Part shown: in pieces, positions 1-64,000 of the stretch | Layout of the letters: each line of letters opens with the position of its first letter | How positions within the stretch are numbered: the stretch's first letter is position 1 | Notes under the pieces: model-generated | The model's database searches: none | Told to the model about the DNA's origin: nothing | What the model saw: only the letters and a program-made list of their open reading frames with translations | From: Subtercola boreus | GTDB taxonomy: Bacteria > Actinomycetota > Actinomycetes > Actinomycetales > Microbacteriaceae | Reading direction: 5' to 3' | NCBI RefSeq assembly: GCF_006716115.1 | Contig: NZ_VFOO01000001.1 | Coordinates: 3,906,001-3,970,000 of the forward strand | DNA length: 64,000 bases | Program-made: the position numbers and the translations under genes

Positions 1-1
1 C

Positions 2-85
2 CGAGTTGGTGGCCACTCGTGGCAGATCGATCCTGAGTCGCTTAGGAACGTGCAGGCAAGGAAGCTGACGGCTCCGATCGAATAG
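2..85 (+). CDS. C-terminal end of an upstream phage gene (partial)
   Basis: A frame open from the left edge ends in TAG at 83-85 and encodes a 27-residue tail ending in KLTAPIE. Its position just upstream of a hairpin and the pre-tape-measure genes is where phage genomes usually place the major tail protein, but the fragment is too short to identify. The start lies outside the window. Confidence 0.4.
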   Translation, partial: RVGGHSWQIDPESLRNVQARKLTAPIE

Positions 86-92
86 GTGCCCT

Positions 93-121
93 GCCCCGGG
101 TGAGTTGGGCACACCCGGGGC
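93..121 (+). terminator. Stem-loop after the partial upstream gene
   Basis: GCCCCGGGTG (93-102) pairs perfectly with CACCCGGGGC (112-121) around a 9-nt loop, directly after the stop at 83-85. No T-run follows, so it may attenuate rather than stop transcription. Such hairpins often follow highly expressed tail genes in phages (general knowledge). Confidence 0.5.
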
Positions 122-200
122 GGACCGTCCGTTTGCGGACGCCCCCTCTGCAGAGTGTGGGAAGCGGCATGTGGCCGCGCATTCTGACTTGGAGAACCGC

Positions 201-944
201 ATGACCGACTCGAACCCCACCCCTGCCCCTGAAGATGTGACCCAAGCGGACGTCGATGCAGCAGAAGCCGCAGCGAACGCCGCAACCGCTCTCGTTGCCG
301 AGCTCGAGGGCCGAGTCATTGAAGGCGATGAGACGGTAACGCCCGACGACATCACCGCCCAGGAAGGCCGGTCTCGCTTCGCCCGTCTGTTCGTGGAGGG
401 TGTTCGGCGTAGGGCCGAAGAGTCGAAGGTCGCGCGCCGTCTCAAGGCGCTCGAAGGACTGCGGGAGGAGATCGAGCTTTACGCGACCGGCAGCGGTCTT
501 GAGTTCGCGACGTTGCTCCGCGCGGTCAAGTCGGCCGAGGAGGCCTTCACCTCGGCCGTGCAGAACCACAACGAGAATGTTCGCGGGTGGTATGTCAAGG
601 CCGAACGGCTTGGCGCTTCCGTCACAGATGGTCGGCCGATGCCGCCGGCAGAAGACGGACGACTCGCGCTCGGGCGCAAGGTCGGAGATCTGCATGTGGG
701 ACGCCGTTGGCTCTCCCACGTGGACGAGGTGCAGTTCCTTGAGACCTCCCGAACCACTTCCTCCCCCGACGCTCTGTTCTCGGAAATTGAGGCGATCGAT
801 TCTGAAGTCCCAGAGTCCAACGCCTCGTACTTCTATCGCGGCAGTGGCGGTGCAGTGATCGCAATGGATCACCCGGCGAACGCTGATGAGATCGCGAACG
901 GTGCGCTGGTGCAGATCTCGCGGAAGGACGCGTGGGGCGAGTGA
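201..944 (+). CDS. Phage tail-module protein, pre-tape-measure gene 1
   Basis: Encodes 247 residues. The ATG at 201 was chosen because GGAG lies at 191-194; a longer reading from 105 has no ribosome site. The N-terminus is Ala/Glu/Asp-rich. Residues 60-150 are charged and helical (many Arg, Glu and Leu), consistent with a coiled coil. The C-terminus is less charged. I do not recognise the family. It sits between an upstream tail-like gene and the tape-measure gene, the slot normally held by tail-assembly chaperones in long-tailed phages, so a chaperone role is a positional guess. Its stop overlaps the next gene as GTGA, indicating coupled translation. Confidence 0.7.
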   Translation: MTDSNPTPAPEDVTQADVDAAEAAANAATALVAELEGRVIEGDETVTPDDITAQEGRSRFARLFVEGVRRRAEESKVARRLKALEGLREEIELYATGSGLEFATLLRAVKSAEEAFTSAVQNHNENVRGWYVKAERLGASVTDGRPMPPAEDGRLALGRKVGDLHVGRRWLSHVDEVQFLETSRTTSSPDALFSEIEAIDSEVPESNASYFYRGSGGAVIAMDHPANADEIANGALVQISRKDAWGE

Positions 945-1201
945 GCGTCGTGCAAAAGAACGAGGTATGGCTGAAGGATGCCAGCCCGCAGCAGATCAGT
1001 GACGCGTACGACAATGGCGAGCTCGACTTCGCTACAGGTACGGTGCGGAACGCCGCGGGCCGGCCGATCACTGAGCCACCTATGGCTGACGCGGACTACG
1101 CCGCGGAGCTCGGCATTACGGTCGAGGAGTACGGGCACATCAACAGCCTCGATGTGATCGAGAAGATTGTCGCCCATCACGAGAAGTTCGGTTTCCAATG
1201 A
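941..1201 (+). CDS. Phage tail-module protein, pre-tape-measure gene 2
   Basis: Encodes an 86-residue acidic protein. The start GTG at 941 overlaps the preceding stop (GTGA), and its own TGA overlaps the tape-measure ATG at 1198 (ATGA), so the three genes are translationally coupled. No family was recognised. The two-gene arrangement before the tape measure resembles the G/GT chaperone pair of siphophages, which is often joined by a programmed frameshift. I looked for a slippery heptamer near the end of the first gene and saw none, so they are treated as two proteins. Confidence 0.65.
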   Translation: MSVVQKNEVWLKDASPQQISDAYDNGELDFATGTVRNAAGRPITEPPMADADYAAELGITVEEYGHINSLDVIEKIVAHHEKFGFQ

Positions 1202-3945
1202 CGACCGAGGGCCCCACCACTGTTGCGACCATCCAGGGCATCCTCGACATGGACCGTTCGCGGTGGATTGCTGCGATCGCGGCGACCCGTGAGGATGCGC
1301 AGTCGCTTGAGCAGATCCGGCCGACTGTCCGGGTGGACGCGAACGTTTCCGAGGCTCTCGCGGCGATCGAGTCCGTCCGTGCCGCTGAGGCTGGTCTTGG
1401 GGGGAACTCCACCGGCATTGCTGTTGGCGGGTCGGGGCCGTCCGCGGCGGATGTTGCTGCGACTGCGGCGCAGACCGCTGCGGAACGCCGCCACACGGAC
1501 GCGGCACGCGACTCCGCCGTGGCTGAAGTTGCTTTGGATGCCGCGCAGGAAGCGTCCACGAACTCTGCTCTCGAAGAGGCAGCAGCGCAGGAGACCGTCG
1601 CGAGGGCGACGAACCGTGCGAACACGGCGCACGCCACGAACGGTTCCCGTATCGGCAACATCGTCCTCGCGGTCGCCGCTCTTCTCCCTATGGCGGTCCC
1701 TCTCGCCGCTGGTGCGATCAGTATCGCTGGTGCTCTCGGAATGATGGGCGCCGCTGGTGTTCTTGCCATCGCGGGCATCAAGGCTCAGATGCAGCAGGGC
1801 ACCGCGGCGGGCGCGGAATACACGACCGGTCTTGGTCGTCTGAAGAGCATGCTCTCCACGCTCACCGCCACCGGCGCTGTCGCGATGATCGACAACTTCC
1901 GGTACTCGGTCGAGATCGCCAACGCGTCCATGCCGACCCTGACCCGGGAGACCGCAATCTTCGCGGGCCTCGCCGGTCACGCCGGCAACCAGCTGTTCCA
2001 GGGCGTCCTCACGTCCATCCGCATCATGGAACCGCTCCTCGTCACCGCAGGGCAGTACGTCGATGCTCTCGCGGTGAAGTTCAACCTGTGGACGTCAGAC
2101 GGTGGGCTCGAAAAGTTCACCGGCTACGCACTCGCCACCCTCCCGACCGTTGAGAGGGTGCTTGAGGCGGTCAGCGGCGCTGTTCTCCACATCCTTGAAG
2201 CACTCGCCCCCATGGGTGGTGTTGGGCTCACCGTCCTTACTGCGGTATCCAATGTCATCAGCCTTATCCCCGTGGATGTTCTCGGCGCCCTCATCACCGC
2301 GATCGTCTGGGGAACCGTCGCGTTCAAGGCGTGGGCGTTCATCGTCCCCATGATCGAGGGCATCAAGCTCTCCCTCGCCTCTCTCGGCACCACCGCCGAA
2401 GTGTCCCTCGGTCCGATCGGCTGGATCATTGCCGGCGTCACCGCCCTCGCGGCAGTGTTCGTCTCCGTTGCGGCCTCGCAGCAGCAGGCAACGGAAATGC
2501 AGCAGGGTTACACGCAGGCCGTAACTGCTGACACCGGCGTGATTGGTGACAACATTCGCGCTCACGCGGCGAAGCAGTTGCAGGATGCTGGTGCGTTCGA
2601 TATCGCCCAGAAGATGGGCATTTCCCTCGCGCTCGTGACGGACGCGACGCTGGGCAATACTGCTGCGCAGCGCGAGTTCAACGACGCAATCAACCAGCAG
2701 AAAGCGCCACTGCAGGCGATGATCGATAACAGCGATACCCTCACGGGTGCGCAGTGGGCTCAGTACGACGCAATCAACAGCCTCTCCGGCTCTGTCTACT
2801 CCAACAATGGTGCGATCGCCGACTCGATCAAGTTCTACAACCAGAACCAAGAGGCCATCGGGGGCGCAACGATCGCAACGAGAGAGCAGAAGTCTGCACT
2901 CGAAGCCAGCGCCGCGGCGGCGGGCGTCTCCGTGGCCGCGTACCTGTCGGTCCTCAACGGGCAGACGGACATGAAGTTGCAGACCGACAAGACCACCGCG
3001 TCGATGTACCTGCAGAACGATGCTGCGGGGCTTCTGAAGCAGTCCCTCGACCTCCTCAACGGGAAGTCGATCTCCGCAGCTCAGGCGCAGAACCAGTTCG
3101 ACTCGCAGATCGCGAACATGTCCACTCATGTGAACGCGGCCGGCAATGAAATCAACCGGGCTGACACTCTCATTGACGGCTACACGGCGTCGGCGGTGAA
3201 GAACCGTGGGGAGCTCATCAACCTCACGTCTGCGGCGCAGGCGAACGCTCAGGCGTTCCGTGACAACGGCGGATCCGCTGAAGAGACGAAGAAAAAGCTC
3301 GAGGACATGAAGCAGTCGATCATCGACAACGCTGTGGCCCACGGTGAGGATGCAAGCCAGGTTCAGGGGTTCCTCGACAAGATCTTCCAGATTCCTGCGG
3401 AGATCCCACCGACGAAGCTCGACGTCGACACTGCGGCAGCGCAGGTGAAGATCGATGCGTTCAATGCTGCACTCGCTATCGCGAAGGCGAACCCGGTCAT
3501 CAACGTCACGATGACGACTGATCAGATCACCAACAAGGTCACGAAGGACCAGGCAGACTTCGTTCCCGGCAACGGGTCGCTCCTGCAGAAGGCCTCTGGT
3601 GGCACTGTCGGTGGTTCGGGTTCATCCTCGGTCGATTCGCAACCGCACCTCCTCGCACCAGGTGAGGAGGTTGTCTCCAACCAGCAGGGGCAGGCGTCAA
3701 GGTATCGGTCGATCCTGAAGCAGATCAACGCCGGCCAAGCGCCGACGCTGCCTTCGATGGGTGCTGCTGGGACACTCCCGGGTTCCAGCGGGATGCAGGC
3801 GCAGGCGTCACAGGCGGGGGCAATAGATCAGAGCAGGGTCTACAACAACACCTTCAACGTTACGGGTGTCTCAGACCCGCATGAGGCCGCTGTCATCGCA
3901 CGCGACATGATGAACCACGAAGCTAGAATGCACTCCGCGAACTAG
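1198..3945 (+). CDS. Phage tail tape-measure protein
   Basis: Encodes 915 residues and sets tail length while threading the tail tube. The evidence is size, position and composition. There is an Ala/Gln-rich helical N-terminus (about 40-145) and three hydrophobic blocks near residues 155-195, 340-395 and 404-425, typical of tape-measure proteins. Long Gln/Ala/Asn helices follow, and a Gly/Ser-rich C-terminal region near 810 has the LLAPGEEVVSNQQ-type segment seen in actinophage tape measures. By the usual 0.15 nm per residue it would specify a tail near 137 nm. No minor-tail, baseplate or lysis gene follows: the next features are a terminator and an opposing gene. The tail module therefore ends here, which suggests a deleted or rearranged prophage. 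Confidence 0.85.
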   Translation: MTTEGPTTVATIQGILDMDRSRWIAAIAATREDAQSLEQIRPTVRVDANVSEALAAIESVRAAEAGLGGNSTGIAVGGSGPSAADVAATAAQTAAERRHTDAARDSAVAEVALDAAQEASTNSALEEAAAQETVARATNRANTAHATNGSRIGNIVLAVAALLPMAVPLAAGAISIAGALGMMGAAGVLAIAGIKAQMQQGTAAGAEYTTGLGRLKSMLSTLTATGAVAMIDNFRYSVEIANASMPTLTRETAIFAGLAGHAGNQLFQGVLTSIRIMEPLLVTAGQYVDALAVKFNLWTSDGGLEKFTGYALATLPTVERVLEAVSGAVLHILEALAPMGGVGLTVLTAVSNVISLIPVDVLGALITAIVWGTVAFKAWAFIVPMIEGIKLSLASLGTTAEVSLGPIGWIIAGVTALAAVFVSVAASQQQATEMQQGYTQAVTADTGVIGDNIRAHAAKQLQDAGAFDIAQKMGISLALVTDATLGNTAAQREFNDAINQQKAPLQAMIDNSDTLTGAQWAQYDAINSLSGSVYSNNGAIADSIKFYNQNQEAIGGATIATREQKSALEASAAAAGVSVAAYLSVLNGQTDMKLQTDKTTASMYLQNDAAGLLKQSLDLLNGKSISAAQAQNQFDSQIANMSTHVNAAGNEINRADTLIDGYTASAVKNRGELINLTSAAQANAQAFRDNGGSAEETKKKLEDMKQSIIDNAVAHGEDASQVQGFLDKIFQIPAEIPPTKLDVDTAAAQVKIDAFNAALAIAKANPVINVTMTTDQITNKVTKDQADFVPGNGSLLQKASGGTVGGSGSSSVDSQPHLLAPGEEVVSNQQGQASRYRSILKQINAGQAPTLPSMGAAGTLPGSSGMQAQASQAGAIDQSRVYNNTFNVTGVSDPHEAAVIARDMMNHEARMHSAN

Positions 3946-4007
3946 AGCTGCTCGAAAAGATCGTCGGGCAGACCTAAAAATATGGGGCTTCTAACTTCGC
4001 CCATAAA

Positions 4008-4049
4008 AAGAGCCCCACACCACTGATGGGTATGCGGTGTGGGGCTCTT
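4008..4049. terminator. Strong bidirectional terminator
   Basis: A perfect 14-bp stem (AAGAGCCCCACACC at 4008-4021 with its complement at 4036-4049) has a 14-nt loop and A/T at both feet. It lies between the end of the tape-measure gene and the end of the opposing gene, so it can stop transcripts from both sides. Confidence 0.88.
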
Positions 4050-4065
4050 GACTGTTCCGGTGAAA

Positions 4066-4560
4066 CTACTGCGAAGGCGAGTAATTGCCCAGTATCCAAC
4101 CAGACACCTCGGATAGTCTGCCTCTCCAGAGTCCGTCCCTGAGGACTTCTGACCCGTTCTCGACCTGCGCGTTCATCAGGTGGATGTAATTGCGCCGAAA
4201 ATTGGGCAGGTTAGCGTCTTCACGTCCCTTCGCGAAGGCCTGAGCCGCAGTTTCCCGTCTCTCCCACAGCTGTGTCAGCCCTTCAGCCACCACGGTTGAA
4301 GATGGTGCGATCAAATCCGCAAGTCGCTTCTGGAATTCGGGTCGGGTAATCATAAGTCCAGACACCACAGTGCCTGCGAAGCTGAGAGTGATGCCCACAG
4401 ACGCTCCGACATGCTCATCGTTCAGCCCGAGGAACACATTCATCAGGTCCTCGAGGATGAGGTCATGCGGGCTGAGTTCTTCTCTTGTGGGCTTATCCGG
4501 ATCCACGTTGATGTCGTACTTTTCGGTTGATTCTTCAAGAGTGTCCGGTTGGTCTGACAT
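4066..4560 (-). CDS. Hypothetical protein in the prophage accessory region
   Basis: Encodes 164 residues. An acidic N-terminus (about 1-40) is followed by a helix. A hydrophobic strand pair near 52-75 (VGITLSFAGTVVSGL) has the shape of the small beta-hairpin domain seen in gas-vesicle accessory protein GvpU-like sequences, but the match is only a pattern and no gas-vesicle genes are nearby. The C-terminal half is helical and charged. It converges on the tape-measure gene across the shared terminator and diverges from the membrane-protein gene at 4740. It is probably cargo of the element; the function is unknown. Confidence 0.6.
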   Translation of the reverse strand: MSDQPDTLEESTEKYDINVDPDKPTREELSPHDLILEDLMNVFLGLNDEHVGASVGITLSFAGTVVSGLMITRPEFQKRLADLIAPSSTVVAEGLTQLWERRETAAQAFAKGREDANLPNFRRNYIHLMNAQVENGSEVLRDGLWRGRLSEVSGWILGNYSPSQ

Positions 4561-4739
4561 GAGTTGATTCCCCTTCGTGATTGACGCCGCAAGCGTAGCC
4601 GCACTTGATCGCTAGGGGGTGACACAGTAACGCGCGAGTCACACCCCCCCCCGTTGTGGGGACTGCGCGACTTTGCGTAAAGCGGTCACACTGGGCTGCT
4701 GAGATTTGGCAACCGAAGTGCTCTTCCGGGGGGAAACAA

Positions 4740-6398
4740 ATGGGGCGGGATTGGATAAGACTTCGAGTCATCTTCCTTGCGGTTGCAGGACTCTTCGGGC
4801 TGACGCTGTTTGCGGTCACGACTCTCCAGTTGTCTGTGGATGGTCACACTTTCACGGTTCTCGCGGCCGCGGTGATAGTCGCAGGGGCTCTCACTGCCTA
4901 CTGGGCAATCTCGTTCCGCTCCTACATTCGTAAGTCTGAGTTGCCAAGTAAACACTTGCGTGAGTCTCCGTCGCAGATTCCGCTCGATGAAGTTGAGAAG
5001 TTGGCTTCATCGGATGGCACGATGGTCATTGAGGGGCAGCACGTGCTTCTTTACGTGGGCTGTTTGGTAACACCAAAGCAGCACTTTTCCCGAATTTCAG
5101 AACATGTTGAGTCCTATCACCGGTCGATACTGGTTCGATCAACGTTCAATCTGAAAATGCAGGGCGCCGAGTTCACTCAATCGAAATCTGACTCCACAAG
5201 CCAGTTGGCCCTACTGATTCCCCTGCTTCTGCCGAAGAAGGGATCCCTTCAGGACGGATTGAAAATAACGGACGGAAACGGCAAGCGAATTCCGACAGTC
5301 GACTCCCATAGTCAGTATGTCTATGCAGCAGCCGTTTTACGCTTCCTTGTAGGGCTCATGTCGACTGTCGCGCTTGATGAATACCTAGGCAACGGCAGAC
5401 GGTTAGAGAACCGCGTGTGGGCAGTCATCGTGGCCGACAAGCCAAGCACCAAAGAAGTTGACGAACTGGTGCAAGATCTCTCACGACTTCCGGTGGACCC
5501 GCACCTTGAAGTTCTGATGAAGTTGTTTGTAGGCGTAATTCAAGAACTGGCCAATTTTCATCCCATTTCGATTGCCGTACCCGTCGCTGTGGCCTCGGAA
5601 GTCAAGTGGCCGGCGTCGACCCGATACGTCCTCGAGCGTCGCTTCATTCCAGAGACTGAGCCGCCGCCCGACAACAACATTGGACGGATCCAAAGGTCGT
5701 TGTTCTTTGACAGCGTCCGGCTCGCGTTTGGTGTACGGATCAATCGAATTTATTTCCCGCTGACTTCCGCGTATCGGACTCGTAGCTACCATCTCGAGGT
5801 GGAGGGTCGGGACGGCACTTTCTTTGCAGGAGAAGAGTTCATCGCGCCACATTTGGAACCTGGCGAAAAGCTTCAATTCGGGGGTGGACGTCAGCCGCGT
5901 CAAGGTCAAAGGCGCTCTCACGTTTACATGAAGAGCGTCACGGGGAAGAGCGGGATGTACTACGCCGCCAGGTTCTTCGAAAGGGCTCCGGGTAGTTTCG
6001 CTGGCCTCACGATCGCGTCGATCGTTTCAACAACTGTTGTTGCGGTGCTTTGGGCGGTTCATGCAACCGACTTGGCGACGGAGGGAACTTTTCAAACGAG
6101 TGGGTTTATTCCAGCGTTGTTGACTGTCCCAATTGCTATGTCGGCCTTCCTTGGGCTGGATTCGGATAATTCGAAGCGTCATCCGAGTCTGGCCAGCAGA
6201 GTCGTTTCCTTCGGGGTGATCGTAATTAGCTTGGGTGCATTCGTTGTGTCCCTGCTTGAATCTGGGGAGATTGACGTGCCGACCATCGTGTGGCACTCGT
6301 TGCTGTGGGCAAGTGTTGCGGTGACGCTCGGTTCGCTCTTAAGTTGGACACTTAGGCTTGCCGTAGAAAATCACTTCGTTCGTGAACAAAACGGGTAG
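4740..6398 (+). CDS. Large multi-pass membrane protein, prophage cargo
   Basis: Encodes 552 residues. The ATG at 4740 follows a GGGGGGAAAC ribosome site; the longer reading from 4656 lacks one. Two membrane helices lie near the N-terminus (about 8-29 and 37-58). A soluble region of about 350 residues follows, then four more helices (about 419-440, 456-473, 490-508 and 516-537). No family was recognised. Its base composition is visibly less GC-rich than the flanking host genes, which fits recent transfer. A lone membrane protein with a large soluble domain in the non-structural end of a prophage could be a phage-exclusion or defence protein, but nothing in the sequence proves that. Confidence 0.7.
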   Translation: MGRDWIRLRVIFLAVAGLFGLTLFAVTTLQLSVDGHTFTVLAAAVIVAGALTAYWAISFRSYIRKSELPSKHLRESPSQIPLDEVEKLASSDGTMVIEGQHVLLYVGCLVTPKQHFSRISEHVESYHRSILVRSTFNLKMQGAEFTQSKSDSTSQLALLIPLLLPKKGSLQDGLKITDGNGKRIPTVDSHSQYVYAAAVLRFLVGLMSTVALDEYLGNGRRLENRVWAVIVADKPSTKEVDELVQDLSRLPVDPHLEVLMKLFVGVIQELANFHPISIAVPVAVASEVKWPASTRYVLERRFIPETEPPPDNNIGRIQRSLFFDSVRLAFGVRINRIYFPLTSAYRTRSYHLEVEGRDGTFFAGEEFIAPHLEPGEKLQFGGGRQPRQGQRRSHVYMKSVTGKSGMYYAARFFERAPGSFAGLTIASIVSTTVVAVLWAVHATDLATEGTFQTSGFIPALLTVPIAMSAFLGLDSDNSKRHPSLASRVVSFGVIVISLGAFVVSLLESGEIDVPTIVWHSLLWASVAVTLGSLLSWTLRLAVENHFVREQNG

Positions 6399-6426
6399 AT
6401 AATGGCTATCAACGGAGGTATAACTC

Positions 6427-6630
6427 GTGGCTATTAGGGTTTATGAGTACAGCGAGAACGTCCCAACCCAATTCAAGTGGGGTCTCGGCTCAAGGGTGAG
6501 CGGCGCTGAAGGTTCCACCGGTCAAGATTTCTCGGAGTCTGACTGGGATAGTTTCGAGGCAATAGTCCAGGCCGACGCGCAGCGAAGCCAGTCGCCGACG
6601 GTGAGACAGCTGGACGCCCCTACTAACTAA
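6427..6630 (+). CDS. Small hypothetical protein
   Basis: Encodes 67 residues from a GTG at 6427. A clear GGAGGT at 6414-6419 with 7-nt spacing supports the start. The protein is soluble, with a mixed N-terminus (VYEYSENVPTQF) and an acidic middle. It lies 28 bp after the membrane-protein gene and could be its small partner. No family was recognised. Confidence 0.55.
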   Translation: MAIRVYEYSENVPTQFKWGLGSRVSGAEGSTGQDFSESDWDSFEAIVQADAQRSQSPTVRQLDAPTN

Positions 6631-6801
6631 CGTAGCTGTTCGAAGCCATCGTTGGCGGGCCAAGGTCGGCCTTCGTCCGGCTGCCATCAAGGTCGCGGGA
6701 CATCTCCCGCGTCCACACCATTCCGGGTTCCTCTCTCGAGCGTCCCGGCCGACTAGGTTGCACCATAGACGAGCGCACCGACAGCGGGCTACGTTCACCG
6801 T

Positions 6802-6987
6802 ATGGACGAGTTAATATGCATGGTCAACCAGTGCGGTGAACCGCCCACCAGCAAGCTCATTGTGAATACATCCGGCTTGCAGATGGTCTATATCGTCTGC
6901 TCAGAACATGACCATGCCATTCGCGCTGGGGCGATGACAGCAGAACCCACTGAGCCGACCCGCGGTCTCGTCGGGCCTGCTCAGTAG
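6802..6987 (+). CDS. Small Cys/His protein, possible zinc knuckle
   Basis: Encodes 61 residues. Two cysteines near the N-terminus (C-x4-C in CMVNQC) and a C-x2-H-x-H motif (CSEHDH) could form a small zinc site. Pro/Thr-rich tail. It lies 11 bp before the next gene, so the two are probably co-transcribed. The metal site is inferred from spacing only. Confidence 0.5.
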   Translation: MDELICMVNQCGEPPTSKLIVNTSGLQMVYIVCSEHDHAIRAGAMTAEPTEPTRGLVGPAQ

Positions 6988-6997
6988 GCTGTGGCGC

Positions 6998-7714
6998 ATG
7001 TACCTCAACGCGGCTGAATGGACCGACAGTCTTAGCTCAGTGCCTGGGGCATTTATCGGCGCGATCGTCGGCGGGAGTATCGGCGCTCTCGTAGCCTGGC
7101 GGTCATTCGCAGCCCAGCGGAGAGCCTTCGCTAGTGACAGGGCCCAGGAGCTTGCGGAACGCGCCGAGGAAAAGTCGAAGCAGGACTACAACACTCTTAG
7201 CAAGACCAACAATGATCGTCAGGCCGCAAGGCGAGATGTTCGCTGGGGCGTTATGGAGCGCCTGCATGAGCGTATAGATGCGATGGTGCTCGCAGTCATC
7301 GACGGGGATGAATCGGCGATGGACTCGGCCCGGCTCCGATTCAACATCGACGGGCGGCGGTGGGCGCTTTCATGGACGGGGGAGGACAGCGACATCGCCC
7401 AGAACTTCGTGCGTCAGGAAGTGGCAGAGTTCTGGCGGCAGACACGCGTCTACGCACGGTTGCCTGAGGGCCGGCGGCGCGCCGAAGCTCGCACCCAGCT
7501 ACTTCTGCAGATGCAGGCTCTCGATGAGCGGCTATGGGTATGGCACGCTAGCGACGGCGTGAGAACCGGAATCCTCATGATGAATTGGGAGGACTACGCC
7601 GCGAACCACCTAGAGGAGCGACCCTACGTAGTCGATGATCCGGATAGCGAGCCGAAGTGGGGTAATGACTACCAGCCCCCGACTCGGAGCCGTCAACCTC
7701 GAAACGGCACCTGA
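6998..7714 (+). CDS. Single-pass membrane protein with coiled coil, hypothetical
   Basis: Encodes 238 residues. One hydrophobic glycine-rich helix lies at about 17-36 (GAFIGAIVGGSIGALVAW). A strongly charged helix full of Arg, Glu and Gln follows (about 37-85, likely coiled coil), then a soluble helical domain rich in Trp and Arg. This topology is common in phage and actinobacterial proteins of unknown function. It probably forms an operon with the small Cys/His protein upstream. Confidence 0.6.
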   Translation: MYLNAAEWTDSLSSVPGAFIGAIVGGSIGALVAWRSFAAQRRAFASDRAQELAERAEEKSKQDYNTLSKTNNDRQAARRDVRWGVMERLHERIDAMVLAVIDGDESAMDSARLRFNIDGRRWALSWTGEDSDIAQNFVRQEVAEFWRQTRVYARLPEGRRRAEARTQLLLQMQALDERLWVWHASDGVRTGILMMNWEDYAANHLEERPYVVDDPDSEPKWGNDYQPPTRSRQPRNGT

Positions 7715-7777
7715 ACTTTCCTCGTTGGCGTGTTGTCGCGAACAAAGCCTCTCAGTATTGACGGTTACGCTGCCTCC

Positions 7778-8071
7778 ATGCCACGTCGAGAGCTCGCAGT
7801 CAGGCAAGGTCAGATCTGGGCGTACCGCGAGAGCGCGGAATCGCCCCTGGTGCCGGCCCATATCGTCAACCAGCCCACTCACTACGAGGGCGAGATCATA
7901 ATCCGACTCGTCAACTCCCCGGAGCGAGGACTCATCACCACGGTGGCGCAGTTCTCGTACCCTTGGCTCGATTGCCGTGTGTCAGCAAATATGAATACCG
8001 CTCGACGCACAGCACCATGCCGTGTTCGAAACCTTCACGAGCTATTCGGTGTTTCTCATCATCGCTTCTAG
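7778..8071 (+). CDS. Hypothetical protein at the prophage right end
   Basis: Encodes 97 residues from the ATG at 7778; a GTG at 7730 would add 16 residues. Short mixed alpha/beta protein with no recognised family. Its 3' end overlaps the end of the opposing integrase gene by 30 bp. Whether it is expressed is uncertain. Confidence 0.45.
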   Translation: MPRRELAVRQGQIWAYRESAESPLVPAHIVNQPTHYEGEIIIRLVNSPERGLITTVAQFSYPWLDCRVSANMNTARRTAPCRVRNLHELFGVSHHRF

Positions 8072-9484
8072 ACTTCCCATCGCGTTACTGAGCCGTGCTC
8101 CTGCACGCTGCGATCGGTAGGCACGTGTCATCTCGGTGGTGGAGTGGCCAACGATTTGCCTGATGATGTCTTCCGGCATCCCGGACTCGTACATCAGATC
8201 GACGGCGGAGTGACGGCCGTCGTGCAGGCGCATGTCCGGGACGCCCGCCGCAACCAGTAGGGCGTGCCATTTGCGGGACTGGACGCCCGGGTCAATCGGA
8301 GCTCCGTTCTTCTCATGCCAGACCAGCCCGTGCGGGTTCGGACCCTCGTCTGCAGAGATGTGGTCGTTCATCAGTGCCTTGAGTGGTTCGATGAGAGGAA
8401 TGAGTCGCGCGCCCGCAACGGACTTTGGACGGGTCAGCCAGAAGCCTCCCTGCAGGTAACGGCACTCCCAATCAGCCGGCGCAACGACGCGACGCGACGA
8501 GCAGTCGGTGCCGCGGATTCGTCCACACGTGTCGCCACAGCCATGCTGCCAGGGGAGGCGCTGAAGCTGCCACGAGACCTCCAAGAAGTCAGAGACTCGA
8601 GAATGTTCGAGCCCCAGGAGTTCGCCCTGTCTGGCGCCCGTGAGGAGGACGGCGACCCACAGCGATTCGAGCGGGTCACCCGTCGCCGCGGCAATGACCC
8701 GCCGGCACTGCTCGACCGTTAGGGCGCTGTTCCGATTGATAGCACGACGGGGAGAGTCCACCAGTTCGGCGACGTTCCGGGGAATGATCTCCTCGCGCAC
8801 GGCGTACTTCAGCGCGACCGACAGGATCCGGTACGCCTGAGCTGACGTTGTGGACGAACGGCCGTCCGAAATGATCGCCGCGTCAAGGCCTCGGACATCC
8901 GACGGCTTCAGCGCCACAAGGGGAATGTCTCCGATGTGCGGCACGATCTGCTTCGTTATGACGGTCCGGTAGGTGGCGGCGGTCTTCGGCCGTATCTTGC
9001 GGGTTGCGATGGTCCTGAACCACTCATCGAGCCACTCCGCGACCGTAGGATGACCGACCGACCGTCTCGCCAGGTCGTATGCCTCTGCGGCCAACTTGGA
9101 CTCGACCAAAAGACCCCCTAGCTTCGCGCGTACGACAGCCTCTGACTTGGACCTAGCGGCCCGACGTCGACGTTTGCCGTCGGACGAGCGTATAGAAACG
9201 ACCGCGTTCCACCTGCCCTGCCCGTCCCGATAAACCGATCCGGATCCATACTCCCGACGCGGGATAGAGGCCGGTTCGAACGTGTCTGCCTGATCCCATG
9301 GGACTTTCAACCGGGTGGGCGGGATCCACTCAGTCTGGCCCTCGAACTCATCGGTAACGAACTCGACCTTCACTCGTTCTGGCAACCTTCGACCGAGCGT
9401 GTGGACAATCACCTCGACTGCTCCTCGCTTCGAATCGAAGTAGACCCACCGCTCGCCAACGGTCAGGTCAGCAATCGTCACCAT
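8042..9484 (-). CDS. Tyrosine site-specific integrase
   Basis: Encodes 480 residues and catalyses integration and excision of the element. The catalytic set is visible: Arg285 in LTGARQGELLGL, His421 and Arg424 in LHDGRH, His447 in VGHST, and Tyr456 in TRAYR. Residues about 140-230 form the SAM-like core-binding domain. Two unusual parts stand out. The first about 70 residues are an extra beta-rich domain before the usual arm-binding region. A Cys cluster near 316-341 (HGCGDTC...DC...EC) sits inside the catalytic domain and could bind zinc. The gene lies next to the tRNA-derived attachment site. Its start overlaps the stop of the small gene upstream. Confidence 0.95.
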   Translation of the reverse strand: MVTIADLTVGERWVYFDSKRGAVEVIVHTLGRRLPERVKVEFVTDEFEGQTEWIPPTRLKVPWDQADTFEPASIPRREYGSGSVYRDGQGRWNAVVSIRSSDGKRRRRAARSKSEAVVRAKLGGLLVESKLAAEAYDLARRSVGHPTVAEWLDEWFRTIATRKIRPKTAATYRTVITKQIVPHIGDIPLVALKPSDVRGLDAAIISDGRSSTTSAQAYRILSVALKYAVREEIIPRNVAELVDSPRRAINRNSALTVEQCRRVIAAATGDPLESLWVAVLLTGARQGELLGLEHSRVSDFLEVSWQLQRLPWQHGCGDTCGRIRGTDCSSRRVVAPADWECRYLQGGFWLTRPKSVAGARLIPLIEPLKALMNDHISADEGPNPHGLVWHEKNGAPIDPGVQSRKWHALLVAAGVPDMRLHDGRHSAVDLMYESGMPEDIIRQIVGHSTTEMTRAYRSQRAGARLSNAMGSLEAMMRNTE

Positions 9485-9678
9485 CGGGGGCGATTCTTAA
9501 CCATGGCGGGGTGATCTCTCGGACTGGATAGCGCCGCCGTAGCCACCCAAACTGAGATGTAGCGCGCCTCGGACGTGACTATCGCAAATACGAAGCGAGG
9601 CTCGGTTACCCGGAAGCCGATCACGACCCGAGGCTCTTCATCAGGTCTGTTCAGCGCGGGGCACTTGCCGCCGTCCAT
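9478..9678 (-). CDS. Small gene coupled to the integrase (possible directionality factor)
   Basis: Encodes 66 residues from the ATG at 9678; a longer reading would run through the attachment site. Its TGA overlaps the integrase ATG (ATGGTGA), so it is translated immediately ahead of the integrase. Residues 15-50 form beta strands (VVIGFRV, FVFAIVT, YISVWVATA). No helix-turn-helix or known excisionase motif is seen. Position alone suggests a role in controlling integration. Confidence 0.5.
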   Translation of the reverse strand: MDGGKCPALNRPDEEPRVVIGFRVTEPRFVFAIVTSEARYISVWVATAALSSPRDHPAMVKNRPRW

Positions 9679-9712
9679 GTGATCGAACCTAGCAGACGCG
9701 CCAAAGCAGCTT

Positions 9713-9741
9713 TGGCAACAGAATGGCAACAAGTGGCGCAA
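9713..9741. repeat. Phased direct repeats, probable integrase arm-type sites
   Basis: TGGCAACA occurs at 9713-9720 and 9724-9731, and a degenerate copy TGGCGCAA at 9734-9741, spaced 11 and 10 bp. Helical-phase spacing about 100 bp inside the attachment core is what arm-binding sites of tyrosine integrases look like. Confidence 0.5.
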
Positions 9742-9836
9742 ATCGAGCCCAATCATCGGCCTATCCAGATGGGCGGAAATTGGGCTAGATGATGGGATTA
9801 GATGAGGTTCGTGCGTGAGAGTTGGGACCGGATTGG

Positions 9837-9861
9837 GGTTCAAATCCCACCGGTACCGCCA
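9837..9861 (+). other. Prophage attachment site: 3' end of a tRNA gene
   Basis: GGTTCAAATCCC (T-loop) followed by a 3' acceptor strand CGGTACC, G73 and CCA reproduces the end of a tRNA gene. The sequence to its left does not complete a T-stem, anticodon arm or acceptor strand, so this is the duplicated att copy. The intact tRNA should lie at the other end of the element, left of this window. A discriminator G suggests Asp, Asn, Gln or Trp, but I cannot decide which. Confidence 0.75.
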
Positions 9862-9865
9862 TCAG

Positions 9866-9909
9866 AAAGCCCCCTGAATCCCTGTAAAAACGCGGATCCA
9901 GGGGGCTTT
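9866..9909 (+). terminator. Terminator of the former tRNA gene
   Basis: AAAGCCCCCTG (9866-9876) pairs with CAGGGGGCTTT (9899-9909) and is followed by a T-run. It sits 4 bp after the tRNA CCA end, as expected for a tRNA transcription unit reading left to right, and supports the attachment-site call. Confidence 0.85.
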
Positions 9910-9969
9910 TACTGTGTCAGGCGAGCGTAGCTCCCAACAAAAACCCAGCACTTGCTTTTCCACGGGCAA

Positions 9970-10095
9970 ATGTCGGTGACTCATCGTCGAGCCGACGAGT
10001 GCAGGGATGGCCTCATCGAGCAGGGGCAGGTTCTGGTCGGCGATATCGACGACCTCGTGCCGTGCCGCGGTGCGGTTCGCGGCTTGCTCGTTCAC
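9970..10095 (-). pseudogene. Fragment of NADPH-dependent FMN reductase
   Basis: About 42 residues read like the helix-loop segment of flavodoxin-like FMN reductases (VVDIADQNLPLLDEAIP). Both the N-terminal flavin-binding strand and everything downstream are missing. The open frame continues into the tRNA terminator, so it is a remnant. Confidence 0.6.
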
Positions 10096-10155
10096 CAGGT
10101 GACCTGATCGAGGAGAGGGGCGGACCGATCGACCCGCCCCGGGGGTCTGGTGGTG

Positions 10156-10538
10156 CTACCTGCCTTCGGCTTCGCGAGAGACGGGCGCCCACTCGGCCCA
10201 CTCGGCGAGGCGCTGCCGGTATGGCCCGAGCCCTGCTCGCGCATAAGAGGGAGCACCGCCTGGGTGACGTTGAAGACGCCGAACAGGTTCGTCTCCAGCT
10301 GGTCGTGGAGCTGCTGCTGTGTGATCTCCTCGACGGTGCCGAAGAGTCCGTAGCCAGCGTTGTTGATCACGACGTCGAGCCGACCAAAGGTGTCGTGCGC
10401 GGCCTTCACTGCCGCGTTCACTTGGGCGCGGTCGGTTACATCGAGCCGCAGCGGCAGAACGGCGTCGCCGTACTTCTCGCCCAGGTCGCTCAGGGGCTCA
10501 TGATGCTCCTCCAGTGCGTGACGTCTCTCTGACGGCAC
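10156..10538 (-). pseudogene. Remnant of a short-chain dehydrogenase (SDR)
   Basis: Residues matching the central SDR fold are visible: the LDVTDR strand, the NNAG motif (VVINNAGYG) and helix alpha-4 ending in VLPLMREQGSGH. The N-terminal TGxxxGxG cofactor loop is missing. After SGH the frame breaks. A C-terminal piece (RLAEWAEWAPVSREAEGR) resumes in another frame, so the Ser-Tyr-Lys active-site region is deleted. The gene is dead at both ends and in the middle. Confidence 0.75.
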
Positions 10539-10743
10539 AGACCTGCAGGGATATGACGGTACGACCGTCGATCAGATCGCCGCCGCCGCGGGCATGTCCA
10601 AGCGCACATTCTTCCGGTACTTCCCGTCGAAGGATGACCTCGTGATCGGTAAGTACGACCTCTTCGCTGATCGAATGGCCGAAGCGTTCGACGAGCGACC
10701 AGTGGACGAGCCGGTGTGGTGCAGCGCGTCCAGCAACTCCTGA
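10522..10743 (+). pseudogene. Remnant of a TetR-family regulator
   Basis: The helix-turn-helix is intact (GYDGTTVDQIAAAAGMSKRT then FFRYFPSKDDL), but the first helix and start codon are absent, and the ligand domain stops at TGA 10741-10743 about 35 residues later. It abuts the truncated SDR head to head: one deletion removed both N-termini and the shared promoter region. Confidence 0.75.
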
Positions 10744-10933
10744 TCGGCCGCGTCGCGAGCTACCTCGATGACGCAATGTCGACGATTCATGTGGGGCGCG
10801 GCCCAAGCGCCTAGTGGCAGGAATTCGAGGCTGGGTTGGTGGTGGTTCGGTTGGTCATGATCTGGTCGACTGGGCGCTCGGGATGGCTGGTAGTTTGGGA
10901 GTTCGAGTACTAAGACGGGATTGGGGACACTCA

Positions 10934-11641
10934 ATGGCGGAGGTTCGCGGGGTGTCGCTCGGTCCGATTCAGGTTCCCCGGGCATCCGATGTGCTCGCCA
11001 CCACTCTTCGGGAACAGATTCTCAGCGGGCAGTTCGCCCAGGGCGAGGCCCTGCCGAGTGAGCGCGAGTTGATCGAGTACACGCAGATGAGCCGCACGAC
11101 GGTGCGCGAGGCACTGCGGATGCTGGAGTCCCAAGGGTTTGTCGAGATGCGCACGGGCCGATCAGGAGGTCCGTTTGCGCGGCGCCCTGGCTCGCAAGCA
11201 GTCGAACAGTCGGTGAGATTCGCCATCCAGGGCGAACAGACGAGTGAGACGCGCCTACGCGAGACGCGGCAGGGTGTCGAACCGGCCTGCGCCGGGCTGG
11301 CCGCCAAGTACCGCACCGACGAAGATCTGGTGCGCATCGATGCGGCGACGGCAGCTGTCGATGTAGCGGCAGCAAGCGGATCGGCCGAAGCCTTCGTGCT
11401 CGCCAAGCTGGAGTGGCACCTCGCCGTCTCAGTGGCAAGCCACAACAGTCTTCTCATCGGTTTTTTCAAGGCGCTGGCGACCTCGATCCATGAGATGGCC
11501 GACGCCGGCACGCTCACCGACGATCTCATCGCCCAAACGGCAGCCCACCACGGTCCAGTTGTCGAAGCGATCCGGGCGCAGGATGTTGCGGCTGCCGAAA
11601 GCTTCATGCGGTCCCACATCATGGCAGATCGCCACACCTGA
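10934..11641 (+). CDS. GntR/FadR-subfamily transcriptional regulator
   Basis: Encodes 235 residues from the ATG at 10934; a start at 10814 would add a Gly-rich leader with no ribosome site. The N-terminal winged helix is clear (LREQILSGQFAQGEALPSER, then SRTTVREALRMLESQGFV). The all-helical FCD ligand domain follows (about 90-225), with metal-ligand histidines in EWHLAV and the C-terminal HHGPVVEAI segment. It lies 72 bp upstream of the acyl-CoA synthetase. A FadR-type operator (TGGTTAGACCA) sits between them, so it probably regulates that gene in response to an organic or acyl acid. Confidence 0.88.
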   Translation: MAEVRGVSLGPIQVPRASDVLATTLREQILSGQFAQGEALPSERELIEYTQMSRTTVREALRMLESQGFVEMRTGRSGGPFARRPGSQAVEQSVRFAIQGEQTSETRLRETRQGVEPACAGLAAKYRTDEDLVRIDAATAAVDVAAASGSAEAFVLAKLEWHLAVSVASHNSLLIGFFKALATSIHEMADAGTLTDDLIAQTAAHHGPVVEAIRAQDVAAAESFMRSHIMADRHT

Positions 11642-11683
11642 TCTGCAAGAAACGCTCGACGTTTATCGAGTTCAAAGTGATAA

Positions 11684-11694
11684 TGGTTAGACCA
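11684..11694 (+). promoter_or_regulatory. Likely GntR operator upstream of the acyl-CoA synthetase
   Basis: TGGTTAGACCA is a perfect TGGT-N3-ACCA palindrome, the consensus form for FadR-subfamily regulators. It overlaps a GATAAT (11679-11684) that could be the -10 element, so binding would block transcription of the gene at 11714. Confidence 0.6.
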
Positions 11695-11713
11695 AATAAG
11701 ACGAAGAGGTCCC

Positions 11714-13861
11714 ATGGTCACCACCAGTTCCCCCACCAGCGAACGCCCTGTCGGCGCCGATGCGATAGCTCGGCTGCTCCGCCCGAGACGCATCGCGATG
11801 GTCGGTGCGAGTGATGGCAACCTCTTCTCGAGGCGGGCGTTCGCCCAGTACGAACGGATCGCGGAGCAGCCGATCGCCATCGTGAATCCACGGAGCCCGA
11901 TCGTGCACGGCGTCGAGACAGTCGCCCGGTGCCAGGACGTGGAAGGGGGAATAGACCTCGCGCTGATGCTCACTCCGCAGCGGTTCACCATCGCCAGCCT
12001 CAGGGATGCGGCCGAGGCTGGCGCCAGCGCAGCCGCGATCATGAGTCAGGGCTGGGCGGAGGAAGATGAAGACGGCCGGGTCAGGCAGGCGGAGCTGGTG
12101 GCCGTGGCCGAGCAGCTCGGAATCACCCTTCTCGGGCCCAACCACCTCGGCTTCGTCAACCTGTGGGACCGCTCGGCAGCGACGGCCCTCGGTTTGAACC
12201 TCCCAGCAGAACCCGGCGCGTTCGCGCTCGTGTCGCAGAGCGGTGCCGTCGGCTCGTCCCTCGTGGGCTATGCCTCACGTCACGACGTGAACTTCAGCTT
12301 CGTCGTCACCACCGGAAACGAGGCAATGGTGTCGATCGCGGATGTGGTCGACTACCTCGTCGACGACGAGCACACCAAGGCGATCGGTGTGTTCGCGGAG
12401 ACGATCCGGAAACCGGCGACGTTCATCGCTGCTGCACGTCGCGCCGCAGAGCTCGGCAAAGCGATCGTCGTGCTGAAGGCCGGATCGAGCGAGCTGGCGG
12501 CGCGGACCGCCCAAGCCCACACGGGTGCCCTCGTCGGCGACGACCGGGTGATCGACGCCATGCTCCGCCAAGAGGGCGTGATCCGGGTGCGCACCCTGGA
12601 AGACCTTGTGACCATCGGCAACCTGTGTGCACACACCGGCCCCCTGAAGAAGAGCGGGGTCGCAGTGCTGTCGGTCTCGGGCGGCGCCTGCGACCTCATC
12701 GCCGACCGTGGCCAGGAGGTCGGGCTCGACCTGCCCGCCCTGTCCGCGTCGGCTTATTCGCGTCTCGCCGAGGTGCTGCCACCGTACGGGCATCCGCAGA
12801 ACCCGCTTGACGTCACAGGTGGAGCGCTTGCGAAGCCGGAGGTGTGGCGGCGTGGCATCGAGGTGATGGCAGATGAACAGGAGATCGGGTTCGTTGGAAT
12901 CGTGACGTCGCTGCCGACCTCCGGCGAGCCGCAGCGGGACATGACCTTCCAGGTCGTCGGTGAGGCGCTGAGGGAGACGGGGCTGGCCGGGGCGATCTTC
13001 CCCCAGCTCGACCAGGACCAGTCGGAGTATGTGCGCCAGGTCAAAGCCGCCTCGGGTATCGAGAACGTGCTGCCGAGTGTCGATCGTTTCACCGTTGCCG
13101 CTGCGGCACTCTCGCGCTGGTCGACGTGGTTGCGCGAACGTGTCGCGCCGGTGGGTGCTCATGAGGCGGATGCCACTTCGGCTCGGCTCGCCTCGTTGGT
13201 CCCGGGCGCCGCTGTCAGCGAGTACTCCGCACGGGGGATCGCGATCGCCGGGAACGTGCCATTGGTTCCCGCCAGCCTGGCGACCGACGCGGCCGAGGCG
13301 ATTGCAGCGGCCCGCGACATCCAAGGCCCGGTCGTGCTGAAGATCTGTTCGGCCGAGGTCGCCCACAAGACCGAGCTGGGCGGAGTTCTGCTCGACGTTG
13401 CGGGTGACGACGCAGTCGGAGCAGGCTTCGAGGCTCTCACCGAACGGGCCCGGCAGGCGGGCGTGAACCTTGAGGGTGTGCTGGTGAGCCCGTTCAGAAA
13501 GGGCGGGATCGAACTGCTGGTGGGCGTCACGCGGGACCCTGACTGGGGGTTGGTTCTGGCCGTTGCATTCGGGGGTGCGCTGGTGGAACTTCTCGATGAC
13601 AGTGCGCTTCGCCTGCTCCCGGTCTCGCGCGCCGAAGTGCTTCGGATGCTCGGTGAGTTGCGCGGATCGCGACTGCTGTCCGGGTTCCGCGGTTCAGACG
13701 CGGTCGATCTGGACCAGGTCGCAAACGCGGTCGTCGCGATCGCCGACACGGCGCTCGCGCTCGGGCCCGATCTGGAGTCGTTCGAGGTGAATCCCTTGCG
13801 GGTCTCCGCGGATGCAGTCGAGGGTCTGGACGTGCTGATCACGGTGCGAGCCTCATCGTGA
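11714..13861 (+). CDS. ADP-forming acyl-CoA synthetase (acetate-CoA ligase family)
   Basis: Encodes 715 residues. It converts an organic acid, CoA and ATP to acyl-CoA, ADP and phosphate, or the reverse. An N-terminal CoA-binding Rossmann domain (about 15-130, IAMVGASDG) is followed by succinyl-CoA-ligase-like domains with SQSGAVG and the phospho-His loop AHTGALVG (His269). A C-terminal ATP-grasp domain spans about 490-715 (VVLKICSAEVAHKTELGGV, FEVNPLRV). The single-chain alpha-beta fusion is standard for this family. AGAGG lies 4 nt before the ATG. Substrate is not determined; the neighbouring aromatic cluster makes an aryl or short-chain acid possible. Confidence 0.88.
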   Translation: MVTTSSPTSERPVGADAIARLLRPRRIAMVGASDGNLFSRRAFAQYERIAEQPIAIVNPRSPIVHGVETVARCQDVEGGIDLALMLTPQRFTIASLRDAAEAGASAAAIMSQGWAEEDEDGRVRQAELVAVAEQLGITLLGPNHLGFVNLWDRSAATALGLNLPAEPGAFALVSQSGAVGSSLVGYASRHDVNFSFVVTTGNEAMVSIADVVDYLVDDEHTKAIGVFAETIRKPATFIAAARRAAELGKAIVVLKAGSSELAARTAQAHTGALVGDDRVIDAMLRQEGVIRVRTLEDLVTIGNLCAHTGPLKKSGVAVLSVSGGACDLIADRGQEVGLDLPALSASAYSRLAEVLPPYGHPQNPLDVTGGALAKPEVWRRGIEVMADEQEIGFVGIVTSLPTSGEPQRDMTFQVVGEALRETGLAGAIFPQLDQDQSEYVRQVKAASGIENVLPSVDRFTVAAAALSRWSTWLRERVAPVGAHEADATSARLASLVPGAAVSEYSARGIAIAGNVPLVPASLATDAAEAIAAARDIQGPVVLKICSAEVAHKTELGGVLLDVAGDDAVGAGFEALTERARQAGVNLEGVLVSPFRKGGIELLVGVTRDPDWGLVLAVAFGGALVELLDDSALRLLPVSRAEVLRMLGELRGSRLLSGFRGSDAVDLDQVANAVVAIADTALALGPDLESFEVNPLRVSADAVEGLDVLITVRASS

Positions 13862-13906
13862 GCCCCGCGACACCCGACTTGCTGGCACCACGGGGCGTCC
13901 CGCTGT

Positions 13907-14686
13907 CTAGCGTTCGGTGAGGAGTGCTGACCGAAGTCGGTCGGCCGTGCCCGCTTCGAGCCCGCCCCGCTCCGAGAGGTAGGCCTCGACCGAGCCGTAC
14001 CTCTCATCCACGTCGGCCAGAGCCCCGGCGAGGGCCCTCCGCGGGGTCTCGAACATCGGTCGCACCTGTTCGACGGTGAGCCCGTGGCGAGCGAAGAGCG
14101 CTGTGTACTCCAGCACCCTGTCGGGTCGCCTCCGACCGGTCTCCTCGTAATCGGAGAGAACGTCGTCCCGCGCCACGCCCAGAAGGTCGAGCACCATCGC
14201 GATGAGCACACCCGTGCGGTCCTTGCCCGCAGAGCAGTGCACCAGCACCGGCGCCCCAGCGGCGTCGGCGATCGCCGCGACGCCGGTTGCCAGTTCGACG
14301 GCGCGACCGGCGAGCATGGACCGGTAGTAGAGCTCCATGTCGTCGACTGTGAACAGGTCCCGGGTGCCGGCCAGCACCGCCTTCATCAGGTCAGTCGAAC
14401 TTCCGGGTGCCCCGTCGTCGATGGGGATCTCGACGTAGAGCGTGCCGTCTCGAACCCAGCGCGAGGGGCTCACGTTCTTCTCCGGCACCGACCGCAGGTC
14501 GATGACAGCCGCCAGGCCGAGCAGTGCGACACCCTCGTCGACAGCCTCTGTCCAGGTGGCGTTGGACTCGTTCGGGCTCGTGTCCGTCAGTAACTCGGCG
14601 CGGTACAGTCGACCGGGTGCGACAACCGCACCGCCAGCAGCCACCGTGCCGCCGAGGTCGCGGAGGTTCTGCACGCCCGCGATCAC
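13907..14686 (-). CDS. Tyr-phosphatase-fold phosphohydrolase, last gene of the P450 arm
   Basis: Encodes 259 residues of the IphP/Y_phosphatase3 type. The P-loop HCSAGKDRTG has Cys151 and Arg157, a general-acid region lies in the IDDGAP loop, and the N-terminal NLRDLGG motif is typical of the family. These enzymes hydrolyse phosphotyrosine-like aryl phosphates. The gene overlaps the alcohol dehydrogenase by 4 bp (ATGA) and closes a four-gene operon. If the cluster makes a phosphorylated phenol, this enzyme would remove the phosphate at the end, the role of CreD in the cre pathway. That role is inferred; it could also be an ordinary signalling phosphatase. Confidence 0.85.
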   Translation of the reverse strand: MIAGVQNLRDLGGTVAAGGAVVAPGRLYRAELLTDTSPNESNATWTEAVDEGVALLGLAAVIDLRSVPEKNVSPSRWVRDGTLYVEIPIDDGAPGSSTDLMKAVLAGTRDLFTVDDMELYYRSMLAGRAVELATGVAAIADAAGAPVLVHCSAGKDRTGVLIAMVLDLLGVARDDVLSDYEETGRRRPDRVLEYTALFARHGLTVEQVRPMFETPRRALAGALADVDERYGSVEAYLSERGGLEAGTADRLRSALLTER

Positions 14687-15762
14687 GGTGTCACCATCAC
14701 GCGGAGGACATCGCCGGACTGCTGGCGCACGGCGGCGTTCGCCAGTGCGTCGAGGTTGACGACATCATCGATGAGCGGCGCGAGCTTCAGGCGCCCGCCG
14801 CGCCAGAGGTCGATCATCCGCGGCAGGTCGCGCTTCATGTCGGAGGAACCGTAGAACGTTCCGCGGAGCGTCTTCTCGGCGTGGAAGAGCTCGAGCGCGC
14901 TGAACTCGACCAGATCGTCGGCCTTTCCCGCCCCGACGACCACAACGCGGCCACCGCGGCGCGTGGCATCCCATGCTGAGCGGATGGTGCTCGAATGCCC
15001 GACGGCGTCTATCGCCACATCGAAGCCGACGGGATCGACGGATGCCCGGAGTTCGTCATCGTCGGGAGCGAAGGCGACGTCGGCGCCGAGCTCGGTGGCC
15101 AGGTCCCGTCGCCTCTGCTGCGGATCGATCGCGACGATCCGGGCGGCGCCGGCGATCCGGGCTCCCTGTATGGCGCTCAACCCGACCGCCCCGCAGCCGA
15201 CCACCAGCACCGTCTCACCAGATCTGATGCGTGCTGCGTTCAGCGCAGCACCGAGTCCGGTCGGCACCGCGCAGCCGAGCAGCGCAGCCTCTTCGAACGG
15301 CACATCGTCGGGCAGCGGGAGCACCGCATTCTCGGGAAGGACCGCCTCCTCGGCGAACGTGGCAGTGGACATCCCGGCGACTATGGGTGTGCCATCGGCG
15401 GCCTGGATATCGGCCGGCCCCTCCTTCTGGTCGCCGGCGCTCCGCCTGTGAGCACAGATGTAGGTCTCCCCGCGCGTACAGAAGTAGCAGTGACCGCACG
15501 GCGGCACCCAGGTGATGACGACGCGGTCGCCGACCCCGACCGACGACACCCGGCTGCCCACCGCGATGATCTCGCCGGCGCCCTCGTGCCCGAGCACGAC
15601 AGGGAACGCCTGCCCGAACGAGCCGTGCGCGAGCGAGATGTCGGTCTGGCAGATGCCGGCCGCGCGGATGCGCACGACGACGTCATCGGGGCCGGGATCG
15701 CGGTGCCGCACCTCGCTGACCTCGAAGCCCGATGACGGCGACCAGGCGACCGCCGCCTTCAT
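14683..15762 (-). CDS. Zinc-dependent alcohol dehydrogenase (CreG-like role)
   Basis: Encodes 359 residues from the ATG at 15762. This start overlaps the aldehyde dehydrogenase stop (ATGA); a longer frame upstream is a shadow. Catalytic zinc ligands Cys38 and His59-Glu60 and structural zinc cysteines 89, 92, 95 and 103 are present, and the NAD-binding motif GCGAVGLSA follows. The class is the MDR family near aryl-alcohol dehydrogenases. In this operon it would oxidise the alcohol made by the P450 to an aldehyde for the upstream-encoded aldehyde dehydrogenase. Confidence 0.9.
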   Translation of the reverse strand: MKAAVAWSPSSGFEVSEVRHRDPGPDDVVVRIRAAGICQTDISLAHGSFGQAFPVVLGHEGAGEIIAVGSRVSSVGVGDRVVITWVPPCGHCYFCTRGETYICAHRRSAGDQKEGPADIQAADGTPIVAGMSTATFAEEAVLPENAVLPLPDDVPFEEAALLGCAVPTGLGAALNAARIRSGETVLVVGCGAVGLSAIQGARIAGAARIVAIDPQQRRRDLATELGADVAFAPDDDELRASVDPVGFDVAIDAVGHSSTIRSAWDATRRGGRVVVVGAGKADDLVEFSALELFHAEKTLRGTFYGSSDMKRDLPRMIDLWRGGRLKLAPLIDDVVNLDALANAAVRQQSGDVLRVMVTP

Positions 15763-17285
15763 GCGCGCACCACGGGGCCCGAGGCCACGTTCACAGCCGC
15801 GTCCGCGCCCGTGCCCGCATCGAGGATCGGGTCGCCCAGCACGGCCTTGATCTCCACGAATTCGTCGAGCGCGAACACTCCGAGCTCGCGGCCCAGACCC
15901 GAGCGCTTGTAGCCGCCGAAGGGCGATACCGGCAGCGCGGGGGTCCGTACCCCGTTGATCCGAACCTGGCCCGCACGGATCTGCCGGGCGACAGCCGAGG
16001 CCTTCCCCGGATCGGCCGACCACACCTCGGCGGAGAGCCCGTACTCACTGTCGTTCGCCAGCGTGACGGCGTCAGCCTCTCCGTCGTAGCCGAGAACCGT
16101 GAGAACGGGGCCGAACACTTCGTCGACCGCGATGCGCGAGTCCCGCGACGCATTCGACACGATCGCAGGGGAGATGAAGAAGCCGCGGTTCCAGCGGTCC
16201 CGCTCGCCGCCGGTCACAATGCGTGCGCCCTGCTCGGCGGCATCCCCGAGGAATCCCGACACGATGTCGCGTTGTGCAGCGGAGACCATCGGCCCCATCG
16301 TGGTCGACTCCTTGGTGGGGTCGCCGATGACGTACGATTCTGCAACCCGGGCAGCGATCTGGGCGGCCTCGTCCGTCCGTTCCCGGGGTACGAGCAGACG
16401 GGTCGGCGCGTTGCACTTCTGGCCAGCGTTGACGAAACAGTTGCGAACGGTGGTCTCGACGGCGGTCTGCAGGTCGGCGTCGGCGAGCACGATAGCCGGT
16501 GACTTGCCGCCGAGCTCCAGCGTCGCCCTCACGATCGCGTCTCCCGCCACGGCGCCGATATGACGGCCCACCGCGAGCGAACCGGTGAAAGTGACGACCT
16601 CATACCCGCGCGACTGCAGAAGAGCCTCGCCGAGAACGGAGCCGCGGCCGGTGACCACGTTGACGACGCCGCGCGGGATTCCTGCCTCATCGCACAAGGC
16701 TGCGACGAAGAGTGCGGTGAGCGGCGTCAGTTCGGCCGGTTTCAGGATGATCGAGCATCCGGCAGCCAGTGCCGGAGCGAGTTTCGTGATGATCTGGTGC
16801 ACGGGAAAATTCCACGGAGTGATCGCGAGGACCACACCGGCTGCCTCGCGCACGATCGAACTCCCCGCGCCGTCGCGGCGGTCCCAGGGGTACTCGCGCG
16901 CGATCGCGGCGGTCGAACGCAGCACCCGCACCGGAAGATCCACCTGGCCGGCCCGGGCATCCCGGATGGGCATCCCGATCTCGGAGGTCGCGATCGCTGC
17001 CAACTCCGCGCCGTGGCGCTCCATGGCATCTGCAATGCGATCAAGTGCGTCCGCGCGATCGGAGACAGAGGTACGGGACCACGTCTCGAAGCCGCGCCTG
17101 GCCGCGGCGAGTACCGACTCGACGATCTCGGCGCCGACGCTCGCCACCGTCGCGATCGTCTCCTCCGTCGCCGGATTGACCACTGCCGCCGTGGCGCCGT
17201 CGACCTCACGGAACGAGCCGTCGATGAACACGGAACGCTCCGGAAGTGTGATGGCCGTGACTCTCTGCGGCATCGTGGCGGTCAT
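15759..17285 (-). CDS. NAD(P)-dependent aldehyde dehydrogenase (CreC-like role)
   Basis: Encodes 508 residues from the ATG at 17285, which overlaps the P450 stop by 4 bp. All hallmarks are present: Asn159 in TPWNFP, Glu257 in LELGGKSP, catalytic Cys291 in NAGQKCNAPTR, and the C-terminal PFGGYKRSGLGRE motif. It probably oxidises the aromatic aldehyde formed by the neighbouring alcohol dehydrogenase to the carboxylate. A Gly/Ala-rich tail of about 25 residues after the family's usual end is of unknown meaning. Confidence 0.92.
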   Translation of the reverse strand: MTATMPQRVTAITLPERSVFIDGSFREVDGATAAVVNPATEETIATVASVGAEIVESVLAAARRGFETWSRTSVSDRADALDRIADAMERHGAELAAIATSEIGMPIRDARAGQVDLPVRVLRSTAAIAREYPWDRRDGAGSSIVREAAGVVLAITPWNFPVHQIITKLAPALAAGCSIILKPAELTPLTALFVAALCDEAGIPRGVVNVVTGRGSVLGEALLQSRGYEVVTFTGSLAVGRHIGAVAGDAIVRATLELGGKSPAIVLADADLQTAVETTVRNCFVNAGQKCNAPTRLLVPRERTDEAAQIAARVAESYVIGDPTKESTTMGPMVSAAQRDIVSGFLGDAAEQGARIVTGGERDRWNRGFFISPAIVSNASRDSRIAVDEVFGPVLTVLGYDGEADAVTLANDSEYGLSAEVWSADPGKASAVARQIRAGQVRINGVRTPALPVSPFGGYKRSGLGRELGVFALDEFVEIKAVLGDPILDAGTGADAAVNVASGPVVRA

Positions 17286-18496
17286 CGCTGAACGATCCGC
17301 ACAGGCACCGACGACCAGCCACGGAACAGGTTGTTCCGCACCCGCACGGGTTCGCCGGTCAGTTCGAAGTCGATCCGGCGCGCGCGCTGCTCCCCGAAGT
17401 ACGAGCGCAGTTCGGCGCGGGCGAGGTGGGTGCCCAGGCAGAAGTGCACTCCCCACCCGAAGGTGATGTGCTCGTTGGGCGTGCGGGTGATGTCGAAGAC
17501 CTCCGGATGCTCGAACACCTCCGGATCGCGGTTGCCGGCCGCGAACCACAACACGACCTTGTCGCCCTCCTGGACTTCGCTTCCGCCGATCTCATGGGTG
17601 ACGGTCGCTGTGCGCCGCATCGCCGCCACGGGGGAAACGTAGCGGAACATCTCCTCCACAGCCGTCGGCAGCAGGGACTCGTCGTCGATGACCCGCTGCC
17701 AGGTGCCGGGATTCTCCGCCAACGCGATCGTTCCGCCCGAAACCAGGTGACGAGTGGTCTCGTTGCCGGCTGCGACGAGCACAACGTAATAGGCCGCCAG
17801 TTCGTCCCAGGTCAGCGGAGAGCCGTCCTTGCTGCCGTTGACGAGGATGCTCACCAGATCGTTGGTCGGCTCGGCCCGCCTCTGGTCGCTCAGCCAGCGG
17901 AAGTAGTCGAACAACTCGCTCCGGGTCGTCTCGAGCGCAGAGGAGTCGACCTGGTGGTCGGGATCGGAACTGGTCAGTCGATTGGTCCAGTCGACCATCC
18001 GGGGCGCGTCGGCCTCATCGACTCCGAGCACCCGTGACAGCACGAGCATGGGGAGCTTCGCGGCCACGGTGTCGACGAGATCGAACTCACCGGCCGCAAC
18101 CGCATCGTCGAAGAGATGATGGGTGGTCGAGGCGATGACCTCGTTCCACTGCTGGATCTTCACGGCACGAAGATAGGGAACGGTGATCTTCCGAAGTGCA
18201 GCATGCTCCGGGTCATCCATGTTGTGCAGGCTGGCTTTGCCGTGTCCCTCCACCTTGCGGTCGAAGATCTGGGTTCCCTGCGCCGAACTCAGGCGCTCGG
18301 GGTCCGCAGCAGCGTCCCGGATGTCCTGGTAGCGAGTGAGGCTCCAGAACCCCGGTCCGTTGTCGTTCGCATCCTGCCAGTGCACCGGATCGGCGGCACG
18401 CAGGGCCCTGAACGTCGAGTCCTGCCGCCCTTCCGTATAGATTCGCGAATCCATTAGGTCCAGCGCTGGCGGCAGCGCCGTGGGTGTGATCGTCAT
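17282..18496 (-). CDS. Cytochrome P450 (CreJ-like role)
   Basis: Encodes 404 residues from the ATG at 18496, with AAGGAGG just upstream. The I-helix oxygen-activation motif is AAGNETT (242-248), the ExxR pair is Glu282/Arg285, and the heme loop FGWGVHFCLGTHLA has proximal Cys353. It is a soluble class I bacterial P450 that needs a ferredoxin and reductase; both are encoded on the divergent arm (20278 and 20471). It heads a tightly overlapped operon with aldehyde dehydrogenase, alcohol dehydrogenase and phosphatase genes. The context predicts hydroxylation of an alkyl side chain, perhaps on an aryl phosphate as CreJ (CYP288) does. The CYP family cannot be assigned from reading alone. Confidence 0.93.
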   Translation of the reverse strand: MTITPTALPPALDLMDSRIYTEGRQDSTFRALRAADPVHWQDANDNGPGFWSLTRYQDIRDAAADPERLSSAQGTQIFDRKVEGHGKASLHNMDDPEHAALRKITVPYLRAVKIQQWNEVIASTTHHLFDDAVAAGEFDLVDTVAAKLPMLVLSRVLGVDEADAPRMVDWTNRLTSSDPDHQVDSSALETTRSELFDYFRWLSDQRRAEPTNDLVSILVNGSKDGSPLTWDELAAYYVVLVAAGNETTRHLVSGGTIALAENPGTWQRVIDDESLLPTAVEEMFRYVSPVAAMRRTATVTHEIGGSEVQEGDKVVLWFAAGNRDPEVFEHPEVFDITRTPNEHITFGWGVHFCLGTHLARAELRSYFGEQRARRIDFELTGEPVRVRNNLFRGWSSVPVRIVQR

Positions 18497-18625
18497 CGAA
18501 CCTCCTTGTTCTTCGGCCACGCATCGGACGATCATCGATTGATGGTTGACCGATGCGCCGAAGCAAAGTACGTTTTCAGTCAACCATTGAAATGCTCAGA
18601 CCACAATGTTGTGTGAGGGAATCGT
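18497..18625. promoter_or_regulatory. Divergent promoter region with two operator-like palindromes
   Basis: The 129-bp gap between the P450 and PPDK-like genes carries TGGTTGAC (18543-18550) and its inverted copy GTCAACCA (18579-18586). The right copy sits in a smaller palindrome TCAACCATTGA. A second palindrome, CACAA-TG-TTGTG, lies at 18602-18613 just before the ribosome site GAGGGA of the plus-strand gene. One regulator could control both arms; no regulator gene is inside the cluster. Confidence 0.6.
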
Positions 18626-20281
18626 ATGACGTCCACGAGCGTGCTTGAACCGGGTCGCCCGACGCGCGAGATATTCTCGTTCGACCACGACCATGGGTGC
18701 CCGGGCAAAGACCTTGCGCACCTGCTCGGTGGGAAGGGCGCTGGGCTCGCCGAGATGACCACTGCACTCGGCATCAATGTGCCTCCCGGGTTCACGATCG
18801 CCCTCCCGGTCTGCCGCCAGTACCGTGAGACCGGTTGGCCCGACGGGCTCGACAGGGAGGTCGAGCAGAACATTGCCCGGCTCGGTGACGTGCTCGGCCG
18901 GCGATTCGGAGATCCTGTCGATCCCCTCCTGGTCGCGGTGCGGAGCGGCAGCCCGATCTCGATGCCGGGCATGCTCGACACGGTCCTGAACCTCGGCATC
19001 ACCGACGAGACAGTCGAGGGACTCGCTTCGGTCTCCCGCGACGAGCGGTTCGCATGGGACAGCTACCGTCGTTTCCTGCAGATGTTCGGCACGACCGTTC
19101 GCGACCTCCCCGCCGACTCCCTGCCGGCTGCCCCGGCGGGATCCGACATCCCGAGCCTCCGCCAGCACGTGAGGGACCTCAACGATGCCATCGCCCAGCA
19201 GAGCGGCAACGCGGTGCCACAGGAGCCGTTGCAGCAGTTGCGAGAAGCCGTCGAAGCGGTCTTCCGATCGTGGGACTCGGTGCGCGCCGTCGCCTATCGC
19301 GAGCACGAGAAGATCGATCCGGATCTCGGCACGGCAGTGAACGTGCAGGCGATGGTCTTCGGCAATCGCGGCGGCATTTCGGGTACCGGGGTCGCGTTCA
19401 CGCGCGATCCGCGCACAGGTGCAGCAACTCCGTACGGCGACTATCTCCCGAATGCACAGGGAGAGGATGTGGTCGCCGGGTCTGCGCGCACTCTTCCCCT
19501 CGATGCGATCGCGGACATCGACAGCGGCCTCCATGCCGAACTCGTGAGGGTTCTGCGCAGGCTCGAGATCCATTACCGCGACCTCTGCGATGTGGAATTC
19601 ACGATCGAAAACGGCAGACTCTGGTTCCTGCAGACCCGTGTCGGCAAACGCGGAGCACTCGCTGCTGCCCGCATCGCCGTCGACCTGGTGAACGACTCCC
19701 AGATCGCTCTCAGTCACGATGAGGCCGTCTCCCGCGTCTCGCGCGAACTCCGTGAGCGGGCCCGCGCCGAGTTGCACGAGCACGACGAGACGGATGCCGG
19801 CGAGGACGCCTGTTTCGGTGTCGGCCTCGGCGCCTCGGGCGGTTTCGCGACCGGCCGCGCCGTCTTCAGTTCGCAGGCGGCCCTGGCGGCGAACGATCCC
19901 GTCATCCTCATCAGGCCCGAGACCAGCCCGGAAGACGTGGTTGGAATGTCGGTCGCTGCCGGGGTGCTCACGACCGCGGGAGGGCTCGTGAGCCACGCAG
20001 CCGTCGTTGCCCGCGGCTGGGGCGTGCCTGCTGTGGTCGGCGCCCACGATCTGAAGATCAGGGACGATTGCCTGTTCGCTCCGGATGGCCGGCGGATCGG
20101 GGTCGGCAGCGAACTGACCATCGACGGAGCCTCCGGGCGAATCTGGATCGGGGCCGTCGTGCCGATTCCCGTCGATGCAATCGAATCGCCCGCACTGGCG
20201 CTTCTGGACGAATGGGACTCGCACACAGACGCTGACGCGCGAGTGGAACATCCACAACTGAAGGCTGAGGAGACCCGATGA
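18626..20281 (+). CDS. PPDK-like ATP-binding / phospho-His protein (CreH-like)
   Basis: Encodes 551 residues. The N-terminal two thirds match the nucleotide-binding half of pyruvate phosphate dikinase (GGKGAGLAEM near 36; VAVRSGSPISMPGMLDTVLN near 103-122; TAVNVQAMVFGN near 236; VEFTIENGRLWFLQTR near 323). The swivelling phospho-carrier domain follows, with His457 in GGLVSHAAVVARGWG. The C-terminal PEP/pyruvate barrel of PPDK (about 330 residues) is absent, so it cannot be PPDK. This two-domain form occurs in phenol-phosphorylating synthases (phenylphosphate synthase, CreHI). Ribosome site GAGGGA. The stop overlaps the ferredoxin gene by 4 bp. The substrate is inferred to be a phenol. Confidence 0.85.
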   Translation: MTSTSVLEPGRPTREIFSFDHDHGCPGKDLAHLLGGKGAGLAEMTTALGINVPPGFTIALPVCRQYRETGWPDGLDREVEQNIARLGDVLGRRFGDPVDPLLVAVRSGSPISMPGMLDTVLNLGITDETVEGLASVSRDERFAWDSYRRFLQMFGTTVRDLPADSLPAAPAGSDIPSLRQHVRDLNDAIAQQSGNAVPQEPLQQLREAVEAVFRSWDSVRAVAYREHEKIDPDLGTAVNVQAMVFGNRGGISGTGVAFTRDPRTGAATPYGDYLPNAQGEDVVAGSARTLPLDAIADIDSGLHAELVRVLRRLEIHYRDLCDVEFTIENGRLWFLQTRVGKRGALAAARIAVDLVNDSQIALSHDEAVSRVSRELRERARAELHEHDETDAGEDACFGVGLGASGGFATGRAVFSSQAALAANDPVILIRPETSPEDVVGMSVAAGVLTTAGGLVSHAAVVARGWGVPAVVGAHDLKIRDDCLFAPDGRRIGVGSELTIDGASGRIWIGAVVPIPVDAIESPALALLDEWDSHTDADARVEHPQLKAEETR

Positions 20282-20469
20282 AGATCATCGTAGACCGGGA
20301 CAGATGCACAGGGCTCGGTAACTGCGAGGCGCTTGCTGCGGAGTACTTCGAGGTCGACGAAGACGGATCGCTCACCGTGCTCCGCGAAGACATCGATGCG
20401 GCCGATCTGGGTCTGGTTGAAAGGGCCGTTGCCGGCTGTCCCATGGCCGCACTCCGAATCGAGGCCTGA
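20278..20469 (+). CDS. [3Fe-4S]-type ferredoxin for the P450 (CreF-like role)
   Basis: Encodes 63 residues. Cys10, Cys16 (CTGLGNC) and the C-terminal Cys in AGCPMAA give the three-cysteine pattern of P450-associated ferredoxins, with a non-Cys residue in place of the fourth ligand. It carries electrons from the reductase encoded next to it to the P450. Coupled to the upstream gene by ATGA and followed by the reductase after 1 bp. Confidence 0.92.
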   Translation: MKIIVDRDRCTGLGNCEALAAEYFEVDEDGSLTVLREDIDAADLGLVERAVAGCPMAALRIEA

Positions 20470-20470
20470 C

Positions 20471-21697
20471 GTGGACCTGACGCCCGAACACGTCGTCGTC
20501 GTCGGTGCATCACTTGCCGGCCTCCGCGCCGTCGAGGCCGCACGCCGGCTCGGCTTCCCGGGCCGCCTCACCCTTGTCGGCGACGAGGAACACCTTCCCT
20601 ACGACAGGCCTCCGCTCTCGAAGGAGTACCTGGGCGACCTTCCCGGTGTCGCTCCCATGCTGGCAACGGCGGAAGACCTCCGCGAACTCGACGTGGAGCT
20701 GCTGCTCGGAGCCCCGGCCGAGGCCCTCGACCTCACTGCCCGAAGCCTCCTCATCGGCGGAGAGTCGGTCGCATACGACCGGCTGCTCATCGCCACGGGC
20801 GCGACCCCACGCCGACTGCCAGGCTCCGAAGGCCTGAGCGGCGTCTGCACACTCCGTGGCCTCAGTGACGCCATCCGCATCCGGGCCGCCTTCGACGCCG
20901 GCGCCCGCGTCGTGGTCATCGGCGCCGGTTTCATCGGGTCGGAGCTCGCCTCCTCCGCCCGCGCCCGCGGGCTGGACGTCACCATCGTCGAAGCCCTCAC
21001 GACCCCGCTCGTCCGGGCCGTCGGAGCCGGTGCCGGAGCGGCGCTCAGCGCCCTGCACGAGCGCAACGGCACCGAACTGCTCTGCGGCGTGGGCGTGGAG
21101 GGTCTCGAACAGCAACGAGGCGCGGTGACCGGCGTGCGACTGGCCGACGGCCGACTCCTGCCGGCAGACCTCGTGATCGTCGGCATCGGCGTGGTTCCTG
21201 CAACAGGATGGCTGGCCGGATCGGGTCTCGAGTTGGAGAACGGCATCGTCGTCGACGAGACACTCCGCGCGACAGCCGACGTGTGGGCAGCGGGCGATGT
21301 CGCGAGATGGATGAGTCCCGACTTCGAGACCCTCCTGCGCCTCGAGCACTGGACCAACGCTGCCGAGATGGGTGCCCATGCGATGAAGAACCTCCTGGAC
21401 CCCGAGGCGGCCGAGCCCTATCGGCACATCCCCTACTTCTGGTCTGACTGGTACGGTCACCGGATCCAGTTCGCAGGTGTGCCCACCGGCGAACCCGAGG
21501 TTGTGACCGGTTCGTGGACGTCGGATGAATTCGCTGCTCTCTATCACGACGGTGATCGTGTCGTCGGGGCCCTCACTCTCGACCGGCGCGGCGACATCAT
21601 GAAGTACCGCGCCATGATCGGTCGCCGAACGTCACGGCGCGAGGCGCTGGCATTCGCCGCTTCGCGCCGCCAGCCGATCGTCGCGGCGGCCGGCTGA
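20471..21697 (+). CDS. Ferredoxin--NAD(P) reductase (CreE-like role)
   Basis: Encodes 408 residues from a GTG at 20471, one base after the ferredoxin stop; frames reaching further upstream overlap the ferredoxin. The FAD-binding motif VVVGASLAGLRAVEAARR lies at the N-terminus, the NAD-binding motif VVVIGAGFIGSELA near 145, and the FAD motif VWAAGDVARW near 270. The family is putidaredoxin/rhodocoxin reductase. With the ferredoxin and P450 it completes a class I system. Confidence 0.92.
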   Translation: MDLTPEHVVVVGASLAGLRAVEAARRLGFPGRLTLVGDEEHLPYDRPPLSKEYLGDLPGVAPMLATAEDLRELDVELLLGAPAEALDLTARSLLIGGESVAYDRLLIATGATPRRLPGSEGLSGVCTLRGLSDAIRIRAAFDAGARVVVIGAGFIGSELASSARARGLDVTIVEALTTPLVRAVGAGAGAALSALHERNGTELLCGVGVEGLEQQRGAVTGVRLADGRLLPADLVIVGIGVVPATGWLAGSGLELENGIVVDETLRATADVWAAGDVARWMSPDFETLLRLEHWTNAAEMGAHAMKNLLDPEAAEPYRHIPYFWSDWYGHRIQFAGVPTGEPEVVTGSWTSDEFAALYHDGDRVVGALTLDRRGDIMKYRAMIGRRTSRREALAFAASRRQPIVAAAG

Positions 21698-21709
21698 GCC
21701 GATCGTGCA

Positions 21710-21754
21710 CCTGAAGAACCTGAACAACCTGAACAACCTGAACAACCTGACTAA
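21710..21754 (+). repeat. 9-bp tandem repeat before the CreI-like gene
   Basis: Five units of CCTGAACAA run from 21710; the first and last are degenerate (CCTGAAGAA, CCTGACTAA) and the middle three exact. They fill half of the 96-bp gap between reductase and CreI-like genes, upstream of the GGAGG ribosome site. Copy number could slip. Confidence 0.8.
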
Positions 21755-21793
21755 CCCATCCCCTGTGTCAACGAAGAAACTGGAGGAACCGGA

Positions 21794-24163
21794 ATGACGA
21801 ATGTGATTGAGACCTCGCCCTCTGTGGAATACGAGGTCGTCGGCAACGGGCAGACCGTCTACGAGTCGCCCGATCCTGTCGAAGGAGTCGCCCAATGGCT
21901 GGAGACTCCCGAAGACGTGATGGCTTTTGTGGCTCGCGACGACGTGAGCGACGTGATCGTCATCGTGCGAGGAGGAACGACGACGTTCCTGACGATGGCC
22001 CTGAACGCGGGCATCCGCGGAGTCGTCACCCTGCAGGGAGCTCCCGAGAGCCACCTCGGCATCCTCTGTCGGGAATACGGCATCCCGGCCGTGATGTCGG
22101 TCTCTTTCTCGAAGGGCGTGCGCACCGAACGCGGCGAGGTCGTGCCGGCAAACGGAGTGCGTCTGCGCCTCGACGTCTCGACCAGGCCGAGCGGCACCGT
22201 CAGCGCCACCACCGATGCACCGGTCGACGATTCCGAAGTGGTGTCGGCGGGACCGGGAATGTCGCCGGAGCAGCTCGCGCAGATCATGACCCTCCTCGAG
22301 AAGTTCGGCGGCGTCGTTCCCCACGGTTCCGAGGGCGATGCGATCATGCAGGCCGAGATGAGCACGAAAGTGCTGTACGTCGACGACGACGAGGACCTCC
22401 GGCGCGACCTCACCCGCGAGGAAGTGAACGAGGCAATCCGCTACTACACCTGGAACGAGTGGGATGCTCTCGCCGCCCGCGCCACCGAGGGTGAGTCGGG
22501 ACTCATTCCCCGCCAGGAGTACGAGGCCACCGGCATCGCGAGCTGCTGGTTCACCCACCCGACGTGGCTCCGCGCCATCGAAGACAGGGTCGGCATCGAC
22601 GGGATGATCGAGATCGGCCGGGTCGGTCGCCGTGAGATCGGCAGCAAGATCAACATGCTCCACCTCTGGGCGATCGCCTGTGCCCCCAGCTTCGGCCGGG
22701 GAATCGCGCTCGAACTCGGCCTCCACGACCTCGACTTCCGGGCCGACCGCATCCGCGACACCTTCGGGATCGTGCGGCGCATCTACAAGGGCCTCTGGGA
22801 GTCGGGACCGATCCTGACCTCGATGAAGGAGTACAAGGCCGAGGTTCTCGACCGCGACTGGATCGATCGTTTCGAGGCCGACAAGGTGTCTCTCGCCGAC
22901 GAGGAGAGCCGCCAGGCCTTCCAGCGCTACAACGGGGCCGCAGAACTCATGGCCTTCCTGCTGCACTTCGACAATCGGCTGGGTGTCTCGGACCACGGGC
23001 CCTACCCGCTGCCCGACGGCGGATTCGTGCTGGTGCGCGACGCGTTCCTCAACGAGCCCGCCTGGTCGTGGAACAACCCGGACTCCCCGCTGCCCTGGTC
23101 GGTGACCACCGCGTTGTTCTTCCCGGCAGGTACCCCCCTCGATGTGCAGGTCGTCGACATCTCGACGGTCTTCACCACGCCCGCGAACTACCTGCCCTAC
23201 GTCTCCGACGTTGCGGTCTACACGCGTCCCACGTGGGATGCCCCGATGGACACGATCACGAAGCTCGACTTCGAGGGGATGCGCAAGCTCCGGGCTGACT
23301 GCGAGACCGAGTCGGCCGCGCTGTACGGGCGCATTGCCGCGATGAGCAAGCGTGAGAAGGTCGAGGCGGGAGCACTGACGTACTCGGCCGGCTTCGTGAT
23401 CTCGGTCGCCCGGGCATCCGGGATGTACGACGAGCTGGTGCGTGACTACGGTCTCACGAAGATCCACCCTGTCATCGCCGCCTCGTACGACACGATCGTG
23501 AGCGGAGTGGCTTCGGAGATGATCCCGCGGCTGTTCCTGACCGGATCGTGGGGTAACCCTGTGCCGGAGAGCGCCCGGGACGAGATCGCGGCCGGCGATG
23601 TGCCGGTCTTCGCGGTGCTCCACGCCCTGGCGGTGCGCGGATTCGCCACCGCCGAGCAGGTCGCCGATTCCTCGGGAGTGTCGCTGGCGGAGGTTCAGGC
23701 GATTCTCTCAGCCGAGGTCGAGGCGTCGCACGCTACTCTCGCCCGTGACGTGCTCTACGCCCTGACCGGCACGGGGAGAGGCAAATACCTGCTGCTCGGC
23801 GAGGTGTCGATCGACGGCGAGACGCGGGAGAGGGTCAGTGTCGAGTACGAACGCTTCCTCGCACCGAACGCCGTCTTCAAGCAACTCGCCTCCGACTGGC
23901 AGACCGGGAAGCCGGCAGATGCCGTCGACAGGCTCAGCGACGTGCACTCGACCGCGCTCGACATTCTCGGCGGCCTCACGGCGATCGATGGCCGGTTCGA
24001 CCGGTACTCGGTGCGACTGACGGGTGCCGCCGACCGGTTCCGCGGGGGTGACGAGAGCGCCCTCACCAAACCGATGTCGGAGTCTTATCACGACATCTGG
24101 ATGGAGCTGCACGAAGACCTGCTGGCCACGACGGGACGCGAGCGGAACGAGGCCGACGGCTAG
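21794..24163 (+). CDS. Large subunit with N-terminal PEP-utiliser swivel domain (CreI-like)
   Basis: Encodes 789 residues. Residues about 40-135 form a phospho-carrier swivel domain like that of PEP-utilising enzymes, with Ser86-His87 in GAPESHLGILCREYGIPAVM. The remaining 650 residues match no family I can name. They include Trp/His-rich stretches (CWFTHPTWLRAIED near 246) and a helical C-terminus. GGAGG precedes the ATG. As fifth gene of the arm from a PPDK-like protein, it is the natural second subunit of a phenol phosphotransferase: the PPDK-like partner would use ATP to phosphorylate a histidine, and this protein would bind the phenol. The CreI assignment rests on context. Confidence 0.75.
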   Translation: MTNVIETSPSVEYEVVGNGQTVYESPDPVEGVAQWLETPEDVMAFVARDDVSDVIVIVRGGTTTFLTMALNAGIRGVVTLQGAPESHLGILCREYGIPAVMSVSFSKGVRTERGEVVPANGVRLRLDVSTRPSGTVSATTDAPVDDSEVVSAGPGMSPEQLAQIMTLLEKFGGVVPHGSEGDAIMQAEMSTKVLYVDDDEDLRRDLTREEVNEAIRYYTWNEWDALAARATEGESGLIPRQEYEATGIASCWFTHPTWLRAIEDRVGIDGMIEIGRVGRREIGSKINMLHLWAIACAPSFGRGIALELGLHDLDFRADRIRDTFGIVRRIYKGLWESGPILTSMKEYKAEVLDRDWIDRFEADKVSLADEESRQAFQRYNGAAELMAFLLHFDNRLGVSDHGPYPLPDGGFVLVRDAFLNEPAWSWNNPDSPLPWSVTTALFFPAGTPLDVQVVDISTVFTTPANYLPYVSDVAVYTRPTWDAPMDTITKLDFEGMRKLRADCETESAALYGRIAAMSKREKVEAGALTYSAGFVISVARASGMYDELVRDYGLTKIHPVIAASYDTIVSGVASEMIPRLFLTGSWGNPVPESARDEIAAGDVPVFAVLHALAVRGFATAEQVADSSGVSLAEVQAILSAEVEASHATLARDVLYALTGTGRGKYLLLGEVSIDGETRERVSVEYERFLAPNAVFKQLASDWQTGKPADAVDRLSDVHSTALDILGGLTAIDGRFDRYSVRLTGAADRFRGGDESALTKPMSESYHDIWMELHEDLLATTGRERNEADG

Positions 24164-24243
24164 AGCCCACGCGGGTGGTGTTCCGCAATCAGGCGCCCCG
24201 TAGCAAGAGTGAAGAAGATTCTCCAGACGAAAGGTACGGAACA

Positions 24244-25030
24244 ATGTCGTTCAGCTTAGATCCGGAAGTGGCGGAAGCTCTCGCCCCACTGTTCGCAGGA
24301 GGCACCGATGCGGAGCCTCCTGCTCGGGGAGATGTCAAGACCCGTCGCGCCACTGTGGAAGCCATCCAGGCGATGACGTCGGCCGCCCAGCCGACTCCGC
24401 GTGATGTTGAGAGCACGGATTTCTTCACGACTGCTGCGGATGGCGCGCAGATTCTGCTCCGGTGGTACCAGAGAACGGGCAGTCAACTCGCATGCAGGCC
24501 TGGTGTGGTTGCACGATCATGCGCAGGACCTCGGTGTCGATCCGTCGAGGATCGCCATCATGGGCGACAGCGGCGGAGGTGGCGTGGCGGCAGGGCTCGC
24601 AATCCATGCCCGCGACAACAGTGGACCCGCCATTGCGAGGCAGATCTTGATCTACCCCATGCTCGACGACCGCAACGTCGACCCCGACCCCGAGCTCGTA
24701 CCGTTTGCGACGTGGTCCTACGATGACAACTTCACGGGGTGGAACGCCCTACTCGGCGACCTGCGGGGCAGCGATGAGGTACCAGCGTCGGCCTCACCGT
24801 CGCGAATCGTCGATCCGGCAGGTCTTCCTCCTGCGTATGTGGAGGTCGGCGAGCTCGACATCTTCCGCAACGAGGACATCGAGTATGCACGCCGCCTCAG
24901 CGCGGCAGGCGTCTCGACGGAACTGCACGTGCACCCCTCTGTGCCACACGCCTGGGAGACTTTTGCCTTCTCCGGAGCGGTGGCGAAACGCTCCGCCGAG
25001 GACAGGATCCGGGTCATCTCGTCATTCTGA
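24244..25030 (+). pseudogene. Alpha/beta-hydrolase (HSL-type esterase), internally deleted
   Basis: The start at 24244 has GAAAGG upstream and encodes the usual HSL-esterase N-terminus up to RWYQRTGSQ. The frame then shifts by one. Reading resumes near 24490 at HAGLVWLHDHAQ and runs to the normal end with GDSGGG (nucleophile Ser), GELDIF (Asp) and VPHAWE (His). The segment with the HGGG oxyanion-hole motif, roughly 60 residues, is missing. The catalytic triad survives but the enzyme cannot be made in one frame, so it is a recent pseudogene. Confidence 0.85.
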
Positions 25031-25051
25031 ACCGAGCACCAGAAGGTGTGA

Positions 25052-25079
25052 TCTGTGGCGGAATCGCCGCCGCCACAGA
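25052..25079. terminator. Hairpin between convergent genes
   Basis: TCTGTGGCGG (25052-25061) pairs perfectly with CCGCCACAGA (25070-25079) over an 8-nt loop, between the esterase remnant and the opposing LpqC-like gene. It lacks a T-run, common for high-GC genomes. Confidence 0.6.
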
Positions 25080-25104
25080 CCGGGACGCTCCGGCCCGGTG
25101 ATCG

Positions 25105-25980
25105 TCAGCTGCTGAGTTCGAAGAACCGAGCGATCTCCTCGACGGAGATGATGCCATCCGACGTTCGACCCATGATCCACGGCCCTGCCTTGCGTCCCGG
25201 GATCACATGTCCGCCGCCGTGGATGGTGAACAGGGCGACGGATGGCTTTCCGGGTGACCTGAAGTCGGTTCGCTCAACGCTGGTACGTGTGTTGGAACCC
25301 GCGGGCCCGAGGGATGTCACGCCGTCGGTGTCGATGCCGTTTCGCGCCGCCCAGTATCTGGCGGTTTCGGGGGCTGACATTCCCAGCCCTCTGGGCCGGA
25401 ATCCGAGAATGCTTGCCATCCCGCCTTCGTAGGGAACGTTGGGGTCCTTGGTCCCGTGGATCAGAAGTACCGGCATCGGGCTGACGACATCGGCGGCAGG
25501 CTTGAAATTCTCGAGTGCTGGCTGGGTTGCGCCGATCATCGCTATCCCGGCCAGGAGTTCGGGTGCTTCGTGGGCGAGTCGGTTCACCATTTGACCACCG
25601 AGTGAATACCCGACCGCGAAGACTCGCGTCGGATCAGCCTCGCCCGAGTTGACCAGTCCACTCACGATCGCCTTGAGGAACGCGACGTCGTCATACCCTT
25701 CCACTCTCGCGGCGAAGTTGGTGGAGATTCGCGCATCGTTCCAGTGTTTCCTGTAGCCCCCGGGATACACGACGATTGCCCCGGCTCGGCTCGCGAGCAC
25801 ATCGAAGCCCGGCTCAGTGAATTGCCTCACGATCTCCGGTGTCTGATTGGACCCATGCAGAACCAGAACAAGAGGCGACGGGTTGTCACAGATGATTGGG
25901 CGCGTGACCAGATAGCGGCGCTGTCGACCATCCACGACGATTGTCTTCTCTTCGGTGATCGTTGTCAGGATCTCGGACAT
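25105..25980 (-). CDS. LpqC / feruloyl-esterase-like alpha/beta hydrolase
   Basis: Encodes 291 residues of the polyhydroxybutyrate-depolymerase/LpqC family. The Ser nucleophile sits in GYSLGG, the Asp in HGTKDPNVPY and the His in HGGGHVIPG; the oxyanion segment is LVLHGSNQTP. Family members are usually exported lipoproteins, but this one has no signal peptide, so it is likely cytoplasmic. It may hydrolyse phenolic or short-chain esters, which would fit an aromatic-acid region. It is probably transcribed after the TetR gene upstream on the same strand. Confidence 0.85.
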   Translation of the reverse strand: MSEILTTITEEKTIVVDGRQRRYLVTRPIICDNPSPLVLVLHGSNQTPEIVRQFTEPGFDVLASRAGAIVVYPGGYRKHWNDARISTNFAARVEGYDDVAFLKAIVSGLVNSGEADPTRVFAVGYSLGGQMVNRLAHEAPELLAGIAMIGATQPALENFKPAADVVSPMPVLLIHGTKDPNVPYEGGMASILGFRPRGLGMSAPETARYWAARNGIDTDGVTSLGPAGSNTRTSVERTDFRSPGKPSVALFTIHGGGHVIPGRKAGPWIMGRTSDGIISVEEIARFFELSS

Positions 25981-26040
25981 AAGTCCTATTCAAGACCTCC
26001 TGATGGGGGATCGCGACCACTGACTGTCAGGTGTCGAGCG

Positions 26041-26739
26041 TCAGCGGCTGGAGACGGAGGCCCTGATCGAACCGTCTGCACCCTGAACCCTCTGGGCGAG
26101 AAAGGTGGAGGAGCCCTGAACCCGCTGCGTTGCGTTCGCTGAGAGTTCTGATGGGCTCGTGGATCGGGGGTTGAGCAACCACGCTCGGCCGGTCGCCGCC
26201 ACGGCGCCAAGGCAGGTCAGGAGGATCTGATCGGCTATCTCTTCGCTGATGTGTTCCCGTGTCTGGGTTGAAGCGATGACTGAGACCACCGGTCGAAGGT
26301 CGTCACCCGCCCGGCTCAGTTCACCGATCTGCCATTCGAAGAGGTGCGGATTCTGCCGGATCACCTCGAGGCGATCCTTCGCGCTGGGCGATGCCCCCAC
26401 GGCTCTAGTCAGCACGTCGACGAGGAAATCGACAACCTGTCGGGCAGTGCTGGCACCCAAGCCGGCGCTGGCGGCAGTCACCGCGTGCTCAGCAGCGGCC
26501 TGAATGTGTCCCGTCTCCACCCCGACGAGCGCGAATTCTTTCGACTCGAAATAGTTGAAGAACGTGCGGGCGGACACATCGGCTTCACCGGTGATCGCTT
26601 CGACAGTCGCCCCGTGGCAGCCCTCCCGCAACGCGACTGTTATTGCCGCTTCACGCACCCGGGCCCGCATTGCATTCTTCTTCCGTTCTCGAAGGCCCGG
26701 CATCGACAGCGCGGGCGCGAGGGAAGAATCATCATCCAC
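26041..26739 (-). CDS. TetR-family regulator of the divergent exporter
   Basis: Encodes 232 residues. The N-terminal HTH is clear (GLRERKKNAMRARV, then ATVEAITGEADVSARTFFNY). The ligand domain is helical, with an unusual tail holding two RVQG repeats (residues about 205-225). It is transcribed divergently from the DHA2 exporter over a gap with a CAATCA/TGATTG palindrome, the usual layout for a drug-sensing repressor of its own exporter. A second start 12 codons downstream is possible. Confidence 0.88.
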   Translation of the reverse strand: MDDDSSLAPALSMPGLRERKKNAMRARVREAAITVALREGCHGATVEAITGEADVSARTFFNYFESKEFALVGVETGHIQAAAEHAVTAASAGLGASTARQVVDFLVDVLTRAVGASPSAKDRLEVIRQNPHLFEWQIGELSRAGDDLRPVVSVIASTQTREHISEEIADQILLTCLGAVAATGRAWLLNPRSTSPSELSANATQRVQGSSTFLAQRVQGADGSIRASVSSR

Positions 26740-26765
26740 AGGGAGTCACCGCCCCTTCTCGTTAC

Positions 26766-26796
26766 TTGACATCAAGCAATCAAACAACAATGATTG
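26766..26796. promoter_or_regulatory. Divergent promoter/operator between TetR and DHA2 genes
   Basis: TTGACA (26766-26771) is a good -35 box for the plus strand. CAATCA (26777-26782) and TGATTG (26791-26796) form an inverted repeat spanning the spacer and likely -10, a position where TetR binding would block transcription. Confidence 0.5.
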
Positions 26797-26859
26797 ATCT
26801 TCGTCAACCATATTTGCGGGTGCACCGTGGCATCCCCCTCATATCCTGGAGCATTCTCG

Positions 26860-28593
26860 ATGTCACATTCCGCGACCGACGTCGCCTCTCTCGACAGCGA
26901 CACCGTCGTCCCGATGAGCCACCGCCAAGTGCTGGAAGCCCTTTCGGGGCTGCTGCTCGGCATGTTCGTGGCCATCCTGGCCTCGACCGTCGTCAGCACG
27001 TCATTGCCCCGCATCATCTCTGATCTCGGCGGCGATGAGAGCTCCTACACCTGGGTCGTCACGTCGACCCTGCTTGCCACGACGGTCTCGACACCCATTT
27101 GGGGCAAGCTCGCCGACCTCTTCAATCGAAAGCTGCTCATCCAGCTGTCTCTGATCATCTTTGTTCTCGGTTCTGCTGCTGCCGGGTTCTCGGAGAACAC
27201 GGGCACCCTCATCACCTTCCGGGTCGTTCAGGGCCTCGGCGCCGGCGGTCTGACGGCGCTCAGCCAGATCATCCTCGCCGACATCATCAGCCCGCGTGAG
27301 CGGGGTCGCTACGGCGGCTACTTCGGCGCCGTGATGGCAGTCGGAACCGTCGGCGGCCCGCTCATCGGCGGTCTTCTCACCGACAGCCTCGGCTGGCGCT
27401 GGAACTTCTTCGTCGGAGTGCCGTTCGCCGTCGCAGCGATCATCCTCCTCCAGGTCACGCTCAAACTACGCACGCTGCGTAAGCGGAAAGTCTCGATCGA
27501 CTACCTCGGTATCGCCACCATCGCAGGTGGTGTCTCGCTGCTCCTGATCTGGGTCACCCTTGCGGGTAAGAACTTCGACTGGATCTCGCCGACTTCGCTC
27601 ATCATGGTCATTGGCGCCGCCGTTCTTCTGGTGGCCACGGTGTTCGTCGAACTCCGCGCCAAGGAGCCGATCATCCCGATGACACTGTTCAAGAACCGAA
27701 CGTTCACGCTCGCCGTGGTCGGATCGATCTCCGTCGGTATCGCCATGTTCGGGGCGACCGTGTACCTCGCCCAGTACATGCAGCTGGCCCGCGGAGCGAC
27801 ACCGACCCAATCGGGTCTGCTGACCATCCCCATGATCGCGGGCCTGCTGCTCTCGTCGACGTTCGGCGGCATCCTGATAACCAAGACCGGCAAATGGAAG
27901 CCGATCATGGTCATCGGGTCCATCGCGCTCGTCGTCGGCCTGGCTCTGATGGGAACGATCCAGTACGACACCCCCTACGTCATGGTCGCGATCTACATGT
28001 TCGTCACAGGCGCCGGCGTCGGCGCAGTGATGCAGAACCTCGTTCTCGTCGTCCAGAACACCACGGAACCCCGGAACATCGGTGCAGCCAGCGCGGGTAT
28101 AGCCTTCTTCCGGTCCCTCGGCGGTGCACTCGGCGTGTCGGTGCTCGGTACCGTCCTCGGCAACCGTGTCGCCTCGCTGATCGCCGACAAACAGATCGAC
28201 CTGGGTAAGGCGATCGCGGCGCTCGGCGACAGAGGTGCAGCCGTCGCAAAGGAACTGGCCAGTGGCACCATCCCGGCCGTGAGCAGCCTCCCGGACGGTG
28301 TTCGCCAACTCATCGAATCCGCGTACGGCCAGGCGGTCGCGAACATCTTCCTGATCGCGTCGCCGATCGCTCTGCTGTTGGTGTTGGCCGTCATCTTCAT
28401 GCCGAACAAGCCCCTCACATCCAAGACAGTCGCCGAGCGGGACACCGACGGCGGGGCACTCGGCGGAGCTGCAGAAGACGTCGCCGGTATCGGCGCGGTC
28501 GACCTCACCGGGCCTATCAACACGACACCCGGCCACGCCACGACAGAAAGATCGGGTGGGGCACAGGCGGGAGCCCGTCATTCCCGGTCCTGA
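26860..28593 (+). CDS. DHA2-family MFS multidrug exporter (14 TM)
   Basis: Encodes 577 residues from the ATG at 26860 with CTGGAG upstream; the longer frame from 26794 lacks a site. Family motifs are clear: the antiporter motif near residue 130 (GGYFGAVMAVGTVGGPLIGG), RVVQGLGAGGLTAL, and about 14 hydrophobic segments followed by a hydrophilic C-terminal tail. It exports small hydrophobic compounds by proton antiport. It is paired with a divergent TetR gene and overlaps a MarR gene at its 3' end, so its expression may answer to two regulators. Confidence 0.9.
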   Translation: MSHSATDVASLDSDTVVPMSHRQVLEALSGLLLGMFVAILASTVVSTSLPRIISDLGGDESSYTWVVTSTLLATTVSTPIWGKLADLFNRKLLIQLSLIIFVLGSAAAGFSENTGTLITFRVVQGLGAGGLTALSQIILADIISPRERGRYGGYFGAVMAVGTVGGPLIGGLLTDSLGWRWNFFVGVPFAVAAIILLQVTLKLRTLRKRKVSIDYLGIATIAGGVSLLLIWVTLAGKNFDWISPTSLIMVIGAAVLLVATVFVELRAKEPIIPMTLFKNRTFTLAVVGSISVGIAMFGATVYLAQYMQLARGATPTQSGLLTIPMIAGLLLSSTFGGILITKTGKWKPIMVIGSIALVVGLALMGTIQYDTPYVMVAIYMFVTGAGVGAVMQNLVLVVQNTTEPRNIGAASAGIAFFRSLGGALGVSVLGTVLGNRVASLIADKQIDLGKAIAALGDRGAAVAKELASGTIPAVSSLPDGVRQLIESAYGQAVANIFLIASPIALLLVLAVIFMPNKPLTSKTVAERDTDGGALGGAAEDVAGIGAVDLTGPINTTPGHATTERSGGAQAGARHSRS

Positions 28594-29065
28594 GACGACG
28601 CTCGACCACTCCCCGGCCGCCGCAACACCTGAGGCGGCCGGGGTAGCGGGCCGGGTCGATCGTCTTGAACAACAGTTCGCGACCCTGTTCGACTCCTATC
28701 GGCAACGCCTCCGTCAGCAAGCCACCGCGATCGACCCCGCCCTGCAACCCTCCGGTTACCGCACGGTGTTGGCCCTCATCGCGAACGGGCCCAGCAAAGC
28801 CGGCCCCCTAGCCGATGCCCTCGGCTTCGACAAGAGCGTCCTCAGCCGACAGCTGCATCAACTCGAAGGTCTCGGCCTGGTGTCTCGAGCTCAGGATGTC
28901 GATGACGGCCGGGCCGTCATCCTCAGCGCCACTCCCTACGCGATGTCTCAGATCCAGTCGATCCGCGGATCTCGGAGAGACGAATTCCGGACCAGGTTGT
29001 CACGCTGGGATGAAACCGATCTCGACACCCTCAGTCGTCTTCTCGGCAATCTGGCACTTCTCTGA
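28556..29065 (+). CDS. MarR-family transcriptional regulator
   Basis: Encodes 169 residues from a GTG at 28556, overlapping the exporter gene by 38 bp. The winged helix is visible (KAGPLADALGFDKSVLSRQL, HQLEGLGLVSRAQDVDDGRA) with the D-x-D-x-G-R wing. The dimerisation helices flank it. The overlap indicates co-transcription with the exporter. Such regulators often sense phenolic compounds, in keeping with the region, but the ligand is unknown. Confidence 0.85.
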   Translation: MGHRREPVIPGPETTLDHSPAAATPEAAGVAGRVDRLEQQFATLFDSYRQRLRQQATAIDPALQPSGYRTVLALIANGPSKAGPLADALGFDKSVLSRQLHQLEGLGLVSRAQDVDDGRAVILSATPYAMSQIQSIRGSRRDEFRTRLSRWDETDLDTLSRLLGNLALL

Positions 29066-29336
29066 GCAAACCGGCGAGCGTCATCGCAGCGCAGATGCCG
29101 ACGGCGACCGTGCATGGACGCAATCCACGCGGAGGAGAACGAGTCACCGCGTCGGAATGTTACGGGCGCCAACTTGCGAAGTCATCTCGGAGACGATTAC
29201 AGTCCAAGTCATCGCAGCACGACGCGAAGCCTTGCGCCCAGGATGAATTCCACCGGGCACGCGCTGCGGCTCCCTGACAACCTCTTCAGCGGGCCGCTCT
29301 GGCCCGCCCGAAAAAAGATCGGTCTGTGCCCGAACG
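29066..29336 (+). other. Non-coding leader upstream of mesX
   Basis: I see no credible gene in these 271 bp. One perfect 7-bp stem, GCGGGCC (29289-29295) with GGCCCGC (29301-29307), lies 30 bp before mesX and is followed by an A-run, so it is not a classical terminator. It could act in the mRNA leader. I searched by eye for SAM-riboswitch signatures and found none. Confidence 0.4.
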
Positions 29337-30353
29337 ATGACAACTGTGACGTTCTCTCTTGAGAGCACCAGATTCGACGAGGACTATCGCCCTCGCAGCG
29401 ATACGCGCACCACGACCAACTTCGCCAACCTGGCGCGGGGGGAGAATCGCGAACAGAACCTGCGGAACACGTTGAGGATGATCGACAGCCGCTTCAACGA
29501 ACTGGCTCACTGGGGCAACGAGAACGGGGACCGATACTCGATCGAACTCGACATTGTCTCTGTGAGCGTGGCAATCGACAGCGACGGCGAGGTGAGTGGC
29601 GACGCGATGCCGCTGTTCGAAGTGTTGCAGACGACTATCGTCGACCAACGCTCCGGTGAACGTGTCCAGGGCATCGTGGGGAACAACTTCTCGTCGTATG
29701 TGCGGGACTACGACTTCAGCGTTCTGCTTCCCGCACGCAGCGGGAGCCCCTCCACGACTCACCTGCCGGACGATTTCGGAGTTCTGCACGGAAACCTGTT
29801 CAAGGCCTTTCTGCGCTCCGACATTTACGCGCAGAACTTCTCCAAGCCGCCCGTCATCTGCCTCAGCGTCTCGACCAGCAAGACGTACCAGCGCACAGAG
29901 AATCGACACCCCGTCCTGGGCGTCGAGTATCGACAGAGCGAGTACTCGCAGACGGACTCCTACTTCGGGAAGATGGGGTCACGTGTGCGCTTCTTCCTCC
30001 CCCCGAACAGCAAGGCCCCTCTGGCCTTCTACCACTTCGGTGATCTGCTCGGTGAGTACAGCGACCTCGAACTTGCCGCCACGATCGGCACGATGGAGAC
30101 CTTCCAGAAGATCTACCGACCGGAGATCTACAACGCCAACACCGCCGCAGGCGCGTCGTACCAGCCGAGTCTGGCGAATGCGGACTACTCGCCGATCCCG
30201 ATCGCCTACGACCGCGAGGAACGCAGCCGACTGGGACTCGAGCAGGGCAGGTTCGCCGAAGAGCACTTCGTCATTCCGCACAAGGCCGCGCTCGAAGAGT
30301 GGTCGAAAGACTTCGCGGTCCATCAGCTCGATCCGCAAGGAGAACGATCATGA
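29337..30353 (+). CDS. mesX: MesX (DUF1852), partner of methionine synthase MesD
   Basis: Encodes 338 residues of the DUF1852 family. Recognised by its full length, the N-terminal FSLESTRFDEDYRP segment and central motifs such as NFSSYVRDYDFSVLLP, and by the partner gene directly downstream (ATGA overlap). MesX was proposed as an oxygenase needed together with MesD to make methionine without folate. The catalytic residues of the family are not established, so none is assigned here. Confidence 0.88.
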   Translation: MTTVTFSLESTRFDEDYRPRSDTRTTTNFANLARGENREQNLRNTLRMIDSRFNELAHWGNENGDRYSIELDIVSVSVAIDSDGEVSGDAMPLFEVLQTTIVDQRSGERVQGIVGNNFSSYVRDYDFSVLLPARSGSPSTTHLPDDFGVLHGNLFKAFLRSDIYAQNFSKPPVICLSVSTSKTYQRTENRHPVLGVEYRQSEYSQTDSYFGKMGSRVRFFLPPNSKAPLAFYHFGDLLGEYSDLELAATIGTMETFQKIYRPEIYNANTAAGASYQPSLANADYSPIPIAYDREERSRLGLEQGRFAEEHFVIPHKAALEEWSKDFAVHQLDPQGERS

Positions 30354-31375
30354 GCAAGCTGCTTCCCACATCCACCGCCGGCAGCCTGCCCAAGCCTTCG
30401 TGGCTTGCAGAGCCCGAGAAGCTCTGGTCGCCCTGGAAACTCGACGGTGACGAGCTGGCAGAAGGCCGGCAGGATGCCCTCCGACTGTCTTTGGCGGACC
30501 AGCAACGGGCGGGCATCGACATCGTGAGCGACGGTGAGCAGACCCGCCAGCATTTCGTCACCACCTTCATCGAGCACCTCAGTGGAGTGGATTTCGAGAA
30601 CCGGAGGACGGTCAGGATCCGCGACCGCTACGACGCATCGGTACCCACCGTTGTCGGCGCGGTGACCCGCGAGAAGGCGGTCTTCGTCGACGACGCCCGG
30701 TTCCTCCGAGGCCAGACGGACCAGCCCATCAAATGGGCCCTGCCCGGGCCCATGACCATGGTCGACACTCTCTACGACGCTCACTATGGGAGCCGGGAGA
30801 AGCTGGCCTGGGAGTTCGCCACCATTCTCAACCAGGAGGCGAGAGAACTGCAGGATGCGGGCGTCGACATCATCCAGTTCGATGAGCCCTCGTTCAATGT
30901 CTTCTTCGATGAGGCGAACGACTGGGGCGTGGCCGCGCTGGAGAGGGCAATCGAAGGGCTCGCCTGCGAGACGGCGGTGCACGTCTGTTACGGTTACGGC
31001 ATCAAAGCCAACACCGACTGGAAAGAGACCCTCGGGGCGGAGTGGCGTCAATACGAAGCGATCTTTCCGAGGATCCAGGCCTCGGACATCGATATCGTCT
31101 CGCTCGAGTGCCACAACTCGCACGTGCCCCTGGACCTGATCGAGCTCATCCGGGGCAAGAAGGTGATGGTCGGTGCCATCGACGTGGCAACCACCGCCGT
31201 CGAGACACCCGAAGAGGTCGCCAGCACTCTGCGGAAATCGCTGCAGTTCGTCGACGCCGACAAGCTCTACCCTTCGACGAACTGCGGCATGGCGCCCCTG
31301 CCCCGAGGTGTTGCCCGCGCCAAGCTCGCCGCACTGGGTGCGGGGGCAGAGATCGTCCGAAGAGAGCTCTCGTGA
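30350..31375 (+). CDS. mesD: MesD, folate-independent methionine synthase (core MetE)
   Basis: Encodes 341 residues from the ATG at 30350; longer frames run into mesX. It corresponds to only the catalytic C-terminal half of cobalamin-independent MetE and lacks the N-terminal folate domain. Zinc ligands fit the family pattern: His and Cys in VHVCYGYG, Glu-Cys in SLECHNSH and Cys in TNCGMAP. DEPSF near 180 is the substrate acid. It methylates homocysteine using an unknown donor in an oxygen-dependent way together with MesX. It ends 16 bp from the opposing patatin gene. Confidence 0.9.
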   Translation: MSKLLPTSTAGSLPKPSWLAEPEKLWSPWKLDGDELAEGRQDALRLSLADQQRAGIDIVSDGEQTRQHFVTTFIEHLSGVDFENRRTVRIRDRYDASVPTVVGAVTREKAVFVDDARFLRGQTDQPIKWALPGPMTMVDTLYDAHYGSREKLAWEFATILNQEARELQDAGVDIIQFDEPSFNVFFDEANDWGVAALERAIEGLACETAVHVCYGYGIKANTDWKETLGAEWRQYEAIFPRIQASDIDIVSLECHNSHVPLDLIELIRGKKVMVGAIDVATTAVETPEEVASTLRKSLQFVDADKLYPSTNCGMAPLPRGVARAKLAALGAGAEIVRRELS

Positions 31376-31391
31376 GCACCTTCCGAAGTGG

Positions 31392-32294
31392 TCAGCCCCA
31401 GAAGGCCCGCACGGTTTCGGCGACGAGACCGGCCTGACGCCGACCGGCCTCCGCTGAGGCGCGGCGGGTGTGCATCAGCAGGGGGTTCTCTCCGAACGCG
31501 AGGGTGCTTTCTTCGTCGGCCTGCACGACGAACACCTCGCTGGTGCCCCGGAGGGTGTCGATGGTGGCGGGCAGGGTCGGCCCCATGCCGCTGACTGCGG
31601 GCTCGGGGGAACAGGCGATCACCAGGATGCTCGCGCAGTCCGCGGCGACGTCGGTGTTCGCCGAGGAGCGCATGCCTCCGTCCATGTAGGGATGACCGTC
31701 GATCGTGATCGGTTTGAACACTCCCGGCACGGCGCAGCTGGCGGCGACCGCCCTCGCGAGTTCGGCATCCGAGTCGCGGTCGAAGACGGTGAAGTGGCCG
31801 GTCTCGGCGTCGACGGCGGTGATGCGCAGTTCGCCCTCCGGCCATTCTGTGCCGGGCAGCAGAGGCGCGATGCGGGCGAGGCTTGCTGTGTCGTCTGACC
31901 GTTGGTAGTCCTCGAGGGCGAGTTCGCCGATCGTGCGCCTGGTGGCCGCTTCGCCTTCCGTGCTCGCGATGCCGGCCATGATCACCTTCATCGTCCGGGA
32001 CAGGTCGCGGTCTTCCGCGCCCTCGGGCGCCGGGTCTGCGAGAGGCCGATCATCGTCGCTGTCGGCCAGGAGCGAGGCGTAGGTGGCATCGAGTGTTCCG
32101 GCGCGGAGGTTCACGCCGACGACCGAGCCGGCAGACGTTCCGACGACCACGTCAGCGCTCTGCAGATCGATGCCGTGCTGCAGCAGACCGGTGAGGAGCC
32201 CGGTCTCCCACGCGATGCCGGCGACACCGCCTCCGCTCAGGACAATGGCGCGGCGTGCGCCGCTCTGCTCGGATGTGGTGTCTTCGTCGCTCAT
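31392..32294 (-). CDS. Patatin-like phospholipase
   Basis: Encodes 300 residues. The oxyanion loop SGGGVAGIAW lies near residue 20, the nucleophile elbow GTSAG near 52 and the catalytic Asp in MDGGMRS near 205, giving the Ser-Asp dyad of patatins. No signal peptide, so it likely acts on membrane lipids from the cytosol. It lies downstream of the IS4-type element, whose left repeat is 91 bp before its start; its promoter region therefore abuts that repeat. Confidence 0.9.
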   Translation of the reverse strand: MSDEDTTSEQSGARRAIVLSGGGVAGIAWETGLLTGLLQHGIDLQSADVVVGTSAGSVVGVNLRAGTLDATYASLLADSDDDRPLADPAPEGAEDRDLSRTMKVIMAGIASTEGEAATRRTIGELALEDYQRSDDTASLARIAPLLPGTEWPEGELRITAVDAETGHFTVFDRDSDAELARAVAASCAVPGVFKPITIDGHPYMDGGMRSSANTDVAADCASILVIACSPEPAVSGMGPTLPATIDTLRGTSEVFVVQADEESTLAFGENPLLMHTRRASAEAGRRQAGLVAETVRAFWG

Positions 32295-32384
32295 GCTTGA
32301 ACGCTACTCCACCCGTGAACCCTGCTGCCGGCGAGTGCAATGGTGCCCCCAGAATGGGTGTCAGCGCCGCAAACAGGCCAAATT

Positions 32385-33598
32385 GTTTACTTAAGCGACG
32401 ACGGGCGGTGGGCTGGCCGCAGATTTCCGGGAGATCGGCGTCGCCTGATCGAGCGGAGCCGGTGCGACGAGAGCTGTCGGGGAGCTGAGCATGAGCCACC
32501 GCATCGAATAGTGCACGCAGAGATATCCGTAGATCTCCTGGCGGACGCCGACGGGCATCTTGGAGCGGAGCGTGATCGAGCTGCTCGACCGATGCGCCCG
32601 GAACTCGTCGAATGCGCTGGCAAGGTTGCGATGCTGTGAGATGAGGGCCGACAGGTCTTTCGGGGTCAGAAGCGAGGGGTCGGCGATGGTCGTCACGAAA
32701 CGACGCCGTCCACCGTCGCGAAGGCGGGTCTCGACAACTCGCACCTCTAGCGGGGAGGTGACCGAATCGGAGATGGCGTGCTGCGGCAGGTGGGACATGA
32801 ACGAGCCGTCGGGGAGCGGGCGTGAATTCGGGAGTTCTGCGGTCGCGGGGGCTTCCCAGAGCAGCTGCGCGCCCGTGGCAGCGGCGACCCGCCATGCCTC
32901 TGACGAGAAGCTGCCTGGCCCCGCTATCACGAGGGATTCGGGGCCGATCCGCGAGAGGAAGTCCATGGTCGCCCCCTTGTCACCGTCTGCTCCTTGCACG
33001 GAAGCGCCGATCACTGCCCCGGAAGCGATCTCGGTGAGGCCGAGGACCAGGGCGGCGGGCGAACCGGGGAGGGAAAGGTCGGCCGTCTGGCGCCGGCCGA
33101 ATTCGCGGCTGTTGGCCTCTGTGTCGGGGATGTCGATGAGCACGCTGTCGATGCCCAGCACGCGCCAGGAGTGGTGGAAGCCGTCACCGCCCTCGGTCAG
33201 CGGGCGGGCGACGCGGTCGAACAGCTGCTGGATGGGTTCCCATCCCAACCTCTGCCGAGCCTTGTAGAGGGCCGCTTTCGTCGGAACGGGCCACGACTGC
33301 GTCCATCCTGACGACCACGCCTGCCCGTCGACCAGGAGGCGGATCACTTCGTCGTACGAGGAATGGGAGAACAACGCGAGCCCGAGCACGTAGTAGACCA
33401 CGATGCGAGAGGGGAGTAGCCGGCTGCGTTGTTGCACGCGCCCGAGGTCTGCGACGACCTGGTCGACGACGTCGGGCGGGAAGACCCGTGCCAGCATGGC
33501 GAATGCGAGGTGGTCTGAGAGCCGACTGTCGCTGTCGGGCTTCGTCCATCCGGCTCGGGGCATGGAAGTGATCGTACCAATCTCGGCTTTAAGTAAAC
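32385..33598 (-). mobile_element. IS4-family-like element with 10-bp inverted ends
   Basis: A single transposase-type gene is bounded by GTTTACTTAA (32385-32394) and its exact inverse TTAAGTAAAC (33589-33598). The left repeat overlaps the transposase stop codon, as in compact insertion sequences. I see no matching target-site duplication outside the repeats. The transposase looks catalytically dead, so the element is either fixed and old or kept for another function. Confidence 0.65.
32391..33563 (-). CDS. IS4-type transposase homologue lacking catalytic residues
   Basis: Encodes 390 residues from the ATG at 33563 (MPRAGWTKPDSD), a typical family start. The DNA-binding N-terminal domain is well kept (SDHLAFAMLARVFPPDVVDQ; RSRLLPSRIVVYYVLGLALF). 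The first catalytic Asp region survives (GIDSVLIDIPD). The second Asp block, normally VLADRNFF, reads VIAGPGSFS, and the Y-x2-R-x3-E block, normally RWEFESALDELK, reads HRNLASAFDEFR. Two of the three DDE residues are therefore lost, while the frame is intact to LRSKMPVGVRQEIYGYLCVH and the normal end. Loss of catalysis without stops or frameshifts suggests selection for DNA binding. The comparison sequences are from memory. Confidence 0.8.
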   Translation of the reverse strand: MPRAGWTKPDSDSRLSDHLAFAMLARVFPPDVVDQVVADLGRVQQRSRLLPSRIVVYYVLGLALFSHSSYDEVIRLLVDGQAWSSGWTQSWPVPTKAALYKARQRLGWEPIQQLFDRVARPLTEGGDGFHHSWRVLGIDSVLIDIPDTEANSREFGRRQTADLSLPGSPAALVLGLTEIASGAVIGASVQGADGDKGATMDFLSRIGPESLVIAGPGSFSSEAWRVAAATGAQLLWEAPATAELPNSRPLPDGSFMSHLPQHAISDSVTSPLEVRVVETRLRDGGRRRFVTTIADPSLLTPKDLSALISQHRNLASAFDEFRAHRSSSSITLRSKMPVGVRQEIYGYLCVHYSMRWLMLSSPTALVAPAPLDQATPISRKSAASPPPVVA

Positions 33599-33673
33599 GA
33601 TTATGTGGCCGCCGTGTATGGTGTGCGGAAGAGGCCAAATCGGCAAACTCTCACAATCCAGGGGACACACTTC
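33564..33673. promoter_or_regulatory. Divergent region between dead transposase and surface operon
   Basis: This 110-bp gap holds the right inverted repeat TTAAGTAAAC (33589-33598), immediately followed by GATTAT (33599-33604), a possible -10 for the surface genes. GGGGA lies at 33660-33664 before the ATG at 33674. A protein bound to the repeat would overlap the promoters of both directions. Confidence 0.4.
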
Positions 33674-34234
33674 ATGACGCTCAGCGACGCCGAAAACAGC
33701 ACTCACAGCACAGCCAGGCGCACGCGCCACGCCCTTGCCCGCGGCCTCGCAGTCGTCGCGGCGACGGCCGGCCTCGTGGCCGCCAGCAGCCTCGCGGCGA
33801 ACGCGGCTGAGGACACCGGCAGCACCGACGGGCACGTCGCCGTCTCGACCGCGATCTCGCTCACCGGGCTCACCAGCGACTTCACCCTGACCGGCGTTCC
33901 CGGTGCAACGGCTTCCGAGCCCGATGCCGTCGCCTTCACCGTCGAGACGAACAACCTCGCAGGGTATTCCGTCACCGTGCAGGCCGCCACCGCGACCCTC
34001 GTGGCCGACACCGCGGGCAACACCGACTCGATCCCGATCGGCGCCCTCCGCGTCAGCAACTCGGCTGATGTGCTCACACCGGTGAGCAATGCGGCCACGG
34101 TCCTCGTCCACACCCAGGGCACCCGCTCCGCTGAGGGCGGCGACGACCTGACGAACGACTACTCCGTCGCTATCCCGTTCGTGAACAGCGACACCTACTC
34201 GGTGACGCTGAACTACATCGCAGCGACCCTCTAG
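33674..34234 (+). CDS. Small secreted WxL-like protein
   Basis: Encodes 186 residues from the ATG at 33674. Signal peptide with a twin-Arg-rich n-region and a hydrophobic core ending SSLAANA (cleavage near residue 40). The mature part is one beta domain, GLTSDFTLTGVP to SDTYSVTLNYI. It is clearly homologous to the last 130 residues of the giant protein two genes downstream (GLTSSFTLTGLP to SDTYSGTLTYI). Size, position before a DUF916-like gene and the beta-domain pattern resemble WxL proteins of Firmicutes, but the W-x-L motif itself is absent (Y-I instead). No anchor is present; it probably associates with the wall or its partners. Confidence 0.8.
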   Translation: MTLSDAENSTHSTARRTRHALARGLAVVAATAGLVAASSLAANAAEDTGSTDGHVAVSTAISLTGLTSDFTLTGVPGATASEPDAVAFTVETNNLAGYSVTVQAATATLVADTAGNTDSIPIGALRVSNSADVLTPVSNAATVLVHTQGTRSAEGGDDLTNDYSVAIPFVNSDTYSVTLNYIAATL

Positions 34235-34261
34235 GTCGACATCCGCATCCTTGGTTTCTCG

Positions 34262-35266
34262 ATGACCACTCGACGTGCACGCGGCGGAGCTCTCGCCGCG
34301 TGCACGCTCGTTGCTCTGCTCCTGGCCCTCGTCGGCACAGCGTCTCCGGCCCTGGCCGACACCGCGACGCCAGCAGCCACCCCCACCCCGACCCCGTCGC
34401 CCACCCAGACGACGACGTACAACACGCTCCCCACCCCGTTCTCGCTCACAGTGAGCCCCACCCGCCTGGCCCTCGGTCCGGCCGATGCGGGCACCGACCA
34501 CGCGATCAACGTGGTCAACCGGGGAGAGGATGCCCTGCACATCGACGTGCAGAAACAGAGCTTCGTCGGGGCCGCCGACGGCAGCCTCGCGTTCCAGGCA
34601 GACGCACCGTATTCGGCGATCGACTGGGTCTCCGTCTCACCGGCGTCTTTCGATGTGCAGCCCGGTGCCGCCCAGAGTGTCTCGGTCTCCGTCGATGTGC
34701 CCGCGAACGCCGACCTGGGCGACCACCAGGTCGCCCTGGTGTTCCTTGTTCCTGCCGGCACGGATGGCTCGAACATCAAGATCAACCGTGGAGTGGGCAC
34801 GCCCGTCTACATCACGGTTCCCGGCCCTGTCGACGACACTGTCACCGTCAGTGACCTCGCTGCCCCGGGCTTCTCCGCAGGAGGTCCCGTCGACGTGACG
34901 GCGTCCGTGCAGAACGCCGGCACGGTTCATCGCGATTTCCGAGGGGACAGCGCGTTGGCTCTCGCCGGCGCATCGACGGACTTCACCGACTTCACCGTCG
35001 CCCGCGGTTCGGCGCGAACCATCAGTGCAACCTGGACGCCCCCGCTGATGTGCATCTGCAACATCAGCACGGCAATCACCAACGCAGACGGTGTCTCCAC
35101 GAGCGAGTCGGTGCAGGTCATCGTCTTTCCCGTCGTTCCCGCTGCCGAGCTTGTCGGTGGCCTCCTGCTCGTCGTCCTGCTGCTCGTCTTCGCCCGTCAC
35201 CAATATCGCAAGGGTGTTCGGCTTGCCGCAGAGCGATTGACCTCCGACAGCAGCGGAGATGTCTAG
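34262..35266 (+). CDS. DUF916-like (WxL-interacting) membrane-anchored protein
   Basis: Encodes 334 residues. A signal peptide (ALADT cleavage near 33) is followed by a Thr/Pro linker and two beta-sandwich domains (about 55-185 and 195-275). The first starts SLTVSPTRLALGPADAG with NVVNRG, the hallmark layout of DUF916. A C-terminal membrane helix lies at about 285-305 followed by Arg/Lys, so the body faces outside. In Firmicutes WxL loci such proteins bind both WxL proteins and peptidoglycan. A CIC motif near 262 could form a disulfide. It overlaps the giant gene by 8 bp, so the two are co-translated. Confidence 0.78.
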   Translation: MTTRRARGGALAACTLVALLLALVGTASPALADTATPAATPTPTPSPTQTTTYNTLPTPFSLTVSPTRLALGPADAGTDHAINVVNRGEDALHIDVQKQSFVGAADGSLAFQADAPYSAIDWVSVSPASFDVQPGAAQSVSVSVDVPANADLGDHQVALVFLVPAGTDGSNIKINRGVGTPVYITVPGPVDDTVTVSDLAAPGFSAGGPVDVTASVQNAGTVHRDFRGDSALALAGASTDFTDFTVARGSARTISATWTPPLMCICNISTAITNADGVSTSESVQVIVFPVVPAAELVGGLLLVVLLLVFARHQYRKGVRLAAERLTSDSSGDV

Positions 35267-38200
35267 ACACGCCAGGCCCCGCGGTCGGGCCCTGGCGATC
35301 ATCGCCGCCATCGCCCTCGCGGTCTCGACCGTTGTCGTCGTCACACCTTTGTCCGCGACGGCCGCCGGTACCGTGCTCTTCCAGAACAGCTTCGCCAACC
35401 GCACGGTCGACGGCACAGGCTCGGTGACCGTCCCGACGCCGACGAACGGCACCAACGCCATCTGCCTCACGGCGAGCGGCAACAGCGCGACCCTGCCCCT
35501 GCTCTCGTGCCCGGGCACGAGCGACGCACAGGGTGCGGGAAAACTCCGCATGACCAACGCGACGGGGAACCAGATCGGCGGAGTGTTCGGCGAGACGAGC
35601 TTCCCCACCTCGAACGGCCTCGACGTCACCTTCAACACGTACCAGTGGGGAGGCGGCAGCGCCGATGGTATGGCCTTCATGCTCAGCGCGATCGACCCGG
35701 CCAACCCTGCTGCCCCCACGGCCATCGGCCCCGGTGGCGGCTCACTCGGCTACAGTCCCGCCGGTTCGGTCAAGGGTCTGCCGAACGCCTATCTCGGGGT
35801 CGGCCTGGACGTGTTCGGAAACTTCAGCAGCACCGGATTCCAGGGCACTGGATGCACGAATGTGCCGAACATCACGGCATCCGTCGCCGGCGCCGTCGTG
35901 GTGCGCGGCCCCGGCAACAACCTCGCCGGGTACTGCGGGCTGACCACCACCTACACCGGATCGCCGTCGTCGAGAGTGGCGCTCCACACGTCGACGCGTG
36001 CGGCATCGGCCGTACCGGTGCAGGTGCTCATCAACCCGACCTCCAGTGCGTTCGCCTCGACAACCGGCGTCTCGGTCGATGCCGGCACCTACAAAGTTGT
36101 CGTCACGCCGGTCGGGGGAGCGACGAAGACGCTCACCGGGCCGTTGCCGACGGTGGCGGCGGGCGTCTACCCCTCGACGAGCTGGCTCAACTCGGCCGGG
36201 GTTCCGCGCCAGCTCGGCTTCGCCTTCGTCGGTTCCACGGGTTCGGTGACCGACAACCACGAGGCCTCCGACGTCAAGGTGCTCACCTTCAACCCGGTTC
36301 CCCAGCTCAGCGTCGCCGGCACCAGTTTCAGCGCCGCGAACCCCGCTGTGGGCGCGCCGGTGACCTACAGCGTCGCCACCGGCGTGCAGGTGGGCGCGAA
36401 CGAGACGAGCCCGATCTCGATGACCATGACGACACCGGCCGGGGTCGTTCCGGTGGGCGCCTTCGGTTCCGGATGGTTGTGCGGGTCTCCGAACGCACAG
36501 ACGGTGACCTGCGTCACAACGGCCTCGAGTTTCGCCAATGGCACAGCCCTGCCCACCATCACTGTCGTCGCCATCGTCACGAGCGCCAGCATGACCGCCG
36601 CCACCGTGCAGAATGCATCGACTGCCCGGGTGTCGTCGATCGACGCCAACCCCGACACCGATTCGATCATGACGGCGGGAACCCTCCCGAGCGCACCGTC
36701 GGTGACGTCGGTGAGCCCCACGATCGGAGCGATCTCGGGGGGCGGCTCGCTCACCGTCAGCGGCACCTCCCTCACGGCAGCGACAGCCATCGAGATCGGC
36801 ACGGCGGCCGAGCAGGGTGCCGCGACGCCCGTCGTGCTGCTTCCGTGCGCCAGCGGGCCGGCCGCCGGGTGTTTCACGGTCAGCGGCAACACGCTGGTCA
36901 TCTCGTCGATGCCCGCCCGGGCATCCGCTGCCGGCGTCTCTGTCACCGTCGTGACGCAGGGGCTGGCGTCTGCCGCGACCTACGTCTACGCCTCCGCGCC
37001 CGCGACACCGGTCGCACCCACCGCGACGGCCGGCACGACGAGCGCCGTGGTGAACTGGGTCGCCACGGCGACGAACGGCAGCGCTCTCACCACCTACACC
37101 GTGGTCGCCTACCTCGGAACGACCGTCGCGTCGACCGTCGTCGTCGATGCCGCCCAGCTGACCCGCACGTTCACGGGCCTCACGGTGGGCGGGTCGTACA
37201 CGTTCACCGTGGCCGCGACGAACGCCTACGGCACGTCGGCGGCGAGCCCGAAGTCGACAGCGGTTGTTCCGTACACCGTGCCCGGTGCGCCGGTGATCTC
37301 GGCCGCGACGGCCGGCGACTCGTCGGCGACCCTGACCTACAGCGCTCCGAGCAACGGCAGCAGCGTCATCACCGGGTACACCGTCACCCCCTACCTCGGC
37401 AACACCGCGCAGGCCGCCCAGGTCTTCACGGGCACGGCGACGACGCAGACGGTCGTGGGCCTGACCCCGGGCTCCGCCTACACCTTCACGGTGGCGGCCC
37501 AGAATGCTGCCGGAACCGGTGCGGCTTCGGCCCGTTCCACCGCCATTACCCCCAACCAGTCGCCGTCGCTGACCTTCGCCGCACCGCCCGCGGGCGAGGT
37601 CGGCGTGGCCTACTCACGCACACTGACCGTGACGAACGGAACGTCACCCTTCACCTGGTCGGTGAGCGCCGGCACGCTGCCGCCGGGGCTGACACTCGGA
37701 GCGACGACGGGTGTGCTCGCCGGAACGCCGACGACCGCCGGCAGCTACACCTTCACCGTGCAGATCGTCGACGCCAGCGCCCAGACCGCCAGCAGGTCCG
37801 TCACGGTCGTGATCGCAGCAGCACCGAGCATCGCGTTCGCCCCCACCCCGGGTGAGGTCGGCGTCGCCCTCAGCCAGCAGCCCGTGCTCTCGGGGGGCAC
37901 GGCCCCGATCGTCTGGCGGGTCGCCGCGGGAAGCCTGCCGGCTGGAGTCACCCTCGACGCGGGAACGGGCCTGCTCAGCGGAACCCCGACGGCGTCGGGC
38001 ACGTTCAGCCCCACCCTCACCGCCACAGACGCCTTCGGCCAGGTCGCCTCCAAACAGGTCACGCTCGTCATCGTCGCCCTGCCGACCCTCACCTTTGCCG
38101 CGCCCGCAGCGGGGCAGGTCGGTGTCGCCTACTCGACGTCGTTCGACGTGACGGGCGGAACGCTCCCGCTGGTCTGGTCGATCGCCGCCGGAAGCCTCCC

Positions 38201-41200
38201 CACCGGTCTCACGCTCAACCCGAACACTGGTGTGGTCTCTGGCACCCCGACGACCGCCGACACGAGCACCCTCACCGTGTCTGTCGTCGATGCGAACGGC
38301 CAGTCCGCGACGCGGGGAATCAGCATGGTGATGAGTGCCGGCCCGCTGGTGATCACGGTGAGCACCAACGTGGCGTCGGCCGTGCCGGGCAGCGCCGTCG
38401 CCTACACGATCACCGCAGCGAACACGTCGACCACCGCCTTCTCCTCGGTGTCGTTCAGCAATCCCCTCGCCGCCGTTCTCGACGACGCCACCTACAACTC
38501 GAACGTCTCGGCCAGCAGCGGAACGCCGAGCTTCGCCTCCAACACCATCGCGTGGACGGGCGCCCTCGCTGCCGGCGCGACGGTGACCCTCACGTATTCG
38601 GTCACCGTGCGTTCGCCCGACACGGGCAACAAGATCCTGTCGAGCGCCGTCACCTCGCCGACCCTCGGCACCAACTGCGCCACAGGCGGTACGGATGCCC
38701 GGTGCAGCTCGATCGTCACTGTACCCGGGCTCACCATCGTGAAGACCGCCGACGCGGCATCCGTCGTTCCGGGAGCCACCGTCAGGTTCACCGTCACCGC
38801 CACCAACTCCGGTCAGACGGCCTACCCGGCGGCGACGTTCAGCGACCAGCTCGCCGGTGTTCTCGACGATGCGGCCTACAACGCCGACGGCACCGCAACG
38901 TCGGGCGCCGTGTCGTACGCGAGCCAGGCGCTGACCTGGACGGGCGCCCTCGCCGTCGGGGCGAGCGCGACCCTGACCTACTCGGTGACGGTCGCCAACC
39001 CCGACACCGGCGACCGGGCACTGACCGGCTCGGTGGTCTCGGCGTCGGCGGGGAGTTCGTGCCCCGCGGTCGGTGCGGCTCCGCAGTGTTCGACGTCGGT
39101 CGCCGTGACCGTACCCGCACTCGCGCTCACGACGCATGCCAGCACCGCGACGACGACGCCGGGTGGCGCGGTCACGTACACCCTGACCATCGCCAACACG
39201 GGCCAGACGCCCTACCCCGCCACGACGACAGCCACCCTCGCGCTCGCCGGGGCACTCGACGACGCCACGGCCGGCACGCCATCGGTCGTCGGCGGCGGAA
39301 CCGCTGCCATCGACACCTCGACCGGGAACCTGTTGTGGACGGGGGGACTGGCGCTGGGGGCGACCGTGACGGTCACCGTTGTTCTCACCGTGCGCACCCC
39401 CGACAGCGGCGACAAGACGATGACGACACTCACCACGTCGCCGGCGGCAGGATCGGTCTGCCCGGTCGGCGGCTCGAGCCCAGCCTGCGTGACCACAGTG
39501 CAGGTGAAGATCCCAGCGCTCTCCATCGCCACGGCCGCCGATGTCGCCCACACGACGCCGGGTTCGGTCGTGAACTACACCCTCTCCGTCTCGAACACGG
39601 GCCAGACCCCGTACCTCGGAGCGACGGTCTCCGACGAGCTCGCCGGTCTGCTCGACGACGCCGTCTCTGCGAACGATGCGGCCGCGTCGACCGGCTCGGT
39701 CTCCGTTTCCGGCACCGTTCTGACCTGGACGGGCGATCTGGCCGTGGGCGCGACCGCGTCGATCACCTTCAGCGTCACCGTGTCGAGTCCCGATACCGGC
39801 GACCGCACGCTCACGACACTCGTGCGGTCGACCACGACCGGCGCGAACTGCGTGGCCGGAGTCACCGGGCCACCGTGCGCCACGAGCACAGTCGTGCTGA
39901 TCCCCACTCTCGCCTTCGCCAGTTCGTTCGACTCGACCACGACGACACCGGGGTCGGTCGTCAGCTACACGGTCACGGTCACGAACACCGGAGAGACCGC
40001 CTACTCGGGCGCAGTGGTGACGGTGGACCCGTCGGCCGCGCTCGACGACGCGACCTACAACCGCGACGCGGCCGCATCGGCGGGCGCCCTTCTCGTCGCG
40101 GCGGATGGCACGGTGGCGTGGACGCTCAGCCTGGCGACGGGGGCGAGCGCCACGGCGACGCTCACCTTCACGGTCGGTTCTGCGGTGGCGGGGGACCGGT
40201 CGCTGTCAGTGCGCGTCGCGTCGGAGGCCCCCGGCAGCCTCTGCCTTCCCGCCAGCGCGAACGCGTCGTGTGTCGCGACGACGTCGGTGCTGCTGCCGGC
40301 CCTCACCCTGACCACGTCGTCGAACACGGCGACGGTCAACCCGGGAGGCACCGTGGTCTACACGGTCACCGCAGAGAACACCGGGGAGACCGCGTACCCG
40401 GCCGCAGCATTCAGCGACTCCCTCGCCGGTGTGCTCACGGATTCCACGTTCGACTTCTCCTCCGCAAGCGCGACCCGGGGAACGCTCACCTACACCGACC
40501 AGGTCCTGGCATGGACGGGCGCTCTCGGCATCGGACAGACAGCGACGATCACCTACTCCGTCGTCGTTCTCGACCCCGATCCCGGCGACAAGCAACTGCG
40601 CCACACCGTCTCGTCGTCGACCGCCGGCAACAACTGCTTCACCGGAAGCACCGATGCACGCTGCAGCAGTGCCGTCAGTGTTCTCGTGCCGAGCCTCACC
40701 GTTCTCGCGACGGCGAACACCGCCAGCACGGTGCCCGGGGCATCCGTCGGCTACACCGTCACCGTCACGAACTCGGGGCCCACGGTCTTCCCGTCGGCAC
40801 GGGTGACCGACTCGCTCGCCGGTCTGCTCGACGACGCGAGCTACAACGGCGGGGTCACCGCCGACATCGGGGTGGTGATCGCCTCGCCGACCGAGCTCAT
40901 CTGGAGCGGAGCGCTCGACCCCGGCCAGGTCGCGACGATCACGTTCTCGGTGGTCGTGAACGCGGCCGACAGCGGCGACGACCTGCTGCAGAACTCCGTG
41001 AGTTCGACCTCCTCGGGCAACAACTGCGCAGCTGCACCGGATGCACGGTGCCAGGTCGTCGTGCCCGTCGCCCGTCTCGTTCTGTCGCAGAGCTACTCGC
41101 AGCCGACGGTCACACCCGGTTCCCTGCTCACCCTGACGGCCGTCTTCGTGAACACCGGGCAGGTCGCCTACAACTCCATCACGGTCGACAGCCTGAGTGC

Positions 41201-44200
41201 CGACACCGTCGACGATGCGCTGCCCACGGGCGACCAGACGGCGACGTCGGGCACCCTCTCGCTCACCGCGACCGCGATCGAGTGGACGGGCAGCATCCCG
41301 ATCGGCGGAACCGTGACGGTGACGGGAACCCTGCGGGTCGCCGACCCCGACACCGGCAACAAGACGATCACGGGCACGGTGCGTTCCACGGCTCCCGGCA
41401 ATACCTGCCCGCCCGGCGGCACGGATGCCCGTTGCACGTCGCTCGCGACGGTTCTGCTGCCCGGCCTCACCGTCTCCACCACCGCGAACGCCACCGCCGC
41501 GCTTCCCGGCTCGACGGTCGCCTACACGGTGACGCTCCAGAACACCGGCCAGACGGCGTACCCGACGGCAGCCGCGACGGTGCCGCTCGCGGGTGTGCTC
41601 GACGACGCCGACTACGCCGCCGATGCCTCGTCGACCAGTGGGTCGGTGCAGTACTCGGGTTCGACGCTCAGCTGGGCAGGACCGCTGGCCGTCGGCGCGA
41701 CGGTGACGATCCAGTACAGCGTCACCGTCCACGCCGCCGGCACCGGCTCCGGCGACAAGACGATGGTCACCCGGGTGACCTCGGCCAACGTCGGCAGCAC
41801 CTGCCCCGCGGCGAGCGGCAACGCCGCCTGCGGAACCACGGTTCTCGTTCTCACGCCCGCGTTGACGATCGTGCAGACCGCCGACGCGGCATCCACCACC
41901 CTCGGCACGACGGTGGGCTACACCGTCACGGTGACGAACAGCGGCCAGACCGCCTACAGCGGCGCCTCGTTCGCCCTCGACCTCGCCGCGGTGCTCGACG
42001 ACGCGACATTCACCGCCGGCAGCCTCACCGCCACCCGTGGCAGCGCCACCCTCAGCTCCGGCGTCATCACGTGGAGCGGCGGCCTCACCCCGACCCAGGC
42101 GGCGACCATCCACTACTCCGTCGCGGTCAACAACCCCTCGACCGGCAACCGATCGATGGCCAGCAGTGTGGTGTCGCCGACGGTCGGCAGCAACTGTCCG
42201 TCAGGGAGTACGGATGTCCGGTGCAGCAGCACCGTCCCGATCACCGATTCCGTGAGCCTGACCTTCACGTCGACTGCCACCGTGTCATCGACGGTGGTGG
42301 GTGCGACGGTGCAGTACACCGTCACGGCCGCGAACTCGAGCGCGACCTCCCAGCCGGCGACCTTCGCCGACGCGCTGGCGGGAGTGCTCGACGATGCCGT
42401 CTACAACTCCGATGCCACGGCGACGACCGGCAGCGTCGGATTCTCGGCGTCGACACTCACCTGGTCGGGCACCCTTGCTTCCGGAGCGACGGCGACCATC
42501 ACGTACTCGGTGACGGTCGGTGCCCTGGGCGCGGGTGACCACGTGCTCTCGAACCGGGTGAGTTCGACGTCGATGCCGGCCAGCAACAACTGCATCGCGG
42601 CCAGTGCCGACCCGCGTTGCGTCACCGCGGTGCCCATCGCCGCCCTGCTCATCCAGCAGCACTACACCGAGACGAGTACGACGCCGGGGTCGCTCATCCA
42701 TCTGTCGGCCACCTTCACCAACACGGGCGGCTACGCCTACACGGGCATCACGATCGTCTCGCCGAGTGCCTCGACGGTCGACGATGCGCTGCCGAGCGGA
42801 GACCAGACGGCCAGCTCCGGCACGCTCATCCTGAGTGCGACGTCCATCTCGTGGACCGGCAGCATTCCGGTCGGCGGCACGGTCACCGTGTCGGGCACCC
42901 TGACCGTGAAGAACCCCGACACGGGTGACCGCCTGATCTCGGGCACGCTCAGCTCGACGGCGCCGGGCAGCAACTGCCCGGCGGCGGGCACCGATCCGCG
43001 CTGCACCGCCACGCTGGCCGTGCTGCTGCCCGGCCTCACCATCAGTCAGAGCGCGAACGCTTCTGTGGTGATGCCCGGTTCGACGGTCACCTACAGCGTG
43101 AGCATCCACAACTCGGGGCAGACGACCTACTCGAATGCCACCGTCGCCGATTCTCTGGCCGGTGTGCTCGACGACGCGACGTACCTCGGTGACGCCGCAG
43201 CGAGTGCCGGCGCCGTGACCTTCGACAGCCCGACGCTGACCTGGGTGGGTTCGTTGGTGCCCGATGCGACAGCCACCATCACGTACTCGGTGAGGGTCAA
43301 CGACCCCGATCTCGGTGACAAGACGATGATCAACCAGCTGGCGTCGAGCGACGTGGGCAGCAGTTGCCTGCCGGCCACCGCGAATGCCGCGTGCCGCACG
43401 TCGCTCGTCGTGCTCACTCCGGCGTTGACGATCGTGACGTCGACCGACTCGAGCACCTCCGCGCCGGGAGAGACCGTCGTCTACACCGTCACAATCGCGA
43501 ACACCGGCCAGGTCGACGCAGCCGACGCCGTGCTCACCGCCAGCCTCGCGGGCGTGCTCGACGACGCCGTCTACGCGGGCGGGATCACGGCGACGGCGGG
43601 AACGGCGACAATCGTCGCCACCACGCTGGCCTGGCACGGCCCCCTCGCCATCGGTGCCGAGGCGACGATCAGCTACGCCGTCGTGGTCGGAGCGGGCACC
43701 ACGGGCGACAGCGTGCTCTTGCAGCGCGTCGTCTCGACCGACTCCGGGAGCACCTGCCAGATCGGTTCGATCGACACGCGCTGTGTCACCAGTGTCGCGA
43801 TCGCACGCCTGCACATCGTAAACGTCGCCGACGTCGACACGACGTATCCGACCGGTGTTGTCGCCTACACGGGCACGTTCACCAACACCGGCCAGGTGCC
43901 GTACATCGGCATCTCGGTCTCCACCAGTTTTCTCGACTCCGCCGACGATGCGACCTACAACGGTGATGCGGGCGTCGACTCCGGCAGCCTGCTGCTCACT
44001 CCCGAGACCGGGCAGATCGTCTGGACGGGAGACATCCCTGTCGGCGGCACGGTCGTTCTGACGGGGTCGGTGACCGTGAACAACCCCGACCTCGGCGACC
44101 TGGTGATCGGCTCGAGAATGACGTCGACCGCGGCGGGCAGCAGTTGCCTCACGAGCGAGCTGCCCGGATGCTCGAACCGCGTCGCCGTCCTGTTGCCGAT

Positions 44201-46919
44201 TCTCAGCATCTCGACGACGGCCGACAGCGGCACCACGTCGCCCGGCGCCACCGTCACCTACACGACCACCGCGACCAACACCGGCCCGACGGTCTACACC
44301 TCCGCACGCGTCACCGACAATCTGGTCGGCGCGCTCTCCGACGGTGTCTACAACGCCGATGCGTCGTCGACCAGTGGCAGCGTCAGTTTCAGCGGCACCC
44401 GACTGTCGTGGGTGGGTGATCTCGCTCTCGGCCAGAGCGTGAGCATCACCTACAGCATCACCGTCGACGATCCCGACCTCGGTGACCGCATCCTCGCGAA
44501 CGCCGTCACCTCGTCGGAGCTCGGAAGCACCTGCGCCCCAGGAACCACGAACCCGCTGTGCGCGACCGAGGTGATCGTGCTCGTGCCGGAGCTCCTGCTC
44601 ACCGTCACCGCCGACACCGAGACGACCGTGCCGGGCGGCGTCGTCGGCTACACCGTCGCGATCGCGAATGCCGGGCAGACCGACTACACGGCCGCCGGGG
44701 TCGTCGTCGACCTGTCGGGGGCGCTCGACGACGCCACCGGTCCGGATGCGCTGACCGCCACTCGCGGCGATGTGCAGTCGTCTGCCACGGGGATCCAGTG
44801 GAACGGCGACCTCGCGGCGGGGCAGTCCGCGATCATCCACTATTCGCTCACGGTGGCCGACCCCGACGTCGGCGACCGGGTGCTGGCGACCAGTGCCAGC
44901 ACGACGGCGGCCGGGGGCGACTGTTCGGCATCCGGAGCCTGTGCCAACACGGTGACCGTGCTGATTCCCGGGCTCGCGATCGCCGCGTCGACCTCCACCG
45001 CCAGCACGACCCCCGGCGGCACGGTCGTCGTCACGATCGCCGTGACGAACACCGGCCAGACCGCGTACACCAGCGCAGACTTCACGTCGTCGCTCGCGGA
45101 GGTCGTCGACGACGCCCAGCTGAGCGGCCCGGTGTCCGCCACTTCGGGAACAGCGAGTGTCTCCGACCAGACGCTGGACTGGGCGGGCGCTCTCGCCCTC
45201 GGCCAGATCGCGACGATCAGCTACACCGTGGTCGTCGACGACCCCGACACGGGAGACCGGACGCTGGCGAGCTCGGTGGTCTCGGGGTCCCCCGGCAGCA
45301 CCTGCCCTGTCGGCGGCGACGACCCGGCGTGCGCCATCTCGGTCACGGTGCTGATTCCCCAGCTGACCGTCGTGAAGACAGCAGACACGCCCAGCACCCA
45401 GCCGGGCGGGGTCATTGGATACACCATTCTCGTCTCGAACAGCGGCCAGACCGCCTACACCGCCGCCACCGTCTCCGACTCTCTCGCCGGAGTGCTGACC
45501 GACGCCGACTACAACCTCGACGTCGTGGTCGCCGGCGGTGGAACCCTCAACTACACCGCCCCCACCCTGGCCTGGGCCGGCGATCTCGCCGTAGGCGCTT
45601 CCGCGCGGATCACCTACTCGGTCACCGTGAAGGATCCCGACCCCGGGGACAAGCTCGTCACGAACACCGTCGTCTCGGCGTCGCCGGGCAGCACCTGCCG
45701 TCCCGGTGCGACGTCGGCCGCCTGTTCCACCGTCGTGCGGGTTCTGGTGCCGGACCTAGAACTGCGCACCACGGCCGACAGCAGCACCGTCGTCGCCGGC
45801 AGCTCAGTGCACTACACGATCACCGTCACCAACACCGGGCAGACCGCCTACGAGCCGGCGACGGTCGTGGCCCCGCTCGGCGGGATGCTCGACGATGCGA
45901 CCTATAACGCCGACGCGACAGCCACCGGCGGCGACGTCTCCCTCTCCAGCGACGGTGCCGCTCTCGTCTGGGTCGGCGCCGTCGACCTGGCCGGCACCAT
46001 CACAATCACCTTCTCGATGACCGCCGATCTTCCCGCGACGGGCGACCACGTTCTGGCCGGCACTCTCACGTCTCCGAGTGCAGGTGCGTACTGCGCGGCT
46101 CCGCCGGGCCCCGGATGCTCGACCACCGTCGCGGTGCTGATCCCGTCACTCTCCATCAGCAAGACCGCGGACCAGGCGACGGCGGTCGCCGGCTCATCCG
46201 TGGTCTTCACCCTCACCGCCACCAACACGGGCGAAGCCGACTACGCCGACGCCGACCTGCACGATTCGCTCGCCGGCGTGCTCGACGCCGCCGCCTACAA
46301 CAACGACGCTTCCGCCACCACAGGCTCGGTCGGCTTCAGCTCGGGATCGGTCCAGTGGCACGGGGCATTGGCCCGCGGAGCCGTCGTCGTGGTGACCTAC
46401 TCGGTCACCGCCCTCATCGAGGCCCCCGAAGACGCTGTACTCGTCAACGCCGTCACGTCGGACACCGTCGGCAGCACCTGCGTCGACGGGAGCGTCGATC
46501 CGGCGTGCTCTGTCACCGTTCCCGTCGCCGCCCGCAGCATCAGCATCTCGGGCCTGACCTCGTCGTTCACGCTGACCGGTCTCCCGAACAGCACGGTCAC
46601 GAAAGACGGTGCTGTCACGATGACCGTCGACACGAACAGCAACGGCGGCTACCTCGTCGCGGTGCAGTCGGAATCACCCGTGCTCACCCCCCTGGCGGTC
46701 TCGAATGCTGAGACGATTCCGCTCGCGAACCTCGGCGTCAGGGCGAGCAGCTCGTCCGTCTTCGTACCTCTTGCGATGACCCCCTTCGTGGTCGCCGACA
46801 TCACACACGCCTCGGCGCCGGGCGGAGACGGCGTCAGCAACGACTACCGCGTCGACATCCCGTTCGTCCCCAGCGACACCTATTCGGGCACGCTGACCTA
46901 CATCGTCAGCGCTCAATGA
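35259..46919 (+). CDS. Giant modular surface protein (lectin-like, 21 DUF11 repeats, WxL-like C-end)
   Basis: Encodes 3,886 residues. Domains in order: signal peptide (1-36, cleavage near SATA); L-type lectin-like domain (37-340, with GGGSLGYS and AYLGVGLDVFGNF); one beta domain (345-470); IPT/TIG (475-575); two FN3 domains (580-765); three putative-Ig/cadherin-like units with GEVGVAYS openings and PPGLTL...GVLAGTPT (765-1027); 21 DUF11 repeats of about 130 residues (1028-3757); and a C-terminal domain homologous to the small secreted protein (3758-3886). There is no LPxTG, membrane helix or wall-binding repeat, so attachment must be through partners. Each DUF11 unit ends in a cysteine pair. 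It could be a very long fibre presenting a glycan-binding tip. Confidence 0.9.
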   Translation: MSRHARPRGRALAIIAAIALAVSTVVVVTPLSATAAGTVLFQNSFANRTVDGTGSVTVPTPTNGTNAICLTASGNSATLPLLSCPGTSDAQGAGKLRMTNATGNQIGGVFGETSFPTSNGLDVTFNTYQWGGGSADGMAFMLSAIDPANPAAPTAIGPGGGSLGYSPAGSVKGLPNAYLGVGLDVFGNFSSTGFQGTGCTNVPNITASVAGAVVVRGPGNNLAGYCGLTTTYTGSPSSRVALHTSTRAASAVPVQVLINPTSSAFASTTGVSVDAGTYKVVVTPVGGATKTLTGPLPTVAAGVYPSTSWLNSAGVPRQLGFAFVGSTGSVTDNHEASDVKVLTFNPVPQLSVAGTSFSAANPAVGAPVTYSVATGVQVGANETSPISMTMTTPAGVVPVGAFGSGWLCGSPNAQTVTCVTTASSFANGTALPTITVVAIVTSASMTAATVQNASTARVSSIDANPDTDSIMTAGTLPSAPSVTSVSPTIGAISGGGSLTVSGTSLTAATAIEIGTAAEQGAATPVVLLPCASGPAAGCFTVSGNTLVISSMPARASAAGVSVTVVTQGLASAATYVYASAPATPVAPTATAGTTSAVVNWVATATNGSALTTYTVVAYLGTTVASTVVVDAAQLTRTFTGLTVGGSYTFTVAATNAYGTSAASPKSTAVVPYTVPGAPVISAATAGDSSATLTYSAPSNGSSVITGYTVTPYLGNTAQAAQVFTGTATTQTVVGLTPGSAYTFTVAAQNAAGTGAASARSTAITPNQSPSLTFAAPPAGEVGVAYSRTLTVTNGTSPFTWSVSAGTLPPGLTLGATTGVLAGTPTTAGSYTFTVQIVDASAQTASRSVTVVIAAAPSIAFAPTPGEVGVALSQQPVLSGGTAPIVWRVAAGSLPAGVTLDAGTGLLSGTPTASGTFSPTLTATDAFGQVASKQVTLVIVALPTLTFAAPAAGQVGVAYSTSFDVTGGTLPLVWSIAAGSLPTGLTLNPNTGVVSGTPTTADTSTLTVSVVDANGQSATRGISMVMSAGPLVITVSTNVASAVPGSAVAYTITAANTSTTAFSSVSFSNPLAAVLDDATYNSNVSASSGTPSFASNTIAWTGALAAGATVTLTYSVTVRSPDTGNKILSSAVTSPTLGTNCATGGTDARCSSIVTVPGLTIVKTADAASVVPGATVRFTVTATNSGQTAYPAATFSDQLAGVLDDAAYNADGTATSGAVSYASQALTWTGALAVGASATLTYSVTVANPDTGDRALTGSVVSASAGSSCPAVGAAPQCSTSVAVTVPALALTTHASTATTTPGGAVTYTLTIANTGQTPYPATTTATLALAGALDDATAGTPSVVGGGTAAIDTSTGNLLWTGGLALGATVTVTVVLTVRTPDSGDKTMTTLTTSPAAGSVCPVGGSSPACVTTVQVKIPALSIATAADVAHTTPGSVVNYTLSVSNTGQTPYLGATVSDELAGLLDDAVSANDAAASTGSVSVSGTVLTWTGDLAVGATASITFSVTVSSPDTGDRTLTTLVRSTTTGANCVAGVTGPPCATSTVVLIPTLAFASSFDSTTTTPGSVVSYTVTVTNTGETAYSGAVVTVDPSAALDDATYNRDAAASAGALLVAADGTVAWTLSLATGASATATLTFTVGSAVAGDRSLSVRVASEAPGSLCLPASANASCVATTSVLLPALTLTTSSNTATVNPGGTVVYTVTAENTGETAYPAAAFSDSLAGVLTDSTFDFSSASATRGTLTYTDQVLAWTGALGIGQTATITYSVVVLDPDPGDKQLRHTVSSSTAGNNCFTGSTDARCSSAVSVLVPSLTVLATANTASTVPGASVGYTVTVTNSGPTVFPSARVTDSLAGLLDDASYNGGVTADIGVVIASPTELIWSGALDPGQVATITFSVVVNAADSGDDLLQNSVSSTSSGNNCAAAPDARCQVVVPVARLVLSQSYSQPTVTPGSLLTLTAVFVNTGQVAYNSITVDSLSADTVDDALPTGDQTATSGTLSLTATAIEWTGSIPIGGTVTVTGTLRVADPDTGNKTITGTVRSTAPGNTCPPGGTDARCTSLATVLLPGLTVSTTANATAALPGSTVAYTVTLQNTGQTAYPTAAATVPLAGVLDDADYAADASSTSGSVQYSGSTLSWAGPLAVGATVTIQYSVTVHAAGTGSGDKTMVTRVTSANVGSTCPAASGNAACGTTVLVLTPALTIVQTADAASTTLGTTVGYTVTVTNSGQTAYSGASFALDLAAVLDDATFTAGSLTATRGSATLSSGVITWSGGLTPTQAATIHYSVAVNNPSTGNRSMASSVVSPTVGSNCPSGSTDVRCSSTVPITDSVSLTFTSTATVSSTVVGATVQYTVTAANSSATSQPATFADALAGVLDDAVYNSDATATTGSVGFSASTLTWSGTLASGATATITYSVTVGALGAGDHVLSNRVSSTSMPASNNCIAASADPRCVTAVPIAALLIQQHYTETSTTPGSLIHLSATFTNTGGYAYTGITIVSPSASTVDDALPSGDQTASSGTLILSATSISWTGSIPVGGTVTVSGTLTVKNPDTGDRLISGTLSSTAPGSNCPAAGTDPRCTATLAVLLPGLTISQSANASVVMPGSTVTYSVSIHNSGQTTYSNATVADSLAGVLDDATYLGDAAASAGAVTFDSPTLTWVGSLVPDATATITYSVRVNDPDLGDKTMINQLASSDVGSSCLPATANAACRTSLVVLTPALTIVTSTDSSTSAPGETVVYTVTIANTGQVDAADAVLTASLAGVLDDAVYAGGITATAGTATIVATTLAWHGPLAIGAEATISYAVVVGAGTTGDSVLLQRVVSTDSGSTCQIGSIDTRCVTSVAIARLHIVNVADVDTTYPTGVVAYTGTFTNTGQVPYIGISVSTSFLDSADDATYNGDAGVDSGSLLLTPETGQIVWTGDIPVGGTVVLTGSVTVNNPDLGDLVIGSRMTSTAAGSSCLTSELPGCSNRVAVLLPILSISTTADSGTTSPGATVTYTTTATNTGPTVYTSARVTDNLVGALSDGVYNADASSTSGSVSFSGTRLSWVGDLALGQSVSITYSITVDDPDLGDRILANAVTSSELGSTCAPGTTNPLCATEVIVLVPELLLTVTADTETTVPGGVVGYTVAIANAGQTDYTAAGVVVDLSGALDDATGPDALTATRGDVQSSATGIQWNGDLAAGQSAIIHYSLTVADPDVGDRVLATSASTTAAGGDCSASGACANTVTVLIPGLAIAASTSTASTTPGGTVVVTIAVTNTGQTAYTSADFTSSLAEVVDDAQLSGPVSATSGTASVSDQTLDWAGALALGQIATISYTVVVDDPDTGDRTLASSVVSGSPGSTCPVGGDDPACAISVTVLIPQLTVVKTADTPSTQPGGVIGYTILVSNSGQTAYTAATVSDSLAGVLTDADYNLDVVVAGGGTLNYTAPTLAWAGDLAVGASARITYSVTVKDPDPGDKLVTNTVVSASPGSTCRPGATSAACSTVVRVLVPDLELRTTADSSTVVAGSSVHYTITVTNTGQTAYEPATVVAPLGGMLDDATYNADATATGGDVSLSSDGAALVWVGAVDLAGTITITFSMTADLPATGDHVLAGTLTSPSAGAYCAAPPGPGCSTTVAVLIPSLSISKTADQATAVAGSSVVFTLTATNTGEADYADADLHDSLAGVLDAAAYNNDASATTGSVGFSSGSVQWHGALARGAVVVVTYSVTALIEAPEDAVLVNAVTSDTVGSTCVDGSVDPACSVTVPVAARSISISGLTSSFTLTGLPNSTVTKDGAVTMTVDTNSNGGYLVAVQSESPVLTPLAVSNAETIPLANLGVRASSSSVFVPLAMTPFVVADITHASAPGGDGVSNDYRVDIPFVPSDTYSGTLTYIVSAQ
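38340..46529 (+). repeat. Coding array of 21 DUF11 repeats
   Basis: The units start with a PxLxI/V motif, carry a VPGxxVxYTVTxxNTGQTxY segment and LAGVLDDA, then SxxLxWTGxLxxGxxxxITYSV, and end with GSxC-x(5-9)-C. Period is about 130 codons (390 bp). Units 8, 12 and 15 form a subtype beginning with a different strand pattern (e.g. SADTVDDALPTGDQT) and units 8-10 resemble 12-14 in order, so blocks of several units were duplicated. Confidence 0.85.
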
Positions 46920-46923
46920 CCCC

Positions 46924-46941
46924 TGAGCGACTATCCGCTCA
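46924..46941 (+). terminator. Weak hairpin after the giant gene
   Basis: TGAGCG (46924-46929) pairs with CGCTCA (46936-46941). The same CGCTCA also ends the coding region (46910-46915), so two alternative hairpins are possible. No T-run follows; termination strength is doubtful. Confidence 0.35.
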
Positions 46942-46960
46942 CGGACAGTGCGGGTCACTT

Positions 46961-47087
46961 GGGATACTAAATGGTCAAGCCACCCACTCAATCGGCTCTC
47001 AGATAGCCTGATTTGCAGGGTGTGCGTTATTCTTAGCACAATGGAAACCTGCCGGAAACAGCATCTGGGATACAAATTAAGTATCCC
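46961..47087. promoter_or_regulatory. Operator-like palindrome upstream of the MFS operon
   Basis: GGGATAC (47067-47073) and GTATCCC (47081-47087) form a perfect 7-bp inverted repeat with an AT-only 7-bp centre, 53 bp before the MFS start. A further half-site GGGATAC lies at 46961-46967. The GntR gene that ends this operon is the natural candidate to bind here; this is inferred. Confidence 0.6.
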
Positions 47088-47139
47088 CGCGGAACCGGCT
47101 CTCGGGTCCGCCTCCTACCTCACCTGCTGGGAGCTCCAT

Positions 47140-48573
47140 ATGACTGCTGTATCCCGCCCCACCCTCGCACCTGCCTCCGGCCACTCTGTGGCAACCGTCC
47201 TCGACTCGATCGGCTTCACCCGCGCCCAGTTCTGGATCTTCATGCTCATCCTCGCCGGGGAGTTCTTCGACACGCTCGAACAGAACTCCGTCGGCGCCAT
47301 GGGCACGAACATCAAGAACTCCCTGCAGATCGGCGACTTCCAACTCACCTCGATCAACACCGCGACGGTGATCGGTGGTCTGATCGGCCGGCTCCTCGCC
47401 GGATACCTTGCCGACAAGTACGGTCGGCGGTTCGCGCTCAGCCTGAACCTTCTGGTCTACTCCCTCGGCGGCCTGATCAGTGCGCTCTCCGTCAACTACG
47501 AGATGCTGCTCGTCAGCCGGCTCATCGTCGGCATCGGCATCGGCGGCGAATTCATGATCGGCATCGTGATGATCTCGGAGATGGTCGCGACAAAGTACCG
47601 CGGCACCGCGATCGGCGCGATCAACGTCGGAGCCGGCGGCCTCGGCAACTTCATCTCCTACGGACTGTTCCTGCTGCTTCTCGGGCCCCTCGAGAGCCCG
47701 CTCGGCGGCGCCGACACGGTCTGGCGCTGGTCATTCGTGATCCTCGCCGTTCCGGCCCTGTTCGTGGTCTTCTACCGACGACGTCTGCCCGAGACCCCCC
47801 GGTTCCTCCTCTCGAAGGGCCGGGTGGAAGAGGCGAACCGTTCGCTGGCGATCCTCGCGTCGAACACCCTGAAGTACACAGGAGCTCGCCCGCCGGTCGA
47901 ACTCACCCCCGAAGACCTCCCGCCGGTGAAGATGTCTGCCTCACCCACCGCGGTATTCAGCCGCCCGGTCATCCGGCGCACTGCAGCACTCGGAATCGCC
48001 TCCTGGATGGCTTTCGGCTCGCAGGTCACCCTCAACTTCCTGATGCCGACCCTGCTCGTGGAGCGCGGCTACTCCGTGGCTGAGAGCCTGCTCTACACGA
48101 TGATCATGAACGTCGGATCGCTGCTCGGCGCGACCACCGCGGCGCTCATCGCGGGACGGGTCGGTCGCCGTACCGCCGTTGGCGCCGCCGGCGTGCTGGG
48201 CTGCCTCACAGCGCTCGCCTTCGCCGGGTTGGGTGACAGCACCGGCGCGATCCTGGTGCTCGGCGCCCTGTTCCAGTTCTTCACGATGGTCACCAACACG
48301 ACCCTCGCGGGTTGGACCGCTGAAGTGTTCCCGACGAAGATCCGCGCATCCGGTGCGTCTATCGTCAACGGAATCGGCAACATCGCCGGCGCCGTGATGC
48401 CCTTCCTCGCCGTCGCCCTCTACGGTTCGTTCGCGTTCGCCGGCGTCTTCGGGCTCGCCGCCGTCATGTACGCCATCCTCGTCATCGCTTCACGGTTCGC
48501 ACCAGAGACCCGGGGCCGCTCACTCGAGGACGTCAACGAGAACGCCATCGCGCAGGCCGCCGCCACACACTGA
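47140..48573 (+). CDS. MFS transporter (sugar/organic-acid porter type)
   Basis: Encodes 477 residues from the ATG at 47140 with GGGAG upstream; the longer frame has no site. About 12 membrane helices. Family signatures: GRLLAGYLADKYGRR between TM2 and TM3, RLIVGIGIGGEFM, and PETRGRSLEDVNE at the C-terminal end, typical of sugar-porter and aromatic/organic-acid symporters. First gene of an operon with a solute-binding-like protein, a cyclodeaminase-family and a racemase-family enzyme, so the substrate is probably an amino-acid-like or hydantoin-like compound. Confidence 0.88.
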   Translation: MTAVSRPTLAPASGHSVATVLDSIGFTRAQFWIFMLILAGEFFDTLEQNSVGAMGTNIKNSLQIGDFQLTSINTATVIGGLIGRLLAGYLADKYGRRFALSLNLLVYSLGGLISALSVNYEMLLVSRLIVGIGIGGEFMIGIVMISEMVATKYRGTAIGAINVGAGGLGNFISYGLFLLLLGPLESPLGGADTVWRWSFVILAVPALFVVFYRRRLPETPRFLLSKGRVEEANRSLAILASNTLKYTGARPPVELTPEDLPPVKMSASPTAVFSRPVIRRTAALGIASWMAFGSQVTLNFLMPTLLVERGYSVAESLLYTMIMNVGSLLGATTAALIAGRVGRRTAVGAAGVLGCLTALAFAGLGDSTGAILVLGALFQFFTMVTNTTLAGWTAEVFPTKIRASGASIVNGIGNIAGAVMPFLAVALYGSFAFAGVFGLAAVMYAILVIASRFAPETRGRSLEDVNENAIAQAAATH

Positions 48574-48590
48574 ACCACCCACGATCCACC

Positions 48591-48625
48591 CCGCCCCGGT
48601 GCTGCACTCTGCGGCACCGGGGCGG
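48591..48625 (+). terminator. Strong intercistronic stem-loop
   Basis: CCGCCCCGGTGC (48591-48602) pairs perfectly with GCACCGGGGCGG (48614-48625) over an 11-nt loop. It fills the 73-bp gap between transporter and binding-protein genes and ends 5 bp before the ribosome site. Without a T-run it may attenuate or protect mRNA, giving different levels of the two products. Confidence 0.6.
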
Positions 48626-48646
48626 ACACAGAGAAAGAAGAACCAC

Positions 48647-49546
48647 ATGGACACCCTGAAGATCTCCGCCACCGCCAACGGTCTGAACTACCTCCCCGAG
48701 TACGTCGCCGACGTCGGCGGCATCTTCGCCGCAGCGGGACTCTCGGTGACGGCGACGGCATGCGACCCCTGGACCGGTGTGCTCGACGACCTCGACTCGG
48801 GCGCCGCCGATCTGGCACTGGGCGGTCTCTGGGTGCCCGGAATGTACGCAGGAATGGATCGCCGACTCACCGTCGTCGGTCAACTCAACAATGCCTTCCC
48901 GATGACCATCGTCGCCCGGACCGCCACAGACCCGATCAGCCTCGACTGGCTGGCCGGGAAGGTCGTGCTCGCCCCGGGCGCGGGCGGCAGCGCGCCGTTC
49001 GAATTCACCGCGGGTCTCATCCGCAAGGCGGGCCTGGATGTCGCGGCAACCAGGTGGGTGCGCGACCTGTCGACCGCCATGCTGATCGAGCTCTACCGAG
49101 GCGGCCTCGGTGATGCGATCATCCTCGACCTGGTCTCAGCTGAGGAAGTCGTCGCCGCCGGCCACGGAACCATCGTCTTCCGTCACCTCGACGCCGGCGT
49201 GATGCCCAACAGCGTCTACTACGCCCGCACCGAACGCGTCGAGGAACTCGCTGACCGCACCGCACGCTTCGTCGGTGCGATCGAGACGGCCATGAAAAAG
49301 ATCACCGCCGGCGACGCCGACGCCGAGATCGAAGCCGTGCTTGCCTCCCGCTTCTCCGGCCGCGACCCGGTGCTGCTTCGCCGGGCTGTCGACGAAATGG
49401 CCCGCGGGGGAGTGTGGGACACCACCGTCATCGACTCCGACGCCTCCGACCGGTGGATGCGCATCCTCACCGACGCGGGCCTCATCGTTCGCGCCCCCTC
49501 CCTCGCCGAGCTCACCGGGAGCCATGCGGTGGGCGCCGTCTCGTGA
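48647..49546 (+). CDS. Solute-binding-like protein (NMT1/THI5 type) without signal peptide
   Basis: Encodes 299 residues from the ATG at 48647 after GAGAAAGAAG. The fold pattern matches periplasmic binding proteins of the taurine/nitrate/thiamine-precursor class (YLPEYVADVGGIFAAAGLSV; GAADLALGG; LAGKVVLAPGAGGSAP). It begins directly with the first strand and has no signal peptide or lipobox, and no ABC permease or ATPase is nearby. It may bind a ligand in the cytosol, or be an enzyme that uses this fold. It overlaps the next gene by GTGA. Confidence 0.8.
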   Translation: MDTLKISATANGLNYLPEYVADVGGIFAAAGLSVTATACDPWTGVLDDLDSGAADLALGGLWVPGMYAGMDRRLTVVGQLNNAFPMTIVARTATDPISLDWLAGKVVLAPGAGGSAPFEFTAGLIRKAGLDVAATRWVRDLSTAMLIELYRGGLGDAIILDLVSAEEVVAAGHGTIVFRHLDAGVMPNSVYYARTERVEELADRTARFVGAIETAMKKITAGDADAEIEAVLASRFSGRDPVLLRRAVDEMARGGVWDTTVIDSDASDRWMRILTDAGLIVRAPSLAELTGSHAVGAVS

Positions 49547-50565
49547 CCCTCCTTCTCAGCGCGGAGCAGATCGCCGGCCTGATCGGTGACGTCGACGTGA
49601 CGGAGGCCGTCGAGGCAGTGTTCACCGACCTCGGTTCGGGCGAGATGACCCAGCCCGCCCCCGTCACCCTGACCGGGGCAGACGACGGCATCTTCCTCCC
49701 GATGGTCGCCCGGTCGGATCGGCTCGGTCTCGTCGCGGTCAAGCTGATGGCGGACATCCCGCAGAACGCAGGCCGGGGACTGCCGACGCAACGTTCGACC
49801 ATCCTCGTCTCGTCCGTGCTCACCGGCGAATGTGTCGCCGTGCTCGACGGGGGGATCATCACCCGTTTGCGCACCGCTGCCGCCTCCGCTGTTGCCACCC
49901 GGCAGCTCGCCCGGCGGGACAGTCGTGTGCTCGGCCTCATCGGGGCCGGAAATCTGGCGACGGAGCACGTTCGCGCCCTAAGGGCGGTCTCCTCGCTCAG
50001 TGAGGTCATCGTCTGGTCACGCTCAGCCGCGACCGTCGAGCGGTTCCTGCACAGCCTGGACTCAGACATCCGCGGCACCACAGTCGTGGCCGAGAACCCG
50101 CAGACCGTCGCCGAGAACTGCGATGTGCTCTGCACCCTCACGCCATCGGTCGAGCCGATCGTGCGGGGGGCGTGGTTGCAGGCCGGCCAGCATGTCAACG
50201 CTGTCGGTGCCAGGCCCCGGCCCACGCACCGCGAGCTCGACGGCGCGGCGATGGCCGCCGGCACCCTGTTCGTCGACAGCGCTGCGACCGCGCGAGCGAA
50301 ATCCGGCGACCTGTTGCAGGCCATCGCGGACGGGTCGCTGAGCGTGGAGACCCCGCTGCGTGAGCTCGGCGACGTCATGGCACGCACAGCCACCGGGCGC
50401 ACGTCGCGCGACGAGATCACCGTGTTCGACTCCGTCGGACTCGCAGCGCAGGACCTCGCGGTCGCTGCCCGGCTGATCGACCTCGCGCGTCTGCGCGGCG
50501 CGGGGTCCGACATCCACCTCTCAGCGGCCGCTCTGGCGAGCACGGTCGCGGCGGTGACCGTATGA
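49543..50565 (+). CDS. Ornithine cyclodeaminase / mu-crystallin family enzyme
   Basis: Encodes 340 residues from a GTG at 49543 (GTGA overlap with the previous stop). The NAD-binding motif LGLIGAGNLATEHVRAL lies near residue 125. Typical N-terminal segments are VAVKLMADIPQNAGRGLPT and the catalytic-region AVLDGGIITRLRTAAASAVA. Members are amino-acid cyclodeaminases, imine reductases or alanine dehydrogenases. The context with a racemase and transporter suggests reductive or deaminating metabolism of an imported amino-acid-like compound. Confidence 0.88.
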   Translation: MTLLLSAEQIAGLIGDVDVTEAVEAVFTDLGSGEMTQPAPVTLTGADDGIFLPMVARSDRLGLVAVKLMADIPQNAGRGLPTQRSTILVSSVLTGECVAVLDGGIITRLRTAAASAVATRQLARRDSRVLGLIGAGNLATEHVRALRAVSSLSEVIVWSRSAATVERFLHSLDSDIRGTTVVAENPQTVAENCDVLCTLTPSVEPIVRGAWLQAGQHVNAVGARPRPTHRELDGAAMAAGTLFVDSAATARAKSGDLLQAIADGSLSVETPLRELGDVMARTATGRTSRDEITVFDSVGLAAQDLAVAARLIDLARLRGAGSDIHLSAAALASTVAAVTV

Positions 50566-51278
50566 CGCGCATCGCCGTCGTCAACTGCAACACGACCGAG
50601 ACGATGACGGAGACCGCGGCCGCCCGGGCGCGTCTCGCGGTGGGCCCGGGCACCGAGATCGTCGCGGTCACCCCCTCGTGGGGCGTCGAGTCGGCCGAGG
50701 GATGGTACGACAGCTTCATCAGCGCTGCCGCAGTCCTCCACACCCTCGAGCAGCTGCCCGATGACATCGACGGGGTCGTGATGGCCGGGTTCGGTGAGCA
50801 CGGCAGGGAAGGCGCGCGCGAACTGCTCGACATCCCCGTCGTCGACATCACCGAGGCATCCGCGCACCTCGCCCTGATGCTGGGCCGCCGCTACGGAGTC
50901 GTCACGACGGTGGCCCGCGCTGCGGGCCAGATCGAAGACAGCCTCACCGCCGCGGGGCTCATCGCGCACTGCGCCGCGATCGAGAGCACCGGGCTCGGTG
51001 TGCTCGAGCTCGACGCCGATCCGATCCGCACCGCTGAGGCGTTCGTGACCGCCGGGGAACGCGCGATCGCACGCGGCGCAGAGGTCATCTGTCTCGGCTG
51101 CGCGGGGATGGCGGGCCTGGAGGACTTCGTCGGATCCCGGCTGCCCGTTCCCGTCGTCGACGGGGTCGCAGCCGCTGCGGCTCTGGTCGAGACCCTCATC
51201 CGCCAGCGCCTGACCACCAGCAAGATCGGAAGCTACGCACGCCCGCTGACCAAAGCGCGCAGCTGGCCGGCCGGGTGA
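50562..51278 (+). CDS. Asp/Glu/hydantoin racemase-family protein
   Basis: Encodes 238 residues. The C-terminal catalytic Cys region is present (ICLGCAGMAGL). The first catalytic position, usually CFDDPG or CFGDPG, reads AGFGEHGRE, so only one of the two racemase cysteines is visible. This makes a two-base racemase mechanism doubtful; a decarboxylase- or isomerase-type activity in the same superfamily is possible. Coupled at both ends by 4-bp overlaps with the cyclodeaminase-family and GntR genes. Confidence 0.82.
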   Translation: MTRIAVVNCNTTETMTETAAARARLAVGPGTEIVAVTPSWGVESAEGWYDSFISAAAVLHTLEQLPDDIDGVVMAGFGEHGREGARELLDIPVVDITEASAHLALMLGRRYGVVTTVARAAGQIEDSLTAAGLIAHCAAIESTGLGVLELDADPIRTAEAFVTAGERAIARGAEVICLGCAGMAGLEDFVGSRLPVPVVDGVAAAAALVETLIRQRLTTSKIGSYARPLTKARSWPAG

Positions 51279-51973
51279 CCGTGTTGAATGGGGGGATCGC
51301 CATCGAAACGGAGCCCTACATGACCCTCGTCGAACCAGAGGAGTCACTGTCGAGCCAGACCTACCAGACCCTTCGCCGGCAGATCATCCTCGGGCACTAC
51401 CCGCAAGGATCCCGGCTCGTCGAGGCCGCCCTCGCGACCGAGCTGAACGTCTCGCGTCTTCCCATTCGTGAAGCTGTACCCCGCCTCGCCAACGACGGGT
51501 TCGTGCGGTCATTGCCGCGCCGGTCCTCGCGGGTCTTCCAGTGGACCACCCCCGACATCGTCGAACTCTTCGACGTGCGTCTCAGCCTGGAGACACTCGC
51601 GGCGCGTCTCGCGGCCCAGGCCGTCGCCAGGGGGGCTTCCCTGCAGCCCCTCCTGGACGCGATCGACGCCGAACATGCGGCGCTCGACAGCGAAGACTGG
51701 CTCGAGGTCGCCGAAACATCGACCGTAGTGCACGAGGCCATCGTCGAGATCGCCGGCAGCGCCCTCCTCGGCTCGCTGATGCGCGCCGTCAGTGGACGGA
51801 TGACCTGGCTGTTCTACCTGACCAGCAACCGCGACCAACACCAACAGTCCGACGAACACCACGGCCTCCTCGACGCCATCCGCGCCGGCAACGACCGCCT
51901 CGCCGAATCGATCGCCTTCACCCACATAGAAAAGGGCCGTGCGCCGTCACTGGCCATGCTCGACGCGTCGTGA
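51275..51973 (+). CDS. GntR/FCD regulator, probably of its own operon
   Basis: Encodes 232 residues from a GTG at 51275 that overlaps the racemase stop. An ATG at 51320 with CGGAGC upstream is an equally good start. The winged helix is clear (LRRQIILGHYPQGSRLVE; LNVSRLPIREAVPRL) and the FCD domain follows, with HEAIVEIAGS and HHGLLDAI ligand histidines. As the last operon gene it probably gives feedback on the palindrome at 47067-47087. Confidence 0.86.
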   Translation: MTVLNGGIAIETEPYMTLVEPEESLSSQTYQTLRRQIILGHYPQGSRLVEAALATELNVSRLPIREAVPRLANDGFVRSLPRRSSRVFQWTTPDIVELFDVRLSLETLAARLAAQAVARGASLQPLLDAIDAEHAALDSEDWLEVAETSTVVHEAIVEIAGSALLGSLMRAVSGRMTWLFYLTSNRDQHQQSDEHHGLLDAIRAGNDRLAESIAFTHIEKGRAPSLAMLDAS

Positions 51974-52112
51974 TCAGCGCGCCACCGTTGCTGCCTACGG
52001 GAAAAACGGTGTGGCGGTTTGGAGCGTTGCCGTGTCGTACGCTCGGAGGAGCCCGATGCGTGCGCGAGGGTTCACGTGTGCCACCGGGGCCAGGATGGGC
52101 GGGAGACCTGTA

Positions 52113-52790
52113 GTGCTGAAAGTGCTCAGCTACAACTTGTGGCACGGTCGTGCCCAACGCGAACTGGAGTCGCTCATCACGACTCACTCTCCCGACATCC
52201 TCTGCGTTCAGGAAGCCTACTCATCGAGCCTGCCGACCCGGCTCGGCGACCTGACTCTGGCATCCGGTACGACAGGCAACCGTCTGGCTGTGGCGCTGTA
52301 CGTGCGCTCAGACCGCTTCGTCGTCGAGGCGGCAGCGAAGGTCAAGCTGTCCATTTCACGGCATGACCGACTCGTCGGCGGAACCGATCACCGACTGGTC
52401 ACAGCGCGAGTCCATGACACGCAGACCGGTCGGCGCCTGGTCGTGGGATCGTTCCACGGCACGCCGTTCACGGACTCCAATGCGTTCCGGCGCCTGCAGG
52501 TGGACGACGCCCACGAAGCTCTCCGGAGGCTGGGTCCCGGCCTGCCGACGGTGATGGCCGGCGACTACAACCATCCCATCCTGCTCAGCATGCTCCGCCG
52601 CCACCTCAAACGCCGCGGCTTCACGGTGGCGCGCACCGCCACCAGCACCTTCCACAAGAACCGGAGCCTCGTGCGGGGCAAGTTCGACCTCGCCACCATC
52701 TCCGGGTTCGAGGTCAGCCGCGCCGAGGTGCTGCCCCGCGGAGCATCGGATCACCGGCCGGTGCTCTTCTCCTTCGAGTACGCCCGCTGA
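52113..52790 (+). CDS. Endonuclease/exonuclease/phosphatase-family hydrolase
   Basis: Encodes 225 residues from a GTG at 52113, which has GGGAG at 52101-52105; earlier starts have no good site. EEP motifs in order: SYNLWHG at the N-terminus, CVQEAY (metal Glu), GSFHGTPF, GDYNHP and SDHRPV at the C-terminus. The enzyme cleaves a phosphodiester; nucleic acid or phospholipid cannot be told apart. No signal peptide. Confidence 0.85.
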   Translation: MLKVLSYNLWHGRAQRELESLITTHSPDILCVQEAYSSSLPTRLGDLTLASGTTGNRLAVALYVRSDRFVVEAAAKVKLSISRHDRLVGGTDHRLVTARVHDTQTGRRLVVGSFHGTPFTDSNAFRRLQVDDAHEALRRLGPGLPTVMAGDYNHPILLSMLRRHLKRRGFTVARTATSTFHKNRSLVRGKFDLATISGFEVSRAEVLPRGASDHRPVLFSFEYAR

Positions 52791-52863
52791 GCCGGCCGAC
52801 CTGACACGAGAGCACCAGCCGACGACGCCGATCACATCGGGACGGCGGATAGCATTGGTACCT

Positions 52864-55284
52864 ATGCTCGCCGCCCACACCGTCGATTCTGCCGCCACCG
52901 CCCCCACCGTCGAAGATGTGCTGGCGCGGCTGGGCACCGGGGAGGCGCTGACCGCCGCAGAGGCCGAGGCGCTGCTGCAGGCGCGGGGCGCACAGCTCGA
53001 CGTGTTGCTGGCCGAGGCCGGGCGCCTCCGCGATGTCGGCCTCGAGCGCGCCGGGCGCCCCGGTGTCATCACGTACTCCCGCAAAGTCTTCATCCCGCTC
53101 ACGCATCTCTGCCAGGACCGCTGCCACTACTGCGTCTTCGTGCAGTCGCCCGGCAAGCTCGAACGGGCCGGCATCGCGCCCTTCCTGTCGGCCGACGACG
53201 TGCTGCAGATCGCGCGAGAGGGGGCCGCGCTCGGCTGCAAGGAGGCGCTGTTCACGCTCGGCGACCGCCCCGAGAACCGCTGGGCGGCGGCGCGCGACTG
53301 GCTCGACGAGCACGGCTACGAGTCGACGATCGACTACGTGCGGGCGATGTCGCAGCTGGTGCTCGACGAGACCGGGCTGCTGCCCCATCTGAATCCCGGC
53401 GTGATGACGTACGCCGAGCTGGAGTCGCTGAAGGCCGTGGCCCCGTCGATGGGCATGATGCTCGAGACCACGGCGACGAGGCTCTGGGCCGACAAGGGTG
53501 AGGCGCACTTCGGGTCGCCCGACAAGGATCCGGCCGTGCGGCTGCGGGTGCTCGACGACGCGGGGCGGGCGAAGATCCCGTTCACGACCGGTGTGCTGTT
53601 CGGCATCGGGGAGAACACCGCAGAACGGGTCGATGCGATGTTCGCCATCCGGGCATCCGCCGCCCTGCACGGGCACGTGCAGGAGACCATCGTGCAGAAC
53701 TTCCGCGCGAAGGACTCGACCGCGATGATGTCGACGGGTGACCTGGCGACCGACGAGTATGCGGCGGCGGTCGCTGTGACGCGGCTGGTGCTGGGTCCGG
53801 ATGCCCGGCTGCAGGCCCCGCCGAACCTCACTGATGCAGCGGAACTCGCCCTGCTCATCCGTGCCGGCATCGATGACTGGGGCGGGGTGAGCCCGCTCAC
53901 GCCCGACCACGTTAACCCGGAGCGGCCCTGGCCGCAGATCGACGAGCTCGCGCGGCTCACCGCCGCCGGTGGGTACACGCTGCGCGAGCGGCTGACGGCG
54001 CACCCGCACTACATCCGGGAGGGCGGGCCGTGGTTCGACGCGGCCGTGCTGCCGGCCGTGCGGGCGCTCGCCGGGGTCGACGGGCTCGCCCGGGAGGAGG
54101 GTGTGCCGGTCGCGCCGCCGGGGACCGCGACGCGTGGCCGGGCCGCGACCGGCCCTGCAGGCTCGACGCGTGAGCTGCCGTTCCCGGTGCCGCACGCGGC
54201 CGTGCGGTCGGTGGTGTCGCTGGCCCTCGAGCGGGCCGAACGCTCTCCCGGCACGCTCGGCGACGGCGACTACGCGGCCCTGCTGCGAGCCACGGGGGAC
54301 GAGCTCGACGCGCTCACCGCGCTCGCCGACGGCCTCCGCCGCGCCCGCTTCGGCGACACCCTCTCCTACGTGGTGAACCGCAACCTCGATTCGTCGCTCG
54401 TGCGCGCAGACCGCCCAGACGAGCACGTGCAGGCGTCTGGCGCACTCACCCTCGATGAGCTGGGCGACCTCGCAGACGAGGCGCGGATGCTCGGGGCCAC
54501 CGAGATCTGCATGCAGGGCGCCGCGCATCCGGAGCTCGGCCCCACGGCGTACGTCGATCTCGTACGCGCCGTGACGTCCCGCCAGCCGGAAATGCACCTG
54601 CACGGCTTCCGCCCGGTCGAGCTCCTCGACGGCGCTGCGCGGGCCAGTCTCGCCCTGCCGGACTTCCTGGCTGCGCTGGTCGACGCCGGGCTCGGCTCGG
54701 TTCCCGGCACCGGGGCCCGCATCCTCGACGACACGGTTCGGCAGACGATGACCGGCGGCCGCGACATCCGCGTCGACGCGTGGGTCGACGTCATCACCGC
54801 CGCCCATCGCGCCGGTCTCCGCTCGACAGCCACGATGATCTACGGCCACGTCGAGACCGCGGCGCAGGTCGTCGCCCACCTCCGTACGCTCATCGCCCTA
54901 CAGCAGCAGACCGGCGGGTTCACCGAGTTCATCCCGATGCCCTTCGTGCCGGCCGAGCATCCGGCCATGCCCCCGCACCTCGCCGGGCGCGGGCCGAATC
55001 TCCGCCGGTCGCGGGCGGTGCACGCGGTGAGCCGGCTGCTGCTCGACGGGCACATCGACCATCTGCAGGCGGCGTGGACGAAGCTCGGCCCCGCGGGCGC
55101 CCGCGCCGTGCTGAACGGTGGTGCGGACGACCTCGGCGGCGTGCTGCTCGACGGTGCGCTCCGACCGGATGCCGGGGCCGAGCAGGGCCGCCAGCTCACG
55201 ACGGACGAGGTGGCCGGGTTCGCCCGCGACCTCGGCCGCACGTCGTGGCAGCGGTCGACGCTGTACACGCCCGCCGGCCCGTGA
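52864..55284 (+). CDS. fbiC: FO-synthase (FbiC) homologue with inactive CofH half
   Basis: Encodes 806 residues. The N-terminal CofG half keeps the radical-SAM cluster (CQDRCHYC: Cys83, Cys87, Cys90) and its neighbours (LFTLGDRPENRW; HLNPGVMTYAEL). The C-terminal CofH half aligns to its normal end (TMIYGHVETAAQV; GGFTEFIPMPFVP; NGGADDLGG; QRSTLYTPAG). At about residues 500-520, where active enzymes have NRNINxTNVCYxxCxFC, this protein reads NRNLDSSLVRADRPDE with no cysteine. The tyrosine-handling step of F420 deazaflavin synthesis should therefore be lost unless another CofH exists. The frame is intact. It overlaps the following monooxygenase by GTGA. Confidence 0.85.
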   Translation: MLAAHTVDSAATAPTVEDVLARLGTGEALTAAEAEALLQARGAQLDVLLAEAGRLRDVGLERAGRPGVITYSRKVFIPLTHLCQDRCHYCVFVQSPGKLERAGIAPFLSADDVLQIAREGAALGCKEALFTLGDRPENRWAAARDWLDEHGYESTIDYVRAMSQLVLDETGLLPHLNPGVMTYAELESLKAVAPSMGMMLETTATRLWADKGEAHFGSPDKDPAVRLRVLDDAGRAKIPFTTGVLFGIGENTAERVDAMFAIRASAALHGHVQETIVQNFRAKDSTAMMSTGDLATDEYAAAVAVTRLVLGPDARLQAPPNLTDAAELALLIRAGIDDWGGVSPLTPDHVNPERPWPQIDELARLTAAGGYTLRERLTAHPHYIREGGPWFDAAVLPAVRALAGVDGLAREEGVPVAPPGTATRGRAATGPAGSTRELPFPVPHAAVRSVVSLALERAERSPGTLGDGDYAALLRATGDELDALTALADGLRRARFGDTLSYVVNRNLDSSLVRADRPDEHVQASGALTLDELGDLADEARMLGATEICMQGAAHPELGPTAYVDLVRAVTSRQPEMHLHGFRPVELLDGAARASLALPDFLAALVDAGLGSVPGTGARILDDTVRQTMTGGRDIRVDAWVDVITAAHRAGLRSTATMIYGHVETAAQVVAHLRTLIALQQQTGGFTEFIPMPFVPAEHPAMPPHLAGRGPNLRRSRAVHAVSRLLLDGHIDHLQAAWTKLGPAGARAVLNGGADDLGGVLLDGALRPDAGAEQGRQLTTDEVAGFARDLGRTSWQRSTLYTPAGP

Positions 55285-56795
55285 CGGTGACCAGCGCCCC
55301 AGCGTCCGCCGCAACCGCAGCTGCGACCGCGACCGCAGCCGGGGCCACCGAACACGTGGACGTGCTGGTCGTCGGCGCCGGGTTCGCGGGCCTCGGCCTC
55401 GGCATCCGCCTCGCCCGGGAGACGACCCACACGTTCGTCATCGTCGAGCGCGCAGACAGCGTCGGCGGCACCTGGCGTGACAACACCTACCCGGGCGTCG
55501 CCTGCGACATCCCCTCGCACCTGTACTCGTTCTCGTTCCGCCAGAAGCCGGACTGGTCATCCGTCTATGCGCCCGGCGCCGAGATCCGCGCGTACCTCGG
55601 GGAGTGCGCGCGGGAGGAGGGCCTGCTGCCGCACCTCCGCCTCGCCACGGAGCTGCTGCACGCCCGGTGGAGCGACGACGACGGGCGCTGGCACGTCAGC
55701 ACCACCGGCGGCGACTTCACCGCCCGCGCCCTGGTGACCGCCGCCGGGCGGCTGTCGGAGCCACGGTTCCCCGCCATCGACGGGCTCGACACCTTCCCCG
55801 GCCCGCGTTTCCACACCAGCCGGTGGAACCACGACGTCGACCTCACGGGCAAGCGGGTCGGCATCACCGGCACGGGAGCCTCCGCGGTGCAGGTGCTGCC
55901 CGGGGTCGCTGACGTCGCCGCCGAGGTTGTCGTGTTCCAGCGCAGTGCCCCGTACGTGGTTCCGCGGCACGACCGCGACTACTCCGAGGCCGAGAAGACG
56001 GCGTTCGCGGGCGACCCGCAGCTGCTCGACGATTCCCGCAGCGAGATCTTCCGGCGGGCGGAGGAGACGTTCCCCAGCCGCCTCGGGCGGGAACCCCAGC
56101 TCGGCGCGCAGCGGGCACTCTGGCGGAACCACCTCGAGGCGCAGATCGCCGACCCTGCGCTCCGGGAGGCCCTCACCCCCGACTACGAGATCGGCTGTAA
56201 ACGCGTGCTGGTCTCGAACGACTACTACCCGGCGCTCGGTCGCCCGAACGTGTACCTCGAGAACGCCGCGCTCACGTCGTTCGACGGGCGCACCGCGACC
56301 GCGTCGAACGGGCGCAGCCACGACCTCGACGTGCTCGTCTTCGCGACCGGGTTCCACTCCACCCGCCAGCCCTACGCTGACCGCATCGCGGGCCGCGGGG
56401 GCGAGCTGCTGAGCGCGCACTGGGCGAACGGGATGACCGCTTACGCCTCGACCGTCGTGCACGGTTACCCGAACCTCTTCATCATCGACGGACCGAACGC
56501 CAGCCTCGGCCACAACTCGGCGATCCACATGATCGAGACGCAGCTCGCGTATGTGCTCGGAGCGCTCGAGCATCTCTCCGGGCATCCGGATGCCGCACTC
56601 GACGTGCGCGCCGACGCCGAAGCCGCGTACACCGACGCCATCGACGCGGCTGCCGCAGAGACCGTCTGGCTCACCGGGGGCTGCCGCAGCTGGTACGTGG
56701 ACGACCGGAGCCGGCGCCTGACGCTGCTCTGGCCGGGGTACGCGCTCACCTTCCGGGAAGCCAACGGGCGCTTCGACGCGGCGCCCTTCGGCTGA
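55281..56795 (+). CDS. FAD-dependent Baeyer-Villiger-type monooxygenase
   Basis: Encodes 504 residues from a GTG at 55281 overlapping the fbiC stop. After an Ala/Thr-rich leader comes the FAD motif VLVVGAGFAGLGLGIRL (near 28-44), then ERADSVGGTWRDNTYPGVAC. The BVMO fingerprint region reads FPGPRFHTSRWN, where the family has FxGxxxHxxxWP/D, so its last position deviates. The NADPH motif GITGTGASAVQV lies near 195, and FATGFHSTR near 360. It probably inserts oxygen into a ketone or N-hydroxylates an amine. Translational coupling to the altered fbiC is unusual. Confidence 0.87.
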   Translation: MTVTSAPASAATAAATATAAGATEHVDVLVVGAGFAGLGLGIRLARETTHTFVIVERADSVGGTWRDNTYPGVACDIPSHLYSFSFRQKPDWSSVYAPGAEIRAYLGECAREEGLLPHLRLATELLHARWSDDDGRWHVSTTGGDFTARALVTAAGRLSEPRFPAIDGLDTFPGPRFHTSRWNHDVDLTGKRVGITGTGASAVQVLPGVADVAAEVVVFQRSAPYVVPRHDRDYSEAEKTAFAGDPQLLDDSRSEIFRRAEETFPSRLGREPQLGAQRALWRNHLEAQIADPALREALTPDYEIGCKRVLVSNDYYPALGRPNVYLENAALTSFDGRTATASNGRSHDLDVLVFATGFHSTRQPYADRIAGRGGELLSAHWANGMTAYASTVVHGYPNLFIIDGPNASLGHNSAIHMIETQLAYVLGALEHLSGHPDAALDVRADAEAAYTDAIDAAAAETVWLTGGCRSWYVDDRSRRLTLLWPGYALTFREANGRFDAAPFG

Positions 56796-56860
56796 GTACC
56801 GGCGGTGACGCGGCGCCCTTCGGCTGAGTATCGGCGGTGACGCGGCGCCCTTCGGCTGAG
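56775..56860 (+). repeat. Three tandem copies of the monooxygenase gene end
   Basis: A 22-bp block (starting GACGCGGCGCCC, ending GGCTGAG) occurs at 56775, 56807 and 56839, period 32 bp. The first copy encodes the monooxygenase C-terminus DAAPFG and stop; the others are non-coding duplicates downstream, each with an in-register TGA. Confidence 0.85.
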
Positions 56861-56904
56861 CGTCGCGCGCACCCCGACGAACCGCCGCGGAGAGCGGGCC
56901 GAGC

Positions 56905-57738
56905 TCAGAGCGTCGGGCTCCGGCCGGCGTCGGGGAAGCGGTCGTTGAGGAAGCGGCCGTTCAGCAGCAGGGCTTCGGCGTCACCGCGGACGGCGGCCTC
57001 GTGCATCCGGGAGACCGCGCGTTCGAGCACCTCGAGCTGGGTGAGCAGCGCGCGGTCGGGGGTGCCGCCGTCCGGGTAGACGTGGCTGCGAGCCCACTCC
57101 GTCGGCAGGGCGAGATAGGCCCGCAGGGTGTCGGGGAGGTAGACCGTGGCCGTGCGTTCGGCGAAGGCCTTCGCCTCCGGGTCGCCCGTCACCCTCGGCA
57201 GCGTGTCGAGCAGCAGCTCGACAATGCGTGCGGTGGATGTCGCGGCCGCCGCCGGGAGCGCGCCGCGGAGTTTGAACGGCAGGGTGCGGAGATCGGCCAG
57301 CACGGTGTCGTCGCTGACGCTGACCGTGGGACCGGAGACGGAGATGCCGAGTTTCTGCAGGGCGGCCGCGCCGGCACCGGTGTCGGCGCTGTCGACGGGC
57401 TCTCCGGCGAGCACGGCCAGCCGCAGGGCGAAGACCTCGAGCCACTCCCGGAGCGGCTGGCTGCGCTTCGAGATGACGATCCCACGCACGACCCGCCGGG
57501 TCTCGGCGGCGTACTCCCCGGCCGGCGAGCAGGTCAGCTCCATGACGGAGCCGCGGGTGACGAGCGAGACCGCCGTGATCGAGCCGTCGCGCCCGATGAG
57601 GCGGTCGGTGAGGGAGCGCTGGCGCACCACGGTGAGCGCTGACGCGGCCACCTGGTGGGGGAGCCGGCCCCTGGCCGCCTCGACCAGCCCGCCGAGGAAC
57701 CCCTGGGGATCGTCCATGGCGAGTACCTGCTCTGACAT
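56905..57738 (-). CDS. Hypothetical protein, conserved-looking
   Basis: Encodes 277 residues. The N-terminal third is a beta-rich region (SITAVSLVTRGSVMEL), followed by helical segments. A C-terminal helical bundle contains YLPDTLRAYLALPTEW and ends in LLNGRFLNDRFPD. No signal peptide or membrane helix. I do not recognise the family. It is 50 bp upstream of the MFS stop on the same strand, so it may be the last gene of that transcription unit. Confidence 0.65.
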   Translation of the reverse strand: MSEQVLAMDDPQGFLGGLVEAARGRLPHQVAASALTVVRQRSLTDRLIGRDGSITAVSLVTRGSVMELTCSPAGEYAAETRRVVRGIVISKRSQPLREWLEVFALRLAVLAGEPVDSADTGAGAAALQKLGISVSGPTVSVSDDTVLADLRTLPFKLRGALPAAAATSTARIVELLLDTLPRVTGDPEAKAFAERTATVYLPDTLRAYLALPTEWARSHVYPDGGTPDRALLTQLEVLERAVSRMHEAAVRGDAEALLLNGRFLNDRFPDAGRSPTL

Positions 57739-57787
57739 GCCCTGAGTTTAAGCGCGTTCGGTGTGGATTTCGCCGTGTGCGGCGGGG

Positions 57788-59011
57788 TCAGGCGGCGGCG
57801 ACGCCGTGCCGACGGATGCCGCGGGCCGCGATGAGCGCGCAGACGGCCATCGCTCCGGCGACCGCGACGAGCAGCGCCCCCATCGGTGTGACGGCCGTGA
57901 GCGCGGCGAGGATCGCGGGCAGCAGGAACCCGGCGTAGGTGAGCGAGTAGTACACCGCGGTCAGGCCGGCGAGGTCGTCTGGCGTCGCCATCGCCTGCAC
58001 GGCGGTCAGCCCCGACACCATCGACAGACCGTAGCCGATCCCGAACACGGGAGCCGCGAGGAGCACGGCCCAGACCTGCTGGGAGAGGGAGGCCGGGATG
58101 AGCAGCAGCGCTCCCGCGGCGATGAAGAGCACGCCGACCAGACCGGCGCGGCCGCGGAGCGCCCGGAGGATCGGCCCGGAGACGAACTGCGTCAGCCAGC
58201 CGAAGCTGAGCGTGATCACCGTGACCAGGGTCGCGAATCCGACGGCGAAACCGGGCACGGCGCCGCCCACGAGGCTCGGCCCGACCGCGAACGCCAGGGC
58301 GGGCGCCGCGAAGACCCACGGTGCCAGCGGCAGCACCACGCCGACGAAACGGGCGCGCGCCCGTTTCGGGATCCGCAGGTCGCCGACAAGGCTCGGCTGT
58401 CTGACTCCCGGCATCCGCACCCCCGCCTTGCGCGTCTCGACGGCCCGGAGGAGGGCGACCAGCGCCGCAAGGCTCGCCGCGATCTGCACGACATACGGCA
58501 GCACCGACGGCAGCGGAGCGAACTGGGCGAGGGCTCCGCCGACACCCGCGCCACCGCCGAATCCGATCGTGAGCACCGCGGATGCCCGGCGGGCCCCCGC
58601 CTCGGCACGGCCGCCCCGCACCGACAGCTCCTTGATCCACGACGTGCCGACGACCATGCCCGCGGCCACGCTCAGCCCGCACACGAAACGCCCGGCACAG
58701 AGGCCGGCGAGGCTCGAAGCGGAGCTCGCCAGGATGATGCTCCCGACGATCCCGAGGGCGACACCGACGAGCAGAACAGGCTTTCGCCCGTACCGGTCCG
58801 ACCATGCACCCGAGAGGGCGAACCCCGGCACGATGCCGATCACGTAGACGGCGAGCAGGATGTCGACCTGCACCTGGCTGTAGCCGCTCTGCTGCCGGTA
58901 GAGCTGCAGCAACGGGAGAAACTGGTTGCCGCCCCAGCAGAGCACGATCACAGCGGGTGCGACGAGGAGCCAGGCGCGGGCTCTGCTCGCTTCGGGATGT
59001 TCGCGGGTCAC
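57788..59011 (-). CDS. MFS transporter
   Basis: Encodes 407 residues from a GTG at 59011; an upstream frame of 58 codons is Arg-rich and overlaps the MMPL gene. It has 12 hydrophobic segments with the loop 2-3 motif GAWSDRYGRKP and GRFVCGLSVAAGMV. Probably an exporter or sugar/organic-compound carrier; the substrate is unknown. It is 35 bp downstream of the MMPL gene on the same strand, suggesting one transcript with it. Confidence 0.85.
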   Translation of the reverse strand: MTREHPEASRARAWLLVAPAVIVLCWGGNQFLPLLQLYRQQSGYSQVQVDILLAVYVIGIVPGFALSGAWSDRYGRKPVLLVGVALGIVGSIILASSASSLAGLCAGRFVCGLSVAAGMVVGTSWIKELSVRGGRAEAGARRASAVLTIGFGGGAGVGGALAQFAPLPSVLPYVVQIAASLAALVALLRAVETRKAGVRMPGVRQPSLVGDLRIPKRARARFVGVVLPLAPWVFAAPALAFAVGPSLVGGAVPGFAVGFATLVTVITLSFGWLTQFVSGPILRALRGRAGLVGVLFIAAGALLLIPASLSQQVWAVLLAAPVFGIGYGLSMVSGLTAVQAMATPDDLAGLTAVYYSLTYAGFLLPAILAALTAVTPMGALLVAVAGAMAVCALIAARGIRRHGVAAA

Positions 59012-59046
59012 TGAACCCACCCTAGGCCTCGCCGGCCCGCCCGGGG

Positions 59047-61608
59047 TCAGGCCCCGACGGGCACCTTCAGCTGCCCCGTCTCCGTGCTCTCCGGGCCGGC
59101 ACCATCGCCGAGGGCGGTGCGTTCGAGCTTGGCGCCCTCCACGTCGACGTCGGGGGTGATGCGGTCGAGCCAGCGCGGCATCCACCAGGCGGCCTCACCG
59201 AGCAGGTGCATCGCAGCCGGCACGAGCAGCAGGCGCACGACGAACGCGTCGACGAGCACCCCGATCGCGAGGCCGAAGCCGATCACCCGGGCCTCGACGA
59301 GATCGCCGAACACGAAGCCGCCGAACACCGAGATCATGATGATGCCCGCCGCGATCACCACGGGCCGGGCTGTGCGGAGACCGGCATTGACCGCCGGGCG
59401 CGCCGCCATGCCGTGCACGTGCGCCTCGCGCATGCCCGAGGTGAGGAAGAGCTGGTAGTCCATCGCGAGCCCGAAGATGATGCCGATGAGCAGGATCGGC
59501 AGGAAGCTCAGGATCGGGGCGGGGTCGTGGATCCCGAACAGGAAGCCGAGCCAGCCCCACTGGTACACCGCGGTGACCGCGCCGAACGTGGCGAGCACGG
59601 TGAGCAGGAACCCGGTGGTCGCGACGAGCGGCACGGCGATCGACCGGAACACCAGGATCATGATGAGGATCGAGAGGCCGAGCACGATCACGAGGTAGAC
59701 CGGCAGGGCATCCGCGAGTTTCGCGGAGATGTCGATGTTGATGGCTGTCAGCCCGGTGACCCCGAGGGTCACGCCGAGCGAACTGTCGACGCTCGCCGAG
59801 AGGTCGCGGAGGTCTTTCACGACCTGTTCGGTACTGGCGGCCGACGGGCCCTCGGAGGGGATGACCTGGAAGATGACGGTGCGGTTGTCGGTGGATGCTC
59901 CCGCCGGTGCCGCCGCGACGACATTCTGGACCGTCAGGAGCCGGTCGGCGACATCCGCCTCGAGGCTCGTCAGCGCGGCGTCGTCGGCGACCGTGGGCAG
60001 GTTCGCGACGACGATGATCGCGCCGTTCACACCCGCTCCGAAAGCGTTGTCGATAGCGGTGTACGCCTTGTACTCGGTCGATTCGGTGGGCTGGGACTTG
60101 CCGTCCGGCAGGGCGAGGCGCATCGAGAGCGCGGGGATGGCGACGATCAGCAGGGCGATGATGCCGGCCGCGAGGATGAGAACAGGGTGCCGGGTGGCCA
60201 GGGTGCTGCTGCCGGGGGCGCCCTTCTTCGAGCGCCCGTCGCGCCCGGCGGCGGCGCCACCGGTTCTGCCGACACGGCCAGCGACATGCTCACCGACATG
60301 CTCCGGTGCGGCGTGCTTCTTCGCGCCGAGGGCGGCGCGTTCCTTCTTCGGCAGCACCCGGAGCCCGGCGAGCGACATCAGCGCCGGCGTCAGCGTGAGC
60401 GCCACGAGCACAGCGATGGCGACGACGACGGCGCCTGCCGTGCCCATCAGCCCGAGGAATCCGATGCCCGTCACATTCAGCGCGGCCAGCGCGATGATCA
60501 CGGTGATGCCGGCGAACATCACGGCGTTGCCCGACGTTCCGTTCGCGAGGCCGATCGACTCGCGGAGCGGGATCCCGTCCCGCAGCTGGCGCCGGTGCCG
60601 GTTCAGGATGAACAGGGAGTAGTCGATGCCCACAGCCAGGCCGAGCATCAGTCCGAGGGTGATCGTGGCCGACGACATCGAGACGACACCCGAGAACGCG
60701 AGCACCCCGAGCGCGCCGACGCCCACTCCGATGAACGAGGAGACGAGGGGCAGGCCGGCGGCGACCAGCGTTCCGAGCATGACGAACAGCACGATCGCGG
60801 CGATCAGGATGCCGATGATCTCGCCCGCGCTGACGCCGATCGTGATCGAGGTCATCGACGAGGAGTAGTTGACATCGACGCCCGGGATGGATGTTCCGTC
60901 GATGGCGTCGACGGCGGCCTCTTTGGCTTCGGGGGTGACATCGGCGGTCGGCTTGTCGAACACGACGGTCGCGACGGCCGTGGAGTTGTCGGTCGACACG
61001 GTCTGGATCTTCGCGGCGGCGTCGAGCAGACGCTGGCCGGCGTCGGCCTTCGCCTGGTTCGCGGCGAGCTCGGTCTTTGCGGTGTCGAGCGTGGCCTGCT
61101 GCTGGGCGAGCTGGTCGGCCGCTCCGGCGGGGGCGCTGTCTCCCGCTGCCGTGAGCTGGGCCTTCGCGGCGTCGAGCTGCTCTTGGCTCTGCTCGAGCTG
61201 CGTGCTCCCGGCGCTGAGCTGGGTGGCGGCATCCGCGAGTTGGGCTGCCTGTGCCTGCCGGTCGGCCTCGGTCTGGAACGGGTTGATGCTGGAGCTGACG
61301 CCCGCCGTGCCGTCGGCCGCGGTGAGGGCCGCGGTGATTCCGGCCTGCTGTTCGGCCGTGAAGGCCGAGCCGTCGGAGGTCGTGAAGACCACCTGGCCGG
61401 TGCCACTGTCGGCCTCGGGCAGCGACGCCTGCAGCTGGTCGGCGACGTTCTGGGCTGGAGTGCCGGAGATGGCGAACGTGCTGGCGAGGGAACCGCCCGC
61501 GACGGCGAACGCACCGCCCGCACCGGCGACGACCACGAGCCAGATGGCGATGACGATCCAGGCCCGTCGTGCTGCGGCGAGCCCGAGTCGTTGGAGGAGT
61601 GTGGCCAT
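59047..61608 (-). CDS. MMPL/RND-type transporter
   Basis: Encodes 853 residues from the ATG at 61608. One membrane helix (about 17-40) precedes a large external loop. That loop contains a Gln/Ala/Asp coiled-coil stretch (about 120-230) unusual for the family. Then five helices, a second external loop and five or six more helices; GIDYSLFIL and GLAMDYQLFL carry the proton-relay Asp residues in matching positions. The cytoplasmic linker near 430-490 is Gly/Arg-rich. It exports lipids or hydrophobic drugs. A divergent TetR gene likely represses it. Confidence 0.92.
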   Translation of the reverse strand: MATLLQRLGLAAARRAWIVIAIWLVVVAGAGGAFAVAGGSLASTFAISGTPAQNVADQLQASLPEADSGTGQVVFTTSDGSAFTAEQQAGITAALTAADGTAGVSSSINPFQTEADRQAQAAQLADAATQLSAGSTQLEQSQEQLDAAKAQLTAAGDSAPAGAADQLAQQQATLDTAKTELAANQAKADAGQRLLDAAAKIQTVSTDNSTAVATVVFDKPTADVTPEAKEAAVDAIDGTSIPGVDVNYSSSMTSITIGVSAGEIIGILIAAIVLFVMLGTLVAAGLPLVSSFIGVGVGALGVLAFSGVVSMSSATITLGLMLGLAVGIDYSLFILNRHRRQLRDGIPLRESIGLANGTSGNAVMFAGITVIIALAALNVTGIGFLGLMGTAGAVVVAIAVLVALTLTPALMSLAGLRVLPKKERAALGAKKHAAPEHVGEHVAGRVGRTGGAAAGRDGRSKKGAPGSSTLATRHPVLILAAGIIALLIVAIPALSMRLALPDGKSQPTESTEYKAYTAIDNAFGAGVNGAIIVVANLPTVADDAALTSLEADVADRLLTVQNVVAAAPAGASTDNRTVIFQVIPSEGPSAASTEQVVKDLRDLSASVDSSLGVTLGVTGLTAINIDISAKLADALPVYLVIVLGLSILIMILVFRSIAVPLVATTGFLLTVLATFGAVTAVYQWGWLGFLFGIHDPAPILSFLPILLIGIIFGLAMDYQLFLTSGMREAHVHGMAARPAVNAGLRTARPVVIAAGIIMISVFGGFVFGDLVEARVIGFGLAIGVLVDAFVVRLLLVPAAMHLLGEAAWWMPRWLDRITPDVDVEGAKLERTALGDGAGPESTETGQLKVPVGA

Positions 61609-61732
61609 GAGGAGGGTGCCTCTCGCTGTGTGCGGATGGAGTTCTGCCGGGCATCCGCGAACCGCAGGGCGCTTCTGACCGGCCCACACTGCTGGCGGAC
61701 CACGATGTCTGAGGAGACCCTACCAAAACGCA

Positions 61733-61741
61733 ACGTAACGT
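61733..61741. promoter_or_regulatory. Palindrome in the MMPL/TetR divergent region
   Basis: ACGTAACGT is a perfect 9-bp palindrome inside CAACGTAACGTAATTG, 35 bp before the TetR start and 125 bp before the MMPL start. It is the best operator candidate for the TetR protein in this 167-bp gap. Confidence 0.55.
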
Positions 61742-61775
61742 AATTGTGGATTGACTGGGAAGGTAGCCTCGGGGC

Positions 61776-62360
61776 GTGGAGAGAGCCGGACGCAGACGAA
61801 GTGAAGATGCACGATTGGCCGTGCTGCAGGCGATGAGGGAACTCGTCGCCGAGCAGGGGTACGCCAGAGTGACGATTGAGGGGATCGCGGAGCGTGCCCA
61901 CGTCGGCAAGCCGACCATCTACCGCTGGTGGCAGTCGAAGAACGCCATCCTCGCCGAGTGCGTGCTGAGTGGTGACGTGCTGCCGACGCCGGTGGCGACG
62001 GACTCGCCCACTGGGGCGCGGTACGACGCGATCGTGTGGTTCCGCGCCGTGCTCGTCTACATCGATGACAACGCGCCGCTGCTCCGCGGGCTCGTGGCGG
62101 CCGCCTACGAGGATGCGGCCATGTCCCAGCAACTCGAGACGCACCTCGCCGAACCGATCGCGGCGGCCCTCCGGGAGTGGGTGGGCGGGCTGGCCGATGG
62201 CGAGGGTGGGGGTGGCGGCGGCATCTCGGGCCAGGCGCTCGCCCAGCTGGTGCACGGCACGATCCTCTACCGCCTGGCCCGGCCGCCCGGTTCGGGGGAC
62301 GATGCGAGCGAAGAGGTCTTCGAGATCCTGATGGCCAGGCTGGGGCGCATCGGCGACTGA
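61776..62360 (+). CDS. TetR-family regulator of the MMPL exporter
   Basis: Encodes 194 residues from a GTG at 61776. The HTH is textbook (YARVTIEGIAERAHVGKPTI, YRWWQSKNAIL). The C-terminal ligand domain is of the TetR_C_16-like type (YIDDNAPLLRGLVAAAYEDA) with a glycine run near 145. Divergent from the MMPL gene across the ACGTAACGT palindrome. Confidence 0.9.
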   Translation: MERAGRRRSEDARLAVLQAMRELVAEQGYARVTIEGIAERAHVGKPTIYRWWQSKNAILAECVLSGDVLPTPVATDSPTGARYDAIVWFRAVLVYIDDNAPLLRGLVAAAYEDAAMSQQLETHLAEPIAAALREWVGGLADGEGGGGGGISGQALAQLVHGTILYRLARPPGSGDDASEEVFEILMARLGRIGD

Positions 62361-62375
62361 TTTCACCATCTGGTC

Positions 62376-62428
62376 TTGACACACCGTTATTCAGCGATAT
62401 ATCTTTAACACATCGCCGAATAACGGTG
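62376..62428 (+). promoter_or_regulatory. padR promoter with 16-bp inverted-repeat operator
   Basis: TTGACA (62376-62381) and TATATC (62398-62403) form a promoter with 16-bp spacing. The arm CACCGTTATTCAGCGA (62382-62397) is matched by an inverted arm at 62413-62428 (TCGCCGAATAACGGTG) with one mismatch. The arms flank the -10, so the PadR protein encoded next probably represses itself here. Confidence 0.8.
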
Positions 62429-62461
62429 ACACTCTCTAGAACCAGAAAGGTGGACGCACTC

Positions 62462-63088
62462 ATGCGCACCCACAATCAACATCATCACGATCATCCGTCC
62501 GACAACAGCGAATTCCGCGGCCAGCCCTTCGGCGGCCGAGGCTTCGGTCGAGGCGACGGCTTCGGCCCCGGCGCAGGCTTCGGTGCCGGCTTCGGTCCTG
62601 GTGCCGGCTTCGGCGGCTTCGGACCGGGCTTCGGTCCCCGCGGCCCGCGTCGCGCCGGCAAGGGCGACGTTCGCTCGGTCATCCTGTCGCTTCTCGCAGA
62701 CGGCCCCTCGAACGGGTACGGCCTGATCAAGGCCATCGCCGAACGCACCGGCGGCACCTGGCGCCCGAGCCCCGGCTCGGTCTACCCCACCCTCCAGCAG
62801 CTCGTCGACGAGGAACTGATCGCCTCCAAGGGTGACGGTCGGCGCACCGAGTTCGAACTCACCGACGCGGGCCGCGCCTATCTCGAAGAGCACGCTGAGG
62901 AACTCAAGAAGGCCTGGGAGGCGACTCCCGGTCGCTCGGCCGAAGACGCGGCCTTCCACGAGAGCGTCGCGAAGCTCGTCGGTGTCGTGCAGCAGTTCCG
63001 TCACGGAGCCACTGCGGCACAGCGCCAGGCCGCTTCCGAGAAGCTCGACGAGGCGCGTCGCGCGCTGTACCTCATCCTCGCCGACTGA
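62462..63088 (+). CDS. PadR-family regulator with Gly/Phe-rich N-terminal extension
   Basis: Encodes 208 residues from the ATG at 62462 (AAAGGTGG upstream). The first 65 residues are His- then Gly/Phe-rich repeats (FGPGAGFG-type), likely disordered. The PadR winged helix follows (RSVILSLLADGPSNGYGLIK; RPSPGSVYPTLQQL; ELTDAGRAYLEEH) and then a C-terminal helical dimerisation segment. It probably controls its own promoter and perhaps the nearby exporters. Confidence 0.92.
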   Translation: MRTHNQHHHDHPSDNSEFRGQPFGGRGFGRGDGFGPGAGFGAGFGPGAGFGGFGPGFGPRGPRRAGKGDVRSVILSLLADGPSNGYGLIKAIAERTGGTWRPSPGSVYPTLQQLVDEELIASKGDGRRTEFELTDAGRAYLEEHAEELKKAWEATPGRSAEDAAFHESVAKLVGVVQQFRHGATAAQRQAASEKLDEARRALYLILAD

Positions 63089-63167
63089 GACCGGTCGGTC
63101 CACCCGGCCATCGGGCCAGACCGGCGGGTCGGCCCAATGGCCCGTCGGCCCGTCGGCCCGGCGGGGC
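63089..63167. other. GC-rich spacer with short repeats
   Basis: The 79-bp gap between convergent padR and SGNH genes is built of overlapping GGCCCGTCGGCCCG-like words that can form several hairpins. It probably terminates transcription from both sides. Confidence 0.4.
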
Positions 63168-64000
63168 TCAGCCGCCGGCGAAGGCCGCCGCGATGTCCGC
63201 CTCGATCGACTGGGCGAGGAGCTCCTGCCCAGCCGCTGTCGGGTGCACGTCGTCGTCCTGCATCAGGTCCGGCCGGCCGGCCAGCGGCTGGCCGATGTCG
63301 ACGAAGGTCGCTCCGATGGCGTCCGCAGCGCTGTGGATGTCGTCCGTCGCCTCCTGCAACTCATCGGGCGGCGACTCGTCGCCCCAGAACGCGCTCAGCG
63401 CGATGATCTGCGCATTCGGGAGCGCAGCCCTCAGGGACTGGACGGTCGACATCGTCTGCGCTTCGAGGTCCCCGCTGTCGACACCGAGGTCGTTGTTGCT
63501 CGCCGCGATGATGACGATCGACGGATCGAGTTGCACGGCGAGATCGGCCTGCGTCTGGAACGTGTCATCCGCATCGCCGGGCTGCACGAAGCCCGTTCCA
63601 TCGTCGGCGAGATCTGTCAGCTGCCACCCATTCCGGCTGGCGAGCCGTTCCGGCCAGGACTGACTCGGGTCGTCGAGCCCGTGGCCGGACATGATCGAGT
63701 CGCCGATCGCCACCACCACGGGAGCGGGGGCTTCGGGCGGAGCGCCCGCCTGGGTGGCTGTGCCTTCGCCCAGGCCGGGGGAGATGCCCGCGGGGGCCAG
63801 CTGTTCCGGGGCCAGGGGGGCGAACGGTGTCACGTCTCTCGTCGTCATCGGGGCTGGGTTCGGCGTGGGGACCGATGACGGTGCTCCCGCCCCGGGCACT
63901 GTGCCGGCCGATGTTCCGCCGGCATCCTGTCCGTCGGAGGCGGGCGCGCTCGCGCCGGCGGTCCCCTCCGCCGTGCCCGCCGTGCCCGCCGGCCCTGCCG
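63168..64000 (-). CDS. SGNH/GDSL hydrolase, 5' end beyond the window
   Basis: The frame is open to the right edge, so the start is outside; an internal GTG at 63899 is probably not the true start. The visible part begins with a long Ala/Pro/Gly/Thr-rich linker. The hydrolase domain follows, with VVAIGDSIMSGHG (nucleophile Ser, block I), IIAASNNDLG (block III Asn) and DDDVHPT (block V Asp/His). The linker suggests an exported or wall-associated esterase or acetylhydrolase; any signal peptide would be off the edge. Confidence 0.8.
   Translation of the reverse strand, partial: AGPAGTAGTAEGTAGASAPASDGQDAGGTSAGTVPGAGAPSSVPTPNPAPMTTRDVTPFAPLAPEQLAPAGISPGLGEGTATQAGAPPEAPAPVVVAIGDSIMSGHGLDDPSQSWPERLASRNGWQLTDLADDGTGFVQPGDADDTFQTQADLAVQLDPSIVIIAASNNDLGVDSGDLEAQTMSTVQSLRAALPNAQIIALSAFWGDESPPDELQEATDDIHSAADAIGATFVDIGQPLAGRPDLMQDDDVHPTAAGQELLAQSIEADIAAAFAGG

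Follow-up and report, generated by a model that had tools for sequence, protein, structure and literature searches.

A three-gene cluster of Subtercola boreus that encodes a giant repeat protein resembles Firmicutes WxL loci in its architecture

The window, i.e. the whole stretch of 64,000 nucleotides from the soil actinobacterium Subtercola boreus that was analysed, contains at 33674-46919 three co-directional genes, which code for a small protein, a protein of 334 aa and a giant of 3,886 aa. As the initial annotation had claimed, the ORF calls place them at 33674, 34262 and 35259, all on the plus strand. A divergent gene derived from an IS4 transposase lies beside them. The features are the following:

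32385..32394, no strand: inverted repeat GTTTACTTAA, left copy, flanking the IS4-derived gene
32391..33638, minus strand: divergent IS4-transposase-derived gene, which lacks two residues of the catalytic set
33589..33598, no strand: inverted repeat GTTTACTTAA, right copy, 75 bp upstream of the ATG of the small gene
33674..34234, plus strand: gene of the small secreted protein, 186 aa from ATG 33674, stop at 34234
34262..35266, plus strand: gene of the WxLIP (DUF916)-like protein, 334 aa, with an invariant C-x-C and a C-terminal membrane helix
35132..35188, plus strand: predicted C-terminal membrane helix of the 334-aa protein, residues 291-309 (hydropathy only)
35259..46919, plus strand: gene of the giant fibrillar adhesin-like protein, 3,886 aa
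35517..36260, plus strand: L-type-lectin-like domain at the N-terminus of the giant (sub-threshold PF18483)
38334..46523, plus strand: repeat stalk of the DUF11/DUF7927 type, with its edges drawn by eye
46524..46919, plus strand: WxL-like domain at the C-terminus of the giant, a homologue of the small protein

The ORF of the small protein opens at GTG 33605, and ATG 33674 is internal to it. Since 27 bp separate the small gene from the 334-aa gene and the latter overlaps the giant gene by 8 bp, the three genes likely form an operon. Consensus scans revealed neither a promoter-like site nor a plus-strand terminator-like site at the cluster ends, and no plasmid record was found to encode the 334-aa protein (P0002) at E<=1e-5. 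Each of the three proteins starts with a signal-like hydrophobic stretch, and the mature part of the small protein consists of a single domain, in line with the small secreted protein that had been proposed. It had also been claimed that the locus lacks an LPxTG protein and a sortase. We found the string LP.T[GA] only twice in window ORFs of >=80 aa, both times in the giant (residues 2704 and 3591) and in neither case placed as a C-terminal sorting signal, and no sortase among ten scanned neighbours in the window, which agrees with this claim.

A Pfam scan of the giant detected 21 DUF7927 and 18 DUF11 stretches, which overlap one another, as well as fn3 and He_PIG domains. Its N-terminus matches PF18483 with 29.6 bits (E 7.7e-7), which is below the cut-off of 78.3. 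The description as a giant lectin-DUF11 protein is thereby borne out, with the lectin part at a sub-threshold score. No known anchor domain was found in the giant by the Pfam scan. The protein is comparable to the fibrillar adhesins presented in the accessible text of PMC9210967, as it combines a long repeat stalk with an adhesive-type tip; unlike for those, a candidate anchor domain and partner genes are identified here. Downstream of the giant, two related loci carry an extra DUF11 protein with a C-terminal membrane helix, as judged by eye (L045 2290-2949, L050 5382-6074). In the window and in L022, the genes listed next on the 3' side of the giant encode other proteins, by eye or Pfam.

The decisive point for this gene set, which was absent from the first reading, is the homology between the small protein and the end of the giant. 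In a BLAST comparison, the small protein and the last 131 residues of the giant share 47% identity over 125 aa (91.3 bits, E 9e-25), and their local alignment score of 250 stands against a mean of 41 and a maximum of 69 in 1000 shuffles. The mature small protein is one WxL-like domain with the motifs G-Y-S-V and T-Y-S-V-T-L-N-Y-I. In the following, type-1 refers to the WxL-like domain of the small protein, of the giant's end and of their closest relatives, and type-2/3 to those beside other WxLIPs. WxL domains carry two W-x-L motifs, the first preceded by D-x-R-G (PMC1534035, accessible text), and the distal motif is given as YXXX(L/I/V)TWXLXXXP in the portion of PMC5817068 at hand. In the shared domain, Y-x-V takes the place of W-x-L at motif 1, and a Y that of the second W, just as the replacement of W-x-L had been noted before. 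W-x-L in the shared domain is absent from all three proteins, whose sole W.L string is located at residue 1621 of the giant. The type-1 domain shares with WxL the motif register only and has no D-x-R-G before motif 1. At E<=1 the small protein matched no Pfam family, and direct Pfam and NCBIfam scans gave no DUF916, DUF3324 or WxL match. Searches against solved structures yielded no significant match (best E 0.041), and the AlphaFold models were poor (pLDDT 43.6 and 32.1).

The 334-aa protein had been regarded as a DUF916-like protein with a C-terminal anchor, to be checked with DUF916 and WxL profiles. A C-terminal hydrophobic segment was found in 16/16 members of its family, by hydropathy only. 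The protein itself did not match PF06030 (DUF916) at E<=1, and 3/16 family members did so below the cut-off (best E 0.1). DUF3324 (HBD) was not among the matches listed for the protein, the partner set described below and the family (for the latter, 25 of 26 matches), and the string NQIDK of the motif NQIDKxxxYFDLK is absent from the 334-aa protein. All 16 aligned type-1 WxLIP-like proteins have an invariant H-R pair and a C-x-C, which is C-x-x-C in one of them.

A different picture emerged from the comparison of profiles with each other. We aligned five members of the family and compared this alignment with that of 13 other actinobacterial proteins gathered by similarity to P0002. Four candidates were left out of this WxLIP set (L015, L017, L020 and L021), because they matched only the Pro/Thr-rich N-terminal part of P0002 and appeared by eye to be other proteins. 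The hhalign probability was 99.6% (E 8e-25, 265 columns), and the alignment covers both domains of those actinobacterial proteins. The same probability was obtained with the 16-member family alignment, where the maximum of 50 column shuffles was 0.9% and the reversed profile scored 1.3%. In the 13-row partner set, PF06030 (WxLIP_PGBD) was matched at E<=0.0011 by 6/6 scanned proteins, three of which were over the cut-off. Moreover, the 5-row family HMM matched 10/10 full-length WxLIPs from ten loci (E 1.5e-23 to 1.2e-10) and missed four shorter, second WxLIP-like ORFs in those loci. In 8/12 genomes of the genus, PF06030 exceeded the cut-off, with none at this locus among the matches listed. Judged by these profiles, the 334-aa protein is homologous to DUF916-matching proteins, although it has no direct PF06030 match. 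Hence, the DUF916 kinship and the C-terminal helix (residues 291-309) of the initial annotation stand, whereas a direct match to the Pfam profiles and a DUF3324 domain were not detected.

We addressed further whether the shared domain itself is WxL-type. PF13731 was over the cut-off in 0/60 relatives, with a positive Lactococcus control, and direct hhalign of the type-1 domain against nine type-2/3 WxL-like domains gave 0.3% with a score of 13.9, where column shuffles reach 22.8. This failed comparison, as well as the missing Pfam WxL match of the type-1 domain, is what one would expect if the domain were an unrelated beta-sandwich which converged on display, only the membrane protein being related to DUF916. 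The other WxLIPs of the phylum adjoin proteins that end in a beta-rich domain. Such domains of type-2/3 WxLIP neighbours showed a sub-threshold PF13731 match in 6/7 scanned cases (E 8e-4 to 0.13); among eight small or single-domain partners from linking loci there was none at E<=1, and of two larger partner proteins scanned, one had a weak match (L160, E 0.014).

An iterated HMM search speaks for kinship. It was seeded with the type-1 domain and run over the unique ORFs, 80-1500 aa in length, of every locus fetched by then. An untrimmed run was rejected, since its model had taken up DUF11 repeats from the giants, and 21 giant pieces were for this reason cut to their last 140 residues. The search converged on 112/3,697 ORFs with no reversed decoy at E<=1e-3 (best decoy 0.3 over all rounds), and 111 of the 112 matches end <=6 residues from the C-terminus. 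It matched 0/79 WxLIP-like ORFs, and nine of nine type-2/3 domains beside DUF916-type proteins joined it with a final E<=1.7e-13. In addition, a WxL-like domain lies <=1.5 kb from 52/55 WxLIP-like ORFs in 45 loci, a count in which L032 repeats the window and several ORFs are shorter ones that accompany another WxLIP-like ORF in their locus. Because the presence of a WxLIP or of this domain was the reason for picking the loci, which also served to train the model, these adjacency counts are not independent; together with the iterated search they support the kinship of the domains rather than test it independently.

The motifs were counted in rows, with some genes fetched twice. Motif 1 is Y in 38/39 type-1 rows (one gap), and motif 2 is Y in 38 and F in one. 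In the type-2/3 rows, motif 1 is W in 30/32 and motif 2 is L/I/V in 32/32; D-x-R and W-x-[LIV] are kept in 9/9 aligned domains of these types. Of the other 41 rows, most of which come from different classes of the phylum, 36 have W at motif 1 and 33 have Y at motif 2. This W/Y position common to the groups, the decoy-free convergence in C-terminal register and the adjacency to WxLIP-like ORFs speak against a convergent, unrelated sandwich, which we consider unlikely. The relation of the shared domain to WxL-type domains appears to be an indirect one, and by motif or Pfam it is not a WxL domain.

The type-1 domain is rare. In genome samples that each contain the window's own genome, it was found in 3/12 genus, 4/398 family and 2/396 phylum genomes (profile A1, E<=1e-3) and in 17/394 class genomes, two of them weak (profile A5, E<=0.01). 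One other family has it in 13/35 genomes. This rare and scattered occurrence suggests that transfer or loss has shaped the distribution of the cluster. All three genes were also found in a second genus within the Microbacteriaceae and, within the class, in two further families. We examined 19 of 21 positive genomes, leaving out G997 and G1098 (E 0.004 and 0.0098), and found the pair of small and WxLIP-like genes in 17 of them. The two genes are near neighbours in all but G1034, in which the giant separates them. A large protein with the same C-terminal domain is encoded in 15 of the 17 pair genomes, 13 times on the same stretch and twice on another contig, so that the proposed co-occurrence of the three genes was confirmed. 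The G1087 locus was followed over 1.5 kb of flank only, and G951 and G1042 yielded fragments. In G1004 and G869 the large gene runs on the opposite strand, split over two frames in the latter. In G536, which belongs to another class, the pair is present and such a large gene is absent on a stretch of 19.9 kb; the small protein and the membrane protein therefore seem to be the core of the system.

The 5-row WxLIP family profile is more widespread and matches 70/396 phylum genomes. The window's genome has three WxLIP loci, the window included. At one of them (L064 8380-12918, C1:3816000-3834000), a DUF916-type protein, a membrane protein and a protein that by eye is metallophosphatase-like and ends in a WxL-like domain lie side by side, resembling the Ang-2/metallophosphatase/DUF916 neighbourhood in the accessible text of PMC12537917. 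The other (L003 4814-10970, C1:4004000-4020000) encodes a DUF916-type protein with a WxL-like partner and a sortase-domain protein, and by eye also PstS- and PstB-like genes. One WxLIP is accompanied by two small WxL-like proteins at L159 8542-9679, from a genome of 7.0 Mb in the same class.

Three Subtercola genomes have the IS4-derived gene (32391-33638) next to the operon and share a homologous block that extends from the one into the other. Both of its boundaries are seen in the S. boreus comparison genome and the left one only in the RYN_59 MAG, whose contig stops on the right side inside the giant. A copy of GTTTACTTAA borders the gene on either side in 3/3 of these genomes; a short conserved stretch lies immediately left of the left copy, and conserved patches run from the right copy to the start of the small gene. 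The IS4 N-terminal domain is present, and DDE_Tnp_1 is absent in 3/3 at E<=10 and present in 2/2 more distant homologues. Compared with the latter, the first D is kept, the second D is replaced by G, G and E, and the E by A in 3/3, positions which we take to be the catalytic residues. The dN/dS values are 0.14-0.25 for the IS4-derived gene and 0.13-0.24 for the operon genes, with dS >1 in several pairs. By these values, the gene is apparently under purifying selection despite the missing residues of the catalytic set. Its DNA has one matching place in its genome, and homologues of the protein occur in 4/199 family genomes, including the window's genome and the S. boreus comparison genome. No IS4-derived gene was found beside the G316, G536 or other scanned clusters. 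A composite transposon of the four-gene block was considered and dropped, because the exact GTTTACTTAA is nowhere to be found at the far end of the cluster. That the protein acts as a regulator is a guess on our part.

Taken together, we estimate at about 70% the probability that the three genes encode a divergent, sortase-independent display complex of the WxL/WxLIP type. The basis of this reading is the secreted-type architecture, the domain homology, the link to DUF916, the conserved partnership and the tyrosine at both motif positions. The 334-aa protein would be held in the membrane via its C-terminal helix and, outside the cell, would keep the WxL-like domains of its two partners, the small protein and the giant, at the wall, by analogy with the WxLIP of PMC10599100 as far as its text is accessible. 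The giant would project as a long repeat stalk with the lectin-like tip outward, which may bind glycans on a surface or on a partner cell. Physical contact of the parts, wall attachment and glycan binding are what we infer. In vitro binding of two WxL proteins to their transmembrane partner has been reported for E. faecium (Galloway-Pena et al., quoted from a citing passage).

Alternatively, the small protein could be a subunit that polymerises, with the membrane protein as an assembly factor that donates a strand, and the resulting fibre would carry the giant. An AlphaFold2 prediction in the accessible part of PMC10599100, where a DUF916 strand completes the WxL sandwich, and the presence of two small proteins in several related loci (L150, L151, L153, L159) would be compatible with such a fibre; the window locus, however, encodes a single small protein, and no pilin-type or assembly family was detected among the ten scanned neighbours, which makes it quite improbable. 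A further possibility is that the giant, for which neither a sorting signal nor a known anchor domain was found, is just secreted, or is retained through its repeats, and that the other two proteins have a different task at the surface. Given the shared domain at the giant's end and an adjacency that is conserved over families, this is very improbable.

The display complex we favour follows the same adjacent-gene plan as the Firmicutes WxL/csc loci (cscA-D; small WxL, large WxL and WxLIP = DUF916-DUF3324-TMH), which are familiar from lactic acid bacteria, with a one-domain small protein, a large protein ending alike and a partner with a membrane helix. An LPxTG gene is described as useful and not essential in WxL clusters in the accessible sections of PMC9772566. 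In contrast to the Firmicutes loci, the window cluster has tyrosine at both tryptophan positions and lacks D-x-R-G, NQIDK and any Pfam match to DUF916, DUF3324 or WxL. The unbroken large proteins of type-1 clusters have, by ORF length, 2,958-3,977 aa, compared to ~500-1000 in the same part of PMC9772566. The gene set resembles WxL/csc by its architecture, as judged from the sequences, and is not a member by motif and Pfam; the gene logic of Firmicutes WxL loci that had been proposed thus survives as a shared-domain plan. Other actinobacterial DUF916 (WxLIP_PGBD) loci are similar to the window in that the WxLIP adjoins a protein ending in a WxL-like domain, and differ in having mostly W at motif 1 and L/I/V at motif 2, and in their cargo and neighbours (by eye metallophosphatase and Pst-type genes; a sortase-domain protein).

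More than 91% of WxL sequences have been assigned to Firmicutes (PMC9772566, accessible text). DUF916 genes of Actinomycetota have already been published beside Ang-2 genes, which occur in Actinomycetota only, according to the available portion of PMC12537917. PMC4449606 was the one paper that joins WxL, DUF916 and Actinobacteria, and the cluster in its accessible text is that of lactobacilli. We did not find a published actinobacterial cluster with a WxL-type partner domain in a literature search that relied mainly on listings and included few subscription papers. The initial reading of the locus as an undescribed variant of this wall-attachment system is supported by our data, display itself being argued by analogy.

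On a larger scale, and with considerable doubt, one may picture in Actinomycetota a phylum-wide, mostly unannotated WxL/WxLIP branch, in which each of the two signature tryptophans was replaced independently of the other (W...Y, W...L/I/V, Y...Y). Giant stalks with a lectin tip would then be the cargo of the Y...Y branch, and a catalysis-dead IS4 transposase would control the adhesin operon of Subtercola via retained inverted repeats. If the display reading is true, the defining tryptophan motif of WxL would not be essential, and the logic of WxL display would reach through Actinomycetota. Moreover, giant repeat adhesins without LPxTG signals would have a proposed anchor, and natural W-to-Y variants would be available for asking what the tryptophans do.
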